Assembly: GCA_003216575.1 (NCBI GenBank)
Contig: QCIR01000004.1
Location: 1 to 64,000 of the forward strand
Origin: Prochlorococcus sp. AG-402-M23
Lineage (GTDB): Bacteria > Cyanobacteriota > Cyanobacteriia > PCC-6307 > Cyanobiaceae
DNA: 64,000 nt
Direction of reading: 5' to 3'
Position 1 is the stretch's first letter. The number at the start of each line of letters is the position of its first letter. The translations under genes were made by a program, and so were the position numbers. Below the pieces are notes generated by a model. The model ran no database searches and was not told where the DNA came from. It saw only the letters and a program-made list of their open reading frames with translations. Below are positions 1 to 64,000 of this stretch, piece by piece.

Positions 1-195
1 GTTTTTCTACTTTTCATCAGCTAAGTCAACTAATTACAATCGATTCAGAGGAATTGCACCATGCATAAGGAGTAGTGGGACATCAAAAGTTTTCACGGTG
101 CAGGAAATCAGTATCTTTCTCAGAGTTTTTTAAAATTGTGCTCAGATTTTAATACCACTTAGCTTTCATTTTGTGCCAGCAATGGTTTCAGCGTG

Positions 196-205
196 CACAC
201 GTGTG
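196..205. repeat. Palindrome CACACGTGTG
   Basis: A perfect 10-base palindrome centred between 200 and 201, with an imperfect GTG/TGC extension on each side. It is unusually GC-rich for this genome and lies about 115 bases from the 3' end of tRNA-Arg. No function is assigned. Confidence 0.6.
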
Positions 206-248
206 TGCATATCTATGTGCCTATTAGCAATAATTAGCAATATCTAGC

Positions 249-262
249 CATGGCGTGCCATG
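249..262. repeat. Inverted repeat CATGGC-GT-GCCATG
   Basis: Perfect 6-base arms around a 2-base centre, about 55 bases from the 3' end of tRNA-Arg. It could be a protein-binding or recombination site, or chance. No T-run follows, so a terminator is unlikely. Confidence 0.6.
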
Positions 263-317
263 TAGTACCTCTTAGTGGAATTACAATAACCTCTTGTTAT
301 CACTTGAGCTTGAGTAC

Positions 318-390
<73 letters not shown>

Positions 391-717
391 AAGTGGATTT
401 CTAAGATAACAAGGCTAATAGCACTCAGATCTGAAAAATCGACTTCTCAAGACTACATACTGACGTAGCTCGCCACAAGCAGAATTAAGCAGATCAACAA
501 TAGCTTGAAGATTTATTTGTTGGCATAGACGCTTATGAATAGATCAAAAAAAATTAATATTGTAAGAATGAAGTTTTACTTGAGTTTTGAGCGATTTTTC
601 TTTGTGCACTCTTCTTCTCTTGATATTTTAAGAGTTTTTATTGGTTGAGAATTTTTTTCATTACTTTTTATGATTAGGTCTATAAGGTCTTATCTTGGAT
701 ATGTAGAAACAATTGAA
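391..717. other. Spacer between tRNA-Arg and HTH gene
   Basis: No convincing gene. The stretch becomes strongly AT-rich towards the HTH gene. It should contain the promoters for both divergent neighbours, but I cannot point to a clear -10/-35 pair. Confidence 0.4.
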
Positions 718-1542
718 ATGATTTCAAGAAGGTTATCAAAAACTCAAAAAGCTGAAATAGTTGAAGCCTATAGGGCCGGAGATAATATCAATTCCCTGGC
801 AGGAAAATATAGTTGTACAACTAATACTATAAATAGAACAGTTAAAACCTTGTTATCAGATAGTGAATATTTACTCTTAAAGGAAAACAGATCAAAAAGC
901 AAGAATAAGAAAGAAAAACTTGCTAAGAATATCATAATAGAAGAAAAAAATGATTCTATACAGCATTCAAGTACTTTAATCTCTCTAAAAGAAGAAGAAA
1001 AAGATGAAAATCTAAGTATTAATGTAAATGAAGCATTTTATAGCCCCGACTTTAATCAAATCACTTCTTCTAATGCTGATAATCCTAATGCTTTTGAAGA
1101 CGATCCAACTTCTAAAGATCAAAATAATAAAAATGAAGATTTAGAAAAAGATAATCAGAGTTTTGACAATAATTTTGAGTTAATAGCGCCGCTTATCTCT
1201 GGGTTTGATTTTGAAAAAGATAAACAAAAACAAGATTTTGAGATACTTAATTTTGAAAGCCTACCTGAAAGCGTTTATATGATTGTGGATAAAAAAGTTG
1301 AGCTAGAATTACAACCTATTGCTGATTTGCCAGAATGGAGTTTCCTACCCAAAAATGAACTAGAAAGGAATGCAATTTTATTATTTGCTAATCAACGTTC
1401 TGCTAAAAGAAGTTGCACTAGAAATCAAAGGGTTATCAAGATACCAAATACAAAAATTTTTAGAATTTCAAAATCATATTTAATTTCAAAAGGGATTACT
1501 AGATTAATTCTTGAAGATTCAATAATTGCTTTAGATAATTAG
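718..1542 (+). CDS. HTH-domain protein with long acidic linker
   Basis: Probably a DNA-binding protein of unknown target. Residues about 1-46 read as a helix-turn-helix of the Hin-recombinase/transposase-like type (a K-A-E-I-V-E-A-Y start, then AGDNINSLAGKYSCT and TINRTVKTL). A low-complexity acidic and Asn/Lys-rich linker follows (about 70-170), then a compact basic C-terminal region (about 205-274). I chose the ATG at 718 because the HTH begins right after it; an in-frame ATG at 670 would add 16 residues. The layout resembles a conserved marine-cyanobacterial hypothetical family, not a transposase, since no catalytic domain is present. Confidence 0.75.
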   Translation: MISRRLSKTQKAEIVEAYRAGDNINSLAGKYSCTTNTINRTVKTLLSDSEYLLLKENRSKSKNKKEKLAKNIIIEEKNDSIQHSSTLISLKEEEKDENLSINVNEAFYSPDFNQITSSNADNPNAFEDDPTSKDQNNKNEDLEKDNQSFDNNFELIAPLISGFDFEKDKQKQDFEILNFESLPESVYMIVDKKVELELQPIADLPEWSFLPKNELERNAILLFANQRSAKRSCTRNQRVIKIPNTKIFRISKSYLISKGITRLILEDSIIALDN

Positions 1543-1554
1543 AGCTATTAAAAG

Positions 1555-1791
1555 CTAACTTTCATCGGTAACATTATTTTTAATCATTAATATTGAAGTT
1601 AAACCTCCAGAAATCAATCCATAAGTGAATGAAGTACCGACTAAGAATCCAATTGGAAGAGCTACTGTTTTATTTATGAAAAAATCTAAACTATATCTCT
1701 TCCCTATATTTTGAGATCCAAGACAAAGAAAGAAAATTAATAGTATTGCTGAGGCAACATTTAGAGTTAAAAGTTGTAATCTAAAAAACAT
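1555..1791 (-). CDS. LapA/DUF1049-like small membrane protein
   Basis: A 78-residue protein with two predicted membrane helices (about 8-25 and 45-68). Between them is a short segment with Q-N and L-D-F-F, then a Leu-Pro before the second helix. This order (helix, QN, short beta-like segment, LP, Gly-rich helix) is the pattern of the LapA/DUF1049 family, which in proteobacteria acts in lipopolysaccharide assembly. The family link is my recognition from pattern only. It is convergent with the HTH gene (12 bases between stops) and lies downstream of rsmI on the same strand. Confidence 0.6.
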   Translation of the reverse strand: MFFRLQLLTLNVASAILLIFFLCLGSQNIGKRYSLDFFINKTVALPIGFLVGTSFTYGLISGGLTSILMIKNNVTDES

Positions 1792-1846
1792 TCAGGAAAA
1801 TTTCATAATTTAAATTATTTTCTTATTTAGCTTCAAATGAAAAAGC

Positions 1847-2734
1847 TTATTTGTCAAGTTGCTTATGTAATTTTGAATAAAGCCATTTTTTTTCGTGACC
1901 TGTTTCTTCAGCGACTTTTTTTGCTGCCATATTAGGTTTTTCTCCTTCTTGGATTAATTTCTTAAGTTTTCTTAATGCCTCCGATTCACTTTCTTTATTC
2001 TTTTGATTATATTTATTTCCCCCTAAAACTATTGTGAATTCTCCTTTTGGTTTATTTCTAATAAAATATTCTTGTACCTCTTCTATTGTATTACCTATAG
2101 ACTCTTCATATCTTTTTGTTAGCTCTCTCGCTATATGAATAGGTCTTCCTTTTCCACATAGAATAGATAAATCTTCTAGAAGTTTTGTTAATTGATGTGG
2201 TGATTCATAAATTACAGTTGTTCTATTCTCTTTAGAAATATCTTCTAAACGTTTTTTCCTAACACTGTGTTTCTTAGGAAGAAATCCCTCAAAGCAAAAT
2301 CTTTGTGAGGGTAATCCACTTATTACCAATGCTGTCGTTGCGGCACACGGACCAGGGACGCAAATCACTTCAAAACTATTTAACTTGGCAGCCTGAACAA
2401 ATTCTTCTCCTGGATCATTTATTCCTGGTAAGCCTGCATCACTAATCAGAGCAATACTTCCGTTACTTTCTAAAATTTTTAATAATTGAGATTGACGGCT
2501 TTTGAAATTGTGTTTGTGATAGCTAAGTAAAGGTACTGTCGATTCTATGATTTTTAATAGCTGCCCACTCCTTCGAGTATCTTCACAAGCTATCAATGAC
2601 ACATTCTGGAGAATGGACTTTGCTCTTGGAGATAAATCACCTAAGTTCCCTATTGGAGTACCCACTAAGTAAAGAGTCCCTGGGGAAGGTTCTGATCTTA
2701 TTTGTTTTCCCTGGGTATCATCGATAAAATTCAT
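1847..2734 (-). CDS. rsmI: 16S rRNA (cytidine1402-2'-O)-methyltransferase
   Basis: Methylates the 2'-OH of C1402 in 16S rRNA using S-adenosylmethionine. The 295 residues match the family length. Signature segments are GTPIGNLGDLSPRA (25-38), CEDTR (50-54), SDAGLPGINDPG (98-109) and PGPCAATTAL (127-136), typical of the tetrapyrrole-methylase fold. The gene is divergent from cysQ with essentially no spacer (starts at 2734 and 2736), so the two promoters must lie inside the neighbouring coding sequences, or expression is otherwise coupled. Confidence 0.96.
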   Translation of the reverse strand: MNFIDDTQGKQIRSEPSPGTLYLVGTPIGNLGDLSPRAKSILQNVSLIACEDTRRSGQLLKIIESTVPLLSYHKHNFKSRQSQLLKILESNGSIALISDAGLPGINDPGEEFVQAAKLNSFEVICVPGPCAATTALVISGLPSQRFCFEGFLPKKHSVRKKRLEDISKENRTTVIYESPHQLTKLLEDLSILCGKGRPIHIARELTKRYEESIGNTIEEVQEYFIRNKPKGEFTIVLGGNKYNQKNKESESEALRKLKKLIQEGEKPNMAAKKVAEETGHEKKWLYSKLHKQLDK

Positions 2735-2735
2735 T

Positions 2736-3650
2736 ATGTCAATTGATCTTGTTGTTCCAGAAGATGTCGATTTAACGACTTTATTGGATGAACTTAGAAA
2801 GCTTAGCTGGGCTGCTGCGGATGTTTTGATGGCGTATGCTCGGGGCGAAGAACCTCCCTATGGATTCCCAAAATCTTTAACCGTTGAAGAAGGTGGAGAT
2901 GGCCCTGTATCGGCAGCTGATATGGCCGTGAATGAATTGTTGATTTCAGGTTTGAGAGATAATTTCTCTTTTAAAGAATGGATGATTTTAAGTGAAGAAA
3001 CCTTTAAGAAAAAAACTTCTAATGAAAACATTTATATTAAAGATTGGTGTTGGATTCTTGATCCACTTGATGGGACAAAAGATTTTCTTCAGGGATCTGA
3101 AAACTATTCAGTTCATATCGCGTTGGCATATAAACAAAAACCAAAAATTGGGATAGTTCTGATCCCTGAAAGAAATGAGCTTTGGATTGGAGTTGTTGGA
3201 AATGGTGCATGGTATGAAAATCGTAGTGGTATTAAAAAGCATGTTTCTTTTAGTAAAAGGTTTGCAATATCTGAACTGATTCTTGTCTCAAGCAAAAATC
3301 ATCAACAATCCACACTTCTAAGTCTCCTATCAACTTTGAGTTTTGCTAAGACAAAAAAAATAGGCAGTGTTGGATGCAAAATCGCATCAATTTTGAGAGG
3401 AGAAGCAGATGTCTATATCTCCCTTTCTGGTAAAACTTCTCCAAAGGATTGGGATATGGCTGCTCCCCATGCCCTTATTGAGGCAGCTGGGGGGATTTTT
3501 TCACATGCAGATGGATCACGTTTGAATTATCTAAATCCTAATCATTATCAATCTGGCTGTTTAATAGCAAGTCATGGAAGATCCCATGAAAAAATTTGTC
3601 AAAAAGCTATGGAGTTTTTCTCTAAAGAAGAACCTGAATTTAAAGTCTAA
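2736..3650 (+). CDS. cysQ: 3'(2'),5'-bisphosphate nucleotidase (CysQ)
   Basis: Inositol-monophosphatase-family enzyme expected to hydrolyse 3'-phosphoadenosine 5'-phosphate left by sulfate assimilation. The metal-binding motifs are visible: SEE near 86-88, DPLDGT at 109-114, and a WDMAAPH segment near 240 that carries the last metal-binding aspartate. At 304 residues the length is normal. Related inositol-phosphatase functions cannot be excluded, but the GTKDF context after the DPLDGT motif favours CysQ. It ends 4 bases before the convergent pnp stop. Confidence 0.93.
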   Translation: MSIDLVVPEDVDLTTLLDELRKLSWAAADVLMAYARGEEPPYGFPKSLTVEEGGDGPVSAADMAVNELLISGLRDNFSFKEWMILSEETFKKKTSNENIYIKDWCWILDPLDGTKDFLQGSENYSVHIALAYKQKPKIGIVLIPERNELWIGVVGNGAWYENRSGIKKHVSFSKRFAISELILVSSKNHQQSTLLSLLSTLSFAKTKKIGSVGCKIASILRGEADVYISLSGKTSPKDWDMAAPHALIEAAGGIFSHADGSRLNYLNPNHYQSGCLIASHGRSHEKICQKAMEFFSKEEPEFKV

Positions 3651-3654
3651 ATTA

Positions 3655-5823
3655 TTAAGTCAGAGGAGCTACAGGAGTAGGAGTCGGCTCAGGATAATTG
3701 CTCATTCCACCATTTTGAGGGACTCCTCTTAGAGTTAAATTTATGCGCCCACGATTATCTATTTCTCTTACCCTTACCGTAACCTGGTCTCCAACTTTTA
3801 CAACATCTTCAACTTTTTCTACTCTTGCTTCAGATAGTTGAGAAATGTGGATCATTCCTTCTTTACCTGGAAGGATTTCTACAAATGCACCAATTGGAAT
3901 AATACGAGTAATAGAACCTGAGAAAATCTCTCCTTCGTGAACTTTTCTAGTTAAACCTTCAATAATCCTCTGTGCTTCTTCTGCTGCTGCACCATCATGA
4001 GATGCAATAGTTACTATCCCTCCATCTTCAATATCAATTTTCGTGTTGGTTCTCTCTGTGATTCCCTTTATTGTTCTTCCACCTGGACCAATTACAGTAC
4101 CAATTAGTTCTGGGTCTATCCTAAAACTTAATAGTCTTGGTGCATGTGGCGAAAGATTATCTTTTGGTGTCTCAATTGCTTCTAACATTTTTCCTAATAT
4201 ATGAGTTCTCGCTGGAAGTGCTTGATTTATAGCTTCTCCAATTGTCTCAATTGAAAGACCAGTTATCTTCATGTCCATTTGCAAGGCTGTGATACCTTTT
4301 TCCGTACCCGCGACTTTGAAATCCATATCTCCAAGAAAGTCTTCAATTCCTTGAATATCAGTTAATATTTTTACCTCTTTCCCTTCTTTTATTAGTCCCA
4401 TCGCGGCTCCACCTACAGGAGCTTTTAGTGGTACCCCAGCATCCATAAGTGCAAGAGTACTTCCACATACTGAAGCCATTGACGTTGAGCCATTTGAACT
4501 CAATACTTCACTTACAACTCTTAAAACGTAAGGAAAAGTATCTTTTGCTGGAAGCACAGGTATTAAAGCTCTTTCTGCTAAAGCTCCGTGCCCAACTTCT
4601 CTTCTTCCAGGAGTTCTCATTGGCCTAGTCTCTCCCACTGAGTAAGGTGGAAAGTTGTAATGATGAATATAAGTCTTATCAGTATTAGGGTTTAAATCAT
4701 CCATCTCCTGAGCATCGCTAGGAGTTCCGAGTGTTGCTGTAGAAAGGACTTGAGTTAAACCTCTTTGAAATAGAGCTGATCCATGAACTCTATTAGGTAA
4801 AACTGCAGCAGCAGCATCAATTTCTCTAACTTCATTTAATGCTCTGCCGTCGACCCTTTTACCTTCCTTAATTATTTGATCTCGCATTAATTTCTTGGTT
4901 AAAGCTTTATAGCTATTTTCTAATAATTTGTTATTTGAAGAAAGAGCTTTTTTAACAGCATTATCATCTTTAAGCCCATCTATTTTTAATGAAATGCTGG
5001 TTTTTATTTCTTCAATCTTAGTATCTCTATCTTCTTTTGATTGTTCAAAGTTTTTGAGAACCTCACTAATTGATTTTGTACAGTTTTTATCTAAATAGTT
5101 TGAAATTGTGTCATCAGTTTGAGGTGCTTCAGGCATCTCTTGTTTTATTCCTGATTCTTTTAAAACTTCTTTTTGAGCGTTTATTAATTCTGTAATAGCT
5201 TCATAGCCAAAATCAATAGCTTCAATAACATCTTGTTCTGAAAGTTGATTTGCTCCAGCTTCAACCATAACAACCCCATCTGGAGTCCCTGCAACAACTA
5301 AATCAAGATCACCTCTTTCGATTTCTCTATAACTGGGATTAAGGACAAAGTCATCCCCCAAAAGCCCAACTCGAACAGCAGCCATTGGACCTTGGAAAGG
5401 GATACCCGCTATTAATGTTGCCATTGAAGCTCCTGTCACAGCTAAAACATCTGCAGGAACTCTTTCATCTAAAGAAAGACATGTCGCAACTATTTGTATG
5501 TCGTCTCTCATCCATCCTGGGAAAAGAGGTCTCATTGGACGATCAATTAGTCTTGAAATTAATGTCGCTCTCTCAGGAGGACGTCCCTCACGACGCATGA
5601 AACTCCCTGGAATTCTTCCTGCTGCATAAAGTCTTTCTTCGTAATCACACATTAAAGGCAGGAAATCAACTCCTTCTCGACCCGTCGACTTGGTTGCTGT
5701 TACTAGAACGGAGGTGTCTCCGCATTCAATCATTACTGAACCACCAGCCTGTGGAGCAAATCTCCCTGTAGTGAGCTTTATCTCTCTACCATCGAAGGAA
5801 ACGGATTTTGTCTGACCTTGCAC
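3655..5823 (-). CDS. pnp: Polyribonucleotide nucleotidyltransferase (PNPase)
   Basis: 3'-to-5' phosphorolytic exoribonuclease of RNA turnover; in cyanobacteria it also makes RNA tails. The 722 residues show the full domain order: first RNase PH domain (about 1-230), alpha-helical linker (about 240-320), second RNase PH domain with [15 protein letters not shown] and the [12 protein letters not shown] segment, KH domain with [12 protein letters not shown] (about 585-600), and S1 domain with [20 protein letters not shown] near the C-terminus. It stands as its own unit, with a terminator-like hairpin behind rpsN upstream. Confidence 0.98.
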
Positions 5824-5944
5824 GTGACTTTATAGCTTTTTGTCTTTTGACATTCTTACACTTAATGGGACTAATTGAGTAAAAATCTAGATAGATTTGT
5901 TTCTTAGAGGAAACATTTACTTCAATTACTGAAACGATAAAACT

Positions 5945-5972
5945 AAAAAAAAGGGGAGATATAATTTCTCCC
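5945..5972 (-). terminator. Terminator of rpsN
   Basis: On the minus strand a GGGAGA/TCTCCC stem with a 7-base loop is followed by eight T. It sits 34 bases beyond the rpsN stop and upstream of pnp, as expected for a Rho-independent terminator. Confidence 0.7.
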
Positions 5973-6005
5973 ACTTCTAGGTGTTATTTAATTTAATGCT
6001 TGTTT

Positions 6006-6308
6006 CTACCAGCTTGATTTTACAACTCCAGGTAATTCTCCATTATGAGCTCTTGCTCTAAGTTGATTTCTGCAAAGACCAAAATCTCTATAAACACCCC
6101 TTGGTTTCCCAGTTGCCCAACAACGATTCCTAATTCTGTTTGGTGCGCAATTTCTAGGTAATGCTTGAATCTTTCTATGGATTTCTAATCTTTCCATAGG
6201 ATCTTTTGCTGATTTGAAAGCATCAATAAGAGTTTTACGCTTCGCTGCGTATCTTTCTACGAGTTTTTTGCGCTTTACATCACGCGCTATCATTGACTTC
6301 TTGGCCAT
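6006..6308 (-). CDS. rpsN: 30S ribosomal protein S14
   Basis: The 100-residue, long-form S14 of the small ribosomal subunit head. The C-terminal half is diagnostic ([20 protein letters not shown], then [12 protein letters not shown]). The short zinc form's paired CxxC motifs are absent. It is a single gene outside the large ribosomal operons, as is usual in cyanobacteria. Confidence 0.98.
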
Positions 6309-6433
6309 TCAGGGGCTTATTTGACATATTCAATCAACACTTTAACTCCTGGCATGATTGTTTTAAGTCATTAACTGAAATTTATTTTCAAAACATTTTT
6401 TGGAACCTAATAATTTTTTACTAAAAAGTCTTG

Positions 6434-7516
6434 TTATCTGTGAACCAATTGCTGAACGAGAGAAAGTTGAGTTGTATCTCGGATTATTAAAACCACACTA
6501 AGACCTACAAGTAAAACGAAGCCTGATTGCATAAAAGCTAATTGAATTTTTTCAGGAACAGGTTTACCACGGATACTTTCCAAAAGAAGAAGAACTAATT
6601 GACCTCCATCAAGTAGTGGCAATGGTAATGAGTTCAGAACTGCAAGGTTAATTGAAACTAATGCAGAAAAAAGCACAAGACCTGATCCACCTTGCTCTGA
6701 AAGCTGAGCACCAATTTCAACAATTTTTACTGGTCCACTTAACTGCTGAGCAGTTGAAGAAAAATTAGTAATCAAGCTTTTGTAGCCAATAACTGTTTTG
6801 CTAAGTAATTCATAAAATTGTGAATTTGAGCTATTAATTACTTCATTAATATTATTTGCTTTAGAAACTTCATTTGGAAGATTTGGTTGTAATTGAGCTC
6901 CTATTCTTCCATTACCATCTTTTTCAGCGGGGGTTATATAGATTGTATTATTTTCATTTTCATTGACTCTTTCAAGAAGTAATTCTTTGCCTGATGATTT
7001 CTGAATAATTTTTACTAAATCCATAATCCCCTCTTTCCCGCTTCCTAATATTTGGCCGTTTACACTCATTATTCGATCACCAGCAACTAATCCTGCCCTA
7101 AAAGCAGGCTCATCTGGTTGGATTCCCATAATGATTACTCCTGGCTCAGGTTGATTAGGTATCCCTACTAAGCTTGCTTGACCAATAAGAACTATCCAAG
7201 CTACTAGTAAATTTGCTAATACACCTGCTGAAATAACTATTGCTCTTTGGTGAATTGGTCTGTTTTTTAAAAGATCAGGATCATTTGTTTCAACTTGAGA
7301 ATCTGTTTCTTCATCAGGGAAAGAGACGAATCCACCTAAAGGAAGAGATCTAATAGAATAATTAATTCCATTTATTTCCTTTTTAAAAAGAGCTGGCCCA
7401 AAACCAATTGAAAAACCACTGACTTTGATTTTTTGGAGTATTGCTGCTAAAAAATGACCAGCCTCATGAAAAAAAATCAAAAGGCCAAGTACAGCTATAG
7501 ATAAAAGAACGTTCAT
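6434..7516 (-). CDS. rseP: Site-2 intramembrane metalloprotease RseP
   Basis: Zinc protease that cleaves membrane-bound substrates such as anti-sigma factors. The HEAGH motif (H17, E18, H21) lies in the first membrane helix, a single PDZ domain covers about 120-200 (GDRIMSVNG), and the second zinc-ligand motif NSLPLPLLDGGQ lies near 295-306, followed by two more helices. At 360 residues it is the typical cyanobacterial one-PDZ form. It follows serS by 19 bases on the same strand and is probably cotranscribed. Confidence 0.95.
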   Translation of the reverse strand: MNVLLSIAVLGLLIFFHEAGHFLAAILQKIKVSGFSIGFGPALFKKEINGINYSIRSLPLGGFVSFPDEETDSQVETNDPDLLKNRPIHQRAIVISAGVLANLLVAWIVLIGQASLVGIPNQPEPGVIIMGIQPDEPAFRAGLVAGDRIMSVNGQILGSGKEGIMDLVKIIQKSSGKELLLERVNENENNTIYITPAEKDGNGRIGAQLQPNLPNEVSKANNINEVINSSNSQFYELLSKTVIGYKSLITNFSSTAQQLSGPVKIVEIGAQLSEQGGSGLVLFSALVSINLAVLNSLPLPLLDGGQLVLLLLESIRGKPVPEKIQLAFMQSGFVLLVGLSVVLIIRDTTQLSLVQQLVHR

Positions 7517-7535
7517 TAATTGGATTTTGATTGAG

Positions 7536-8816
7536 CTATTCTGGCTTTATTTTGTTCGAACCGAAGTAAGGTATTAAGGCTTTTGGTAAATTGATACTTC
7601 CATCAGATTGTTGATAATTTTCTAGAATCGCAGCCATAGTGCGACCTATGGCAAGTCCACTTCCGTTTAGGGTGTGCAAAAGTATATTTTTTTTATTTTT
7701 ATCTTTTGTTCTAATTGATGAGCGTCTAGCTTGAAATTCTCCACAATTGCTGCAACTTGATATTTCTCTATAGGCATTAGCACCAGGGAGCCAAACTTCA
7801 AGGTCATAAGTTTTTTGGGCAGAAAACCCTAAATCTCCTGTACAAAGCTCAATTACTCGATATGGCAGTTCGAGTTCTTTAAGAACAGATTCTGCATCAG
7901 AGGTTATTTGTTCTAAAGCTCCTTCAGATTCTTCCGGGGCGCAAAACCAATAAAGCTCAACTTTATTGAATTGATGAAGTCTGATTAGCCCTCTTGTATC
8001 TCTACCGTAACTTCCAGCTTCTCTTCTAAAACAAGGACTATAAGCAACGTATTTTAATGGGAGTAAATCTTTAGGAATAATCTCACCTCGATGAAGCGAT
8101 GTTAATGGAACTTCAGCAGTAGGGGTTAGCCATAAATCATCTTCTGCACAACGAAAACTTTCCTCGGCAAATTTTGGAAGTTGACCTGATGCAGTAAGAC
8201 TTGCAGTGTTTACAAGTGCTGGAGGAAGAACTTCTAAATATCCTTTCTTAACATGAAAATCAAGCATGAAATTTATCAGTGATCTCTCAAGTTTTGCAGC
8301 TTGGTTGAAAAGGGTTACAAAGCGACTTTTAGCTATTAATGATGATCGCTCACTATCCCAGAGGTTTAATTGATTAGCGATTTTCCAATGTTCTCGATAA
8401 TTATTTCCTGCAAAAGTTTTACCCCATCTCCTTATCTCTTTGTTATCTTTTTCATTTTTCCCTTTGAGAGCATCTTTTTCAGGAAGGTTAGGTAAACAAA
8501 GAATTTGTTCATTTAACTTTTGAGATATCGACTTTTCTTCTTCTTCAATAACCCCAACTTGTTTTTTTATTTGATTCCCTTTGGTGCGAAGGTTGGAAAT
8601 TATTTCAGAACTTTGAGCAAGGCCTTCTTTTATTTTTTGTCCAACCTCTTTGCCAATTGAATTTCCTTGGGCTTGTAGGCTATTTCTTTTTTCTTCGAGC
8701 TCTTTAAGTTCTTTGCAGGATTTTTGTAGAGGACCTAAATCAATTTCCATGCCTCGTGATTTAAGCCCTTCCTCTATTAAGTTTGGATTGTCTCTAAGTA
8801 ATCTCTGGTCTAGCAC
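7536..8816 (-). CDS. serS: Seryl-tRNA synthetase
   Basis: Class II synthetase charging tRNA-Ser. The 426 residues show the N-terminal long antiparallel coiled coil that reaches the tRNA (about 30-105) and the catalytic core, with motif 2 (FRREAGSYGRDTRGLIRLHQ) and motif 3 (GSGLAIGRTMAAILENYQ near the C-terminus). It lies in the minus-strand series between the AAA ATPase gene and rseP. A cognate tRNA-Ser(CGA) is at 36314. Confidence 0.98.
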   Translation of the reverse strand: MLDQRLLRDNPNLIEEGLKSRGMEIDLGPLQKSCKELKELEEKRNSLQAQGNSIGKEVGQKIKEGLAQSSEIISNLRTKGNQIKKQVGVIEEEEKSISQKLNEQILCLPNLPEKDALKGKNEKDNKEIRRWGKTFAGNNYREHWKIANQLNLWDSERSSLIAKSRFVTLFNQAAKLERSLINFMLDFHVKKGYLEVLPPALVNTASLTASGQLPKFAEESFRCAEDDLWLTPTAEVPLTSLHRGEIIPKDLLPLKYVAYSPCFRREAGSYGRDTRGLIRLHQFNKVELYWFCAPEESEGALEQITSDAESVLKELELPYRVIELCTGDLGFSAQKTYDLEVWLPGANAYREISSCSNCGEFQARRSSIRTKDKNKKNILLHTLNGSGLAIGRTMAAILENYQQSDGSINLPKALIPYFGSNKIKPE

Positions 8817-8940
8817 TATTTGAATGGTTAAGTCCTTTTAGCCTAATCCTTAATTGTTCCTAAAAATTATCAGACTTGTAAATTACTTCTAAATTAAAAA
8901 TTATTCTTTGGATTAATTGAAATTAAAAAGCTAAATAACT

Positions 8941-10422
8941 TTAAAACAGTTTCGGCGATGAAGCTCTTGCTCTCCCACCAGAAGCCCATTCTTTTAAAGA
9001 TTCAAGTTGCTCTTTTGCCGTCCTAGAAAGAGGAACTAATTGACTTGTGGCCAGGATCAGGTCGCTTTCAAGAAGCTCTCTTTTTTCTGCAAATGCAAAG
9101 TACATTGCCTCTATAACTGATTGTTCTAATTCCGCTCCAGAAAATCCCTCAGTTCTATCAACAGCAGTTGCTAAATTAATTTTTAAATTTGGTCTTCTTT
9201 GTTGAAGATGAAGTTCAAGAATCTTATGTCTTTCGTTTTTAGAAGGTAATTCCAGCATAAAAATTTCATCAAATCTTCCTTTTCTGAGAAGTTCAGGTGG
9301 AAGTTTATCTATTCCGTTTGCAGTGGCTACAAGAAAAACCGAAGAAGTTTTTTCTGACATCCATGTAAGAATATTTGCCAGAACTCTTTGACTTGTTCCT
9401 CCGTCACTTCTTCCATCTCCACCAAAAGCTTTATCAATTTCGTCAATCCATAAAATGCAAGGGGCCATAGCTTCAGCACGCTGAATAGTTTCTCTTGTAC
9501 GAGCTTCACTGGCGCCTACTAAACCAGCAAATAATCTTCCTACATCAAGTCTTAATAATGGCATGGACCAACTATTTGCGATTGCTTTTGCTACAAGAGA
9601 TTTTCCTGTACCTTGAGGCCCCACTAACAAAACGCCCTTAGGTAATGGCAACCCAAAATCTTTTGCTTCTTTTGAGAAAGCTTGTTTTCTTTGCCCTAAC
9701 CAATCCTTCAATATTTGTAAACCGCCAACATCATTTGGCGATTTATTAGTTTTGCAATATTCCAGTACCTCGCTTCGAGCAATAGATTGGCGTTTTTCTT
9801 CTAAGACTTCTTTTAAATCTTCTCTCCCAATTTGTCCTCTTTGAGCAAGTGCTCTAGCAGCTACTTTACGAATTCTTGATTCACTTAAACCGCTGCATGC
9901 ACTTGTAAGTTCCTTTAGGACTTTTTCTTCTAATTGAGAATTACTAGCCTCAGCAATATTTGATAAAAGTGTTTTAATTTCATCTTCTTTGGGTAAAGGT
10001 AGATCAAGAATCGTCAAGTCTTCTTCTAAATCATTTGAAGGACTCCACAATCCAGAACTGATAATTATTGAATGAGGCTTTGAACGAAGATTAATAGTTA
10101 AATTTTTAAGCATTCTTATAATGCCTGGATCCTCACAAAAATGGTGAAAATCTTTTAATAAAAGGATTGTAGGAGATCTTTCATCTAGTTTTTTCAGCCA
10201 TTCTAGGACGGCCATTGGCTGCTTAGATCCAATATTATTAGAGTTAAGAACATTATTAATACCATCTATATAATCCCAAGTCGCAAGCCTTCTTGGTGAC
10301 AATCTCTTAGAAGAATTTTTTAAAAGAGTTTCAACTCTTTCTTCTTCATTGCTTCTTATCCAAATAATAGGAGTTCTTGCTCTGATTAGTAGATCAAGTT
10401 GTTCATCCCATTTAGAAATCAT
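8941..10422 (-). CDS. Ycf46-like AAA ATPase
   Basis: AAA-family ATPase with a degenerate N-terminal ATPase-like half (about 1-200) and an active C-terminal module. Walker A is GPQGTGKS (268-275), Walker B ILWIDEID (323-330), and a sensor/arginine-finger region with LLRKGRFDEIF follows. The overall plan, and the position beside yidC and rnpA, match the Ycf46 family of cyanobacteria and red-algal plastids, which has been linked to photosynthesis regulation. The substrate is unknown. Confidence 0.85.
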   Translation of the reverse strand: MISKWDEQLDLLIRARTPIIWIRSNEEERVETLLKNSSKRLSPRRLATWDYIDGINNVLNSNNIGSKQPMAVLEWLKKLDERSPTILLLKDFHHFCEDPGIIRMLKNLTINLRSKPHSIIISSGLWSPSNDLEEDLTILDLPLPKEDEIKTLLSNIAEASNSQLEEKVLKELTSACSGLSESRIRKVAARALAQRGQIGREDLKEVLEEKRQSIARSEVLEYCKTNKSPNDVGGLQILKDWLGQRKQAFSKEAKDFGLPLPKGVLLVGPQGTGKSLVAKAIANSWSMPLLRLDVGRLFAGLVGASEARTRETIQRAEAMAPCILWIDEIDKAFGGDGRSDGGTSQRVLANILTWMSEKTSSVFLVATANGIDKLPPELLRKGRFDEIFMLELPSKNERHKILELHLQQRRPNLKINLATAVDRTEGFSGAELEQSVIEAMYFAFAEKRELLESDLILATSQLVPLSRTAKEQLESLKEWASGGRARASSPKLF

Positions 10423-10476
10423 TTATTTATCCAATTCTGGATATAGATGAGTTTATATAATAAGGTTTTGGAAAAA

Positions 10477-11625
10477 CTATTTATTACTCTTGGGTTCAAA
10501 AGGTAATCTATCCGAATCAGATATTACTTCCGAAGCTGAAGAGACACTAGGTTTATCTTGCTGACTTAATTGCTCATCAAGAATTTTCTGCAAATTATCA
10601 GGTAGAGATTCTCTGCTAAGAAGAAATGTTTGCAATCCTTGAAAAATATTTGCGATAACCATATAAAGCAGAACACCAGCTGGCAAAGGGAAGAATAAAA
10701 ACATTCCTGTAATCATTACTGGTGTAATTTTATTTGCAGTTGATTGCTGCTTATTAACAGGCATCCCTCTTCCTGAAAGCACCTGAGAAATAACAAGTGT
10801 TAAACCAAAACTTGCTACTAGAATTGCGATATCCCAATGAATTGCTCCATCAACATAAAAGCCAACATTTCCTAGGGCTTTAATGAATAAAAAACCGCTT
10901 TTGGCTGCCAAGCCAGGAATCTTTGCTTCTACTGTCGCATCTCCTGGGGTAAGAGCATTTACTGTTCCATCAGAGGAAATTTTTACGATATCTTCACCTT
11001 TAGTAACTGACCAAGAAGGTGAAAACTTTGGTCCATCTTCATATTTTTTTAATTCATTTAAATAGGAATCACCATTAATAGTTTGCAAATTTATTTTAAC
11101 TGTCTCACCGGAGCCTATCTTTGTACCGCCTGGAAGCGATGCGATAACTGGAAAATGATTTTTTTCGGTTATAAAAATGGAATGTTTTGCTGTCTTAAAA
11201 GGTTTGGGCTCCACAGCTGCTATTTGATCTGATGGAAGGACTTTTAGATTGACTAAATAAGGAACATCAGCAAAAGGTGATCCCCTCAATGTTGCGAATA
11301 AGGCAAACAAGATAGGCATCTGAACTAATAGAGGAAGACAACCGGCTAATGGACTCCCGAATTCACCCATTAATTTCCCTAATTCTTCTTGTTGCTTTTG
11401 AGGATTGCTGGCGTATCTACTTTTGATCTCAGCCTGTCTTTTTTGCATAACAGGCTGGGCTATCTTCATCCTTCTTGCGCTTCTGATGGAGCCTGCGCTA
11501 AGAGGGAAAAGGGCCAAGCGAATAACAATGGTTAATGCGACAATCGCTAATCCATAACTTGGAACTAATCCATAGAAAAAATCTAGGATCGGGATAAGGA
11601 GATTGTCTGAGATGTACCCGATCAC
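10477..11625 (-). CDS. yidC: Membrane protein insertase YidC with extra luminal domain
   Basis: Inserts and folds membrane proteins, including photosystem subunits, in cytoplasmic and thylakoid membranes. The 382 residues hold five core helices: about 22-42, then the charged cytoplasmic hairpin (45-92), 95-113, 262-282, 303-325 and nearby. Between the second and third helices is an insertion of about 120 residues (135-255) whose second half (203-236) reads like a bacterial Ig-like BIG2 motif ([21 protein letters not shown]). It is the fourth gene after rpmH, rnpA and the PH-domain gene. Confidence 0.96.
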
Positions 11626-11709
11626 GGCTTTTAATTTAGAAAGATTGAGTTTGTTAGGCCAGTTTGCCTTAGAGGATGTGTTCTTGTCTCACATATTTGT
11701 GAGGGCTCA

Positions 11710-12120
11710 TTAGTTTGAAAAACCTTGGACATTTTTATCGACCTTATTTATAGGTGAACTTTTTATTTTTTCTAGGATAAAAGACTCGGTTTCTCGAAAA
11801 TTGGGAATTGATCTCATCTCGAGGCGAGCTCCATCTTTAAGGACTAAAACCATATCACCATAAGAGCCTAAGCCTCTTGGAATGGCTCTTATCTCAGAGA
11901 TTTGACTGTAAACCACTTGAGTTCTATCACGACCTAACCAACCACCAGTTACAGATATTCTACGTGTAGTTATTTTATATCTAACCCACAGGGTTCTAAC
12001 TAAAGCTCCAAAAGTAAATGGCAATCCAATCAATGTTAATCCTGCTATCAAATTGATTATTAAATCTCCACTTGCAGGTCCACCTTCATAAAAAATATCT
12101 TCATTAGGGCTAATAGTCAT
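11710..12120 (-). CDS. PH-domain (bPH2/YdbS-like) membrane protein
   Basis: A 136-residue protein with a hydrophobic N-terminal segment (about 20-45) followed by a bacterial pleckstrin-homology-like region (about 50-125) with the typical YKITTRRISVTGG and TQVVYSQISEIRAI strands. Its start overlaps the rnpA stop by four bases (ATGA), which implies translational coupling. The rnpA-PH protein-yidC order is usual in cyanobacteria. The function is unknown; a role near the insertase is suggested only by position. Confidence 0.85.
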   Translation of the reverse strand: MTISPNEDIFYEGGPASGDLIINLIAGLTLIGLPFTFGALVRTLWVRYKITTRRISVTGGWLGRDRTQVVYSQISEIRAIPRGLGSYGDMVLVLKDGARLEMRSIPNFRETESFILEKIKSSPINKVDKNVQGFSN

Positions 12121-12503
12121 TTTGTTAATCCAGCCTTAGTAAGTAGTTTGTCACATTCTTTAAGCAGAGTGCTTTCAGAGTTTTTCATACAATTGGGTTT
12201 CAAAGAAATAAAAGCCCAAGTTTCTGCATCAATATTAATTTTAGATAATCTTAATGATAAGTGGTGGTGGAATAACCGTCGAATTCTATTTCTAGTAACT
12301 GATTTTTTACTTACCTTGTTGCTTATTGATATAGCACATTTAATTGAGGGCCTATCCTCTGAGTTAATCAATTTGGATTGAAATTTTGTATTTGCCTTTG
12401 TAACCCTAAGGACCATTGACGACCCATAGAACTTAAAGCCTTCTTTATAGATGAAATCAAAACATCTATGACCTTTGAGTCTCATATGTTTTGGCAAAAC
12501 CAT
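12117..12503 (-). CDS. rnpA: Ribonuclease P protein component
   Basis: Protein subunit that helps the RNase P RNA remove 5' leaders from tRNA precursors. The 128 basic residues carry the family signature: an N-terminal MRLKGHRCFDFIYKEG-like start and the conserved SNKVSKKSVTRNRIRRLF segment (about 83-100). It lies 41 bases behind rpmH and overlaps the PH-domain gene by four bases. The RNase P RNA gene is not in the window. Confidence 0.95.
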   Translation of the reverse strand: MVLPKHMRLKGHRCFDFIYKEGFKFYGSSMVLRVTKANTKFQSKLINSEDRPSIKCAISISNKVSKKSVTRNRIRRLFHHHLSLRLSKINIDAETWAFISLKPNCMKNSESTLLKECDKLLTKAGLTK

Positions 12504-12544
12504 TAGAAGAAACTTTAGTTTTTAAGTTCTTTTAGAGTTCACTC

Positions 12545-12682
12545 TTATACAGTTAAGCGTGCTCTTCCACGTTTTCTACGAGTTCTGACAACTCTTCTTC
12601 CAGTATGAGATCTCATTCTCACTCTGAATCCAGAAACTCTTTTTCTTTTTCTACTGGTTCCTCCAAAGGTTCTTTTTGTCAT
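12545..12682 (-). CDS. rpmH: 50S ribosomal protein L34
   Basis: A 45-residue, extremely basic protein starting [19 protein letters not shown] and containing [19 protein letters not shown], the L34 signature. The ATG is at 12682 (minus strand) and the TAA at 12545-12547. As in most bacteria it is directly followed by rnpA. It is the first gene of the rpmH-rnpA-PH-yidC series. Confidence 0.98.
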
Positions 12683-12730
12683 TTCAATTTATGCCAGTAT
12701 TAGATTAGATACAAAGATTAATTTATCAGT

Positions 12731-13306
12731 TCACTGTACTTCTAAGTTCCAGGTCCCTAAATATGTTGAGATATCAAGGTCTCCAATATTTTGAGAAAAG
12801 GCTTGGAATTGGAACATTCCTCTTTTTCTTGGATTGAAAATCTTCATTACCACTGCATAATTATCCTTATTTAATGGAATTGGTCTTTCTGGAGAAATTT
12901 GAATTAAAGTTTGTTTGTCATTAATTTCAAATAATGATGGAATATTTTCTAAACATCTAGTTCTGCCGGTATATCCTCCAATTTTTACTTTACATAAACT
13001 AAGTTTTTTAGACTTAATTTTTGCATCAAAATAATCGGGTACTTTTAGTGTCAATTTGGTAATATCCGCTTTCCTTTCTTTACCTCTTAAAAACAAGTAA
13101 TATGATGCTCTATCAAGTCTTTCAGACGAAGATTGATAATATCTAAGCTGTTTATAACCTTCCTCTCTATCCCATTGAAATTCAAAAAAACCAGGAGATG
13201 CGGAAGATTTAGGCGTTAAGTTAATGGCTCCTAAACCAAATAGGAAAGTTGAAAAACTAATAAAAAAAGCTTTCTTGATGATTGGTAAAGTTTGATTCCT
13301 GAACAT
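12731..13306 (-). CDS. Exported DUF2808-type protein
   Basis: A 191-residue protein with an N-terminal signal sequence (hydrophobic 12-30, cleavage probably after the SSA segment near 36), so probably periplasmic or envelope-bound. The mature part is a single beta-rich domain with the DUF2808 layout: an ISPERPIPLNKDNYAVVMKI-like core followed by NPRKRGMFQFQAF. Members are common in cyanobacteria and of unknown function. Two cysteines in the mature part (about 102 and 117) could form a disulfide. Confidence 0.8.
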   Translation of the reverse strand: MFRNQTLPIIKKAFFISFSTFLFGLGAINLTPKSSASPGFFEFQWDREEGYKQLRYYQSSSERLDRASYYLFLRGKERKADITKLTLKVPDYFDAKIKSKKLSLCKVKIGGYTGRTRCLENIPSLFEINDKQTLIQISPERPIPLNKDNYAVVMKIFNPRKRGMFQFQAFSQNIGDLDISTYLGTWNLEVQ

Positions 13307-13401
13307 GACCTGGTTTTGAAAATCTTGAGCACTTGAAAATATTCAAGTGCATAGGAGTTATGTTTATTAAATATAGTCGCTAGTTGGCAAAAACTTTGGA
13401 C

Positions 13402-13779
13402 TTATCGGTCTGGCCGTAATTTTTTTGCTCTGCCAATATATGGATTTTGGGGCATTTGCTTATTAGGTAAAGTAACGTAAGCAAGTATTCGAATACATCT
13501 CGATAAATCGCTTTTGACATACATTTGTTGGCAGTCTAAAAGAGCTATTCCTTCCCAGCCTGCTTTTTTTCTGGCAATAGAGGCTGGGAAACAAGCATCT
13601 AAGTCTGAAGTGACAGAGAAAGTAACAGAAATAATTTGATCTGGGATCAAATTATTTCTAGAAACTAGTTCAGCAAGCAATTCCTCCACCGCGGAAGTGA
13701 TTGATTCAATTGTATTGTGATCAGAAGTCGTAGCACCTCTTAATGCACATAGATAATTGAATTCATTTTGGAATCTCAT
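13402..13779 (-). CDS. aroH: Chorismate mutase, AroH type
   Basis: Converts chorismate to prephenate for Phe/Tyr synthesis. The 125 residues match the monofunctional trimeric AroH fold of Bacillus and cyanobacteria, with the N-terminal LCALRGATTSDHNTIESI segment (active-site Arg-Gly-Ala) and the central SVTSDLDACFPASIAR strand. It starts 3 bases after the sppA stop on the same strand, so the two are likely cotranscribed. Confidence 0.95.
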   Translation of the reverse strand: MRFQNEFNYLCALRGATTSDHNTIESITSAVEELLAELVSRNNLIPDQIISVTFSVTSDLDACFPASIARKKAGWEGIALLDCQQMYVKSDLSRCIRILAYVTLPNKQMPQNPYIGRAKKLRPDR

Positions 13780-13782
13780 GAT

Positions 13783-14592
13783 TTATGGCTTATATATCCA
13801 ATGAATTTGTCCATTTCCCTCCAGTTCAAGATTTAATTGGCTTAAGAGATTGTGTATCAATTTACCTCCTGGTAAAAGACCTAATAATTTCTTTTTGGGC
13901 TTACCGAAAGTAATTGGCTTGGTTTTTTCATCTAGGTTCGCAATTTTTATAGCAAGTAATTTTGCATCATTTTCATCACCAATTTCATCTACTAGGCCGA
14001 ATTCTTTAGCTTGTTCTCCAGTAAAGACTCGCCCATCAGCAAAATTCTTAACAACTTCAGTTGTTAAATTTCTTCCATTAGCAACTGCTAAAACAAATTG
14101 TTCATAACTGCTGTCAATTAATGATTGAAGAAGAGCCCTCTCTTCTGTTGATAAAGAACGATCAGGCGAAAGTATATCTTTGTAGATACCACTTTTTACT
14201 GTCTCAAATTTAATACCAACTTTTTCTAACAATTTAGATAAGTTGTTTCCCCTTAAGATCACTCCAATTGAACCTGTGATTGTCCCTGGATTGGCGACAA
14301 TTTTTTCAGCAGCTACTCCTATATAGACTCCTCCAGAGGCTGAAATATTGCCAAAACTAGCTACAACATGACAACCTTTTTCTCTTAGCCTCAAGAGAGC
14401 ACCATGAATTTCTTGGCTATCACCAACTGTTCCCCCAGGACTATCAATGCGAAGTAATAGCGCTGGAAACTCTCTTTCCTCAATTTGCTTTAATGCTTTG
14501 AGAACATTTTTTCGAGTTTCTGCATTGATAGGACCTTCAATACAGATTCGTGCCATCCTTTTTTTGGATTTACGACTCAACGGCCAAATCAT
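13783..14592 (-). CDS. sppA: Signal peptide peptidase SppA, short form
   Basis: Serine protease that degrades cleaved signal peptides. The 269 residues represent the one-domain form. The motifs RIDSPGGTVGDSQEI (48-62), SASGGVYIG with probable nucleophile S86, and NPGTITGSIGVI (101-112) are present, and K138 in GIYKDI is a plausible general base. A membrane anchor at the N-terminus is weak, so localisation is uncertain. The gene is divergent from the EamA transporter gene. Confidence 0.92.
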   Translation of the reverse strand: MIWPLSRKSKKRMARICIEGPINAETRKNVLKALKQIEEREFPALLLRIDSPGGTVGDSQEIHGALLRLREKGCHVVASFGNISASGGVYIGVAAEKIVANPGTITGSIGVILRGNNLSKLLEKVGIKFETVKSGIYKDILSPDRSLSTEERALLQSLIDSSYEQFVLAVANGRNLTTEVVKNFADGRVFTGEQAKEFGLVDEIGDENDAKLLAIKIANLDEKTKPITFGKPKKKLLGLLPGGKLIHNLLSQLNLELEGNGQIHWIYKP

Positions 14593-14645
14593 TCAAATTA
14601 TGCATAACTTTATTGATCTTAAAAAAGAGATTGCTTTCTGACCTT

Positions 14646-15596
14646 ATGTTTATCATTTGGAATTGGTTTTTGATGATTTTGCCGTTCGCTCTTTGGGGAA
14701 CGTCAATGGCCGCTATGGCACCTTTAGTTAATGCTGCAGGGCCTGAGATTGTCGCCTCACTAAGGCTTTTGCCAGCAGGTGTAATTGTTTTAGCATCAGT
14801 ACCCTTACTTAAAAGAAGTTGGAATATTTCAAAAGATGATTTGTTGTGGTTTTTTGTATTTACTCTTATTGATGCAACGCTATTTCAAATTTTTCTTGCG
14901 AAAGGCTTAATGGAAACCGGCGCGGGATTGGGATCGGTGCTTATCGATTCTCAACCTTTGATGGTTGCTTTGTTGGCAAGAATTTTGTTTGGAGATGCAA
15001 TAAATCCAATTGGATGGATTGGACTGGTTCTTGGCTTGGTGGGAATAATTTGTCTAGGCGTTCCTACTGAATTGCTAGGAAATTGGTTTTTGCTTGGCAA
15101 ATTTGAATCAGGAAGTAATTTTGTAAGCCATGGCCAAATCTGGATGATATGCGCAGCAACTTCTATGGCCTTAGGAACAGTGCTTATTCGATTCGCTTGC
15201 AAAAATAGTGACCCTGTCGCAGTAACAGGTTGGCATATGGTTTTGGGCAGTCTCCCTCTTCTCGTTTGGCATGTTTTTGATAAAAATTGGCCTTTAGTAC
15301 CAGACTGGTCTCCATTTGAGTGGACTTTGATGTCTTATTCAAGTTTATTTGGTAGTGCACTTGCATATGGATTATTTTTTTGGTTCGCAAGCCGAAAAGA
15401 ATTAACAAGCTTTAGTACTCTTGCATTTCTAACACCAGTATTTGCTTTAATTACTGGTGGAATCTGGTTAGGAGAGAGACTTTTCTTCCTTCAGTGGATT
15501 GGAGTGGTTTTGGTTTTGATTTCAGTACTATTTGTAAGTCAAAGAGAAAGATTTTGGGGAGATAAAAGTAATAATAAATTAATAGGAGAGGCTTAG
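14646..15596 (+). CDS. EamA/DMT-family transporter
   Basis: A ten-helix transporter of the drug/metabolite superfamily with two EamA repeats (about 10-150 and 165-310); the substrate is unknown. I placed the start at the ATG 14646 because the hydrophobic first helix begins right there. A longer frame from 14550 would run into sppA and adds a non-hydrophobic leader. It is followed after 5 bases by a glycosyltransferase gene and then by an ArnT-like gene, so all three probably form one transcript. Confidence 0.88.
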   Translation: MFIIWNWFLMILPFALWGTSMAAMAPLVNAAGPEIVASLRLLPAGVIVLASVPLLKRSWNISKDDLLWFFVFTLIDATLFQIFLAKGLMETGAGLGSVLIDSQPLMVALLARILFGDAINPIGWIGLVLGLVGIICLGVPTELLGNWFLLGKFESGSNFVSHGQIWMICAATSMALGTVLIRFACKNSDPVAVTGWHMVLGSLPLLVWHVFDKNWPLVPDWSPFEWTLMSYSSLFGSALAYGLFFWFASRKELTSFSTLAFLTPVFALITGGIWLGERLFFLQWIGVVLVLISVLFVSQRERFWGDKSNNKLIGEA

Positions 15597-15601
15597 TTAA
15601 A

Positions 15602-16705
15602 TTGAAAAATAAGCAATTAAAAATTATTCTTGTAAGTACACCTATTGGTTATCTAGGAAGTGGAAGGGGTGGCGGAGTTGAACTTACTATTATTTCTCTC
15701 GTAAAAGGTTTAATTTCATTAGGTCATAAAATTATTTTATTAGCACCAGTAGGATCAAAATTACCCTTTGAAAGTGAAAATCTTGAAATAATATTAATTG
15801 ATGGAAAAGATCAACCAAGTTGGCAAAGAAGGAAAAAGACAGATCCAGTTCTAATTCCTGCTAATAGTGTTTTACCTAAGTTATGGGAAGCTGTGATTGA
15901 TTTATCATATCAATATGATGCTGTTATTAACTTTGCATACGATTGGCTTCCATTATGGTTAACAAAAACTACAGAAATTAAGATATTTCATTTAATTAGT
16001 ATGGGAGCAGAATCAATAGTAATGAAAGAAACTATTAATGAAATAAGTCAGTTATTTCCTTATCAATTAGCTTTCCATACTAAAAGACAGTCAAAAGATT
16101 ATTCCTTAAGTACTGATCCAATTATTGTTGGTAATGGTTTTGATAAGGAAAATTATTTCTTCAATGAAAATGAGAATGGACCGATAGGCTGGGCTGGAAG
16201 AATCGCTCCAGAGAAAGGATTAGAAGATGCAGTAAAAGTTGCGATAGATTTAGGAGAAAAATTAATAGTTTGGGGATTTGTAGAAGATAGAGAGTATGCA
16301 TTAAAAATTGAAAATGATTTTAAAAAAGGAGTTATTGAGTGGAAAGGTTTTCTCCCAACGAAAAAATTTCAAGAGGAACTTGGACAATGCAGAGCTTTTA
16401 TAAATACCCCTAAATGGAATGAGGCTTACGGTAACGTTATTGTAGAGGCTATGGCTTGTGGTGTCCCTGTGATTGCATATGATATCGGAGGACCTGGGGA
16501 ATTGATCGAAAATGGATTTAATGGTTTTTTGGTTAAGCCGAATGATATTGAAGGAATGAAAAAAGCAACACAATCAGTATCAAAAATCAAAAGAAAAAAT
16601 TGTAGAGACTGGTTTGAGAAAAACGCTTCTAACAAGGTTTTTGCTCAACGAGTTGTGCATTGGATTAATAAAGGATTAAGTGAAAATTTCTCTAAAGACT
16701 TCTAA
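15602..16705 (+). CDS. Family-4-like glycosyltransferase
   Basis: A 367-residue GT-B enzyme that should transfer a sugar from a nucleotide sugar. The N-terminal half has a Gly-rich loop after the first strand (GSGRGGGVELTI). The C-terminal half shows GWAGRIAPEKGLEDAV, then NTPKWNEAYGNVIVEAMACG and the EAMACGVPVIAYDIGGPGELI loop that binds the donor in GT4 enzymes. The start is TTG at 15602. The acceptor is unknown; the neighbours suggest cell-envelope glycan or lipid glycosylation. Confidence 0.88.
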   Translation: MKNKQLKIILVSTPIGYLGSGRGGGVELTIISLVKGLISLGHKIILLAPVGSKLPFESENLEIILIDGKDQPSWQRRKKTDPVLIPANSVLPKLWEAVIDLSYQYDAVINFAYDWLPLWLTKTTEIKIFHLISMGAESIVMKETINEISQLFPYQLAFHTKRQSKDYSLSTDPIIVGNGFDKENYFFNENENGPIGWAGRIAPEKGLEDAVKVAIDLGEKLIVWGFVEDREYALKIENDFKKGVIEWKGFLPTKKFQEELGQCRAFINTPKWNEAYGNVIVEAMACGVPVIAYDIGGPGELIENGFNGFLVKPNDIEGMKKATQSVSKIKRKNCRDWFEKNASNKVFAQRVVHWINKGLSENFSKDF

Positions 16706-16711
16706 GATTAA

Positions 16712-18550
16712 TTGAAAAGTTTAACAAAGTCATTTTCACCAACTTATCAACAAAGAAGACGTGGTCTTCTTTGTATTTTATTTATTGGATTTATAGCTTT
16801 TATTTGGCAATTAGGATCAACGGGTTTAGTTGATGAGACCCCACCTTTGTTCGCGGCAGCTAGTAGAGCAATGGCAGAAACAGGGGATTGGTTGACACCT
16901 CAAGTAAATGGATTACCACGTTTTGATAAGCCTCCTTTGGTCTACTGGTTAATGGGGATAGGTTTTTCAATTCCAGGGAATGTTTTTTGGGATCCTTTAG
17001 GGACCTGGGCTGCAAGACTTCCTTCTGCACTAGCAACAATTTGTTTAATGCTTGCTTTAGGAGACACAATAATGAGATATCCCCAAGAAGAAAATTTTTT
17101 CATTAGGAGAACAGCAATAATTGCTTCTCTCGCCTTTGCTTTTTCGCCTTTAATAATTATTTGGGGACGAATTGCTGTAAGTGATGCGTTGCTTTGCAGT
17201 ACTCTTGGAATTTGCTTGCTTTTTCAATGGAGAAGATACGCTAATCCAGAGGGAGAAGCTTGGTGGCTGCCTTGGATTTTTTTGTCATTAGCAGTTTTAA
17301 CTAAAGGTCCCGTCGCTTTGGTCTTATCTGGTTTAACAATTTTCTTTTTTGCTTTATTTCAAAATGATTTTCCTAGGATTTTAAAATTATTAAAGGTAAT
17401 TCCAGGCTTATGTATTGTTTTTATTATTAGCTCCCCATGGTATTTAATTGAACTATTAATAGAGGGTAAACCTTTTTATGAAAGCTTTTTTGGTTATCAC
17501 AATCTCCAGAGATTTACTTCAGTAGTAAATTCACATGGCGAACCTTGGTGGTTTTTTCTAATCGTATTGTCAATAGCCTCCTTGCCTTTTACTCCATTTT
17601 TATTAATAAGTATTTGGTATAATTTTTGCAATATATTTAAATGGTCTAAAAGGGTTATAAAAAAACCAGATAAGTCATTATTTGAGTTTGCATTTTTTTG
17701 GTTGATTTCTGTATTTGTATTCTTTACTATTTCCGCCACAAAGCTTCCGAGTTATTGGCTTCCTGCTACCCCCGCCGCATCGATTTTAATATCTTTTTCT
17801 CTAACAAATCATATTAAAGATGACTTCTTAAAATCTTTAGCATGGAAAATTACAATATTTATATCTGTCCTCTTTTGTGCAATTTTTTTCTCTTCAGAAT
17901 ATTGGATAGACCTTCTAAATGATCCTGAGATTCCCAGTTTTTCAGAAGAATTAACTAATAGTTTTTTAATTGATAAAGCTGGATTGGTTTTTCTTTTTAT
18001 TGCTTTGCTAGGAATTATATTTTCTTCTAGAAAAATATATGGAAAATTATTAATTTTGCAAATACCTTTGGTTTTATCTCATTTTCTGGTTGTTTTACCA
18101 ACTTTTGACTTGGCAGATAGATTAAGACAACTTCCGTTAAGACAAGCTTCTGAATTACTTTTAAATTCTAAGAATAAGAATGAGCCCTTGGTTATGGTTG
18201 GAGCTATGAAACCTTCTATTCATTTTTATACTAATGAGATAATTGTTTTTGAAGGTCGATCTAAAAGTGCCTTCGTAAATGTTGTAGATCGACTTGAAAA
18301 TGAGAAGCGGAGGGGTTGGGAAGGAAGGCCTATATATGGACCAAATAGCTCAGAAACCGCTCTTTTGATTATCGATGAAAGATCAGTTGAAAAACCTTAT
18401 TGGCAAGGATTAAGGCCAAAAGTATTAGGAAATTTTGGGGTTTATAGTGTTTGGAGACTTAATAGAGAGAATCTTGAGAGAAGAGCTAAAGCACTTAAAT
18501 CAAAAGGTGTAACATCTACTTGGGAAAAACCTAGACCAGAAAGATTTTAA
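16712..18550 (+). CDS. ArnT-like (PMT family) membrane glycosyltransferase
   Basis: A 612-residue polytopic enzyme of the dolichyl-phosphate-mannose/ArnT family that uses polyprenyl-phosphate sugars on the outer side of the membrane. The family's first-loop signature is clear: VDETPPLFAAASRAM with acidic D41-E42, then TGDWLTPQVNGLPRFDKPPL. About 11-12 helices follow, then a C-terminal soluble domain. It begins with TTG, 6 bases behind the glycosyltransferase. The acceptor (lipid A, S-layer protein or polysaccharide) cannot be read from the sequence. Confidence 0.9.
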   Translation: MKSLTKSFSPTYQQRRRGLLCILFIGFIAFIWQLGSTGLVDETPPLFAAASRAMAETGDWLTPQVNGLPRFDKPPLVYWLMGIGFSIPGNVFWDPLGTWAARLPSALATICLMLALGDTIMRYPQEENFFIRRTAIIASLAFAFSPLIIIWGRIAVSDALLCSTLGICLLFQWRRYANPEGEAWWLPWIFLSLAVLTKGPVALVLSGLTIFFFALFQNDFPRILKLLKVIPGLCIVFIISSPWYLIELLIEGKPFYESFFGYHNLQRFTSVVNSHGEPWWFFLIVLSIASLPFTPFLLISIWYNFCNIFKWSKRVIKKPDKSLFEFAFFWLISVFVFFTISATKLPSYWLPATPAASILISFSLTNHIKDDFLKSLAWKITIFISVLFCAIFFSSEYWIDLLNDPEIPSFSEELTNSFLIDKAGLVFLFIALLGIIFSSRKIYGKLLILQIPLVLSHFLVVLPTFDLADRLRQLPLRQASELLLNSKNKNEPLVMVGAMKPSIHFYTNEIIVFEGRSKSAFVNVVDRLENEKRRGWEGRPIYGPNSSETALLIIDERSVEKPYWQGLRPKVLGNFGVYSVWRLNRENLERRAKALKSKGVTSTWEKPRPERF

Positions 18551-18562
18551 AATATCTGAATT

Positions 18563-18802
18563 TTATTGAAGCGAGTTAATTAAATCTTGTTTGCTGCATT
18601 TTTCTGGGATGATCACAATGCCTAAATCATCTTGAAGTCTCTTTAAATCAATTACAGAGTCCTCAGCTATGGAGCTCAAAACGTCCTCAAGAGTTGTTCC
18701 CATATCGTCAGCCATTTCTATTAACATGCGCAATGTCTCGTCTTTCAAAGAGAGATTTACACTTATAGAAATGTTTTGACCTGAGCAATTATTTGAGTTC
18801 AT
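18563..18802 (-). CDS. Small protein with ribbon-helix-helix-like segment
   Basis: A 79-residue protein I do not recognise with certainty. The middle (about 10-50: ISVNLSLKDETLRMLIEMADDMGTT) looks like a strand followed by two helices, as in CopG/Arc-type regulators, and the C-terminus is acidic. I chose the ATG at 18802; an upstream ATG at 18850 would add a basic 16-residue leader. It is convergent with the ArnT-like gene. Confidence 0.6.
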   Translation of the reverse strand: MNSNNCSGQNISISVNLSLKDETLRMLIEMADDMGTTLEDVLSSIAEDSVIDLKRLQDDLGIVIIPEKCSKQDLINSLQ

Positions 18803-18925
18803 AAAGAAAACCTTAAGATATTTCCGGTCTTTTTGGGCTGATTTCGTCAATAGCTTTAGATAATGACTTGTTTAGGCAGATTTTGAATGTGAATATTCTA
18901 GAGCTTTTTTAATAACGTAAAAATT

Positions 18926-18966
18926 CTCAAAAAAAATCTTCCTAAGTATTTACTTAGGAAGATTTT
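18926..18966 (-). terminator. Terminator of flavodoxin gene
   Basis: A perfect 16-base inverted repeat (AAAATCTTCCTAAGTA and its complement) with a 2-base centre, followed on the minus strand by a run of T. It starts 19 bases past the flavodoxin stop. Confidence 0.85.
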
Positions 18967-18984
18967 CAAAATTAAGTTTTAAGC

Positions 18985-19500
18985 TTAAAACATTTCACCT
19001 TTTAGTTTTTCAGCCCATCCTGAAAGTCTTTCATCAGTCATGTCTGATTCGCTGTCTTCATCTAATGGTAATCCACAGAACTGCTCTCCAACTACACTTT
19101 TAGATTCGTCAAAAGTGTAATCTGATTTTGAAACATATCCAACCATTGAAGCACCAGCTTGTTGGAAGTATCTATGAAGCTCTTCCATTGCATCGCAATA
19201 GTTTTCGGTATAAGTAGAAGAATCACCTAAACCAAAAATCGCAACTTTCTTACCACTTAGATTCAGCTCCCCGATGTCCTCAAGGATAGAGTCCCAAGCT
19301 GTCCCTGATCTTTCAGAATCAGCACCAGTATTCCATGTTGGGATTCCACAAATGACCCCATCATGCCCAGCTAATTCACTAAGGTCATCGACGTCTGAAA
19401 TATCCTTTGGACCTTCAGCAGAGTCAAGTAAGCCGTGAAGCCGTTCAGCTATATCTTCGGTTTTACCTGTTGTTGTAGCGAAGTAGATTCCTACAGTCAT
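18985..19500 (-). CDS. isiB: Flavodoxin
   Basis: A 171-residue long-chain flavodoxin that replaces ferredoxin as a photosystem I electron acceptor, often under iron limitation. The FMN-phosphate loop is TTTGKT (9-14); the isoalloxazine-flanking loops PTWNTGADSERSGTAWD and GLGDSSTYTENYCDAM follow. I start at the ATG 19500, where the family's usual N-terminus (TVGIYFATTTG) begins, not 18 bases further up. It is a single transcription unit with its own strong terminator. I see no clear Fur box in the 5' region. Confidence 0.97.
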   Translation of the reverse strand: MTVGIYFATTTGKTEDIAERLHGLLDSAEGPKDISDVDDLSELAGHDGVICGIPTWNTGADSERSGTAWDSILEDIGELNLSGKKVAIFGLGDSSTYTENYCDAMEELHRYFQQAGASMVGYVSKSDYTFDESKSVVGEQFCGLPLDEDSESDMTDERLSGWAEKLKGEMF

Positions 19501-19976
19501 GGAGCAATTTAAAATCAACTATATTTTAAAGCAGCTTTGCACATTTAGAGTGAATTTGGTTGTTTTTAAATTTTCTTGTCTATTTAAGATTGATTTTTGA
19601 TACACAAAAAAGTCAAAATACGTAAATCATGTGTCGGGAACGCAAATTCTTTGATTTGTATTTCATCCTCCCTACTATTCTAAAACCATAGCTATTAAAG
19701 GGGTTGAGGAGAAAATGATTTGAGTTTTTTCGAAAGCAAAAATTAAATGCCATTTTCTTTTCAATAAATAGATACAAAATATTTAAAAATCTGCCAAATT
19801 CTTTCAAATCAAAGATCTTTATCTGAAAACATTTCAGCCAAGAATTTATCTTGAATAAAAAAAGTCTAGCTCTATATTCAGAGGTAGACTCTTCAATCTT
19901 TTAAGGAGTTAAGAATTAAGTAATTTTGTACTAGGTCTATATGTTGTATATTTTTTTTAATTTAACCTTAAACAGT
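19501..19976. other. Spacer upstream of flavodoxin
   Basis: An AT-rich 476-base spacer. It must contain the flavodoxin promoter at its left side and the terminator of the next minus-strand gene at 19857-19893. A 64-codon frame at 19613-19807 has no good start context, and I treat it as chance. Confidence 0.5.
19857..19893 (-). terminator. Terminator of the 149-157-residue membrane-protein gene
   Basis: A hairpin with arms GTCTA+CTCT and AGAG+TAGAC around a short loop, followed on the minus strand by seven T. It lies about 85 bases beyond the stop of the gene ending at 19977. Confidence 0.7.
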
Positions 19977-20450
19977 TTATAAGGTTGGTCCCATCATTCC
20001 AAATCCACTTTGAAGACCAAAGGAAATTATTACAAAAGTACTAATAGCTAATCCAATTAAAATCGATGTGTAAAGCCTATTTACTCCATAGTCAGATTCA
20101 ACAGGATTGAAATCAGCAACTACAAAAGATTTTTTGCTGTATTTTCCTCTATCGCTAAGACCTATAGCACCAAGTGCTGAATTTGGAGTGAGTGTCCCAC
20201 CCTCATCATCAATAAACCATGGTTTATTGGAGCCATTGGCATTAGTGCCTGACTGAGCAGAACCTACCGGAGATGCACTATTAATTCGACTGGAATCTTC
20301 TTTGAAAAATGTTGGGAACATATAGGTATGCCATAGGCCAATAACTCCGGCCCAAGCAATCATGCTGACCCCAGCAAGTCCAAAAAGAATTTCTTTAAAA
20401 CCAAATTCCATAAATAAAAACCAATAATTTATAGGCCTGCCAAAAGGCAA
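19977..20450 (-). CDS. Two-helix membrane protein beside flavodoxin
   Basis: Up to 157 residues, of which the first 13 may not be used (a second ATG lies at 20411). There is one N-terminal helix (about 22-42), a polar Ser/Asn/Gly-rich middle, and one C-terminal helix (about 126-150). The helix before the C-terminus is preceded by NPVESDYGVNRLYTS, which faintly recalls the PVELNRTSLY motif of the photosystem II subunit PsbL; this is weak. It is divergent from the PsbF-like gene. I do not recognise the family with certainty. Confidence 0.75.
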   Translation of the reverse strand: MPFGRPINYWFLFMEFGFKEILFGLAGVSMIAWAGVIGLWHTYMFPTFFKEDSSRINSASPVGSAQSGTNANGSNKPWFIDDEGGTLTPNSALGAIGLSDRGKYSKKSFVVADFNPVESDYGVNRLYTSILIGLAISTFVIISFGLQSGFGMMGPTL

Positions 20451-20606
20451 TAAAACTACCTTATCAGAAGTAAAGCTAGAGGGATAAAGGAGTCTTTAAA
20501 GCTTCTGAAATTGGATTAATTTGTTACAGAATCCTTAGGGTCTTGTTCTTGATCAGCCTTTTTGGCTCTCATATGCCAGGATTTGTGTCATAAATATCCT
20601 AGATGG

Positions 20607-20900
20607 ATGAACACACTTAAATTATTGCTGGTTCTTTCTCCAGTTATTTTTACTCTTGCCTTTGCTGATTATTGGTTGCGTAGGTGGGGAGTATTTGTCT
20701 GGGATAATGGCCCAACTATTAAAAACGAACAAGTTTGGGAAGATACTGCAATTGTTGCTGATAAAGGAAGACCAGCTGGTGGCTACCCAGTTTTCACTGT
20801 TAGAACTTTGGCCGTCAATGCATTGGGTATCCCAACAGTGTTTTTCCTTGGTGCAATTTTTGCAATGCAATTTATTCGCCGCGGGGTAATAAACGCTTAA
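20607..20900 (+). CDS. PsbF-like membrane protein lacking the heme histidine
   Basis: A 97-residue protein with an N-terminal membrane helix (about 4-24), a charged luminal or cytoplasmic stretch and a C-terminal domain (60-92) that closely follows cytochrome b559 beta: [20 protein letters not shown], then [13 protein letters not shown]. In PsbF the segment is usually WLAVHTLG with His as heme ligand. Here the Trp is Thr and the His is Asn (N71, codon AAT at 20817-20819), so heme binding as in b559 is not expected. I start at the ATG 20607; a 15-residue extension is possible. A terminator follows at 20951. Confidence 0.85.
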
Positions 20901-20950
20901 CAAGTAAATTGTTATACAGTTAAATTTCTTTTTTAAAAATTGAGAGCTTA

Positions 20951-20982
20951 AAAAGACCTAAATTTATTTAGGTCTTTTTTTT
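20951..20982 (+). terminator. Terminator of the PsbF-like gene
   Basis: AAAAGACCTAAAT and its complement pair around a short loop, with a run of eight T behind, about 50 bases after the stop at 20900. Confidence 0.85.
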
Positions 20983-21087
20983 ATTATTTCTCGATTTTTG
21001 GATATTTGTTACCAATAAATATTAAATTATTTCTTCAATACAAAAATAAGGAATTAATCTTATAATCATTCAAAATTTCAGTTCTTG

Positions 21088-21516
21088 ATGGATTCAGCAA
21101 ATACTGTAGTTGATTACACAACTGATCAAGAGGCAATAGCTTCGATAATTGAAGATTCATTTCCAAAAGACAACACTAATCAGGATTTGGGAAATCCACA
21201 ATCTGATGCTAATAGATTGGGCTCTCGTATCTTTTATTTATGGGTTTGGCCAATAGTCGCTATTAATAAAATTAGAAATTTATTTAATAGGATGGATTTT
21301 GTTAAAGCTTACGAATCAGGCCTTAATGATTCTTATGAGGTAAGTGATACGGAGACTGTTTATACAATGACCAAAGATGCTTTTGCAGGTAAAGGTGGAA
21401 TGAAGTTCATGGGACTAAGATTTATGTCTATATGGGTTTTTCCGATGGCAATATTGGGGACTGTTATTGAATTCCTTTTCGTAGGACCACTTAAGGGATC
21501 CAATCCTTTTGGTTGA
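21088..21516 (+). CDS. Unknown membrane protein, two helices
   Basis: A 142-residue protein not recognised. After a polar, acidic N-terminus (1-45) come two amphipathic or membrane segments, each beginning with a Trp-rich IFYLWVWPIVAINK (about 49-63) and a MSIWVFPMAILGTVIEFLF segment (about 114-132). The repeated W-V-(W/F)-P-(I/M) suggests an internal duplication. The ATG at 21088 follows an alternative TTG at 21085. It is monocistronic, between two terminators. Confidence 0.75.
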   Translation: MDSANTVVDYTTDQEAIASIIEDSFPKDNTNQDLGNPQSDANRLGSRIFYLWVWPIVAINKIRNLFNRMDFVKAYESGLNDSYEVSDTETVYTMTKDAFAGKGGMKFMGLRFMSIWVFPMAILGTVIEFLFVGPLKGSNPFG

Positions 21517-21531
21517 GATCTAAATTAAAAA

Positions 21532-21577
21532 AAAAACTATCTCTATTTAACAAAATTAAATAGAGATAGTTTTTTTT
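21532..21577 (+). terminator. Strong terminator of the 142-residue gene
   Basis: An 18-base A-rich and CTATCTCTATTTAA arm pairs with TTAAATAGAGATAG across a 5-base loop and is followed by eight T. It lies 15 bases after the stop codon. Confidence 0.9.
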
Positions 21578-21589
21578 AATCTTATATTT

Positions 21590-21751
21590 TCAAACGTTTC
21601 TAAAAGGGAAAAAAGGAGTAACTTTCTTTGTTGGGTTGCTGCTTGCAATTGCTTTACCCCTAATATACATAAATAAACCAAGAGTAATTATCATTACAGG
21701 AGGGTGCAAAGCCAGAGATTTCCCAATCAGTTGAAGTTCTTCTACAGGCAT
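21590..21751 (-). CDS. Small single-helix membrane protein, 53 residues
   Basis: Starts MPVEELQLIG at 21751 and stops with TGA at 21590-21592. A single membrane helix (about 16-31, HPPVMIITLGLFMYI) is followed by a basic tail (KKVTPFFPFRNV). The size and plan are those of small photosystem or cytochrome-complex subunits, but I recognise no named family. A Shine-Dalgarno-like site is not obvious, so the gene call rests on length, hydrophobicity and the absence of a competing frame. Confidence 0.6.
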   Translation of the reverse strand: MPVEELQLIGKSLALHPPVMIITLGLFMYIRGKAIASSNPTKKVTPFFPFRNV

Positions 21752-21834
21752 TTAATTTGTACAGTTCTGAGTTAACTATAGCTTCTATGTGAGCACAAAA
21801 AAAATAATTTAATATATATAAAAGAATCTCTTTG

Positions 21835-22107
21835 TTATTTGTTTTCTCTATATGAAATTTTTAAAACTAAGATTGAAAAATTAAAAATAAAAGTGATTAT
21901 ATTTGCAACTAAAATAGGAATAGAGTTGATCTTCAAGCCGTAAATAATCCAACAAAAAAGACCTGTTATGAAAAGAATTAACATAACTAACGAAACATCA
22001 TCTGCTGATTTCGTTTGCCATGTTTTATATAACTGAGGCAAAAAAGCAATAGTTGTAAGGAAAGCAGCTAAAAATCCAAATAAATCTACATAATTTAAAT
22101 GATTCAT
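21835..22107 (-). CDS. SemiSWEET/PQ-loop family protein
   Basis: A 90-residue three-helix protein. The first helix ends in the diagnostic FLPQLYKTWQTKSADDVSLVM (PQ-loop followed by the S-A-x-x-(V/L)-S motif), then two more helices. Bacterial SemiSWEETs of this size work as homodimers moving sugars by facilitated diffusion; the substrate here is not determined. It ends with a basic tail and stands alone, convergent with no close partner. Confidence 0.9.
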   Translation of the reverse strand: MNHLNYVDLFGFLAAFLTTIAFLPQLYKTWQTKSADDVSLVMLILFITGLFCWIIYGLKINSIPILVANIITFIFNFSILVLKISYRENK

Positions 22108-22200
22108 TTTTCTTTAGTAATGGATTAAATAATTTTGATAACTTATAAATCATCATGTAGATTTATTTTACATGAGTAGTTTTTGACTTATAGCTAAAAA

Positions 22201-22470
22201 ATGATGAGTGATGAGTCTGATTTTGATGATAAGCTTTTAAAGGATAAATTGGAAACTTTATTAGATGAAGATAATCAGATTAAGAAATGGAATGAAGGCC
22301 TATTAATAAAATCACTTATCCTTTTGCCAATAATAATTTTTATAGTGGGTTTGTTTATTGTGAATAGACCAGAAAAATTAACAGATATATTATTTATACT
22401 CCTTTACCCTTTATCCCTAATATTGATAGGGTTGATACTTCTATTTGTTATGAGAAGTAAATTGAAGTAG
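22201..22470 (+). CDS. Small two-helix membrane protein, unknown
   Basis: An 89-residue protein with an acidic N-terminus (DESDFDDKLLKDKLETLLDE) and two close membrane helices (about 33-50 and 62-84), then a basic end. Two ATG codons stand in tandem at the start. I do not recognise the family. Confidence 0.6.
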   Translation: MMSDESDFDDKLLKDKLETLLDEDNQIKKWNEGLLIKSLILLPIIIFIVGLFIVNRPEKLTDILFILLYPLSLILIGLILLFVMRSKLK

Positions 22471-22569
22471 ATGATAATAATAGAATCTTTTTACTTTAAA
22501 TCTTGGTTTTTTGTAGCCAATAAGGTACTCCCACTGTAAGCTATTAGAGTAATTAAACATTAATATCCA

Positions 22570-22737
22570 ATGGCAGGCGGACCATTATTACAACTTTGGG
22601 AAACCCTACTACCATTTGCTAAGGATCTAAGAATTCGCTTTGCAATAGCAATGCTAGGTAATGTTTTAGCAATATTATTTATTTTCTCCCTATGTAAAAT
22701 GTTTATTCCAGGATTGGAAGAACAACTATTTAATTGA
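22570..22737 (+). CDS. Small membrane protein, 55 residues
   Basis: Starts MAGGPLLQLWETLLPFAKDL at 22570 and stops with TGA at 22735-22737. One amphipathic N-terminal helix is followed by a membrane helix (about 24-46). Its last 12 bases overlap the end of the convergent TPR-methyltransferase gene (stop at 22726), an unusual tail-to-tail overlap. The family is unknown. The clean start spacing and hydrophobic profile argue for a real gene. Confidence 0.6.
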   Translation: MAGGPLLQLWETLLPFAKDLRIRFAIAMLGNVLAILFIFSLCKMFIPGLEEQLFN

Positions 22738-25065
22738 TTTTCTAGCCCAGAACTGATACATTTCTCTAAAGGAATTAGGATTTAATTTTTCAAATTTATC
22801 CCATAATTCTAAGTCTTTTAAAGAGTCTATATCTTTTTTATCTCTCTGATATTTATCTTTTATATCTTTTGAAAGAGTAAAACCTAGGAATTCAAGATTA
22901 GATACTTTTAACATCTCTTTGATTTCAATTAATGAGTAACAGTTTTCGTGACTATGAAAGCAGAGATCTCTACACATTGAGGTTGAGTAGAAATCTGACC
23001 AATTAGTTATTTCAATTAACTCTTTTATTTCTCCATTAAGAATGTCATTTCTGAAGCTTCTTATTCCATCAACGCTTGGTTTAATATTTTTTTCTTTGAT
23101 GAGTTTTCTTGCTTTTAGTATTTCTTTTCTTGCATACTTGCTATACAAACCTAACTTTAAAAAACCTTTTGGTTCTAATACATTAAATAGATTTGATAAT
23201 CCCTTAGTAGGATCATTCATATGATGGAGAACACCTGAGCATTCTATTAAATCAAATCTTTTATTTAGTGCTGTCAATTCAAGTAAATCCATTTCTATAA
23301 AATCTACATTTTTCAATCCATATTCATCGACCTTTCTCTTTGCATATGAGATACTTGAATTGCTTAAATCGATTGCGGTTATTTCACAATTACTATATCG
23401 AGATGCTTCAAGTATTTGAATCCCCGTTCCACAGCCAGCTATAAGTATATTTATTTTTTTATTTTTTAATTGGTTTGAATTAGATGTAATTTTATTTGGA
23501 TAAATTTCAGAATTAATAACTGATATAAAATTTAATTTGTTTTCTGTAGAGTATGAATTATATCTCCATCTAGGGTAAGGATATAATTCATACTGATTTT
23601 TTACTTCCTTAGATATAGAATCCTTTATATGTCCTATCTTTTTAATTCCTTTTGAAATCTTTTTTTCATAATTTAACTCTTTTAATTGTAAATTCAGTAG
23701 ATTATTTAGCACTTCTTTATTTGATAAATAAGCATTTAAATTAATTATTTCATTATTTATAGAGTATAGAGATTGGTAACATGATATTATCGCTAATTTA
23801 TAATCTTTGTTTTCATTATTATTGATTGTGTTCTTAAGTATTTCTAGTTTATCTTTTTCTTCTTCGGATATGTAATACACATATTCATTTAAGAAACATT
23901 GTGATCCAATTCCTATAGTAAAGTTAAAAATACTATTACTTACCTTCTCTTTATCTGAATAGCTTATAAGAAGTTTCTTGCGTATATTTACTAAAGTTTT
24001 TTCCCATAATGGAGAGCAAAATATTAGTAGTGAAAGTGCTTTGACTAATTCCTTGTTCTCAATAAGAATATTAAATTCATCATTCTCAAATAATTCGAAT
24101 TCTAAAATAGATAATTTCTCTAATACATCTTTGGAGACCAGGCTGTTTATATTGCCAAATAGTTCTCGATGAGAAATATCTTTTCTATTTAATATAATGG
24201 ATAGTAATTCTCTGTTATTTTTCTCTGATGTATTTAATAATTCTCCTTTCTTAATCAATTCACTTAGAAGTTGAAAACTTAGTCCACTATCTTTATTCAG
24301 TGAAATTTCTTTTTTGGTAAGTGAAAGTGATTTTTTATAATCACCAATCTGGTTGTATATTGTAGCTAGATTTAAATAACAGTTTTCTAACTTATCATCG
24401 AGATCTATAGCTATCTTTGTATGTAATAGTGCCTTTTCTAGTTCTTGTTTCTCTTTGTAGCATGCGCCTAGATTTAAATGAACAATAGCAGATTTATCAT
24501 TAATGTCTAAAGCTTTTAAATAATATTCTTCTGCTTTATCATATTTATTATAATCTTTATATAATAACCCTAGATTTATATATGCATCAAAGTAATTCCT
24601 ATCTAATTCGATAGCTTTTTCAAGTGACAATTTACACTCATCATATTTATTTAAACTTTTTAAAATTAATCCTCTAATACAATATCCATTAGGTAGACTT
24701 GGCTTTAATTTAATTGCTTCTTCAATTATCATTTCTGCTTTTTTAAAATTATTTAACTTATAATATAAAAAAGATAAATTTAATTTTGAGTAAATATGAT
24801 TTGGATAACTTTTTGTACATTTTTCATATAATTTTATAGCTTTATCATTTTCTTCTTTTTTTTCACATATTAATGCATAATTTGAAATTATATCTGCATC
24901 AGAATACCCATTTTTTAAAAAAGCTATATAACCTTTTTCTGCTTCATCTAAATTACCTTTAATGTGATTATTGATTGATTTCGCTTTCAGATCCTTTTCT
25001 GAGAGCTTTTGTAGTTTTTTAGAAGAGCCTTTATTCTCTTTTTTCTTTTTCCCGAAACCACTCAA
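22726..25065 (-). CDS. TPR-repeat and SAM-methyltransferase fusion protein
   Basis: A 779-residue protein. After a Lys-rich start (1-30), about seven tetratricopeptide repeats cover about 30-270 (for example YINLGLLYKDYNKYDKAEEY, VHLNLGACYKEKQELEKAL). A region of unknown fold follows (about 280-490), then a class I SAM-dependent methyltransferase with motif I ILIAGCGTGIQILEAS near 538-550 and the SGVLHHMNDP post-motif, and a C-terminal tail. The target is unknown; such fusions occur near glycan or protein modification genes. It is very AT-rich and alone in its unit. Confidence 0.88.
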   Translation of the reverse strand: MSGFGKKKKENKGSSKKLQKLSEKDLKAKSINNHIKGNLDEAEKGYIAFLKNGYSDADIISNYALICEKKEENDKAIKLYEKCTKSYPNHIYSKLNLSFLYYKLNNFKKAEMIIEEAIKLKPSLPNGYCIRGLILKSLNKYDECKLSLEKAIELDRNYFDAYINLGLLYKDYNKYDKAEEYYLKALDINDKSAIVHLNLGACYKEKQELEKALLHTKIAIDLDDKLENCYLNLATIYNQIGDYKKSLSLTKKEISLNKDSGLSFQLLSELIKKGELLNTSEKNNRELLSIILNRKDISHRELFGNINSLVSKDVLEKLSILEFELFENDEFNILIENKELVKALSLLIFCSPLWEKTLVNIRKKLLISYSDKEKVSNSIFNFTIGIGSQCFLNEYVYYISEEEKDKLEILKNTINNNENKDYKLAIISCYQSLYSINNEIINLNAYLSNKEVLNNLLNLQLKELNYEKKISKGIKKIGHIKDSISKEVKNQYELYPYPRWRYNSYSTENKLNFISVINSEIYPNKITSNSNQLKNKKINILIAGCGTGIQILEASRYSNCEITAIDLSNSSISYAKRKVDEYGLKNVDFIEMDLLELTALNKRFDLIECSGVLHHMNDPTKGLSNLFNVLEPKGFLKLGLYSKYARKEILKARKLIKEKNIKPSVDGIRSFRNDILNGEIKELIEITNWSDFYSTSMCRDLCFHSHENCYSLIEIKEMLKVSNLEFLGFTLSKDIKDKYQRDKKDIDSLKDLELWDKFEKLNPNSFREMYQFWARKSIK

Positions 25066-25264
25066 TGACTTTTATTTAATTAATACCATTATACTAAAAT
25101 TCGAAAATCTTATTATTTTAGCTTAATAAATCGATGGTTCCCAAACCACAGTTGATACCGGTTTCATTTATAAATTATACAGTTATTACTATGTTAGAAA
25201 CTCTTTTTACCTCCAACATGCCCTAATTTTTTATATAATGTATTAATATAATTTTGGGATACAA

Positions 25265-25720
25265 ATGCGTTTAAAGTTAGGCGATCAAATACCTGATTTC
25301 TCACTCTCTGATCAACTAGGAGTTTCTAGGACGAATAAGCAAGCTAAAGGTAGACCACTAGTTCTATTTTTTTATCCAAAAGATGATACACCAGGTTGTA
25401 CAGCAGAAAATTGCGGCTTTAGAGATAAATACGATCTTTTTAAATTATTTGGTGCAGAAGTTTGGGGGGTGAGTGGTGACGATGAAGCAAGCCATAGATC
25501 TTTTGCAGACAAAAATAAACTACCATTTCCACTATTGTGTGATACGGAAAACTCTTTAAGAAAAGCTTTTGGTGTTCCTAAAGTCCTTGGTTTACTTGAT
25601 GGACGTGTAACTTATATTGTCGACTCAAAAGGGGTTATTAGACATATTTTCAACGACCTTTTAAATGGTCCTGCTCATGTAAATGAAGCATTAAGAGTAT
25701 TAGATGAAATAAGAAATTAA
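25265..25720 (+). CDS. Peroxiredoxin Q / bacterioferritin comigratory protein
   Basis: Thiol peroxidase that reduces hydrogen peroxide and organic hydroperoxides with thioredoxin. The 151 residues show the BCP/PrxQ core FFYPKDDTPGCTAENCGFRD, with peroxidatic C45 and resolving C50 five residues later, as in the PrxQ subclass. It stands alone. The likely electron donor in this cell is thioredoxin or the fused reductase encoded at 47364-48740. Confidence 0.95.
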   Translation: MRLKLGDQIPDFSLSDQLGVSRTNKQAKGRPLVLFFYPKDDTPGCTAENCGFRDKYDLFKLFGAEVWGVSGDDEASHRSFADKNKLPFPLLCDTENSLRKAFGVPKVLGLLDGRVTYIVDSKGVIRHIFNDLLNGPAHVNEALRVLDEIRN

Positions 25721-25774
25721 TTATATCAGGGTAAAAATGTAATTCTTATTTTCAAGTAAGTAACTATGAAATAG

Positions 25775-26050
25775 TTAAGATATTAATTCTCTACCAATTT
25801 CTTTTGCTTGTAATTTTTCCACAACTGTTTCAGAAGAAATTTTTGCAACATCATTCAACCCGTTTGCATCAAACCAAGGGGCTGTAGCCCAATCGAATCC
25901 TTTACCGAAAGTATTGTCAGGAGAAACTATATACCAATGACATGCAGTGTCGGGTACATCCACAGCACATTTTGACCAATTATCACTCCACTGAGGCACT
26001 TGAACCCAAAGTAAAGTTGAGAAAAACAGAGAAAATATAGAAGCGAACAT
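25775..26050 (-). CDS. Small exported protein with two cysteines, unknown
   Basis: A 91-residue protein with a short hydrophobic N-terminus (1-17) that could be a signal peptide or anchor, then a Trp-rich segment with two cysteines (C28 and C37) that could pair, and a helical C-terminus. I do not recognise a named domain. It is convergent with the peroxiredoxin gene. Confidence 0.65.
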   Translation of the reverse strand: MFASIFSLFFSTLLWVQVPQWSDNWSKCAVDVPDTACHWYIVSPDNTFGKGFDWATAPWFDANGLNDVAKISSETVVEKLQAKEIGRELIS

Positions 26051-26152
26051 TACTTTTCTTTTTTAATTTTTTATCTTAGCGCTTTTTGTCCTTGAACGAG
26101 GATTTGAAAATTCTTTTTCTAGAAAATAATCAAATGTTAATTATAAGTTAAT

Positions 26153-26353
26153 CTAATTAATGTTTCGGTCATTTCTTAAGTACTTCAGGCATAAAATTTC
26201 TTGGCTCTTTTCATTTTCTTCAGAATTTACAATCCATTCTTTAAATTCTTGATAAAGGAATGATCTATCTATTTTATCTATTTCAGTCATCCTAATTAAT
26301 GTACAGCTAAGTGTAATTGAAATTATTTCTTCAATAGAAGGCTTATTCTTCAA
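26153..26353 (-). CDS. Small QExxEWI-motif protein, copy 1
   Basis: A 66-residue soluble protein. An N-terminal SIEEIISITLS helix is followed by the motif YQEFKEWIVN (35-44) and a polar tail. Proteins at 29232-29426 and 48841-49071 share the same arrangement (helix, Q-E-(F/Y)-x-E-W-I, short acidic tail), so I read these as paralogues of one unnamed family. The function is unknown. Confidence 0.65.
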   Translation of the reverse strand: MKNKPSIEEIISITLSCTLIRMTEIDKIDRSFLYQEFKEWIVNSEENEKSQEILCLKYLRNDRNIN

Positions 26354-26536
26354 TTTTTGTTTGGATGTAATTTAAATAATTTAATTATAAATTCTTTCTA
26401 ATGAGTCTTTTTGGACAAAATTTTATATTCTTTTTATCAATAGAATAGAATTATCGATAAATCTAAGGTGTTTTTATAAATATTATTTAAAACTGGCTAT
26501 TATTCGTTTATGATAATTTTCTAATACTATTTTTCA

Positions 26537-26701
26537 ATGGAAAGAGAAAGTAAGAATAAATCTTTCCTTATTTGGATTGAGGAGATTTGGGAAGAAATAG
26601 AGGTTCAAATCTATGGAATAATAGGTGCAATAGTCTTCTTTGCTGTAATTTATATTATTTTCCAACCTCTTTGGATGAATGTAGTATTTGATCTTTTTTG
26701 A
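26537..26701 (+). CDS. Small membrane protein, 54 residues
   Basis: Starts MERESKNKSFLIWIEEIWEE at 26537 and ends with TGA at 26699-26701. An amphipathic N-terminal helix is followed by one membrane helix (about 25-46) and a short end. The frame is intact in an AT-rich region where stops are frequent, and the hydrophobic profile is orderly. No family is recognised. It resembles the 55-residue protein at 22570 in plan only. Confidence 0.55.
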   Translation: MERESKNKSFLIWIEEIWEEIEVQIYGIIGAIVFFAVIYIIFQPLWMNVVFDLF

Positions 26702-26774
26702 AAATTAAATTATCTGTAGGATAAATGTTCAAGTACTAGAGAATTTATTTGCAATTAATTTCCATATTGAATTA

Positions 26775-27146
26775 TTAGTTCTCTAAACTTTTCTCTTTGG
26801 CGACTAATTCTATAAATTTCCATACAAGGGCATGTTTATAGTCGTCCTTATTTGGACAAGCCGATACTACTTCTTGCCATGAGAAATTATCTTGATCTTT
26901 ATTTTCTTTTAGTGGTGATCCAAAATCTCTTGCAAGATTAGAAAGAAAAGAGTATCCGAGTCTTTCTGAAGTGTATTGGATGATCTCATCTGAGTAACTC
27001 ATATAGAGTAAGAGAGTGTCAGCTTGATAGTTATGTCTTGTGCATGCTCCATCAGAACAACCACTACTCGCAATCTCTAAGCAAGCTTTATGGTCGTAGG
27101 TTTCCTTGATTAACTCAACTAATGTTCCCATTGATTCCTTCAGCAC
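26775..27146 (-). CDS. Conserved-looking soluble protein, unknown
   Basis: A 123-residue protein with a Cys-rich N-terminal third (C22, C30, C35) inside CLEIASSGCSDGACTRHNYQ and a second part that appears helical, with one more Cys near 97. An alternative start five codons downstream is possible. The cysteine cluster and a nearby His could bind a metal, but I see no known motif. Confidence 0.6.
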   Translation of the reverse strand: MLKESMGTLVELIKETYDHKACLEIASSGCSDGACTRHNYQADTLLLYMSYSDEIIQYTSERLGYSFLSNLARDFGSPLKENKDQDNFSWQEVVSACPNKDDYKHALVWKFIELVAKEKSLEN

Positions 27147-27293
27147 TTCTTTGGTTATAGCTAAGAAAAATTTTAATTACGTATTCAACCAAATAAACAA
27201 ATAGAATTAGGAAAATAACTAAATATTATTTTCTTTGGATTGCGATTAGGTGAATTTACTAGTTCTTTTTTGTTTTTAAAAGTAATAAGTATT

Positions 27294-27719
27294 TTACTCA
27301 ACAAATCTTGAGTATAACCATCTAAATAATGCTCCTATAACTGGAATATTTCCAAATGTTCCTGAACAAAAATCAAAATAATCTCTATGTTCTTTTACCT
27401 TTCCTTCTTTATCAAATATTAACCGTGTTGTCCCATCATATATAAATTCGATACCTTTTATTTTTAAACCCATTGTCCATTCAACAAAAGCAATATTCTT
27501 ATTGATGGCAATTGAATGTGATTCTAAATAAATATCATCACATCTTTTAATTAACCCATATTGAGCTTTGATATATGCATCAAGTCCATTTATTTCTTGA
27601 GTAGGGTCAATGAATTTAACTTGTTGATTGTATAAAGATTCCCATTCTTCCCTTGATGGAGCTTTTTCTCGATAAGATAAATTAAAGAATTTTTTTAATT
27701 CCTTCTCTTTGATGAGCAT
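27294..27719 (-). CDS. NTF2-like (SnoaL-type) protein
   Basis: A 141-residue protein with the NTF2-like fold pattern: an N-terminal helix ending in EEWESLYNQQVKFIDPTQEI, then GLDAYIKAQYGLIKRCDDI, followed by beta-strands (AFVEWTMGLKI, YDGTTRLIFDKEGKVKEHRDYFD). This is the usual nuclear-transport-factor-2/SnoaL arrangement, which serves many small-molecule binding and isomerase roles. No substrate can be inferred. Confidence 0.8.
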   Translation of the reverse strand: MLIKEKELKKFFNLSYREKAPSREEWESLYNQQVKFIDPTQEINGLDAYIKAQYGLIKRCDDIYLESHSIAINKNIAFVEWTMGLKIKGIEFIYDGTTRLIFDKEGKVKEHRDYFDFCSGTFGNIPVIGALFRWLYSRFVE

Positions 27720-27834
27720 TGAAGTTAACGTTAAAAATTACAATTTATGTTATTTAAATAGACATCGCGTTGAAGCTATGTCATCAAGATAACTCGGAAA
27801 TAGCTTAGATTTAGTATCTATTCATTTAGCTCAT

Positions 27835-28140
27835 ATGAACAGGAAGAACATTCTTATTTCTATTTCTGTCCTTGGAATAGGAATAATTCTCTATAAATTG
27901 CTATTGGGACTTGTCATCCCAATAGCTTTGTTTGTCTCTCTTGGATATGTTTTGAAGTTTTTACTTAAGAATTCTGAGTCTGATTCAGTTGAGGAAGTTT
28001 CTCAGATTTTTACTAATACTGAGAACTATGAGTCAAATGACAACATAGTTGAAATTAAACCCATTGAAGAAGAAAAGCCTGTTGAAGAAGAAAAGCCTGT
28101 TGAAGAGGATCAGCCTGTTGAAGAAGAAAAGCCTGAGTAA
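27835..28140 (+). CDS. Membrane-anchored protein with PVEEEK repeats
   Basis: A 101-residue protein: an N-terminal membrane stretch (about 5-48, two short helices or one long hairpin), an acidic Ser/Asn linker, and at the C-terminus four hexapeptide repeats of (P)(V/I)EE(E/D)(K/Q) encoded by 18-base units. Acidic Pro-rich tails of this kind often span a periplasm or act as flexible linkers; this is inference. The repeat should vary in number between strains. Confidence 0.7.
   Translation: MNRKNILISISVLGIGIILYKLLLGLVIPIALFVSLGYVLKFLLKNSESDSVEEVSQIFTNTENYESNDNIVEIKPIEEEKPVEEEKPVEEDQPVEEEKPE
28060..28131 (+). repeat. Four 18-base tandem repeats
   Basis: Four in-frame 18-base units (CC-(C/T)-(A/G)TT-GAAGA(A/G)..., last one followed by CCTGAG and the stop) code for PVEEEK-type hexapeptides. 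The third unit differs (GAGGATCAG). Tandem in-frame repeats like this expand and contract by slippage. Confidence 0.9.
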
Positions 28141-28184
28141 GTGGTTAGAATTGGATAGCTTTAATTATTTCTCAAGTTTCTTTA

Positions 28185-28403
28185 ATGGATACAAATTCAA
28201 AAAAAAGTTTTTGGGATTTAAAGCCTTACTGGTGTCAACCTTGGTCAATTATTAGCTTTGGAGTTTTAGTTATAATTTTTAGTTGGAAACTATTTAATAA
28301 CATTATTTTTACTTCAGTTATAAGCGGTTTTGTTTTTGTTTGGTGGATATTATTTTTAATACTTGTTCCGAATTCATATCAAGTAATTAATGATAAAGAA
28401 TAA
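28185..28403 (+). CDS. DUF6737-like small membrane protein
   Basis: A 72-residue protein starting MDTNSKKSFWDLKPYWCQPW, then two membrane helices (about 20-36 and 42-63). The FWDLKPxWCQPWSI start is characteristic of a cyanobacterial family I know as DUF6737. The function is unknown. It follows the repeat-containing gene by 44 bases on the same strand. Confidence 0.75.
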   Translation: MDTNSKKSFWDLKPYWCQPWSIISFGVLVIIFSWKLFNNIIFTSVISGFVFVWWILFLILVPNSYQVINDKE

Positions 28404-28490
28404 CCATAATTTTTTATATTATTTTAATAGGTTAAAATTTATTCTCTATTTAGACCTGAAAAACATAAATAAAAATTTGAAGTTAAGTAT

Positions 28491-28685
28491 TTATTTCCCC
28501 TGATCCCTACTTGTTTTGGATGGGAATCCTATGTAGCCACCTGAAAACCGCTTTCGATTTGCCCAATAAAATTCAACTAACTCTCTTGTGGAGCTTGTTA
28601 TGAGAGCTTCTCTGCCTATTCCTAATCCGCTTGAAAGCTTTAGATTCGTTGTTGATTTACAGCTTGAAGTGCTTGAAGATTCCAT
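28491..28685 (-). CDS. Small Ser/Thr-rich protein, unknown
   Basis: A 64-residue basic protein from the ATG at 28685 (another in-frame ATG is at 28697). It is rich in Ser/Thr/Arg, with the segment SSTRELVEFYWANRKRFSGG. No domain is recognised. GC and codon use are higher than in the following spacer, which supports coding. Confidence 0.5.
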   Translation of the reverse strand: MESSSTSSCKSTTNLKLSSGLGIGREALITSSTRELVEFYWANRKRFSGGYIGFPSKTSRDQGK

Positions 28686-28697
28686 TAGATACTCCAA

Positions 28698-29231
28698 TTA
28701 ATTGGTTGGTTGAATAAGTGAATAATCTCCTTGCTTCTGTTCTTCGTTTCATTAATCAGGCTTTGTAAATTAAATGATTTTGTTAGAGTGGGCAAAATAG
28801 AGATTCCTCAATACACTCGCAGCGCCTCTCTATAGTACATCAGTATTACTAAAAGTCAATTTTATATTTCTCGGGTATAAAGTGTAATTTATTATATATA
28901 TTTAAAATGGATTTAATAAGTACTTATTTCAAGGAAAATTATACATTAAAAATATTTAAATTTAATTTCAAATTATTGATAGATATAAAATAGAAATCAA
29001 TTTTAATGAAAAATAAATTAAATTAAAAAATAATTCATAATTTATTATTAAATATTTTATTATTATTTATATTTTTCCAAATTATTCAAATTATTATAAA
29101 AACTTTTTGTGTATAATAATTTCTGAGGATGGACTATATGCATATAATAATTTTACTATTTAGTTTAAGTACCTAATTTACTCTTTTTATATTATAAATT
29201 ATTCAATATGTATAAGATAAAGTATACAATA
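28698..29231. other. Extremely AT-rich gene-free spacer
   Basis: No gene is seen. My hand count over 28921-29100 gives 15 G/C in 180 bases, about 8% GC, far below even this AT-rich genome. The first 160 bases are ordinary and contain a small GC-richer patch near 28813-28835. The spacer separates ordinary small genes from the minus-strand cassette at 29535-31193. No clear repeats or T-run hairpins could be read with confidence. Confidence 0.7.
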
Positions 29232-29426
29232 CTAAGTAAAAGTAAATTTATCTATAACTAGTATTTCCTGTTCTGAGAAATCGCTTGCTGATATACAATT
29301 TATCCACTCTTTATACTCTTGAGCAATAGCTAATTGATCACCTGGGCTGACTTCTACTGTTCTTTTTAAGATATGGGATAAGCCTTTAACTAATATATCT
29401 TCTATACTGTTTTGATCTTCTTTCAT
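29232..29426 (-). CDS. Small QExxEWI-motif protein, copy 2
   Basis: A 64-residue protein with an N-terminal helix (NSIEDILVKGLSHILKR), then IAQEYKEWINCIS (33-45) and an acidic SASDFSEQEILVI tail. The motif and arrangement match the small proteins at 26153-26353 and 48841-49071. It is less AT-rich than its surroundings, which supports a coding role. The function is unknown. Confidence 0.7.
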   Translation of the reverse strand: MKEDQNSIEDILVKGLSHILKRTVEVSPGDQLAIAQEYKEWINCISASDFSEQEILVIDKFTFT

Positions 29427-29534
29427 GTACTTATTGCATATATACCAGACTAACCTTCATTAATTAAGTTGTAAAGAGGTTAAATCTATTTAAAAACTGA
29501 GATTTAGTGACGTCGTTTATATATAAGGAATAAA

Positions 29535-29876
29535 TCATGCAGCGTCGATTTCATCATTTTTATCTATAGAGGGAATGAATCCTAATTCTTCTATCGTTTC
29601 AACTAATGAGAGCTTTATATCTTCTTTATGTGATGCTATATTAATAGAAATTGGTTTTTTTAATTTATCATTATTATTTAGCCCTGTAATAGATTTTTTA
29701 ATATCTAAATTCTTGTTTGTAGATCTAATAAAGTTATTAAGATATTTAATATTAATCAAGTATAATGAGAATGTAATTCCAATTAGAACTAAAAAAATAT
29801 TATGAACAAAAAAATATGAGAAAACTAAAGTCGCAGATAAATATTCTATAATATTTATTATTTTAGTTTTTTTCAT
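29535..29876 (-). CDS. Last gene of the five-gene cassette: membrane protein
   Basis: A 113-residue protein with two membrane helices close together (about 10-26 and 28-44), followed by a polar region with an acidic end (SIDKNDEIDAA). It starts 2 bases after the preceding stop, so it is very likely cotranslated with the genes upstream. The domain is not recognised. Confidence 0.65.
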   Translation of the reverse strand: MKKTKIINIIEYLSATLVFSYFFVHNIFLVLIGITFSLYLINIKYLNNFIRSTNKNLDIKKSITGLNNNDKLKKPISINIASHKEDIKLSLVETIEELGFIPSIDKNDEIDAA

Positions 29877-29878
29877 AA

Positions 29879-30199
29879 TTAGGCAACATCCTGTTGATTT
29901 CTTTTGTTTTGTCTTTCTAATAATGTCAGGTCATAGGATGATTGGATTTGATTATTGTAGTCTAATTCGTCAATAAACCTTGATACGTGTTTTTTGCTTT
30001 GCATCCACTTATTCCTTATTGTTTTAGGTATATCAGGTAGAGTAACTTCTTTTTTATCGAGAGACCTTACATATCTTTTCCTTTGCCCACTATCCATTGT
30101 CGAATTGTAGTTGTCATGAGTTTGAGTGAGATCCTTTCGACGCTCTTTTGACTCAGTAATTGCCATTAATTCTGAAAGACTTCTAATGAATGGAATCAT
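29879..30199 (-). CDS. Cassette gene 4: basic soluble protein
   Basis: A 106-residue strongly charged, mostly helical protein (KERRKDLTQTHDNYNSTMDS, then DKKEVTLPDIPKTIRNKWMQ). Its ATG overlaps the preceding gene's TGA by four bases (ATGA at 30196-30199), a signature of translational coupling. No domain is recognised. Confidence 0.65.
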   Translation of the reverse strand: MIPFIRSLSELMAITESKERRKDLTQTHDNYNSTMDSGQRKRYVRSLDKKEVTLPDIPKTIRNKWMQSKKHVSRFIDELDYNNQIQSSYDLTLLERQNKRNQQDVA

Positions 30200-30357
30200 G
30201 CTGCATACCTCTCTTTTTTGTTTTTATTTGAATTGGTATCTTTGCTTTTATCTTTTTTATAGGCATTTATATAGTGAACATCATAGGATCCCAACCCTTC
30301 TTTCTTCGGATTGTATAAATGGATGAATCCATTTCTAGACTTAAAATTCTTATTCAT
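30196..30357 (-). CDS. Cassette gene 3: short basic protein
   Basis: A 53-residue Lys/Asn-rich protein from the ATG at 30357 (MNKNFKSRNGFIHLYNPKKE). A longer frame from 30393 would overlap the preceding gene, so the shorter form fits better. It starts 4 bases after that gene's stop and shares four bases with the next gene. The function is unknown. Confidence 0.55.
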   Translation of the reverse strand: MNKNFKSRNGFIHLYNPKKEGLGSYDVHYINAYKKDKSKDTNSNKNKKERYAA

Positions 30358-30361
30358 AGTC

Positions 30362-30535
30362 TCAAGCTCCTCTCTTTTGATTTTTTCTATCAAACATAGG
30401 GTCCATATCGCAAATGAAATTGGGCTTGTATTTCTCTAATAACCTCCTCGTGATCCCCTGGTCTATCGCCTGGATATCCTCAGATTCAAATTTTTGTTGA
30501 TCAGAAATTCTAGAACTTAAGTTGGAGATTTTCAT
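30362..30535 (-). CDS. Cassette gene 2: short protein
   Basis: A 57-residue protein from the ATG at 30535 (MKISNLSSRISDQQKFESED), with RRLLEKYKPNFICDMDPMFD near the C-terminus. A longer frame from 30670 would run through the end of the 206-residue gene and carries a different composition, so I prefer the shorter start. No domain is recognised. Confidence 0.55.
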   Translation of the reverse strand: MKISNLSSRISDQQKFESEDIQAIDQGITRRLLEKYKPNFICDMDPMFDRKNQKRGA

Positions 30536-30572
30536 TTTAAATAATAATGTGAGTAACTTTTTAGAACGAGTA

Positions 30573-31193
30573 TTAGACAAGAGAGTCGATTTTTTCTCTA
30601 TTCGATAGTAACTTACTAAGCTTCTTGTTTTCTTCTTGAAGATTGTTAATGATTTTTTTATATGTTTCAATCTTTTCTTTCAGGGATTTTATCTTTTCGC
30701 TTTCAGTCTTTTTTGAAGATTTATTCCTCTTTTTCTTGTGCCCTTTTACTAAGTCTCTTACGGCAGCTTCTGTCATCCTCTCGCCGTTCCCTACCGCCTC
30801 GAAAACCTTTTGCCGCTCCTTGTCGGTCACCCCTTTGCTTCCCATTAGGGCTAGTGATCTAGGCGTCAATGACGCAAGTAGATTATCGTTTATATCAGAT
30901 CTGCCTAGCCAGTTAGTGTATGCGCTTACAAGGTCTACGGCAAACCTTTCGGAGCAATTGATTGCGCCAGACTTCAAAAAGGCTCTCCAGTTCCCAGGCT
31001 TGATGTTGCTCTTTATGTCCGAGAGGTTGGCCGCAACAGCTCTGAGCGACTGGCCAACACAACTCAGCTCCTCGTTGATTTCGACGACCGATTCTTTTAC
31101 GTACTCCACCTGAGCTGGCACGAGCCCCTTCGTGACTTCGCTGTTAAGTGGAATACTTGCTAAGTCGACCACCTCTGTAGGCGATAATTCCAT
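30573..31193 (-). CDS. Cassette gene 1: DNA-binding-like protein with coiled coil, unusual GC
   Basis: A 206-residue protein. Residues about 30-110 (GQSLRAVAANLSDIKSNIK, then PGNWRAFLKSGAINCSERFA) resemble DUF3102-type or plasmid/phage partition-like helical domains, in which a GNWxxFL...I segment is usual; this is pattern recognition only. From about 145 a basic patch (KGHKKKRNKSSKK) and a long heptad coiled coil (165-206) follow. The 5' two thirds, 30781-31140, count about 52% GC by hand, while the coiled-coil end is as AT-rich as the neighbours. That suggests recent transfer or a fusion of two parts. Confidence 0.75.
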   Translation of the reverse strand: MELSPTEVVDLASIPLNSEVTKGLVPAQVEYVKESVVEINEELSCVGQSLRAVAANLSDIKSNIKPGNWRAFLKSGAINCSERFAVDLVSAYTNWLGRSDINDNLLASLTPRSLALMGSKGVTDKERQKVFEAVGNGERMTEAAVRDLVKGHKKKRNKSSKKTESEKIKSLKEKIETYKKIINNLQEENKKLSKLLSNREKIDSLV

Positions 31194-31734
31194 GGGTCTA
31201 GCTTGTTACGTTTTAAATATACGGCTTGTGACGAATCGGAACAATGGGTACTGATGTACTAGGCCTGTTCTTGTTATTCTTATATTACTTTTTTGGTATG
31301 AATAGCTGTATTTATGCCTTTTTTTATCAGATCGATAGAAAAGTTGTTAATATTGAAATTGTTTTGGAGGGCAGCAGCCCTAGTATGGCTAATTCGCCTT
31401 CTGAAGATAGATAACTTATATGTTTTATTACTATAGACTTGATACTAGTGTGAAGAATAGACAATGAATAGTAAAAGAAAATATAAGTTAGCTGTTTTTT
31501 GATTTTTACTATATTGCACGACCCACCTAGGCTGATTTGCTAGGTATTAATACTTATATGTTCTACTCTTTGTTCTCATCTAAATACTCAGCTTTAAATC
31601 AACACTAGTTGATTTAGAATTTAATTAATTTCTCGGCATGGCTATTTAAAAATTAGAAGTATCTAACCTACTTTTTACTTTTAAGCCCCGCCAGGTTAAG
31701 CCAATCACCTCTATTTCCAGTTATATCAACGCTA
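31194..31734. other. Spacer between the cassette and glyQ
   Basis: No gene is recognised in 541 bases. Small stem-loops occur: AGGGC/GCCCT around AGCA at 31368-31381, and ACCTAG/CTAGGT at 31525-31545. Neither is followed by a T-run. The glyQ promoter and leader must be at the right end, where a GC-richer CCCCGCCAGG stretch precedes the ATG. A small RNA is possible but not shown. Confidence 0.5.
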
Positions 31735-32607
31735 ATGTATTTCCAGGACATAGTTTCGCGCCTTAATATTTTCTGGAGTAAAAAAGGCTGCTTGTTACTT
31801 CAGCCATATGATCTAGAGAAAGGTGCGGGTACGATGAGCCCTCATTCTTTCTTAAGGGCTATTGGACCGGAGCCTTGGGCAGTAGCTTATCCAGAGCCTT
31901 GCAGGAGACCGACTGATGGCAGGTATGGCGATAATCCAAATAGAGCTCAACATTATTTTCAGTATCAAGTTCTTATCAAGCCTTCTCTTGAGGGAATACA
32001 AGAAATTTATTTATCCTCGCTTGAAGCTTTAGGTATTTCAGCGAAAGATCATGACATAAGGTTCGTAGAGGATAATTGGGAATCGCCAACCTTAGGAGCC
32101 TGGGGAGTTGGATGGGAGGTTTGGCTTGATGGGATGGAAGTGACTCAATTTACTTATTTCCAACAATGCGGAGGTCTTGATTGCAAACCTGTCTCGATTG
32201 AAATTACTTATGGTTTGGAAAGATTGGCAATTTACTTACAGAATGTTGAAAGCATTTGGGATCTTTCTTGGAATGAAAATAAGAAATACGGTGATATCTG
32301 GCTTCCTTTTGAAAAAGGTCAATGTAAATATAATTTTGAAGAATCTAATCCAGGTAACTTACGGAAACTTTTTGATATTTACGAGGAAGAGGCTGATCAA
32401 TTAGCCATTAAAAAACTTCCTGTACCTTCTCTTGACTATGTTCTAAAGTGTAGTCATGCTTTTAATTTATTAGAGGCAAGAGGAGTTATTTCTGTTACTG
32501 AGAGAACTAAGATTATTGCAAGAATTCGATCATTGGCTCGTAAAGTTGCTGAATCTTGGTTAGAAGAAAGACAACTCCTTGGGTTTCCTCTTTGTGAATA
32601 TAAATAA
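31735..32607 (+). CDS. glyQ: Glycyl-tRNA synthetase alpha subunit
   Basis: Catalytic subunit of the bacterial alpha2beta2 glycyl-tRNA synthetase. The 290 residues contain all hallmarks: [20 protein letters not shown] near the N-terminus, then [52 protein letters not shown] and [13 protein letters not shown]. The beta subunit glyS is not in the window, which is normal for cyanobacteria where the genes are separate. Confidence 0.98.
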
Positions 32608-32767
32608 TTGATTATTTTGATTTATATAATATTGTTTTCTTTCTATGGCATTAATTAGTAAGAATGTATATGTGTCGAAGTATAAAAAGATACGTCTTGA
32701 TATTTGAGTATTGGAATGTCTTAATTAATACATTAATATGAATTCGAAATATTTGTGTGAGGACACA

Positions 32768-34012
32768 ATGAAGCTTTTTCAGCGTTTGCTGGTAGCTCCT
32801 GCTGCTTTGGGCTTAATGGCACCATTGGCTGCTAATGCCGATGTTACTTCGGTATCTAACAATTCAGATCTAAGCTCTGAAGTTATTCAAGCTCGTGTTG
32901 ATGGAGTAGAGGCTCAGTTAGGTGAAATCCAAGCTGGTCAATTCTCTTCAACCACAAAGATGAGCGGTAAGGCTGCTTTCATCCTTGGTTATGTAGATGA
33001 TGACAATGAGACTAATACAGATGAGATAACTGGTGAATACATGTACCAGTTAAATATGAATACAAGTTTTACTGGTGAAGACAATCTTTACACACGTATT
33101 AAAACTGGTAATGTAGCTGATCATTTTAAAGATACAGCCCAAGGTACTTACTTATCAGCAACCAACAAGAATGGCGATGTTCTTAAGGTTGACAAGCTTT
33201 GGTACCAATTTCCAGTAGGCGATAGCCTTCAAGTTTGGGTTGGACCAAAGATTGAAAACTACTACATGTTAGCTAGTGCTCCTTCAATCTATAAGCCTGT
33301 ACTTAAGCAATTTGCTTTAGGTGGTAATGGTTCAGCATATGGTTCAAGTACAAGTCCTGGATTTGGAGTTGCTTGGACACAGGAAACTGAAGATCCTTCT
33401 GATGGAAGATGGGCTGTAAGTGCTAACTACACTTCAAAAGATGGCGATCATTCTGATAGTGATGAGGGAATGTTTGGCGAAAAGACTACAAATTTCGTCA
33501 TGACTAAGGTTGAGTATGGTACACCTCAGTGGCAAGTTTCTCTTGCAACTTCATTTAAAGAAAATGGAGCGAGTGACTATGACGGTTACTTCCATTCAGC
33601 ACTTGCAGATCATAATGGTGACATAACTGCATATGCTTTAAGAGGATATTGGCAGCCAGAAGAATCTGGTTCAATCCCATCAATCCAGGTTGGTTATGAT
33701 ACAGCCAACATGGATAGTCCTAAAGCTGGTGAAGCTGAGGAGACAGCTGGATGGATGGTAGGTCTTGGATGGAAAGATCTATTTATCGATGGCAATAGAG
33801 CTGGTGTAGCTATTGGTTCTAGAATGGCTGCAACTGATATTAAAGGTGGTGGATCCGATCCAGCAGAAGACAATAGCGTTTGGGAAGCTTATTACACTTT
33901 CAAAGTTAATGATGGTGTAAGTGTTACTCCAGCAATCTTCGGTGGATCAGATGTAGAAGTTGATGGTAAGGACTACACAGGTGCAGTTCTTTTAACTGAA
34001 TTCAGATTCTAA
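32768..34012 (+). CDS. Outer-membrane porin without an SLH domain
   Basis: A 414-residue outer-membrane beta-barrel protein from the ATG at 32768. A signal peptide covers 1-25 (cleavage after ANA). The mature start holds a short coiled-coil segment ending in IQAGQFSSTTKMSG, the usual entry into the barrel of cyanobacterial porins, and then about sixteen amphipathic strands ending in LLTEFRF with a C-terminal Phe. Typical cyanobacterial porins carry an SLH domain before the coiled coil; here it is missing. A terminator follows at 34025. Confidence 0.85.
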   Translation: MKLFQRLLVAPAALGLMAPLAANADVTSVSNNSDLSSEVIQARVDGVEAQLGEIQAGQFSSTTKMSGKAAFILGYVDDDNETNTDEITGEYMYQLNMNTSFTGEDNLYTRIKTGNVADHFKDTAQGTYLSATNKNGDVLKVDKLWYQFPVGDSLQVWVGPKIENYYMLASAPSIYKPVLKQFALGGNGSAYGSSTSPGFGVAWTQETEDPSDGRWAVSANYTSKDGDHSDSDEGMFGEKTTNFVMTKVEYGTPQWQVSLATSFKENGASDYDGYFHSALADHNGDITAYALRGYWQPEESGSIPSIQVGYDTANMDSPKAGEAEETAGWMVGLGWKDLFIDGNRAGVAIGSRMAATDIKGGGSDPAEDNSVWEAYYTFKVNDGVSVTPAIFGGSDVEVDGKDYTGAVLLTEFRF

Positions 34013-34024
34013 TTTTTTAATTCA

Positions 34025-34058
34025 TAAAAAAACGCCCTTTTAAAGGGCGTTTTTTTTT
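34025..34058 (+). terminator. Terminator of porin gene
   Basis: CGCCCTTT/AAAGGGCG hairpin followed by nine T, 20 bases after the porin stop. The A-run on the other side lets it also serve the convergent small gene. Confidence 0.9.
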
Positions 34059-34070
34059 ATGAATAATTTT

Positions 34071-34316
34071 TTACCAGCAGTTCTCTCCTTCTCCTATGGG
34101 AATACAAACATCTGCTTTTTTAGCTTTATCAGCAGCTTTTTTAGCGGCCTCGTCAAGTTTTCCGTCTTCATCTGCATCTTGATCAGTAGTCCATTCCTTT
34201 AGACCACCCATATCACCATGCTTTTCTCCAGCTATTGAATTATCTGGAATTATTGCATTGGTAGATAATGCCGCCGCCGCGGCTAGGAATATTCCTATGG
34301 GAGATTTTTTAGCCAT
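34071..34316 (-). CDS. Small exported acidic protein with a degenerate calcium-loop
   Basis: An 81-residue protein with a signal peptide (1-29, cleavage near SIAG). The mature part contains DQDADEDGKLDEAA (about 45-58), which resembles the start of an EF-hand or dockerin calcium loop, but the last acidic ligand is replaced by Ala. Two cysteines close the C-terminus (about 71 and 80). The function is unknown. Confidence 0.65.
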   Translation of the reverse strand: MAKKSPIGIFLAAAAALSTNAIIPDNSIAGEKHGDMGGLKEWTTDQDADEDGKLDEAAKKAADKAKKADVCIPIGEGENCW

Positions 34317-34402
34317 ATGTAATTGATTTTGTATTTATTTTGATAGTTCAAGGCTCTTGGTGAAAGTTCATTTATCACTTTGTTTTGTATAAATGGACCG
34401 TA

Positions 34403-35068
34403 TTAGTCTCCAAGTCTTCTTAAGATGTTGCTGTAAGCCTGGAAAATTAAATCTAATTCATCAGATCTTCCATGTTTTGCCAGGATGCCTTTTGCTCCAG
34501 CATCAAGTCCAAATAAAAAATTTCTATCTTCATTATTTTGTACATAGCTTTGAATCCACCCTACACATACATAACGTTCACCATCTTTGACTTCAGCAAC
34601 AGAATGTAGTTGAGTGCTCGGATAAATTATTATTTCTCCAGCGGATAGTTTTATTTTTTCAGTTTTTTTCATTGTCTGAATACATAATTCACCTCCTTTA
34701 TAGTCTTCTGGCTTATTTAAAAATAACGTAAAAGATAGATCACTTCTACCTGAGGGCATGTAAGGATTATCAATGTGTGTTCCATAACCATTACCAGCTT
34801 GGGATTGAGTAAACATGACTCCATGGATAAGGCTAGGTAATGTAAAACTTTTCAGAAGAGGATTTGATATGATTTTATTAACAACAATATCTCTAAGATC
34901 ATTTGATAAATTTGAATTCTTATCTAATTGAAAATTAGATTTAATTTTTGCAGCATGACTTCCTGCAGTTTTTTTGCCATCTTGCCATAAGGATTGCTCT
35001 GCTTTTAATTTGTGAAGTATATCAAGAACTTCTGATTCATCGATCAGAGAATGAGTTAAATATTCCAT
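34403..35068 (-). CDS. PKHD-type Fe(II)/2-oxoglutarate dioxygenase
   Basis: A 221-residue hydroxylase of the YbiX/PiuC family. The iron ligands are H98 and D100 (THID) and H155 (QLHSVAEV), and R165 is positioned to bind 2-oxoglutarate. Family members are often linked to iron uptake. Here the gene is divergent from the iron-binding protein gene at 35214 with a 145-base shared spacer, so coregulation by iron is a natural guess, although I see no clean Fur box between them. The substrate is unknown. Confidence 0.93.
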   Translation of the reverse strand: MEYLTHSLIDESEVLDILHKLKAEQSLWQDGKKTAGSHAAKIKSNFQLDKNSNLSNDLRDIVVNKIISNPLLKSFTLPSLIHGVMFTQSQAGNGYGTHIDNPYMPSGRSDLSFTLFLNKPEDYKGGELCIQTMKKTEKIKLSAGEIIIYPSTQLHSVAEVKDGERYVCVGWIQSYVQNNEDRNFLFGLDAGAKGILAKHGRSDELDLIFQAYSNILRRLGD

Positions 35069-35213
35069 CCTGAATATCTATAACATAAGTACTATCTTAA
35101 AGTATGAATAAGATATCAATTTATACTTCAATGCGTATCAAAGTTGCGAAGCTATATTCATCTGTGTCTTCTTGTCTAGTCTATAAAAAGATATTAATCC
35201 TTTCCCTAGATTA

Positions 35214-36239
35214 ATGAATTTAATTAAGCGTCTTTTTACTTCAGTAATAGCAGGTGGTCTATTAGTTTCTTCAAGTTTTAATCATGTAAAGGCCTCTGAA
35301 AGAGAAGTAAGGATTTACTCAGGTAGGCATTACAACACTGATAAACAAATTTACAAGAAATTCGCTGAGGAGACTGGAATAAAAATTCGTTTGATTGAGG
35401 CTACAGGTATTTCTCTAGTTGAAAGATTGAAAAGGGAAAGAGCAAATTCTAAAGCCGATGTGATTCTTCTTGTTGATGCGGCTCGAATTAGCAATGCTGC
35501 CAAAAGTGGTCTTCTTCAGTCATATAGATCTTCCAAATTAGATAAAAATGTTCCAGCGGAATATAGAGATCCTCAAGCGAGATGGTATGCCTTAACAAGA
35601 AGGGTGAGAGTCATGGTTGCCAATCCAAAGAAAGTTGATATAAATTCAATCAAAGATTATTCAGATCTTGCTAATCCTTCTTTGGAAGGTCTCGTCTGTG
35701 TAAGAAAAAGGAGCAGTCCATACAATCAATCTTTAGTCGCTAATCAAATTGTCAATAAAGGAGAAGCCCAAACTAAAGAGTGGTTGAAAGGGATGATTTC
35801 AAATATTTCTCAGCCTTTTTTTCCTGGTGATATTGGTGTTATAAGAGCTGTTGCTCAAGGTCAATGTGGAGTAGGTATTGTTAATCACTACTATGTTTCA
35901 AGAATGCTTGCAGGTGTCAATGGCAGAAAAGATCAAAGGTTGGCTAAAAAGGTAAAGGTTCTTACTCCTAATCCTGCTCATGTGAATGTCAGTGCAGGTG
36001 GAATTGCTAAATATGCTGAAAACAAAGAAGAAGCTATTCAACTTTTGGAGTATCTTGCTTCTCCTGCTGGGAGCAGTGGGTTAGCTGGCCCAACATTTGA
36101 ACACCCTTTAGTTGGTTTTAATAAGACCGATGAGGTTTCACAATTTGGAGGATTTACTCCTGATAATGTGACCATTGATCAATTAGGAGCAAATAATAAA
36201 AAAGCAATACAGCTTATGAGAAAGGCCGGTTGGGATTAA
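35214..36239 (+). CDS. futA: Iron ABC transporter substrate-binding protein
   Basis: Periplasmic iron-binding protein of the FutA/IdiA family, which carries ferric iron to its ABC permease. The 341 residues begin with a signal peptide (1-27). The mature protein starts with EVRIYSGRHYNTDKQIYKKF, the usual FutA start, whose tyrosines take part in iron binding along with two C-terminal tyrosines near 225-226 (NHYYVSRML). The permease genes (futB, futC) are not in the window. Confidence 0.93.
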   Translation: MNLIKRLFTSVIAGGLLVSSSFNHVKASEREVRIYSGRHYNTDKQIYKKFAEETGIKIRLIEATGISLVERLKRERANSKADVILLVDAARISNAAKSGLLQSYRSSKLDKNVPAEYRDPQARWYALTRRVRVMVANPKKVDINSIKDYSDLANPSLEGLVCVRKRSSPYNQSLVANQIVNKGEAQTKEWLKGMISNISQPFFPGDIGVIRAVAQGQCGVGIVNHYYVSRMLAGVNGRKDQRLAKKVKVLTPNPAHVNVSAGGIAKYAENKEEAIQLLEYLASPAGSSGLAGPTFEHPLVGFNKTDEVSQFGGFTPDNVTIDQLGANNKKAIQLMRKAGWD

Positions 36240-36313
36240 ACAATTAAGAATTAGATTTTTAATTCTGATTATTCTTAAGTGTAAAGAGAAGATTGCCTTA
36301 AACTAACTTCTAG

Positions 36314-36400
36314 GGAGAGGTGGCTGAGTGGTCGAAAGCGAACGACTCGAAATCGTTTGATAGCTAAAACTATCCGTGGGTTCGAATCCCACCCTCTCCG
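36314..36400 (+). tRNA. tRNA-Ser (anticodon CGA)
   Basis: An 87-base cloverleaf with a long variable arm, as class II tRNA-Ser has. The acceptor is GGAGAGG/CCTCTCC with discriminator G, the anticodon stem AACGA/TCGTT surrounds loop CTCGAAA (anticodon CGA), and the T-arm is GTGGG with TTCGAAT. It reads UCG codons. The 3' CCA is not encoded. Confidence 0.97.
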
Positions 36401-36497
36401 TATTGACTAGAAGTTACTTTTTTCTTACATATTTTCTTGAACACTTTTAAACTGACTGTATTGAATATGCTTAAAATAAAGAAGAGGTGGAAATCAT

Positions 36498-37139
36498 TTG
36501 AAAAAATCAGAAGAGCCTTCATCTTTTTATTATGAAGCAATTAACTTGATTGATTTAGATGATTATAATGGGGCTATTAATTCTATTAAAAAGAATATTG
36601 ATATTCTTGAAAACCTAGATGATATTGCTTTAGCATATTTAAATTGTGGTTTCTTGAATGATAAGTTAGGAAAAAATGTATCTGCTATAGATGACTTCTC
36701 AAAGTCAATTTTTTTTGAATCTAAAATAGATATTATTAAACAAAGATCTAAAGACATTTCATTTAGTGGTAGAAGTAACTCTAGATATAAAACAGGAGAT
36801 TATCAGGGAGCAATAGATGATAAAAGAAAAGCTAAAAAAATTAGATTATTGGAAATTGGTGAATCCAATGAATTAGATAATACTAAAATAGACTATAAAA
36901 ATATTTTGTTAGGTACATTTAAAAAAATTGATCTAGAACCTAAATATAATGCTCTGATTAAAGTTTCGGAAATACGAAAAAGTAAATATGATTTAATTGC
37001 AGATTATAAAAAAGTGATTAGTGAGAAGAGAAAAGAGGAGGTAATAAATAAATTAGAGGTTATTAGTGAATCAAAGTATAAAATAGGAGATTATAAAGGT
37101 TCAATTAAAGCTATTAGAAGAGCAGAGAAATATTATTGA
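36498..37139 (+). CDS. TPR-like repeat protein, unknown
   Basis: A 213-residue soluble protein starting with TTG behind a GAGGTGG ribosome-binding site. Two or three TPR-like helical pairs are visible (SFYYEAINLIDLDDYNGAIN, LAYLNCGFLNDKLGKN), and the segments AIDDKRKAKKIR and SIKAIRRAEKYY repeat a similar Asp-Tyr-(Q/K)-Gly-(A/S)-Ile pattern (DYQGAIDD, DYKGSIKA). The partner is unknown. Composition is AT-rich. Confidence 0.7.
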   Translation: MKKSEEPSSFYYEAINLIDLDDYNGAINSIKKNIDILENLDDIALAYLNCGFLNDKLGKNVSAIDDFSKSIFFESKIDIIKQRSKDISFSGRSNSRYKTGDYQGAIDDKRKAKKIRLLEIGESNELDNTKIDYKNILLGTFKKIDLEPKYNALIKVSEIRKSKYDLIADYKKVISEKRKEEVINKLEVISESKYKIGDYKGSIKAIRRAEKYY

Positions 37140-37166
37140 TTATCAAAAAGCTGGATTTATTTGTTT

Positions 37167-37400
37167 TTACCAATAAGGATCACTAAAAAATTCAATATTT
37201 AGTTCCTTTTTATCCGGTACTGTTGCAATACATGCACGGACTACTTCACCATTAACTTCTATTTCGCAAGCTCCACAGCTTCCTCCTAGACATCCAGTGG
37301 GGATCTCGACATCAGCATCATGGGCAGCTTTTAACCAATCAACTCCAGGAGAGCAATTGCTTGATTTTTTATTAGGCCAGTTTATTTTCACAGTATTCAT
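37167..37400 (-). CDS. Small [2Fe-2S] ferredoxin with CoxS-like spacing
   Basis: A 77-residue ferredoxin with cysteines at 37, 42, 45 and 57 (CX4CX2CX11C). The first three are as in plant-type ferredoxins, but the fourth is only 12 residues on, as in the small subunit of CO dehydrogenase/CoxS-type proteins, not about 30 residues as in photosynthetic ferredoxins. It follows cobQ by 8 bases on the same strand, which suggests a role with cobalamin synthesis or a neighbouring redox step; this is inference. Confidence 0.85.
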   Translation of the reverse strand: MNTVKINWPNKKSSNCSPGVDWLKAAHDADVEIPTGCLGGSCGACEIEVNGEVVRACIATVPDKKELNIEFFSDPYW

Positions 37401-37408
37401 TATTTAAA

Positions 37409-38923
37409 TCATTTGATTAAAATATCTATATTTATATTTTTTTCGAAGGCATCAGTTAATAAATCTAATAATCTTTCTCTTTTATCACTATTGTTTTCTT
37501 CATCAATTTTCAAATGGTTTAATCCCTTTTTCTGTCTTATTTTATTGATCCATTGTCTTCGCCATTCATCATTTTCAAAAATTCCATGTAAATAAGTTCC
37601 TCCAATAAAGCTTTTATCTTTTTTTTCTATTACCCACCCTAAAGAACTGTTTTTAAATAGAGAAATAATTTCGGAATCTTTATTATTGATCAAATCACTT
37701 TCCCCGTAATGCATTTCAAACCCCTTTATATTCTGAGAAACTGGCCATGAAACTTTTGCTTCTCTTTGTGAGGTGTGCTTGATTTCTCCAAAAGTTGTTT
37801 TGATTGGAAGAAGGTTCATCCCCACATTTGAAGATGCACGTATTTCATTAATACTTTCCTGCCTATGTGGATCTTCTAATGATTTTCCTAGCATTTGCAA
37901 TCCTCCACATATGCCAAAAATATTCCCCCCATTTTTGGCATAATTTTTTATTTGAGTGCTCAAACCAGCTTTATTTAAACTCTCTAAATCTTTAATCGTT
38001 TGTTTGCTTCCAGGAATTATTAATACATCTGGTTTACCTAGGTCTTGCCCCGGTTCAATCCATCGCATTTGAATACTTGAATCGCTAAAGAAAGGATCTA
38101 AGTCAGAAAAATTGCTGATTCTAGGTAATTTTATTATTGCTATTTCAATTTCTGCGCTTTGATTTATTTGTTTCCTTTCAAGTAAGTCAAGGGAATCTTC
38201 AGGTGGGAAAATCTCTTTTAGCCACGGTAATATCCCTAAAACTGGGATTCCTGTTTCTTTTTCTATCCATGTGACGCCTGATTCGAATAAGGCTTTGTCA
38301 CCTCTGAATCTATTAATAATTATTCCTTTAACTAATTTTTTTTCATCAGGTTTCATTAATGCAATTGTTCCAATGATTTGAGCAAAAACGCCTCCTCTTT
38401 CAATATCTGCTACTAAAATACAATTTGCATTTAGAAATTTTGCTAATTTCAAATTTGTAAGATCTTTATCTTGCAAATTCACTTCTACGGGACTTCCAGC
38501 CCCTTCAAGAATCAGTCTTCCGTCGGTTTTACTCTTTAATAATATTTCTAGGCCTTTTTTAATAGCCTCCCAGCCTGAATCGAACCAGTCTTCGTAATAA
38601 TTGATTGCTCTGCTAGTGCCGACACTTTTGCCTAGATGAATTACTTCACTTGTACAATCACCTTTTGGCTTTAGAAGTACAGGATTCATTTCAGCACTTG
38701 GCTCTAAGCCTGCAGACCAGGATTGAAGCGCTTGAGAATATGCCATCTCTCTTCCCTTCGTATCAACCCAGGCGTTATTGCTCATGTTTTGGCCCTTGAA
38801 AGGTATTGGCTGTTCCCCTTTCCTTTTTAAGCATCGACAAATAGCAGTAGCTATGAGAGTTTTACCTGCGCCACTTGAGGTTCCTAAAACCATTAGTGGA
38901 GTCCTTTTTAGATCTATGTTCAT
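37409..38923 (-). CDS. cobQ: Cobyric acid synthase
   Basis: ATP- and glutamine-dependent amidotransferase that amidates adenosylcobyrinic acid a,c-diamide to adenosylcobyric acid in cobalamin synthesis. The 504 residues carry the P-loop-like GTSSGAGKT near the N-terminus and the class I glutaminase half with the nucleophile loop GICGGLQMLG near 340 and the TYLHGIFEN histidine segment. The ATG at 38923 overlaps the preceding stop by four bases; an ATG at 38950 would add nine residues. Confidence 0.96.
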   Translation of the reverse strand: MNIDLKRTPLMVLGTSSGAGKTLIATAICRCLKRKGEQPIPFKGQNMSNNAWVDTKGREMAYSQALQSWSAGLEPSAEMNPVLLKPKGDCTSEVIHLGKSVGTSRAINYYEDWFDSGWEAIKKGLEILLKSKTDGRLILEGAGSPVEVNLQDKDLTNLKLAKFLNANCILVADIERGGVFAQIIGTIALMKPDEKKLVKGIIINRFRGDKALFESGVTWIEKETGIPVLGILPWLKEIFPPEDSLDLLERKQINQSAEIEIAIIKLPRISNFSDLDPFFSDSSIQMRWIEPGQDLGKPDVLIIPGSKQTIKDLESLNKAGLSTQIKNYAKNGGNIFGICGGLQMLGKSLEDPHRQESINEIRASSNVGMNLLPIKTTFGEIKHTSQREAKVSWPVSQNIKGFEMHYGESDLINNKDSEIISLFKNSSLGWVIEKKDKSFIGGTYLHGIFENDEWRRQWINKIRQKKGLNHLKIDEENNSDKRERLLDLLTDAFEKNINIDILIK

Positions 38924-39294
38924 CTCGGTGATAATTGATACTTTAGGCATTTAATTAATTTTTTTATAAGCGATAATCTTTTAGTAAATAAATCTGCATG
39001 GCTTTCTAGTACTTTTCTTCCTGTTGGTGTAATACGAACTTTTGAAGTAAGCCCTTGGCCATCAACTTCCCTTCTTAATACACCAATTTTAATTAATTTA
39101 AGAAATTCATTCTCTATGAATAAAGAACTATTGATAAACATAAATTCTTGTCTCAAATATTTTGATTTATTTTCAAAAACATCTTGAGCACTAAGACTCT
39201 CTTTTTGAACACTTTGAAAAAGAAATAAGTTAAAGGGACAATTCCTAATCCCTTTCTTTGCTCTTATAAAGATTTTTTGGTCAATCAGCAACAT
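38920..39294 (-). CDS. Npun_F0494-like small protein
   Basis: A 124-residue protein with an N-terminal segment with Arg-rich and Cys/Pro (IRNCPFNLFLF), a middle of two helices, and a C-terminal winged-helix-like stretch (LLKIGVLRREVDGQGLTSKV, then RITPTGRKVL). This matches my memory of the cyanobacterial Npun_F0494 family, which is often next to cobQ. A regulatory winged helix is possible. It is translationally coupled to cobQ through ATGA. Confidence 0.65.
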   Translation of the reverse strand: MLLIDQKIFIRAKKGIRNCPFNLFLFQSVQKESLSAQDVFENKSKYLRQEFMFINSSLFIENEFLKLIKIGVLRREVDGQGLTSKVRITPTGRKVLESHADLFTKRLSLIKKLIKCLKYQLSPR

Positions 39295-39365
39295 TTAATT
39301 AAAAGGATTTATTTTTTAAATAGAAGATCAATAATGATCGTAAGTATTAAAAAATTTAGTTTTCT

Positions 39366-40001
39366 ATGTTTGTGCTTGCCTCTGCATCCAAAGCACGTCA
39401 AAAATTACTTGATCAAATAGCTTTGAGACACAAAGTTATTGTAAGTGATTTTGATGAGACACAGCTTCAGGAACCAGATCCAATTTTGAAGGTAAAATTA
39501 TTAGCCAAGGGTAAAGCTGACAGTGCATTAAAAAAGTTGATAGAAGAAAATCATGCCTTAAATACTTATCAAGCTTTATTAGGCTGTGATTCTTTGTTTG
39601 AGTTTAAGGGGGAAATTTTCGAAAAGCCAATTAATAAAGAGCAATTGATATCTAGATGGCAAAGAATGTCAGGTCAATCTGGTTTCTTACATACTGGTCA
39701 CTATTTGATTTCGTTGGATAATTCTAAATCAGATATAAAAAGTATTTCACTTGATCAAAGTTGTGAAGGAGTTGTGAGCACAAAAATTGAATTTATGAAT
39801 TTATCCAATTTTGAAATTAATAAATATGCTTCAACTTCAGAACCATACAATTGTGCAGGAGGCTTTGCAATTGAGGGAAATGGAGGACTTTTTATTAAAA
39901 AAATAGATGGATGTTTTAGCAATGTTATTGGTCTTAGCTTACCTTGGTTAAAAAATAATTTAGAAAAATTTGGTTTATCTCGCTTGCTTTTAGATAGATA
40001 A
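39366..40001 (+). CDS. Maf-type nucleoside triphosphate pyrophosphatase
   Basis: Hydrolyses non-canonical or excess nucleoside triphosphates to monophosphates. The 211 residues start with the family's LASASKARQKLLDQI, followed by DFDETQL, the LGCDSLFEFKGEIFEKP metal-binding stretch and the YNCAGGFAIEGNGGLFI segment. It is longer than the bacterial core Maf (about 190). It is convergent with psbC, with a shared terminator between. Confidence 0.93.
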   Translation: MFVLASASKARQKLLDQIALRHKVIVSDFDETQLQEPDPILKVKLLAKGKADSALKKLIEENHALNTYQALLGCDSLFEFKGEIFEKPINKEQLISRWQRMSGQSGFLHTGHYLISLDNSKSDIKSISLDQSCEGVVSTKIEFMNLSNFEINKYASTSEPYNCAGGFAIEGNGGLFIKKIDGCFSNVIGLSLPWLKNNLEKFGLSRLLLDR

Positions 40002-40031
40002 ATAATATTAAGGTCAAATATTTTTAACCAT

Positions 40032-40063
40032 AAAAAAAGCCCTCTGAAAAGAGGGCTTTTTTT
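40032..40063. terminator. Bidirectional terminator between maf-type gene and psbC
   Basis: AAAAAAAGCCCTCT and AGAGGGCTTTTTTT pair around a GAAA loop. A and T runs on both sides let it stop transcription from both strands. It is 30 bases after the maf-type gene's stop and 15 bases after the psbC stop. Confidence 0.93.
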
Positions 40064-40077
40064 ATTAGTTCTAGAAT

Positions 40078-41460
40078 TTAATCCAGATCAGGCATTGAAA
40101 GAGCAGGCTCTTGTGAACGACTGATACCTTTTTCAAATCCAGCTGCAGCGGCTCTTGCGCGTCCAGCATGCCAAAGATGACCTACAAAAGTAAACCAACC
40201 AAGGAAGAACTGAGCACCTGCAAGCCATTGACGCAAGTTAACAAAGTTAACTGCATTGGGCTCGGTAATGATTCCACCAACTGAGTTGATAGAAGCGTTA
40301 GGAGCATGTGTCATGTATTCAGCTGCACGACGAACCTGCCAAGGCTGAATATCATTTTGAATTTTATCAAGACTTAATCCATTAGGACCTCTAAGAGGCT
40401 CTAACCATGGACCTCTGAAGTCCCAAAAACGCATTGTCTCTCCACCAAAGATGATTTCTCCTGTAGGAGAGCGCATTAGGTACTTACCTAAACCTGTTGG
40501 TCCCATAGTTGAACCCACATTTGCTCCAATTCGTTGGTCACGAACTAGGAATGTGAAACTTTGGGCCTGAGAGGCTTCAGCGTTTGTTGGGCCGTAGAAC
40601 TCAGAAGGATAAGCAGTGTTGTTGAACCAGATGAAACATGAAGCTACAAAACTAGCCACACAGATTCCACCAAGTGCATAACTTAGAAGTCCTTCACCGT
40701 TCCAGATAAAAGCTCTTCTTGCCCATCCATATGGACCAGTAAAGATATGGAAAAGTCCACCTATTATCTCGATCACACCCAGGTAAACATGTCCTCCGAC
40801 AATATCTTCCATTGAGTTGACACCAACTATCCAACCTTGTCCACCCCATGGGGTTGAAACTAGGTATCCAAAAATAACTCTTGGATCGAGAGTTGGATTA
40901 ATTAGCCTAACTTCTCCTCCACCAGGAGCCCATGTGTCATATGCACCTCCTATGTACATCCAGTTAATGGACCATAGAAGAGCACCAACTCCAAGAACAA
41001 CCAAATGAAAACCAAGAATATTGGTCATTTGATTTTTGTCTCTCCAATCAGTGGAGAAAAATGGGAAATCTTCTTCAAGTTTCTCTGGGCCAGCTAGGGA
41101 GTGGAAAACCCCTCCAAAGCCAAGAATTCCAGATGCAACAAGGTGAATAACACCAGCTATGAAGAATGGCCAAACGTCTGTGACCTCTCCGCCTGGTCCT
41201 ATGCCATATCCAAACATGGCTACATGAGGCATACAAATTAAGCCTTGTTCCCACATGGGTTTATCCATGGTGAAATGACTTACTTCGAAAAGCATCATTG
41301 CGCCAGCCCAGAAGACAATTAGTCCAGCGTGAGCGATATGAGCACCTAATAGTCTTCCAGAGAGGTTGATTAGCCTTGCATTTCCTACATACCAGGCGTA
41401 ACCAGTCTCCTCGAGACTTTGATTAGGAGCTTTAAGTAAACTATTAAAGGGCGTTTCCAC
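40078..41460 (-). CDS. psbC: Photosystem II CP43 chlorophyll-binding protein
   Basis: Inner antenna of photosystem II. It is 460 residues long from the GTG at 41460, which is the usual start of cyanobacterial psbC; an upstream ATG at 41487 inside psbD would give a foreign leader. The protein has six helices with chlorophyll-binding histidines ([44 protein letters not shown]). A large luminal loop between helices 5 and 6 carries the [16 protein letters not shown] segment. It overlaps psbD by 17 bases. Confidence 0.97.
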
Positions 41461-42520
41461 GTGGGAGTACCTCCTCAGGGAATACAAAGTTTTCGTGTGG
41501 CTGGTCTACAGAAGACATCCATGCACGCATACCTTCATTAAGAAGGATATTTTTGGTGTAAAAAGTTTCGAATTCAGGATCTTCAGCAGCTCTGATTTCC
41601 TGGCTAACAAAGTCGTAAGCACGAAGGTTAAGAGCTAATCCCACAATTCCTATTGATGCAGCCCACATGCCTGTTACTGGCACAAAGAGCATCAAGAAGT
41701 GAAGGAAACGCTTATTTGAGAATGCAATACCAAAAATCTGACTCCAGAAACGGTTTGCAGTAATAAATGAGTAAGTCTCCTCTTCTTGAACTGGATCGAA
41801 ACCTCTGAAAGTAGTACTCTGATTTTTACCGTCAGAGTAGATACTTGAATCTTCGTAAAGAGTGTTCTGTACTGTTGCACCATGAATAGCGCAAAGTAGG
41901 GCACCTCCAAGAATTCCTGCTACTCCCATCATATGGAATGGGTTAAGAGTAATGTTGTGGAAACCTTGAATAAAAAGAATGAAACGGAATATTGCTGCAA
42001 CTCCAAAAGAAGGAGCGAAGAACCAACTGTGCTGCCCTAAGGGGTAGATAAGGAAGCAAGCAGTAAATACTGCAATAACTGCTGAGAAAGCAAGTGCGTT
42101 ATAAGGACGGATACCAACTAGTCTTGCAATTTCGAACTGACGAAGCATGAAGCCTATAAGACTGAATGCGCCGTGAAGAGCAACGAAATTCCATAGGCCA
42201 CCAAGTTGGAACCAACGTGTTAAATCGCCCTGAGCTTCTGGTCCCCATAGGAATAGAAGACTATGACCCATGGCATCGCCAGGAGTACTTACAGCAGCAG
42301 TGAGGAAATTACATCCCTCTAAATATGAACTGGCTACACCATGGGTGTACCAGGAAGAAACGAAGGTTGTACCTGTGAACCATCCACCAATAGCTAAGAA
42401 AGCTGTAGGGAAGAGAAGTAGTCCAGACCAACCAACAAATACGAATCGGTCGCGCTTTAACCAGTCATCCAGGTTGTCAAACCAACCTCGTTCTGTTGCG
42501 CTTCCAACAGCGATCGTCAT
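41444..42520 (-). CDS. psbD: Photosystem II D2 protein
   Basis: Reaction-centre core subunit that binds the P680 chlorophylls, QA and the non-heme iron. The 358 residues begin [20 protein letters not shown] and end in LPRGNAL, with the histidine ligands in the D-helix ([49 protein letters not shown]). Promoters lie in the 200-base spacer shared with ycf4. The 3' end overlaps psbC, so the two are cotranscribed, as is universal in cyanobacteria and plastids. Confidence 0.99.
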
Positions 42521-42720
42521 GGGAGGAGCGTTGCTGAGCTTTTGTATACGTCGGAGACTTTAACAACGATGACGGGGTTTGTGGGTAAATCTTTAACCTG
42601 ATGAAATCCCTTGTATTGAAATGAGATAATATGAGAGTGTTTTATTGATATGTAGTAATTGTCAAAAACTTAGTCCCTATAATGTTTTGAAAGGGATGCC
42701 TGTCCCAATTCCACGAGCTT

Positions 42721-43296
42721 ATGTCATCTGAATCAAATTTAAATCAATCAGAAAAAGAGTTGTCTGATTTGGTTTTAGAACAGAAAATTACAGGTTCCCG
42801 TAAGGTTTCGAACTATTTAGTAGCTTCCATGCTCAGCATTGGAGGAGTTGGATTTTTGTTGGCCTCTTTATCAAGCTATTTTGGAAAAGACTTTTTACCG
42901 CTTGGTAATCCTTCTACCTTGATTTTTGTTCCCCAAGGTTTAGTTATGGGCCTTTATGGAGTTGCAGCTTTTTTGTTGGCTCTTTATTTTTGGAGATTAA
43001 TTAGTATTGATTATGGTTCTGGAGTGAATAGATTTGACAAAAATACAGGTATTTTATCTTTATCTAGAAGAGGATTATTAAAAAATATAGATATTGAAGT
43101 CCCAATTAATGAAATTAAAGCGGTTAAGTTAGAAGTTAGAGAAGGTTTTAATCCTAGAAGAAGAGTCTCTTTGAGAATTAAAGGTAGGAAAGATCTACCT
43201 ATTTCCAGAGTTGGATCTCCTAAACCCTTATTAGAATTAGAAAATGAAGGTGCAGAAATTGCTAGGTTTTTAGAGGTTAATCTTGAGGGACTCTAA
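42721..43296 (+). CDS. ycf4: Photosystem I assembly protein Ycf4
   Basis: Thylakoid protein that assists assembly of photosystem I. The 191 residues contain two close membrane helices (about 30-50 and 75-93) separated by a short loop, then the hydrophilic half with [20 protein letters not shown] and [20 protein letters not shown], which is diagnostic. It is divergent from psbD with a 200-base promoter region. Its last 14 bases overlap the start of the next gene. Confidence 0.95.
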
Positions 43297-43984
43297 GAAG
43301 AGAAATATAAGAAATAATATATTAAATTTGAAAAATAGATTATCAAATTCATTAAAGATCCTTTTTGTTATAAACATTTTGTTTAATTTTGGATGTTCAT
43401 CTATAAAGGAAAAAGATGATCTGAATATTTGCTCCACTTCAAAACTACCTTGCATACATTCTACAGAATATGTTTTATTGGAGACTAATAAAGGGAAAAT
43501 TAAACTAGAGCTCTACGGAAAACTAGCCCCTATAACGGTTGGAAACTTTATTGATTATGTTGATAAAGGGGCATATGATAAAACAATTTTTAACAGAGTG
43601 ATTAAAAAACCTTACCCTTTTATAATAAGGGGTGGAGGTAAAAGTTTAATTAAAGGTGAGAATAAGTTTAGAATTAATAAGACTGGAAAAGTAAGACTCA
43701 TTCCATTGGAAATAAAGTTAAAAACAAATAATTTGCCAATCTATGGAAAAAAAATAGATGCATCTAGTCAAAAAAATAATATCGAACTTAAGCATAAAAG
43801 AGCTTATTTATCTATGGATAGATCAAAAAGCATAAATTCTGGAAGTCATCAATTCTATATTTTACTAAAATCTTTGCCAGAACTTGATGGAAGATTTGCG
43901 GTATTTGGAAAAGTTATTAGCGGTATGGAAATAGTTGATTTAATTGAAGAAGATGATTTTATAGTCGAAGCTAAAAGATTATAA
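43283..43984 (+). CDS. Cyclophilin-type peptidyl-prolyl isomerase lipoprotein
   Basis: Accelerates proline cis/trans isomerisation on the outer face of the membrane. The N-terminus has a basic region and the lipobox INILFNFGC (Cys near 34). A cyclophilin domain follows (about 60-233): [69 protein letters not shown] and [20 protein letters not shown]. The start is taken as TTG at 43283; a downstream TTG is possible, so the leader length is uncertain. Confidence 0.88.
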
Positions 43985-43998
43985 CTTTGAAGAAAAAT

Positions 43999-44508
43999 TT
44001 ATTTCTTTGCTTTTAGCATCTCAGTGTTAACTCCTGAGGCCCTTTTAAGAGCGACTTTACCTGTTCTGGCGATCTCTAAAATCCCGTAAGGTTTTAATAG
44101 ATTCTCTAGAGCAACAAGTTTTCCTGGATCCCCAACTACTTCAAGTGTCAATGCATGATCTGAAACGTCCACAACTTTTGCTCTGAAAACTTGAACGAGG
44201 TCTAAAATTTTTCCTCTATTTTCAGATGATGCTGATACTTTCAAGAGCATTAATTCTCTTTCCACAGCGGGTAAAGTTGTTAAATCAAGAACCTCTAAAA
44301 TATTTATTAATTTGTTTAGCTGTTTAGTCATTTGTTGAAGTGTTGATTCGTCTCCCTGTACAACCATAGTTAATCTTGATATGCCTTTGGCTTCTGCAGG
44401 GCCAACAGCCAAGCTATCAATATTGAATCCTCTTCGAGCAAAAAGACCTGCAATTCTGCTTAATGCCCCTGATTCGTCTTCGACTAAAACTGAAAGTGTG
44501 TGCTTCAT
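43999..44508 (-). CDS. ilvN: Acetolactate synthase small (regulatory) subunit
   Basis: ACT-domain regulatory subunit of acetohydroxyacid synthase that gives valine feedback. The 169 residues start [20 protein letters not shown], followed by [19 protein letters not shown], a second ACT-like half ([20 protein letters not shown]) and the [19 protein letters not shown] end. The large subunit ilvB is elsewhere. It is cotranscribed with the hydrolase gene upstream, whose stop is 5 bases before this start. Confidence 0.96.
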
Positions 44509-44513
44509 ATTGG

Positions 44514-45512
44514 TTACTTAGAAGTTTTTAAGTTCTTCAGCCATTTAAGAACAATTTGATTGAAAATCTTTGATGATTCATCATGGAGACAATGGCCTGA
44601 ATAATCAATGACAGTCAATTTAAGCCAAGGATGGAGCTTTATTAGTTTTTTTCCTAAAAATAGAGGTATCAATTTATCTTGCTTACCCCAAATCAATAAA
44701 ATTGGAGGACGATTTGGTAGTTTTTGAATCTTTTCAATAATAGAAGGACCTTTTGCTGAGTTTGGTCTAGTACTCATTCCAATACACATTGATCTAAGAG
44801 CTTTGGCAGCGCTAGACCTTCTCGCAGGAACTGTAACGATCCTTTTTAAAAACTTGTCATTTAAAATCGGTTTAAAGTAAGCGCCTTGAAGAGCATAAGT
44901 AATTATTTTTGTTCGTGATATTAGATTTACTAACGGTTTAAGTGGAAATAAATAAAAAAATAATTTTATTAGAAAATCCTTAACTTTCTTAAGCCAATTT
45001 GGGAAACATTTTTTAATTGGATTGACAAAAACTGGTTCTGGAAGAGAAGTTGCAACTACTGTTTTTATTAACTCAGGTCTTTGAGAGAGGGCAGTTAATG
45101 CTGTTAAGGACCCTAAAGAATTTCCAATTAGAATAACTTTACCGTTGCTATTAACGTCTACTATTTCATCAATAAAGGAATTTAATTGATTGGCCCAAAC
45201 TTGATTATCTAAATATTTTATTTTGCCTTGAAAATTTTGCTCTGATTTCCCAAATCCAAGTAAGTCTATCCCATAAATTCTAAAACCTTTAGATGCAAAT
45301 ATTTCTGCATTATTTCTCCAGTGATCGCTGCTAGCTCCAAAACCATGTATCAGAATAATAGGAGTATTTGTTTCCCCTCCAGTGACCCTATAGTGGACTC
45401 TAAGATTTTTGAAGAACCAATTCTTGGATATACCCCAATCAGGAGATCCTATAGGGGATTCATCATTTTGAATATCAGACTTGATTTCATTCAAAATAGA
45501 TTCAAACTCCAA
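44514..45512 (-). CDS. Alpha/beta-hydrolase
   Basis: A 332-residue hydrolase with the usual core: [19 protein letters not shown], the nucleophile elbow GNSLGS with its Ser, [16 protein letters not shown] carrying the acid Asp, and HCLHDESSK carrying the His. Such enzymes are frequent in cyanobacteria beside photosynthesis genes; the substrate is not determined. The N-terminus has no signal peptide. Confidence 0.88.
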
Positions 45513-45627
45513 TTCAAGCTGGGTTTAGATGATTTTAAGCTTATTTTAAAAATTTTCTTATGAGTTTTTATTGTTATCTGAATGTCAGGGCTTTAGGTTT
45601 TAATAGTAAATGAGTTAAATTATCTGA

Positions 45628-45726
45628 ATGGCATCAGAAATTTTTGGAATCGCTGCGGTTTTTTGGGTTTTAATCCCTGTTGGGCTCTTAGGAGGAGTTC
45701 TTCTTTTGAAACTTCAAGGTGATTAA
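45628..45726 (+). CDS. petM: Cytochrome b6f complex subunit PetM
   Basis: A 32-residue single-helix subunit of the cytochrome b6f complex, starting [20 protein letters not shown] and ending LLKLQGD, which is the PetM signature. The start is at 45628 and TAA at 45724-45726. It lies upstream of the ycf39-like gene with a short gap. Confidence 0.96.
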
Positions 45727-45781
45727 TTTCCACAATCTATAGTCTGCCCATTTAGGCTCCACTCTTGTGATGAATTCAACT

Positions 45782-46744
45782 ATGCAAGTTCTGGTGATTG
45801 GCGGCACAGGAACACTTGGTCGTCAAATAGCCAAAAATGCCATAGATGCTGGGCATAAAGTCCGCTGCATGGTTAGAAAACCTAAATCTGCTTCATTCCT
45901 CCAAGAGTGGGGATGTGAATTAACTCGTGGCAATTTAATAAATAAAGAAGATATTGAATATGCTCTTGATGGAGTAGATGCGGTTATTGACGCTGCAACA
46001 AGTCGACCTGATGACCCTAGGAGTGTTTACGAAATAGATTGGGATGGGAAATTAAACCTATACAATTCTTGTGAAGAAAAAAATGTCAAAAGAGTTGTTT
46101 TTCTATCCTTATTGGGAGCTGAGAATTATAGGGAAATACCTTTGATGGATATTAAGTATTGTACTGAGGAGCTATTAGCCAACTCGGCTTTGGATTACAC
46201 CATTTTGCAGGGAGTTGCCTTCATGCAAGGAGTAATAGGTCAGTTTGCTATTCCCATTTTAAATAACGAACCAGTTTGGATAAGCGGAAATCCTACTGAT
46301 ATTGCTTACATGAATACTCAAGATATTGCTCGATTTGCAGTTGCCGCATTGGATAGGTCTCAAACCATCAAAAAAAGATTCCCTATAGTTGGTCCCAAAG
46401 CATGGAGTGCTAGAGAATTGGTCAATTTGTGTGAAAAGTTCAGTGAAAAAAGAGCAAGGGTTTTAAAAGTTTCGCCAACTGTTATTTCTTTAGCCCAATC
46501 AGTTGTATCTTTTTTCGAGTCAACCTTAAATGTTGCAGAGAGGCTTTCTTTTTCCGAATTAAGCGGCAGTGGAGGGAAACTAGATGCTCCTATGGAGGAG
46601 ACATACGCCGCTTTTGGCCTGAGACCAGAGGATTCGACAACGATGGAGGGTTACATAAAAGAATATTACGGAGTTATTTTAAAAAGACTTAAAGACATAG
46701 GGGTTGATTTAGATCTTGAAGAGAAAAAGAAATTCCCAATTTAG
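45782..46744 (+). CDS. ycf39: Ycf39/HCF244-like NAD(P)-binding protein
   Basis: An atypical short-chain dehydrogenase that helps insert pigments or D1 during photosystem II assembly. The 320-residue protein starts with the Rossmann motif GGTGTLGRQIAKNA, followed by CMVRKPKSASFLQEWGCE, GVDAVIDAATSRPDDP and YTILQGVAFMQGVIGQFA. An in-frame GTG at 45767 and ATG at 45770 give a few extra residues; the start chosen is the one where family members begin. It is 56 bases behind petM. Confidence 0.93.
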   Translation: MQVLVIGGTGTLGRQIAKNAIDAGHKVRCMVRKPKSASFLQEWGCELTRGNLINKEDIEYALDGVDAVIDAATSRPDDPRSVYEIDWDGKLNLYNSCEEKNVKRVVFLSLLGAENYREIPLMDIKYCTEELLANSALDYTILQGVAFMQGVIGQFAIPILNNEPVWISGNPTDIAYMNTQDIARFAVAALDRSQTIKKRFPIVGPKAWSARELVNLCEKFSEKRARVLKVSPTVISLAQSVVSFFESTLNVAERLSFSELSGSGGKLDAPMEETYAAFGLRPEDSTTMEGYIKEYYGVILKRLKDIGVDLDLEEKKKFPI

Positions 46745-46796
46745 TCTATTGCAAAAACATAGTTGATATGTACTATTGGGAAAATCTTTTTTTGTG

Positions 46797-47012
46797 ATGT
46801 CTATTAGTCAAATTAAGAACCTTAATAGAAGATTGGAAAATCTAACTAAAGAAGCATCTTCTGAGCTCGATAAGATATGTGGTAATGAATTATGGAAAAG
46901 TATAGGATTTGAAGCTTTTGATGGTTTGGCTGATGCCGGTTTAAGAGCTTCTGCAAATTATTATTATGGACAATTTCAAACTGCTCGAGAGTTGCAAGAC
47001 ATTTTTAGTTAA
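46797..47012 (+). CDS. Conserved-looking small protein, unknown
   Basis: A 71-residue helical protein from the ATG at 46797 (MSISQIKNLNRRLENLTKEA). The C-terminal half has GFEAFDGLADAGLRASANYY followed by GQFQTARELQDIF. No named domain is recognised. The composition and spacing between the ycf39-like gene and infA support a real gene. Confidence 0.6.
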   Translation: MSISQIKNLNRRLENLTKEASSELDKICGNELWKSIGFEAFDGLADAGLRASANYYYGQFQTARELQDIFS

Positions 47013-47089
47013 ATATACATTTATTGGTTAATTAAAGACTTTTTAGAATACAATCATTTTAGTTAATTTGTGATGCAAAAAAAAACCAC

Positions 47090-47359
47090 ATGATTGAAAC
47101 ATCTGGCGTGATTGAAAAAGAGCAAGGAAATGGATTCTATCTTGTGACTCTTGAACAGCCGGCTGGACATCAATGCTTGTGTAGGGCGGCAGGGAAATTG
47201 ACAAAATTTAGAATAAAATTGCTCGCAGGAGATAAAGTTCTTGTCGAAATAAGTCCCTATGATTTAACAAGAGGTCGTATTACATATAGAGAAAGAAACG
47301 TAGGCCCTGGAGGAGGAAGACAAGGAGGTAATAGACCAGGAGGGCCAAGGAAAAGATAA
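47090..47359 (+). CDS. infA: Translation initiation factor IF-1-like protein
   Basis: An 89-residue OB-fold protein. The core shows GVIEKEQGNGFYLVTLEQPA, a KLTKFRIKLLAGDKVLVEIS segment and PYDLTRGRITYRER, which is close to IF-1. Compared with the usual 72 residues it carries a Gly/Arg-rich C-terminal extension (GPGGGRQGGNRPGGPRKR). A Cys pair in HQCLCRAAGK is unusual for IF-1. A second, standard IF-1 may exist elsewhere in the genome within the ribosomal operon. Confidence 0.75.
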   Translation: MIETSGVIEKEQGNGFYLVTLEQPAGHQCLCRAAGKLTKFRIKLLAGDKVLVEISPYDLTRGRITYRERNVGPGGGRQGGNRPGGPRKR

Positions 47360-47363
47360 TTCA

Positions 47364-48740
47364 TTAATCAACTAGTTGATCTAACGCGGATTTATATTCA
47401 CTTCTTGCTTTAACACCTTTCCATTGTTTTTTTAATTCCTTATTTTTGAAAAGATGTACCGTTGGAGTTCCGCTCACTTCGGCTTGTTTGGCAATATCTT
47501 GATCATTCTCAATGTCAATCTCAACACCTATTGCTTTTCCATTTGATTCGTTAAGAACTCTCTGAAGTTGAGGCTTGAGGATGTGGCAGGGGCCGCAACT
47601 ACTAGATGTATATATTACAAAAAGAGGCTTTTGCGTCTCATGGTACAACTTTCTCAGTGCGTAGCCTCCCTTTTGCCAAGTTTTTTCGGGATCGAAATTT
47701 TCCTCGTTACTTATTTCTAAAGTTTTTGTTTTCTCAGCCTTTGATGGCTCTAATTCATCTCGTTTTATTAGAGTCGCTAGTTTATTTTTTGAAAGCCATC
47801 TTTCGGCGGCCAGAGCTGCTTTGCAGCCACTGCCTGCAGCGGTAACACCTTGTCGCCATTCCGAATCAGAAACGTCTCCGGCTGCATAAACACCTTCCAA
47901 AGAAGTTTCTGGCCTTCCAGGTTCAGTTAATAAGTAACCTTTTGAGTCTGTACTTAACTGATTTGTGAACAAAGACGTATTGGGTGTATGCCCAATTGCA
48001 TAAAAAAGGCCTTTAGCTGAAATTTCATTTTCCTGGTTAGTATTTTTTCGTTTAATTCTTAATTTCTCCAGCCATTCATTACCTAAAACATCTAAGAGCT
48101 CAGTTTCCCAGTGGATAGTAATATTGGAGTTTGCTTGTACTCGATCGGCCATTGCTGCAGAGGCCTTTAACTTTTTTGATCTAACTAATAAATGTACATG
48201 GCTACCGTATTTAGTTAGATATTCAGCTTCTTCACAGGCAGAGTCTCCTCCTCCAACTACTGCTAATTCTTCGTTTCTGAATTGAGGAGTTGCTCCATCG
48301 CAAATTGCGCAGGCACTAATACCTTTGCTCCAGAATGACTTTTCGTTCTTTAGACCTAGTCGATTCGCTCTTGCTCCAGTGGAAATGATTAAAGAGTTTG
48401 ATTTAATATTTTGAGTGGAGGTGGAAATAGAAAAGGGTCTTTTGCTTAGATCAATTGATGTGGCATCTTCTTCAATTAACTTTGTCCCCCATCTAACCGC
48501 TTGAGCTTTGATTAAATCCATCAATTCTGGTCCTTGAACTCCATTTGGGAAACCTGGAAAATTCTCTACAAATGTTGTCGTCATTAATTGACCACCAGGG
48601 ATTCCACCCTTTTCAAAACCAGTAATAAGCAATGGCTGAAGATTCGCTCTTGCCGCATATATAGCAGCGGTATATCCAGCGGGGCCTGAGCCTATAATGA
48701 CTATATTCTCAGTTGTTAATTCTTTTTTCTCGGCTGGCAT
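47364..48740 (-). CDS. NADPH-thioredoxin reductase C (reductase-thioredoxin fusion)
   Basis: A 458-residue fusion. The N-terminal reductase (1-325) has the FAD motif [15 protein letters not shown] (17-31), the redox-active CAIC (144-147) and the NADPH motif [17 protein letters not shown]. The C-terminal thioredoxin (about 350-458) has CGPC at 382-385. This is the NTRC arrangement of cyanobacteria and chloroplasts that reduces 2-Cys peroxiredoxins and Calvin-cycle targets. It is alone on the minus strand. Confidence 0.96.
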
Positions 48741-48840
48741 GCCATACCAAAATCAAACTGACTTACACGATATAAGAAAAAATCTTGAAAGTGTATTTAA
48801 AGCAAAAAAGGAATTTTTTTAAATCTCAAATTATTGAAAA

Positions 48841-49071
48841 TCAAAGTTCTAAAAGTTCATCAGCGTCAAAATTTTCTTTTTGAAAATTAGGAACTTGTAA
48901 TGTTGAGGCTTTCAATCCCTCAGGGTAAGTATTTATACATGTAATCCATTCGCAGAATTCCTGGCTGATAGCGTAACTATCTTCATATCTTTCCACACTA
49001 TCTAGTAAAGCTATTCTGCTTGCAGCCCAACAGCTTGAGATACTTATTCTCTTATTGAAAGAAGCATTCAT
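48841..49071 (-). CDS. Small QExxEWI-motif protein, copy 3
   Basis: A 76-residue protein from the ATG at 49071 (a longer frame starts at 49101). The core is SYAISQEFCEWITCINTYPE, sharing the Q-E-F-x-E-W-I motif and a following short acidic tail with the proteins at 26153 and 29232. This copy is longer at both ends and has an acidic FDADELLEL C-terminus. The function is unknown. Confidence 0.68.
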   Translation of the reverse strand: MNASFNKRISISSCWAASRIALLDSVERYEDSYAISQEFCEWITCINTYPEGLKASTLQVPNFQKENFDADELLEL

Positions 49072-49278
49072 AATCAATCCCCAACGAGGACACATTGACA
49101 TGCCATTGGTAGATTAACTTGTGTTTTTTGGTACAAATTTGCGTTTTGTCTGGAAAACGAAATTATCACTTAAGATTTAAGATTTTCTTAATATTTAGAT
49201 TCCAATCGGCTCTTTTGATGTAACGGCAATATTAATGGCTAATTAAAATGATTCTTTCAGAAATTATTGGCTAACAAA

Positions 49279-49857
49279 TTAAACTGCTTCTGTATGATTT
49301 ATTAATAGTTTTTCAACATCATTAATACCCTCAATTGCTGCATTTTTGGCTAACTCAAAATCACCATTAGCTTCATCTTCTAAAGCTTTGGCAACCTTAT
49401 TTGTTAATTCTTCTTTTTTGCCCTCGATCATTACTATTATTTCATTCTCAATAACTTTTCTAACGGCTTTAGACGGTAATTTGTCATCTTTTGCTTCAGC
49501 AAATGTTCCTTGCACAAGTTCTTGTATAAATAATCGATGAACCTCGCTGCTTCTTAAAAAACTTTCAGTAGCGTTAATGATCCCTTCAACCAAAGCTTCG
49601 TCTGGTTCAGATTCTTTGTTTGCAAGTTTGAATTCCCAGTCAAGATGTTTCCTCTGCCAACCAGAAGCATGAAGGCTTGGCATCACTGTTTGAGAAAAAG
49701 TGTCTACAGACATTTCGTAAATTCGTTCTGCTAGTCGCTCACACCATTCTTTGCCATGACTTTGTAGATTTTTTTGCATGGCTGTTCTTGGAACAGCATG
49801 CCCACCGTGATGGCTATGACAGACACCATCAGGACATTCGATCGCGGTGAGGCTCAT
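49279..49857 (-). CDS. Protein with a Cys/His metal-binding-like N-terminus
   Basis: A 192-residue protein. The N-terminal CPDGVCHSHHGGHAVP segment (8-23) holds two Cys and four His, which suggests binding of a transition metal. The rest is helical (WCERLAERIYEMSVDTFSQT, then long amphipathic helices with many Glu/Lys). I know related hypotheticals in marine picocyanobacteria but not a function. It is divergent from pntA. Confidence 0.7.
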   Translation of the reverse strand: MSLTAIECPDGVCHSHHGGHAVPRTAMQKNLQSHGKEWCERLAERIYEMSVDTFSQTVMPSLHASGWQRKHLDWEFKLANKESEPDEALVEGIINATESFLRSSEVHRLFIQELVQGTFAEAKDDKLPSKAVRKVIENEIIVMIEGKKEELTNKVAKALEDEANGDFELAKNAAIEGINDVEKLLINHTEAV

Positions 49858-49990
49858 TTTTTCTTGATCGATAACATTTTCTCATTTCCTTCATAGCCAA
49901 GGAAAACTATTAGGAAAACCTTTCTTAACTAAAAATGCTGGTATTCAAACCTTTCCTCTCCTAATCTGAAGGAGGATAAATATTTTTACT

Positions 49991-51130
49991 TTGGTTAGTT
50001 TCTTAATTCCCTGCGAATCAGCTTTAGGGGAAACACGTGTTTCTGCTACTCCAGAGACAGTTAAAAAGTTTTGCGACTTAGGCTGTAAAGTTTTTTTTGA
50101 AAAAGGTGCAGGAGAGGCTGCTGGTTTTCTAGATAATTCTTATGTGAAGGCTGGGGCAGAATTAGTTGAAAAGGAAAATAATGAGGTAAAAAAAATAGTT
50201 GATATTGTTCTCTGCGTTCAAACTCCAGAAGAAAAATTTCTTTCACATTTAAAATCTGGCTCTTTCCTTGTGGGCTTATTGGATCCTTATGGGAATAAAT
50301 TATTAGCCGAAAAATTAAAATCCCAAAAAATCTCTGCAATATCTTTGGAGTTGCTTCCAAGAATTAGCAGAGCTCAATCATCAGATGCATTATCTTCGCA
50401 AGCAAATATAGCTGGATATAAATCTGTACTTTTAGCGGCTAGTGCTCTTGATCGATATTTTCCAATGTTAATGACTGCTGCTGGTACTATTCAGCCTTCA
50501 AAAGTTGTTGTTTTAGGTGCTGGGGTAGCAGGACTGCAAGCTATTGCAACTGCAAAAAGACTAGGTGCTGTTGTTTATGTGAGTGATATTCGAGAGGCTG
50601 TAAAGGAGCAAGTTGAATCACTTGGAGCAAGATTTATTGCGCTTCCAAAGATCGATGAAACTCCATCAGAGGTAGGAGGATATGCAAAACAAGTTTCTGA
50701 TGAATTTCTGATTGCACAAAGAAAAGAATTGGCAATTCAATTATCTGAAGCTGATGTGGCAATTTGTACTGCTCAGGTGCCTGGTAAAAAAGCTCCCAAA
50801 CTTATTGATGAAAATATGTTGGATGATATGCGTCCTGGTTCGGTAGTGGTTGATCTTGCTGTGCTTAGTGGTGGTAATTGTGCATGTTCAAAACCAGGAG
50901 AAACTTTTGTTAGAAAAGGTGTCAAGATTGTGGGTGCTTCTAATCTCCCTTGCTCAATACCAAATCATGCAAGTTCTTTATATTCGAGAAATTTATTGTC
51001 TCTTCTTCAGCCAATGTTTAAAGAGGGTAAGTTTTTAATTGATAACGATGATGAGCTTATTGCTGGTTCTTTGATTAGTAAGGATGGAGTAATACTCAAA
51101 TCAGAGATTATTGAGAATGGAGGAAACTAG
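49991..51130 (+). CDS. pntA: NAD(P) transhydrogenase alpha subunit, part 1
   Basis: NAD-binding soluble subunit (dI) of proton-translocating transhydrogenase. The 379 residues start with TTG after a GGAGGA ribosome-binding site and show the alanine dehydrogenase/PNT N-terminal domain and a Rossmann core VVVLGAGVAGLQAIATAKRL, then PGKKAPKLIDENMLDDMRPG and SVVVDLAVLSGGNCA. In cyanobacteria the alpha subunit is split; the membrane part is the next gene, 3 bases on. Confidence 0.95.
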   Translation: MVSFLIPCESALGETRVSATPETVKKFCDLGCKVFFEKGAGEAAGFLDNSYVKAGAELVEKENNEVKKIVDIVLCVQTPEEKFLSHLKSGSFLVGLLDPYGNKLLAEKLKSQKISAISLELLPRISRAQSSDALSSQANIAGYKSVLLAASALDRYFPMLMTAAGTIQPSKVVVLGAGVAGLQAIATAKRLGAVVYVSDIREAVKEQVESLGARFIALPKIDETPSEVGGYAKQVSDEFLIAQRKELAIQLSEADVAICTAQVPGKKAPKLIDENMLDDMRPGSVVVDLAVLSGGNCACSKPGETFVRKGVKIVGASNLPCSIPNHASSLYSRNLLSLLQPMFKEGKFLIDNDDELIAGSLISKDGVILKSEIIENGGN

Positions 51131-51133
51131 GTC

Positions 51134-51427
51134 ATGAGTTTTTTTAGTGAAGCTCTTTGGGTGCTTCTTCTTGGAAGCCTTTTGGGATTAGAGCTTATAG
51201 GAAAAGTCCCTCCAACTTTGCATACTCCATTAATGAGTGGGGCTAATGCAATTTCAGGCATCACGATGCTTGCAGCTTTAACTTTAATAATAAAATCCGG
51301 AGACAATTTACCTTTACTAATAATTGGATCAATATCTCTTGGATTTGCTTTGTTTAATGTGATTGGTGGCTTCCTTGTTACAGACAGGATGCTTGCAATG
51401 TTTAGTCGTAAAAAAACTCGTAAATAG
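51134..51427 (+). CDS. NAD(P) transhydrogenase alpha subunit, part 2
   Basis: A 97-residue membrane part of the alpha subunit (dII) with three helices: EALWVLLLGSLLGLELIGKV, then TPLMSGANAISGITMLAALT with the GANAISG signature, and LPLLIIGSISLGFALFNVIG. It lies between pntA part 1 and pntB, with gaps of 3 and 11 bases, so the three are one operon. Confidence 0.95.
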   Translation: MSFFSEALWVLLLGSLLGLELIGKVPPTLHTPLMSGANAISGITMLAALTLIIKSGDNLPLLIIGSISLGFALFNVIGGFLVTDRMLAMFSRKKTRK

Positions 51428-51438
51428 GATTATCTCTT

Positions 51439-52878
51439 ATGACTTTTATTGCTCCCGTTAAGTTTGCTATTGATCTGCTGGCAGTTTTATTGCTTGCTTT
51501 AGGTATCAAAGGCCTATCTAAAGTTAGATCAGCAAGAGAGGCGAATAGGCTTGCCGCCATTGCAATGATATTGGCTGCTTTTGGAGTATTGCTTAACTCT
51601 CAAGGAACCATAGGCATTTCTATTAACTCTTGGATTTGGATAATTTGTGGAACTTTAATCGGAGGCCTTTTAGGTGCTTTAACTGCTAAAAGGGTTCCAA
51701 TGACTGCGATGCCTGAGATAGTAGCTTTGTTTAACGGTTGTGGAGGTATGTCATCGCTATTGGTGGCACTTGGTGTGGCTTTGTTCCCGTCGACAGACGG
51801 CTCAGATGGTGTAGTCGGTGAACTTATTAGAAATTTCTCAATAGTCGTTTCACTCTTTGTTGGAGCTATTACATTCTCTGGATCAATTGTGGCAATGGCC
51901 AAGCTTCAAGGTTGGCTTTCTACACCTTCTTGGACCCAAAGCAAAGCTAGGCATTTTTTCAATATTCTATGTGCTGTTATTGCTTTAATAGGTGGAATTT
52001 ATCTTTCAATCGATGGACAAAATGGTCTTTTTCTTATTGTAATTGCTTCATCTTTGCTGGGTATTGGAGTTACTCTTCCTATTGGAGGAGCCGATATGCC
52101 AGTAGTTATATCCTTGCTAAATAGCTACTCAGGAGTTGCAGCAGCAGCGGCAGGATTTGTTGTAGGTAGTCAACTTTTGATTGTCGCCGGTGCAATGGTT
52201 GGAGCTGCTGGATTAATACTTACTCAAGTAATGTGTGATGGCATGAATAGATCTTTAGTTTCTGTATTATTTGGGGGTGCACTTGGATCTAGTTCTATTA
52301 GTTCAGGAGGTGGAGGTGGAGAATATACAAATATTACTAGTTGCAGCCCAGAAGAATGTGCACTCACTCTTGAGGCGGCAGAGAGAGTCGTCATTGTTCC
52401 TGGTTATGGTCTTGCTGTGGCTCAGGCTCAGCACACACTAAGAGAGGTCACCAGAGTTTTAGAAAACGCTGACATTGAAGTCACGTATGCTATTCATCCT
52501 GTCGCAGGAAGAATGCCTGGTCACATGAACGTTCTGTTGGCCGAAGCAGATGTTCCTTATGAGCAATTAAAAGAAATGGATGTAATCAATCCTGAATTTC
52601 CCGCGACGGATGTTGTATTAGTGTTAGGAGCGAATGATGTGGTTAACCCTCAGGCCAAGAATGATCAGACTTCACCTTTGTATGGAATGCCAGTTTTAGA
52701 TGTTCAAGAAGCTAGAACTGTATTTGTTGTTAAGAGAGGAATGAGTGCTGGATATTCAGGAATAAAAAATGACCTTTTTGATTTGCAAAATACCTCTATG
52801 GTCTTTGGAGATGCAAAAAAGGTTCTTGGAGATCTTTTATTGGAATTAAAGGAGCTTGGAGTTGGCAGTAAAGGATAA
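51439..52878 (+). CDS. pntB: NAD(P) transhydrogenase beta subunit
   Basis: The 479-residue beta subunit with eight or nine helices (about 1-270) forming the proton channel, then the NADP-binding domain dIII (about 300-479) with VIVPGYGLAVAQAQHTLREV, HPVAGRMPGHMNVLLAEA, VVLVLGANDVVNPQAKND and VVKRGMSAGYSGIKND. The operon couples the proton gradient to NADPH supply. Its end overlaps the start of the hydrolase gene by about 23 bases. Confidence 0.97.
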   Translation: MTFIAPVKFAIDLLAVLLLALGIKGLSKVRSAREANRLAAIAMILAAFGVLLNSQGTIGISINSWIWIICGTLIGGLLGALTAKRVPMTAMPEIVALFNGCGGMSSLLVALGVALFPSTDGSDGVVGELIRNFSIVVSLFVGAITFSGSIVAMAKLQGWLSTPSWTQSKARHFFNILCAVIALIGGIYLSIDGQNGLFLIVIASSLLGIGVTLPIGGADMPVVISLLNSYSGVAAAAAGFVVGSQLLIVAGAMVGAAGLILTQVMCDGMNRSLVSVLFGGALGSSSISSGGGGGEYTNITSCSPEECALTLEAAERVVIVPGYGLAVAQAQHTLREVTRVLENADIEVTYAIHPVAGRMPGHMNVLLAEADVPYEQLKEMDVINPEFPATDVVLVLGANDVVNPQAKNDQTSPLYGMPVLDVQEARTVFVVKRGMSAGYSGIKNDLFDLQNTSMVFGDAKKVLGDLLLELKELGVGSKG

Positions 52879-53962
52879 TTTAAAAAAACAAGATTTACTT
52901 TCAGATTTAGGAATAAGCCCTTTTAAACAGCGTCTTCCATGGATCGGTCCTGACCTTCAGACACTAAGAGATACCTTTGCCTCAGATAAATTGCCTGATG
53001 GCTATTCATCTGAAATTCGTATAAAGGTTCCACCTCTCAAAAATAGAAAGACAGGAGGAGGTTTCTTGGTTGCCTACTTGGATAAGCCATCAAGTGTATC
53101 GAGTATTAATGGTTTAGTTCTACTTCTTCATGGTCTTGGTGGTTCCACTCGCAGAAGAGGTTTGACCAGAATGGCGAGTGCTTTGGTGCAATCAAATTTC
53201 GCTGTTTTGAAGCTTAATCTGAGAGGTTCAGATCCTTGTAGGGATTTTGTTGATGGTACCTATGCTGCTGAATGCAATAGTGATTTGATTCCTGTCTTAA
53301 GGCGTGCCAGAGAGATTTCATATCAATTAACTGAAGACTATCAATCTTCAAAAAACATTCCTGTCTTTGGTGCTGGGATCTCTTTGGGTGGAACTATTCT
53401 TTTAAATGCTTGCATGCGTGATGAGTCTTTATTAGATGGATTGGTATGTATAAGTAGTCCTTTGGATTTGAATGAATGTAGTTCTTCTATTGAAAGACCA
53501 AGAAATTTTATTTATCAAAAATGGTTGTTAAATCGTTTAATTAGGCAAACTTTAGAAGATCCTTTTGGGATAGAAGAAAGGGAAAAGAATGCATTATTAA
53601 AAAATAGCAAGGATAAAGAAAGAAAAATAAATAATATTAGATCTTTTGATAATTTGATAACTGCTCCAAGGTGGGGATATAAAGATGTTGGAGAATATTA
53701 TGCAAAAGCATCTCCTTTCTTCACTCTTATAGAAAATAAAAAATCTCTTCCTAAAACATTATTTATTCAATCCAAAGATGATCCTTGGGTGCCTTTTTTA
53801 GCTGCTGAAAAACTAATGGAAAAAATGAAATTTTCTAATAATCAAATAGCTAATCAATTTATTTTTACTGAGAAAGGAGGACACAATGGATTTCATGGGG
53901 TTCAAGGTTGTTGGGGGGATCAAGTTGTTTCTAAATGGTTTTTATCTTTGAAAACTATTTAA
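52856..53962 (+). CDS. YheT-like alpha/beta-hydrolase
   Basis: A 368-residue hydrolase of the YheT/ABHD1-3 family. It shows FKQRLPWIGPDLQTLRDTF near the N-terminus, the LLLHGLGGSTRRRGLTRMAS oxyanion loop, the nucleophile elbow GAGISLGGTILLN, the PKTLFIQSKDDPWVPF acid strand and the GGHNGFHG His loop. The start at 52856 is TTG inside pntB; in-frame alternatives at 52862 and 52868 are equally likely. The substrate is unknown. Confidence 0.88.
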   Translation: MELAVKDNLKKQDLLSDLGISPFKQRLPWIGPDLQTLRDTFASDKLPDGYSSEIRIKVPPLKNRKTGGGFLVAYLDKPSSVSSINGLVLLLHGLGGSTRRRGLTRMASALVQSNFAVLKLNLRGSDPCRDFVDGTYAAECNSDLIPVLRRAREISYQLTEDYQSSKNIPVFGAGISLGGTILLNACMRDESLLDGLVCISSPLDLNECSSSIERPRNFIYQKWLLNRLIRQTLEDPFGIEEREKNALLKNSKDKERKINNIRSFDNLITAPRWGYKDVGEYYAKASPFFTLIENKKSLPKTLFIQSKDDPWVPFLAAEKLMEKMKFSNNQIANQFIFTEKGGHNGFHGVQGCWGDQVVSKWFLSLKTI

Positions 53963-55201
53963 TCAAAACTGCATTGTTGTAATATTTTTTTCTGAATAAT
54001 CTAAGACTTCTTCTCTGGCCCAGCTGTCAATTTCAAGAATTTCACTGAGGCTTGGATTTAGATTTAGGTCGCATTTATGTTTCTCGCAAATCGCCTCAAT
54101 TACTTTTGGAATATCGATAAATTTAAACCTTTCTTCTAAAAATAGTTCTACTGCTTTTTCATTAGCGGCATTAAGCACTGCTGGCATTGTGCCCCCTAAT
54201 TTCCCTGCACTGTAAGCAAGTTCCATACATGGATATTTTTTAGTATCTGGTTCTTTAAAAGTTAAATTGCCTATTTCTGTAAGCTTTAATCTTGGCCACG
54301 GTGTTTTAAGTCGACCAGGCCAACTTAAACAATACAAAATAGGGAGCTTCATATCTGGCCATCCCAATTGACCTAAAACTGATGAATCATCCAATTCAAC
54401 CATCGAGTGAATGATGCTTTGTGGATGGATAATGATTTCGATTTGATCATACGAAAGGCCGAAAAGATAATGCGCTTCAATGACTTCGAGTCCCTTATTC
54501 ATAAGGGTTGCAGAATCTACAGTTATTTTCTTTCCCATGTTCCAATTAGGATGGCTAGTTGCATCCTTGATAGTTGCTTTCACTAAATCTTCTGCTTTCC
54601 AATCTCTAAATGCTCCTCCTGATGCAGTTAATTGTATGGATTTAAATCCTGGAGTAGGCACTCCAGTTGAGAGTCTTGCATTGTCAGCCCATGGCGTTCC
54701 TTGAAGACATTGAAATATCGCTGAGTGTTCAGAATCCGCAGGCAAGAGCCTACTTCCACTTTTTTTTAAAGCAGGAATTACAACTGGTCCTGCTGCAATC
54801 AAAGTTTCTTTATTTGCTAGAGCTAGGTCCTTCCCTGCTTCAATAGCTGCAAGTGTTGGTAGGAGGCCAGCACATCCAACTATTCCAGTTACAACAAGAT
54901 CTGCACTTCCCCAAGCTGCAGCAGTATTAAGTCCTTCGGCTCCCGCCATCAATAAGGGCTTCTTGAATAATTTTGAATTTTCATTGAGACTATTTATTCG
55001 CCTAGACATTTCTGGCAAAAGAGACTCATCGGCTAGTGAAACGACTTCAGGTTGATGAGTTTCAATTTGTTTGATTATTAAATCAAGATTCTTTCCTGCT
55101 GTTAGTGCAACAATCTTGAATTGATCAGGAAACTCTTCTGCAATTTGAAGGGTTTGAGTCCCAATAGATCCTGTTGAGCCTAAAACGCTTATGGCTTTCA
55201 C
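53963..55201 (-). CDS. dxr: 1-deoxy-D-xylulose-5-phosphate reductoisomerase
   Basis: Second enzyme of the MEP isoprenoid pathway, converting DXP to MEP with NADPH. The 412 residues show the NADPH motif [20 protein letters not shown], the [13 protein letters not shown] segment, [47 protein letters not shown] and [15 protein letters not shown]. It supplies precursors for chlorophyll phytol tails and carotenoids. The stop follows the hydrolase's stop without a spacer (convergent). Confidence 0.98.
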
Positions 55202-55293
55202 ATTGTGAAGTCAAGTATGACCAGTCTCCCATTTAAAGGTATAACCCAGTTATATATTTACCAGTTTCTTCTGGATTTTAATAGAGATTTATT

Positions 55294-56619
55294 ATGCAAG
55301 AAAGGGAACAATGGAGATCAGGACTAGGATTCGCACTCGCCGCGGCCGGAAGTGCTGTAGGTCTTGGAAATCTTTGGGGCTTTGCTTATAGGTCATCTCA
55401 AGGCGGTGGACTTGCTTTTCTTATCCTTTATGTATTGGTTGTTTTAGTTGTTTGCCTACCTGTCTTGGTTGCAGAGATGGTATTGGGGAGAAGTACTGCA
55501 AGTAGTCCTTTCCTTGCTCCAATCAAAGCTGCTGGAGAGAATTGGAAGCCTCTAGGTTGGTTATTTGCAATAGCTTCTTGTGGAATTCTTTCTTATTACG
55601 CAGTGATAATGGGATGGACAATTGATACTTTCTTCCATTCCTTATTTATTGGCCTACCCTCAGATATGACTGAGGCGGGAGAATTTTTTGGTAAAATTAG
55701 CAGTGGTAATAGTGTATTTGTAGGTCAAATAATCAGCTTATTGTTAACTGCTTTTGTTGTTGTTGCAGGCGTTCGTGGAGGTATAGAAAAACTAACAAAA
55801 TGGGCAATGCCATTTTTATTTGGACTCCTTTTGTTGTTAGCTATATGGGCTGCAACGTTATCTGGGGCATGGGAAGGATACACATCATTTTTACTTAAAT
55901 GGGATTCATCTCAACTTTTTGATAAAAACACAATAAGTAATGCATTTAAACAAGCTTTCTTTTCTTTAAGTTTGGGTATTGGAATTATGGTTGCCTATTC
56001 TTCATATCTAAACCGTAAAAATCATCTTCCTAAAGAAGCTTTGAGAGTTGCAACTTTGGATACTGCTGTGGGTTTACTTGCCGGGCTTATTACATTCCCT
56101 GTCGTTATGAGTTTTGGTTTGAAAGATGTTATCAGTGAATCAACTGTTGGGACTTTATTTATTGCTCTTCCAACTGGATTTGCAAATCTTGGATTTATTG
56201 GGAGATTAATTGCTGCCGTTTTCTTCGGATTGGCCTTTATAGCTGCTATTACTTCTTCTATTTCATTAATGGAAGTTCCAGTATCTTCTTTGATGGATAG
56301 GCTGAATTGGAGTAGGAAGAAGGCCGTTTGGACTTCAACATTATTGATCTTCTTGATTGGAATACCGTCTGCTATTTCTACAGACTTTTTAGGCAAGTCC
56401 GATGCTATCTGTAATACACTCTTGATATTAGGTGGTCTTCTAATTTCAATTCTTTTGGGTTGGATTGTTCCAAATCGTTATGATGAGGATCTTGCAAATT
56501 CTAATGCTAATTTAAGAGTTAGAAGGTATCTAAAATTTATGCTGCGCTGGGTATCACCGCCAGTTATTGCTATAGGACTTTATTTAACAGTCTTATCCAC
56601 AATAGAAACATTTGCTTAA
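55294..56619 (+). CDS. Sodium-dependent transporter, NSS family
   Basis: A 441-residue secondary transporter of the neurotransmitter:sodium symporter (SNF/LeuT-like) family with about eleven helices. The first helix holds the unwound sodium-site segment FALAAAGSAVGLGNLWGFAY (RxxxGxAVGLGNxWRFP in typical members; here WGF replaces WRF), followed by GGGLAFLILYVLVVLV. The substrate, often an amino acid, is not identifiable. It is convergent with cysS (4-base overlap at 56616-56619). Confidence 0.93.
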   Translation: MQEREQWRSGLGFALAAAGSAVGLGNLWGFAYRSSQGGGLAFLILYVLVVLVVCLPVLVAEMVLGRSTASSPFLAPIKAAGENWKPLGWLFAIASCGILSYYAVIMGWTIDTFFHSLFIGLPSDMTEAGEFFGKISSGNSVFVGQIISLLLTAFVVVAGVRGGIEKLTKWAMPFLFGLLLLLAIWAATLSGAWEGYTSFLLKWDSSQLFDKNTISNAFKQAFFSLSLGIGIMVAYSSYLNRKNHLPKEALRVATLDTAVGLLAGLITFPVVMSFGLKDVISESTVGTLFIALPTGFANLGFIGRLIAAVFFGLAFIAAITSSISLMEVPVSSLMDRLNWSRKKAVWTSTLLIFLIGIPSAISTDFLGKSDAICNTLLILGGLLISILLGWIVPNRYDEDLANSNANLRVRRYLKFMLRWVSPPVIAIGLYLTVLSTIETFA

Positions 56620-58118
56620 TCTGAAAGTTGTTTCCATTCAGTAACACCTTTAGGTTTATCAATTAAATCAATTCCAATATTTTTCAAATCAGCTCTTATT
56701 TTATCAGCAAGTAAAAAGTCTTTATTAGCTTTCGCTAAGGATCTATTCTTGATAAGCTCTTCAATTTTATTAGTGTCAAGTTTCGTATTGTTTTTTGGTT
56801 CTTTTTGATTAAAATCTACTTTTAAGCCCAGAACTCCTGCTAACTCAGAGAGTAGTTCCCATTTATTAAAAACTTGATTTAAAATATCTTCGTCAACTTC
56901 ATGGATATCTTTTTCTTTTAATAAATTTAGGCACTTTCTAATAGGTTGAGACAATTCAAAAAGTATAGATAAGGCCCCAGATGTATTTAGGTCGTCATCC
57001 ATATAGCTTTCAAAGTCTGATAATAATTTAAATGAGTCTTTATCAAGTTTAATGTTGGCAGATCTTTTTATCGGTTTATCTAGGTTGATTTCATTTTTAG
57101 CTTTATCTTTAATTTTATAAATATAACCAAAAGACAGGCAATTATTTAATCTTTCCCAACCTTTTGAAGCAGCTTTTAGCGCTTCTTCAGTAAAATCTAG
57201 GGGCTTACGGTAATTAGTTTGTAATACAAAAAATCTCAAAGTCATAGGTGAAATATCTTCATCTAATAAAGACCTAATGGTTGTAAAATTCCCTAGTGAT
57301 TTGCTCATCTTTTCACCCCTCACATTCACCATTCCATTGTGAAGCCAGTATTTTGCTAACTCCTTCCCATTACAGGCTTCAGATTGAGCTATTTCATTCT
57401 CATGATGAGGAAATATCAGATCTGAACCACCAAGGTGAATATCAATACTTTCTCCTAATTCTTGTTTAACCATTGCTGAACACTCAATATGCCAACCTGG
57501 TCTGCCTTTCCCCCAAGGCGAAGAGTAACTAACCTCACCTGATTTGGACTTTTTCCAGAGAGCAAAATCAAGCGAGCTCTTTTTACTTTCTTTTTGATTT
57601 GTTTTTAATCTCCCTGCTGCATTATCTATCTGATTCTCAATTTCTCTTCCACTAAGTTTCCCATAATTTTTATGTTTATCTACTGAAAAATAAACATCAC
57701 CATTTGATGAGTAAGCTACTTTTTTTTGTTCTAATTCTTCTATGAAATTAATAATTTGATGGAGGCATTTTGTTGCTCTTGGCATGCTACTTGGTCTAAG
57801 AATGGAAAGAGTATCCATGTCTTTGTGAAATTCATCAATATTTCTTTCACTTAATTCATCAGTAGAACATCCTTCTTTATTTGCTCGATTAATAATTTTG
57901 TCATCAATATCAGTGAAGTTTTGTACAAATTTAACTTCAAATCCTTTCCAAATTAGATACCGTCTTAATACATCCCAATTAAGATAACTTCTTGCATGAC
58001 CAAGATGACAAAGATCATAAACAGTTACACCGCAACAATATATTTTAACTTGATTAGGATTTATAGAAATAAAATCCTCTTTCTTTTTCGATAAGGTGTT
58101 TGTGAATTTTAGGGACAA
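56616..58118 (-). CDS. cysS: Cysteinyl-tRNA synthetase
   Basis: Class I synthetase for cysteine. The 500 residues contain the HLGH signature (38-41) and the KMSKS loop (KMSKSLGNF near 275), and zinc-ligand residues include C29 in YCCGVTVYD and the WHIECSAM and HHENEIAQSEA segments. The C-terminal helical anticodon-binding region covers about 330-500. It lies 43 bases behind polA on the same strand. Confidence 0.97.
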   Translation of the reverse strand: MSLKFTNTLSKKKEDFISINPNQVKIYCCGVTVYDLCHLGHARSYLNWDVLRRYLIWKGFEVKFVQNFTDIDDKIINRANKEGCSTDELSERNIDEFHKDMDTLSILRPSSMPRATKCLHQIINFIEELEQKKVAYSSNGDVYFSVDKHKNYGKLSGREIENQIDNAAGRLKTNQKESKKSSLDFALWKKSKSGEVSYSSPWGKGRPGWHIECSAMVKQELGESIDIHLGGSDLIFPHHENEIAQSEACNGKELAKYWLHNGMVNVRGEKMSKSLGNFTTIRSLLDEDISPMTLRFFVLQTNYRKPLDFTEEALKAASKGWERLNNCLSFGYIYKIKDKAKNEINLDKPIKRSANIKLDKDSFKLLSDFESYMDDDLNTSGALSILFELSQPIRKCLNLLKEKDIHEVDEDILNQVFNKWELLSELAGVLGLKVDFNQKEPKNNTKLDTNKIEELIKNRSLAKANKDFLLADKIRADLKNIGIDLIDKPKGVTEWKQLSD

Positions 58119-58161
58119 TTTCTTAGATAAAAGTGTGAGAAATTATTGAATTTGTCAGCAA

Positions 58162-61122
58162 CTATTTTGCCTCCATCCAATTTACTCCAACGCCAGTTTC
58201 AACGATAAGAGGGACACTAAGTTTTACAGCATTTTCCATAGTGTTTTGGACAAGGAGTTTTGTTTTCTCCAAATCTTTAGGATCAACTTCTAGCACGAGT
58301 TCATCATGCACTTGAAGTAGAATTTTCGCTGCCAATCCAGTCTTTCTTAAAGCTGAATTCAATTGAATCATTGCTAGCTTAATTATGTCTGCACTTGAGC
58401 CTTGAATAGGTGCGTTTGCTGCGGCCCTTAATTGTTGTGCTTCCATCCCTGCTCTTCTGGCAGTAGTTAAATCAATTTCATTTGGTGGAGTTCCTAGAAG
58501 TCTTCCAAGCCCATTTTTATTGAAATGAAAATAACGTCTTCTCCCTAGTAATGTTTCAACAAACCCTTGGCTTAGGGCAAGTCTTTCTTGATATTCTAAG
58601 AATTTAAAAACGGCTGGATAACGTTCTTTGAATTTACTTAAAAAATATTTTGCTTCTATTAATGAAACGCCCGTTGATCTTGCAAACCTTTGAGCCCCCA
58701 TACCATAAATAACCCCAAAATTTATTGTTTTTCCTATTCTTCTTTCATCGGCGTCAATGGCATCTTTTTCAAATAAAATTTTTGCTGTTAAAGAGTGGAC
58801 ATCTTCATTTTTTAAAAAAGCATTTTTTAGAACTTCTTCACCTGAAAGATGTGTGAGGATACGAAGTTCAATTTGTGAATAGTCTGCGCTTAGAAGTTTC
58901 CAATCTTTTTGCGGAAGAAAAGCTTTTCTTATTCGTCTACTAAATTCAGTTCTGATAGGTATATTTTGGAGATTTGGATTGCTGCTACTTAATCTTCCAG
59001 TAGCGGTTACGGCTTGATTGAAATCTGTATGTACTCTTCCCGTTTCTTTTTCAATAAGTTGAGGCAAAGCATCTACATAAGTATTAAGTAACTTGCTTAT
59101 AGTGCGATGTTCAATGATCATTTTTACTATTGGATGGTCTGATTCTAGCTTTTCCAATACACCTGCATCTGTACTCCATCCTGTTTTTGTTTTTCTTGAT
59201 TTCTTCCTATCTAAATCAAGTTTCTCAAAAAGTAATTCACCTAATTGTTTAGGTGATGAAAGGTTAAACTCACTTCCTGCAACCTTATACACTTCTTCCT
59301 CGATAGTATTTAATTTTTTTGTAAACTCTAAAGATAAATCTTTTAGATAAGGTATATCAATAATGATGCCAGTGGATTCGATTTCTGCTAAAACCTGCTC
59401 AAGTGGTTGTTCAACTTCATTTAGTAAGTTTATTAATTTTGGACTTTTTTCTTTTAATCTATCAATATAAATAATTGCTAATTTTCTTGTTAAATAAACG
59501 TCCATCCCGCAGTACATACTCGCAGACTTAATGTCCACATAAGAAAAGTCTTCTCCTTTTTTGACAACATCAGAAAAACTTTTGGGCTTAAATCCAAACT
59601 CTCTATAAGCAATTTCATCTAAACTATGTTTAAGAGTTGCATCACATATATAATCTGCAAGTAACGTATCAATTACAACGCCATTTAATATAATTCCGTG
59701 TCTTAATAAAATCAGTCTGTCGTATTTTGCATTCTGTAGGGTTTTAGGATTTTCATTACTCGAGAACCAATCCTGAAGTGCAAAAATAACTTCTTCGATC
59801 TTTAATTGATTTATGTGATTAATTTCTATTAAATCGGCTTTTTTATTTTGATGTCCAATTGGTATATAAACTATATCTTTTAATGATTCACCAAAACAAA
59901 ATCCTAAGCCAACAAGTTCAGCTTTAAAAGGATTCAAATTGGTTGTTTCGGTATCAATGGCTATTGGTTTTGTCGCATCAGTATGTTTCATTATTTGTGC
60001 AACAAAATTATTAAGGTCTTCCAGATTGTCTATAATCTTAGGCTCTATCTGAGGGATCTCTTTTGTTTCATTAAGCCTAGTTAGTTCAATATTATCGCTC
60101 TTATTATTAACGATCATACTTTCTTTTAATGAGCGGTTATTGTCTTGCTCTGATAATCCTTCTTTAGAAAATAGAACTTTAAAAGTTGAAACTTGTTTTA
60201 ATAAACTATGTAACTCAAGTTTTTCAAGGCTTTCAGTTAGTTTTGATTCGTTAATCCCCTCTAAGTTATGTTCTATTTTTGGACTTATAGGAATTTTAAT
60301 TAATATTTCTGCAAGTTTTCTTGAGAGATATGCATTAGCTTTGTCTGCTTTTAGCTTTAATCTTACGGCTCCTTTTATGGCGCCTCTTTTAGCTTTTTCG
60401 CCTTCTTTCTCTAGCTCTTGGAGTGATTTATAAACCCCATCGAGATCATTGTTTTCGTTTAAAAGATTTATAGCCGTTTTTGGACCAACTCCTTTGACTC
60501 CTGGAATATTATCTGAGCTATCACCAGTTAAGGCTTTCAGATCAATAACTTTATTTGGATTGACTCCAAGTTTCTCCCTTACGCCCTCTTCCTTAATAAG
60601 TTTAGGATTGCCACTTTTTGCGTAGGGTCCTCCTCCCATGTACAAGACTGCTATATCTCTTGCATCATCCACTAATTGAAATAAGTCTCTATCTCCAGAA
60701 AGAATTCTGACACTCCATCCTTTTTCAGCGGCATTGTTAGCGAGTGTTCCTAAGACATCATCCGCCTCATAGCCTGGGGCTTTGCAGATTGAGAGATTCA
60801 GGCTTTCTTTGAGAATCTCTTCAAGCTTGTCTAAATCTTGAAAAAATATATCTGGTGCGACATCTCTATTTGCTTTGTAGTTTGGATCTTCTTTGTGGCG
60901 AAATGTTGGCTCAGCGGTATCAAAAGCAATTGTTATTCCTTTTGGTTTGAGAGATTTACAATTATCTAAAAGGCTTTTTAGAAAACCATAGGTAACACTC
61001 GTAGGGAAACCATCTTTTGTCGTAAGGCCTCCTTCCCCCCCTTTGCTAAAAGCATAAAAACTTCTAAAAGCTAAAGAGTGGCCATCTATTAATAATAAAG
61101 TTGGCTTTTTTATTTCTTTCAT
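58162..61122 (-). CDS. polA: DNA polymerase I
   Basis: A 986-residue polymerase with all three activities. The 5' nuclease (about 1-310) starts LLIDGHSLAFRSFYAF and contains KALTGDSSDNIPGVKGVGPK. The 3'-5' exonuclease (about 365-570) is intact: AIDTETTNL (D-x-E), NAKYDRLILL, and YCGMDVYLTRKL. The polymerase (about 590-986) shows SADYSQIELRILTHLSGEE, RRIGKTINFGVIYGMGAQR, and LLQVHDELVLEV. It repairs DNA and replaces Okazaki primers. Confidence 0.98.
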   Translation of the reverse strand: MKEIKKPTLLLIDGHSLAFRSFYAFSKGGEGGLTTKDGFPTSVTYGFLKSLLDNCKSLKPKGITIAFDTAEPTFRHKEDPNYKANRDVAPDIFFQDLDKLEEILKESLNLSICKAPGYEADDVLGTLANNAAEKGWSVRILSGDRDLFQLVDDARDIAVLYMGGGPYAKSGNPKLIKEEGVREKLGVNPNKVIDLKALTGDSSDNIPGVKGVGPKTAINLLNENNDLDGVYKSLQELEKEGEKAKRGAIKGAVRLKLKADKANAYLSRKLAEILIKIPISPKIEHNLEGINESKLTESLEKLELHSLLKQVSTFKVLFSKEGLSEQDNNRSLKESMIVNNKSDNIELTRLNETKEIPQIEPKIIDNLEDLNNFVAQIMKHTDATKPIAIDTETTNLNPFKAELVGLGFCFGESLKDIVYIPIGHQNKKADLIEINHINQLKIEEVIFALQDWFSSNENPKTLQNAKYDRLILLRHGIILNGVVIDTLLADYICDATLKHSLDEIAYREFGFKPKSFSDVVKKGEDFSYVDIKSASMYCGMDVYLTRKLAIIYIDRLKEKSPKLINLLNEVEQPLEQVLAEIESTGIIIDIPYLKDLSLEFTKKLNTIEEEVYKVAGSEFNLSSPKQLGELLFEKLDLDRKKSRKTKTGWSTDAGVLEKLESDHPIVKMIIEHRTISKLLNTYVDALPQLIEKETGRVHTDFNQAVTATGRLSSSNPNLQNIPIRTEFSRRIRKAFLPQKDWKLLSADYSQIELRILTHLSGEEVLKNAFLKNEDVHSLTAKILFEKDAIDADERRIGKTINFGVIYGMGAQRFARSTGVSLIEAKYFLSKFKERYPAVFKFLEYQERLALSQGFVETLLGRRRYFHFNKNGLGRLLGTPPNEIDLTTARRAGMEAQQLRAAANAPIQGSSADIIKLAMIQLNSALRKTGLAAKILLQVHDELVLEVDPKDLEKTKLLVQNTMENAVKLSVPLIVETGVGVNWMEAK

Positions 61123-61148
61123 GAAACATTCATGATGAGATTAATCTA

Positions 61149-62222
61149 TTAATTTTTTCTTTTTTTAGCCCAAGGAGGAAGATCAATAAAAACTTTCTCT
61201 CCAGGTTCTAATCCAGATATTATTGCAGTCTTGCTACCACTACTTGTCCCCAATTCAACTTTTTTAAACGTTGGTTGATTGTTATTTCCAACAACAAGTA
61301 CTCCAGCTTTTCCTTCTTCCGTGACAATTGCAACAGTTGGAATAAGCGTACTAATTTTGGTCGCTCCTGTTTCAAAGTTAATATCAGAAGTCATGCCTAG
61401 TCTTAAGTCTTCAGGCCTATTCGGTAACAACAACGTAACTTCAAATGAAGTTACGTTGTTGTTCTTGATTGCACTTGGAGAGATTTTGGAAACAACTGCT
61501 TTAAAACGCTTATCAGGAAAAGCATCTACTCGAATAGTTGCTTCTTGACCTTTTTTTATTCTTCCAATATCACTTTCAGGAACTTTTGCAACTATCTCAA
61601 GACCTTGAGATAGTTTAACTATTGAGGAGCTTGTAGCCCCGCCCTCTCTTGATGAAGAAGCAGAAGTCGTTGGGGTTACAAAGGCACCAGGCACAGCATA
61701 TCTGCTTGTTATTACTCCTTTAAATGGTGCTCTTATATTTGTCTCATTTTCTTCGACTTCTATTTGTTTAAATTTAGCTTCGCTTCTTAAAAATCTATTT
61801 TTATACTCTTCATACTCTTCTGCACTTATGGCACCTTCATTAAAGAGCATCTTTCTTCTAAGGTAACTAGCTTTTTGAGTCTCATAATTTGCTTTTATTT
61901 CGTCAATTCTAAATTCCAAGTCTCCAAAATCCATTTTTGCAATTAGATCTCCTTTCTTAACCTGATCTCCTTCCTCTACAAAAATTTCATCAAGTATTCC
62001 TTGTCTTTTTGGACTTACATTTACGCTTTTATTTGCTTTTAATTCACCACTTGCTGTTATCAAACCAGGCAAACTGCCGCTTTCCGCTGCAATAGTAAAT
62101 TCAGTTATGTCTTTATTAGATTCATTCCCTTGTGAAAGTTTAAAACTAATCCCACCAACACTTAAGACCGAAAGTGCGATGATACTTATAATTTTTTTCT
62201 TTTTGATGTTTTTCCAAATCAT
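61149..62222 (-). CDS. HlyD/RND-type membrane-fusion (adaptor) protein
   Basis: A 357-residue periplasmic adaptor of an efflux or export system. It has an N-terminal membrane anchor (about 13-28), a lipoyl-like domain (SVNVSPKRQGILDEIFVEEG, then DQVKKGDLIAKMDFGDLEFR), a helical hairpin (about 105-160), then the beta-barrel and membrane-proximal domains (VAKVPESDIGRIKKGQEATI, RVDAFPDKRFKAVVSKISPS). The transporter partner is not in the window. The coding sequence contains a perfect inverted repeat at 61426-61463. Confidence 0.9.
   Translation of the reverse strand: MIWKNIKKKKIISIIALSVLSVGGISFKLSQGNESNKDITEFTIAAESGSLPGLITASGELKANKSVNVSPKRQGILDEIFVEEGDQVKKGDLIAKMDFGDLEFRIDEIKANYETQKASYLRRKMLFNEGAISAEEYEEYKNRFLRSEAKFKQIEVEENETNIRAPFKGVITSRYAVPGAFVTPTTSASSSREGGATSSSIVKLSQGLEIVAKVPESDIGRIKKGQEATIRVDAFPDKRFKAVVSKISPSAIKNNNVTSFEVTLLLPNRPEDLRLGMTSDINFETGATKISTLIPTVAIVTEEGKAGVLVVGNNNQPTFKKVELGTSSGSKTAIISGLEPGEKVFIDLPPWAKKRKN
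61426..61463. repeat. Perfect 18-base inverted repeat inside the adaptor gene
   Basis: AACAACAACGTAACTTCA at 61426-61443 is the exact complement of 61446-61463, separated by two A. The stretch codes for NNNVTSFEVTLLL on the minus strand, so the mRNA should form a long hairpin within an otherwise normal reading frame. No T-run follows, so it is not a standard terminator. Confidence 0.95.
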
Positions 62223-62385
62223 GTTGTAAAAGTCAAGTCCTCAAGAGTTTTAGAAGTTTTGATCAAAGAAAAAGCTTAAAAAACTTTCCTTTGGAGATTT
62301 ATAACTATATTTTCGCTGTTAAAGGGCACTATTGGGTTTAATTTAGTCAAATTAATTAGCTGGCGTCTTTCAAAGACCCATATAA

Positions 62386-63477
62386 ATGCTTAAGGCCGGA
62401 ATTGTTGGACTGCCAAATGTTGGGAAGTCGACTTTGTTTAATGCTCTTGTCGCGAATGCTCAAGCTCAAGCAGCAAACTTTCCTTTTTGTACGATTGAAC
62501 CCAATGTTGGCTCTGTTTCAGTCCCTGATCATCGTCTGAATTTGCTTGGTGATCTTAGTAATAGTAAGCAAATCATTCCAACTAGAATGGAGTTTGTGGA
62601 TATTGCAGGTCTTGTTAAGGGGGCAAGTAAAGGAGAGGGACTGGGTAATAAATTCTTAGCAAATATAAGGGAGGTAGATGCAATAGTTCATGTTATTAGG
62701 TGTTTCCAGGATGATGATGTTATTCATGTTTCTGGATCAGTAGACCCATTAAGAGATATTGAGATAATAAATTTAGAATTAGCTTTAGCTGATTTAAGTC
62801 AGATAGAAAAACGTAGAACTAGATTAAAAAAACAAATAAGTACTAATAAAGAAGCAAAGTTAGAAAATGATGTGTTGGAGAAATTAAGCTTAGCTCTTGA
62901 AAATGAAAAAGCAGTTAGACGTATTTCGTTAACTGATGAAGAAAAAAAATTGATTAAACCATTAGGTTTACTAACGGAAAAACCAATTATTTATGCAACT
63001 AATCTTGGGGAAGATGAACTTGCGAAGGGTAATTCCTTTTCAGAAGAAGTAAATACACTGGCAACCAAAGAAGGTTCTGAATGTGTGAAGATTTCAGCGC
63101 AAGTTGAAGCAGAGTTGATTGAATTAGGAGAGGAGGAAAGAGATGATTATTTGAATGGATTAGGTGTAGAGGAAGGAGGTTTAATTAGCCTTATTAAGGC
63201 TACATATCGATTATTAGGTTTAAGCACTTATTTTACTACTGGAGAAAAAGAAACTAAAGCCTGGACTATTTCTGATGGGATGACAGCTCCTCAAGCTGCT
63301 GGGGTGATTCATACAGATTTTGAAAAAGGATTTATTCGAGCTCAAACAATTTCATATAAAAAACTACTTGAAGCAGGATCTTTAGCGGAAGCTCGAAATA
63401 AAGGTTGGCTAAGAAGTGAAGGGAAAGAATATATAGTGAACGAAGGAGACGTGATGGAGTTTTTATTCAACGTCTAA
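62386..63477 (+). CDS. ychF: Redox-regulated ATPase YchF
   Basis: Obg-like P-loop ATPase that binds ribosomes. The 363 residues show G1 [14 protein letters not shown] (8-21), the [20 protein letters not shown] region, a coiled-coil insert (about 120-190), and the TGS domain with [17 protein letters not shown] and the conserved [20 protein letters not shown]. It has a single transcription unit on the plus strand. Confidence 0.97.
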
Positions 63478-63611
63478 AAAATAAGTCATGCCAAGGGCTC
63501 TTAGGGGTTAAGCTAAGGCTTGGTCTAACTATTTGGTCTAACTTTTTGAGACATGAAAACTGGTTTTTGAGACAGGATGTCTAAATAATCAAATATCAAG
63601 GTAATAAAACA

Positions 63612-63629
63612 ATAATGATTATCGTTTTC
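63612..63629 (+). promoter_or_regulatory. Fur/Zur-like box
   Basis: ATAATGATTATCGTTTTC matches 15 of 18 positions of the Fur-box register ATAATGATAATCATTATC. It is 41 bases upstream of the ATG of the P-loop gene. Fur-family repressors (iron or zinc) recognise such sites; which one acts here is not determined. Confidence 0.5.
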
Positions 63630-63669
63630 ATATTCAGTGTATATTCTTATACATTGATTTTTGTGCTGT

Positions 63670-64000
63670 ATGGGCAGCAATACGTGGCTGATTTCAGGAT
63701 CGCCAGGCTGTGGCAAAACGAATTGGATCCTTAATAATCTCAAGTCACACAAAGGTAGTTGTGGCTTTTTGCGTCTATCTGGTTACGGAGATATTGATCT
63801 ACAGCAAGTAGCTTCTACGGATATTGACTATGCCTTTCTTAAAGATCAAATTCCTCAATTAATAGATTTATCAAGCTCCAGTGCAGACTCTATTTCACAT
63901 CAAGATGATTCTTTTATATTTATTGAGCTTCCTCAGTTTCGAATTCCTAAAGAGCTTGGTTTGGCTGGAATTGATCCGCGCATAATCAAACAACTTGCAA
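63670..64000 (+). CDS. P-loop GTPase-like protein, CobW/COG0523-like (partial)
   Basis: The first 110 codons of a gene that continues beyond the window. It starts MGSNTWLISGSPGCGKTNWI, with a Walker A motif G-S-P-G-C-G-K-T after a single strand, a plan typical of CobW/HypB/UreG-type nucleotide-binding proteins. A later strand, DSFIFIELPQFRIPKE, takes the position of the family's intermediate motif. The Fur/Zur-like box upstream supports a metal-homeostasis role. The full family cannot be confirmed because the rest is missing. Confidence 0.7.
   Translation, partial: MGSNTWLISGSPGCGKTNWILNNLKSHKGSCGFLRLSGYGDIDLQQVASTDIDYAFLKDQIPQLIDLSSSSADSISHQDDSFIFIELPQFRIPKELGLAGIDPRIIKQLA

Follow-up and report, generated by a model that had tools for sequence, protein, structure and literature searches.

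Five genes, g1 to g5, lie on the minus strand of the 64-kb stretch of DNA analysed here (hereafter the window), and their coordinates agree with the gaps of 37, 4, -4 and 2 nt given in an earlier sequence-only reading. The first gene, g1 (30573–31193), encodes a putative 206-aa regulator, with a predicted ParB-type HTH domain at residues ~45–151 and a C-terminal coiled coil at residues 164–205. It is followed by g2 (30362–30535; 57 aa), which is poorly conserved and usually ends in -A; g3 (30196–30357; 53 aa), which ends in -AA or -VA in 28/28 genomes; and g4 (29879–30199; 106 aa), a basic protein with a QRKRY motif that ends in -[VILA]A in 28/28. In the last gene, g5 (29535–29876; 113 aa), the hydrophobic stretch at about residues 13–45 fits two membrane helices by hydropathy, in agreement with the proposal that the cassette ends with a membrane protein. 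The 64-aa gene o29232 (29232–29426, minus strand), which is homologous to element-borne genes, is located 108 nt downstream of the cassette. The spacing of 4, -4 and 2 nt is nearly constant and is seen in almost all relatives, indicating that the small frames are real genes, with g2 the least conserved of the five and unrecognised in several of the 28 relatives.

None of the five genes has a Pfam match above threshold, and Rfam has no match at the cassette locus. The cassette genes contain no tyrosine recombinase, and no tRNA gene lies at the cassette. Pfam, NCBIfam and PADLOC revealed no known defence effector or toxin in it; the PADLOC matches are weak and partial, and the best of them (E 9e-4) covers just a portion of a long profile.

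The C-termini of the small proteins resemble degradation tags. The tmRNA tag of the host ends in -APVAA, and 12% of the ORFs in the comparison set end in A; the stop-start overlap accounts for only part of the -A tail pattern. Tags of the ssrA type act as degradation signals in known bacteria. Given these signals and the ssrA-like -AA/-VA tails, a short life is reasonable to expect, and the four small co-transcribed proteins are probably turned over rapidly.

The g1 protein and its promoter

The AF2 model of g1 has a pLDDT of 84.7 and is confident for residues 6–151 and the C-terminal helix. Upon comparison of residues 45–151 with DNA-binding domains (VIA-align), the Z-scores were 7.7 for Caulobacter ParB, 7.6 for Spo0J-parS and 5.5 for SopB; values below 8 are moderate for helical proteins and can arise from common helical arrangements. 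A second model represents a mobile paralog that shares 32% identity with g1; its nine best chains all belong to the ParB family (Z from 7.3 to 5.6), and the next chain scores 4.6. The agreement between the two models and the listed family thus supports the ParB-type assignment despite Z-scores below 8. We therefore predict that g1 combines a ParB-type HTH fold with a coiled coil, and that it binds DNA, as would suit the DNA-binding-like leader of plasmid or phage type, with a coiled coil, that had been suspected from the sequence.

Foldseek alone found no significant match to g1 in the PDB. Among viral models, the closest in fold is a DUF3102 protein from a marine virus (E 3.8e-6), and two members of the g1 family also have a weak sequence match to DUF3102 (PF11300). 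The family thus resembles these phage proteins in predicted fold, but differs in that its sequence score stays under the Pfam cut-off. The searches with g1 against sequenced phages, and with g1 and a paralog against plasmids, found no relative, and the IMG/VR search with g1 found no confirmed one. The weak coiled-coil matches (SesA, RmuC, tape measure and LmuB) were set aside as compositional.

How might g1 be controlled? On the minus strand upstream of the gene, a putative -35 element, TTGTTC (31239–31244), is conserved and lies 17 nt from a putative -10 element, TATATT (31216–31221). A candidate operator dyad, TTGTTCCGATTCGTCACAA (31226–31244), forms an imperfect inverted repeat over the -35 element and the spacer to TATATT. 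Just upstream lies a LexA/SOS-like box, AGTACATCAGTACC (31247–31260), at -67 to -54 from the g1 start. Among 28 genomes, the conservation upstream of g1, about 0.5 further out, increases to 0.87 at -70 and then to 0.98 over the operator, which is 92–98% conserved.

The operator is present as a single copy in 7/7 genomes searched, with up to 3 mismatches allowed. Such a single occurrence per genome suggests a regulator that acts locally, probably on its own gene. The g1 homologs in Prochlorococcus and Synechococcus are preceded by a related palindrome (GGACGA-N-TCGTCC or variants of it): 19 of its 29 matches in 422 kb are located at a g1 homolog, a zone making up about 1% of the sequence. The half-sites vary by clade, with TGACGA in two loci near the core g1 (L032 and L165) and GAACGA in L168, L173 and L174.

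The box AGTACATCAGTACC occupies the same position in 28/28 relatives and is the top-scoring LexA-like site of the 64 kb. Its score is 15.7, as compared with 17.0–20.5 for known sites; many relatives score lower (median 12), and in many the right half has GTAT in place of GTAC. Of the 26 g1 homologs outside the core, 9 have LexA-like boxes, where 0.26 would be expected. The consensus published for cyanobacterial LexA is RGTACNNNDGTWCB (PMC3091678), which the box fits, an event expected by chance 0.2 times per window. The g1 promoter thereby resembles those of the cyanobacterial LexA regulon, but the passages of PMC3091678 consulted do not mention the g1 operon. Judging from these promoter sequences, self-repression by g1 and SOS control of the operon are both likely.

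Conservation and composition across the genus

The host is a Prochlorococcus, as indicated by glyQ, a porin gene, psbD/psbC and the named relatives. The cassette is present beside glyQ, in the same place, in 28/28 same-genus assemblies in which g1 is assembled, and g1 orthologs with 80–93% identity occur in 27 of the 40 same-genus relatives, including all of the finished genomes. The gene order is the same in every case: as far as the contigs extend, glyQ and the porin gene lie on one side, and o29232, o28185, o27835, DUF2358 and AhpC on the other. Among the 13 relatives missing g1, two (G024 and G037) have a contig end at the locus, and the glyQ side was not found in most of the others; in the G016 draft, a stretch of other sequence, 1.5 kb or longer, is located upstream of glyQ. 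The pairwise protein distances of g1 track those of the neighbours (r = 0.53 for glyQ, 0.72 for the TPR gene and 0.76 for o27294), and those of g4 (r = 0.87).

The 5′ part of g1 is GC-rich, as had been counted by hand: the GC content of 30781–31140 is 51.9%, against 34.6% for the whole window. This is the GC-richest 360-nt stretch in the 64 kb, where only 0.016% of such stretches reach that value, and the whole-gene GC declines along the cassette from 0.44 in g1 to 0.22 in g5. The same part of g1 has 46–51% GC in 28/28 genomes. At the 4-fold sites of g1 codons 1–80, GC is about 0.5–0.6, as compared with 0.15–0.22 in control genes. The 4-fold sites of g1 differ in 50–65% of comparisons and are thus near saturation. 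As such sites still have about 50% GC, the GC level of g1 is evidently maintained, and is not a gradually disappearing trace of import. Nearly all of the g1 codon families are shifted to GC endings, and the neighbour-preferred codons GTT, ACT and GGT are reduced, making selection for strong expression unlikely as the cause. In most g1 homologs GC3 is near 0.44, while the values for the host genes lie between 0.24 and 0.72 (slope 0.32); three homologs beside tRNA-Ala are the exception, being as AT-rich as their hosts. An overlapping gene was also considered as the source of the GC richness and rejected, as none of the other frames has a conserved long ORF that clearly exceeds synonymous shuffles.

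The sequence-only reading had taken the GC richness of g1 as a mark of recent transfer, to which the shift of its codon use towards GC endings, in nearly all amino acids, would also be suited. This claim of recency is refuted by the presence of the cassette across the genus: the locus is syntenic in all 28 cases, the 4-fold sites are near saturation, and the divergence of g1 largely follows that of its neighbours. Moreover, the GC level of g1 is found in every species of the genus. The cassette is core and vertically inherited, while its composition is not homogeneous. With only weak PADLOC matches in addition, it is extremely improbable that the locus is a recently transferred mobile or defence cassette. 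The case of g1 shows that GC-rich composition does not always signal recent transfer.

Mobile relatives and the glyQ attachment site

Homologs of g1 occur in Prochlorococcus and Synechococcus-type genomes of the same family, and the core g1 is limited to one genus. Tyrosine recombinases adjoin the homologs in several loci (L032, L041, L050, L166, L177 and L179), so integrases are indeed neighbours of g1 relatives. Some element loci also carry a T7-like single-subunit RNA polymerase, about 27% identical to the cyanopodovirus enzymes (L050:4435–6876, L166:3783–6440 and L179:9658–11644, the last split into two frames). The core g1 groups with L032 and L161 with a support of 1.0, and with L165 added the support is 0.965. 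L032 is a recombinase-bearing element of another genus and is not beside glyQ. In addition, g4 shows weak similarity (E 0.0013–0.009) to the small membrane protein encoded after the g1 homologs of mobile elements. The gene o29232, syntenic in relatives, matches two element loci (E 1.9e-31 for L179 and 1.3e-19 for L041), and may belong to the same relic as the cassette. Most relatives have a second, diverged copy of the o29232 family (38–44%) near o25775, and such copies are also found in mobile elements.

The cassette had been likened to mobile or defence cassettes. The mobile part of this comparison stands with regard to origin, as several relatives of g1 head integrative elements, while the defence part finds nothing beyond the weak partial matches in PADLOC. 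Several g1 relatives adjoin tRNA-Ala. At L164:9083–11474, a duplicated tRNA-Arg(tct) flanks 2.2 kb with a g1 homolog, possibly a very small element. Elsewhere, at G000:C39:1033 (L153), a LexA-like palindrome, AGTACACATGTACT, has two neighbours: a cysteine-rich gene of 106 aa and a gene related to the 2OG-Fe(II) oxygenase cargo.

Tycheposons, reportedly described by Hackl et al. in 2023, are said to be integrative elements of Prochlorococcus with a divergent tyrosine recombinase. They are mentioned in PMC10872708 and PMC10187409. The g1 relatives resemble them: several belong to integrative elements of these hosts that encode a tyrosine recombinase, several adjoin tRNA-Ala, and the one in L164 is flanked by a duplicated tRNA-Arg. 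In contrast, a recombinase is missing from the core cassette, the insertion site of the L050 element is a protein gene, glyQ, rather than a tRNA, and a T7-like RNA polymerase is present in some g1-bearing elements.

Where do elements insert near the cassette? The 5′ end of glyQ (31735–31752, plus strand), 0.54 kb from g1, is an attachment site (attB), which is unoccupied in the window and is duplicated at the insert edges in relatives. In about a dozen relatives, the glyQ–g1 interval is enlarged by 0.9–8.9 kb. In these enlarged loci, a copy of the glyQ upstream region and first 12–19 nt is found at the place where an empty site has the start of glyQ, about 0.5 kb from g1; the inserts are therefore located at the 5′ end of glyQ and provide it with a new start (L034, L037, L039, L045, L049, L050, L058–L060, L063 and L064). 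In several inserts, the new start has the form GGAGG...GTG, and L034 has two consecutive inserts. The insert in L050 is a 9-kb element with a g1 homolog (g1′), a two-helix membrane gene, the RNA polymerase and the recombinase; its g1′ takes the same position as the core g1 and points away from glyQ, as the core g1 does. Many of the glyQ inserts hold nothing but cargo, for example a 2OG-Fe(II) oxygenase-like gene. In the L039 insert, an 80-aa ORF (682–924 of the glyQ–g1 interval) is apparently a decaying fragment of the L050-type recombinase. A second glyQ-like copy, which would mark the far end of a relic, was not found in the 64-kb window, and we thus infer the entry through the glyQ site from position and orientation.

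Origin and role of the cassette

We propose that the cassette is the fixed control module of an ancient integrative element beside glyQ, an SOS-induced, self-repressed relic, and we place the probability of this reading at about two in three. The relic is probably domesticated. The element would have entered beside glyQ before the genus diversified, subsequently lost its recombinase, and become fixed. In the proposed circuit, g1 would dimerise via its coiled coil and repress its own promoter at the inverted repeat between -35 and -10, while LexA, bound to the box adjacent to the operator on its upstream side, would add a second level of repression. DNA damage would remove LexA and allow the operon to fire, and the climbing level of g1 would then shut it again. 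The four small co-transcribed proteins with ssrA-like tails, one of them presumably membrane-bound, would probably be short-lived.

Three other readings share parts of this evidence. The box upstream of g1 could be a second operator of g1, or the site of another regulator, as the GTAT in its right half and the scores below those of known LexA sites in many relatives might suggest; with the box in the window fitting the consensus published in PMC3091678 and outscoring every other LexA-like site there, we consider this unlikely. With its predicted HTH fold, a C-terminal helix for self-association and a palindromic site, g1 also resembles ParB, KorB and SopB, and might be a centromere-binding protein for partition or maintenance instead of a repressor. 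However, Pfam detects no N-terminal ParB CTPase domain in g1, where only a short tail and one long helix precede residue 45; no ParA partner is encoded in the five genes or the neighbouring ORFs scanned; and the single operator per genome lies inside a promoter, all of which renders a partition role very improbable. Alternatively, an ordinary host SOS operon may have come first, with mobile elements capturing copies of it. A core, vertical, conserved cassette with a LexA-like promoter would fit such an origin, but the core g1 is found in only one genus and branches among homologs of which several are element-borne, and the diversity of the family is much greater away from the core locus, so that we regard this order of events as quite unlikely. 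We thus prefer the relic of an integrative element.

The cassette is conserved in its promoter and its predicted DNA-binding protein, and is therefore under selection. What could it do at present? Our leading guess, a tentative one, is that it controls related elements that still insert at glyQ. In a wider form, held just as loosely, a family of ParB-fold repressors with a palindromic operator and an SOS switch may control the integrative elements of marine picocyanobacteria that carry T7-like RNA polymerases, with one lineage, domesticated beside glyQ, now controlling or blocking its incoming relatives.

Given the small number of regulators and known prophages in Prochlorococcus, the way in which its genomic islands are activated is a question of interest. 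The LexA-like box, together with the g1 operator, provides a concrete candidate for such a switch. In addition, g1 is a marker gene for elements with a tyrosine recombinase and a T7-like RNA polymerase, and glyQ is a protein-gene attachment site where the pile-up of elements can be watched.
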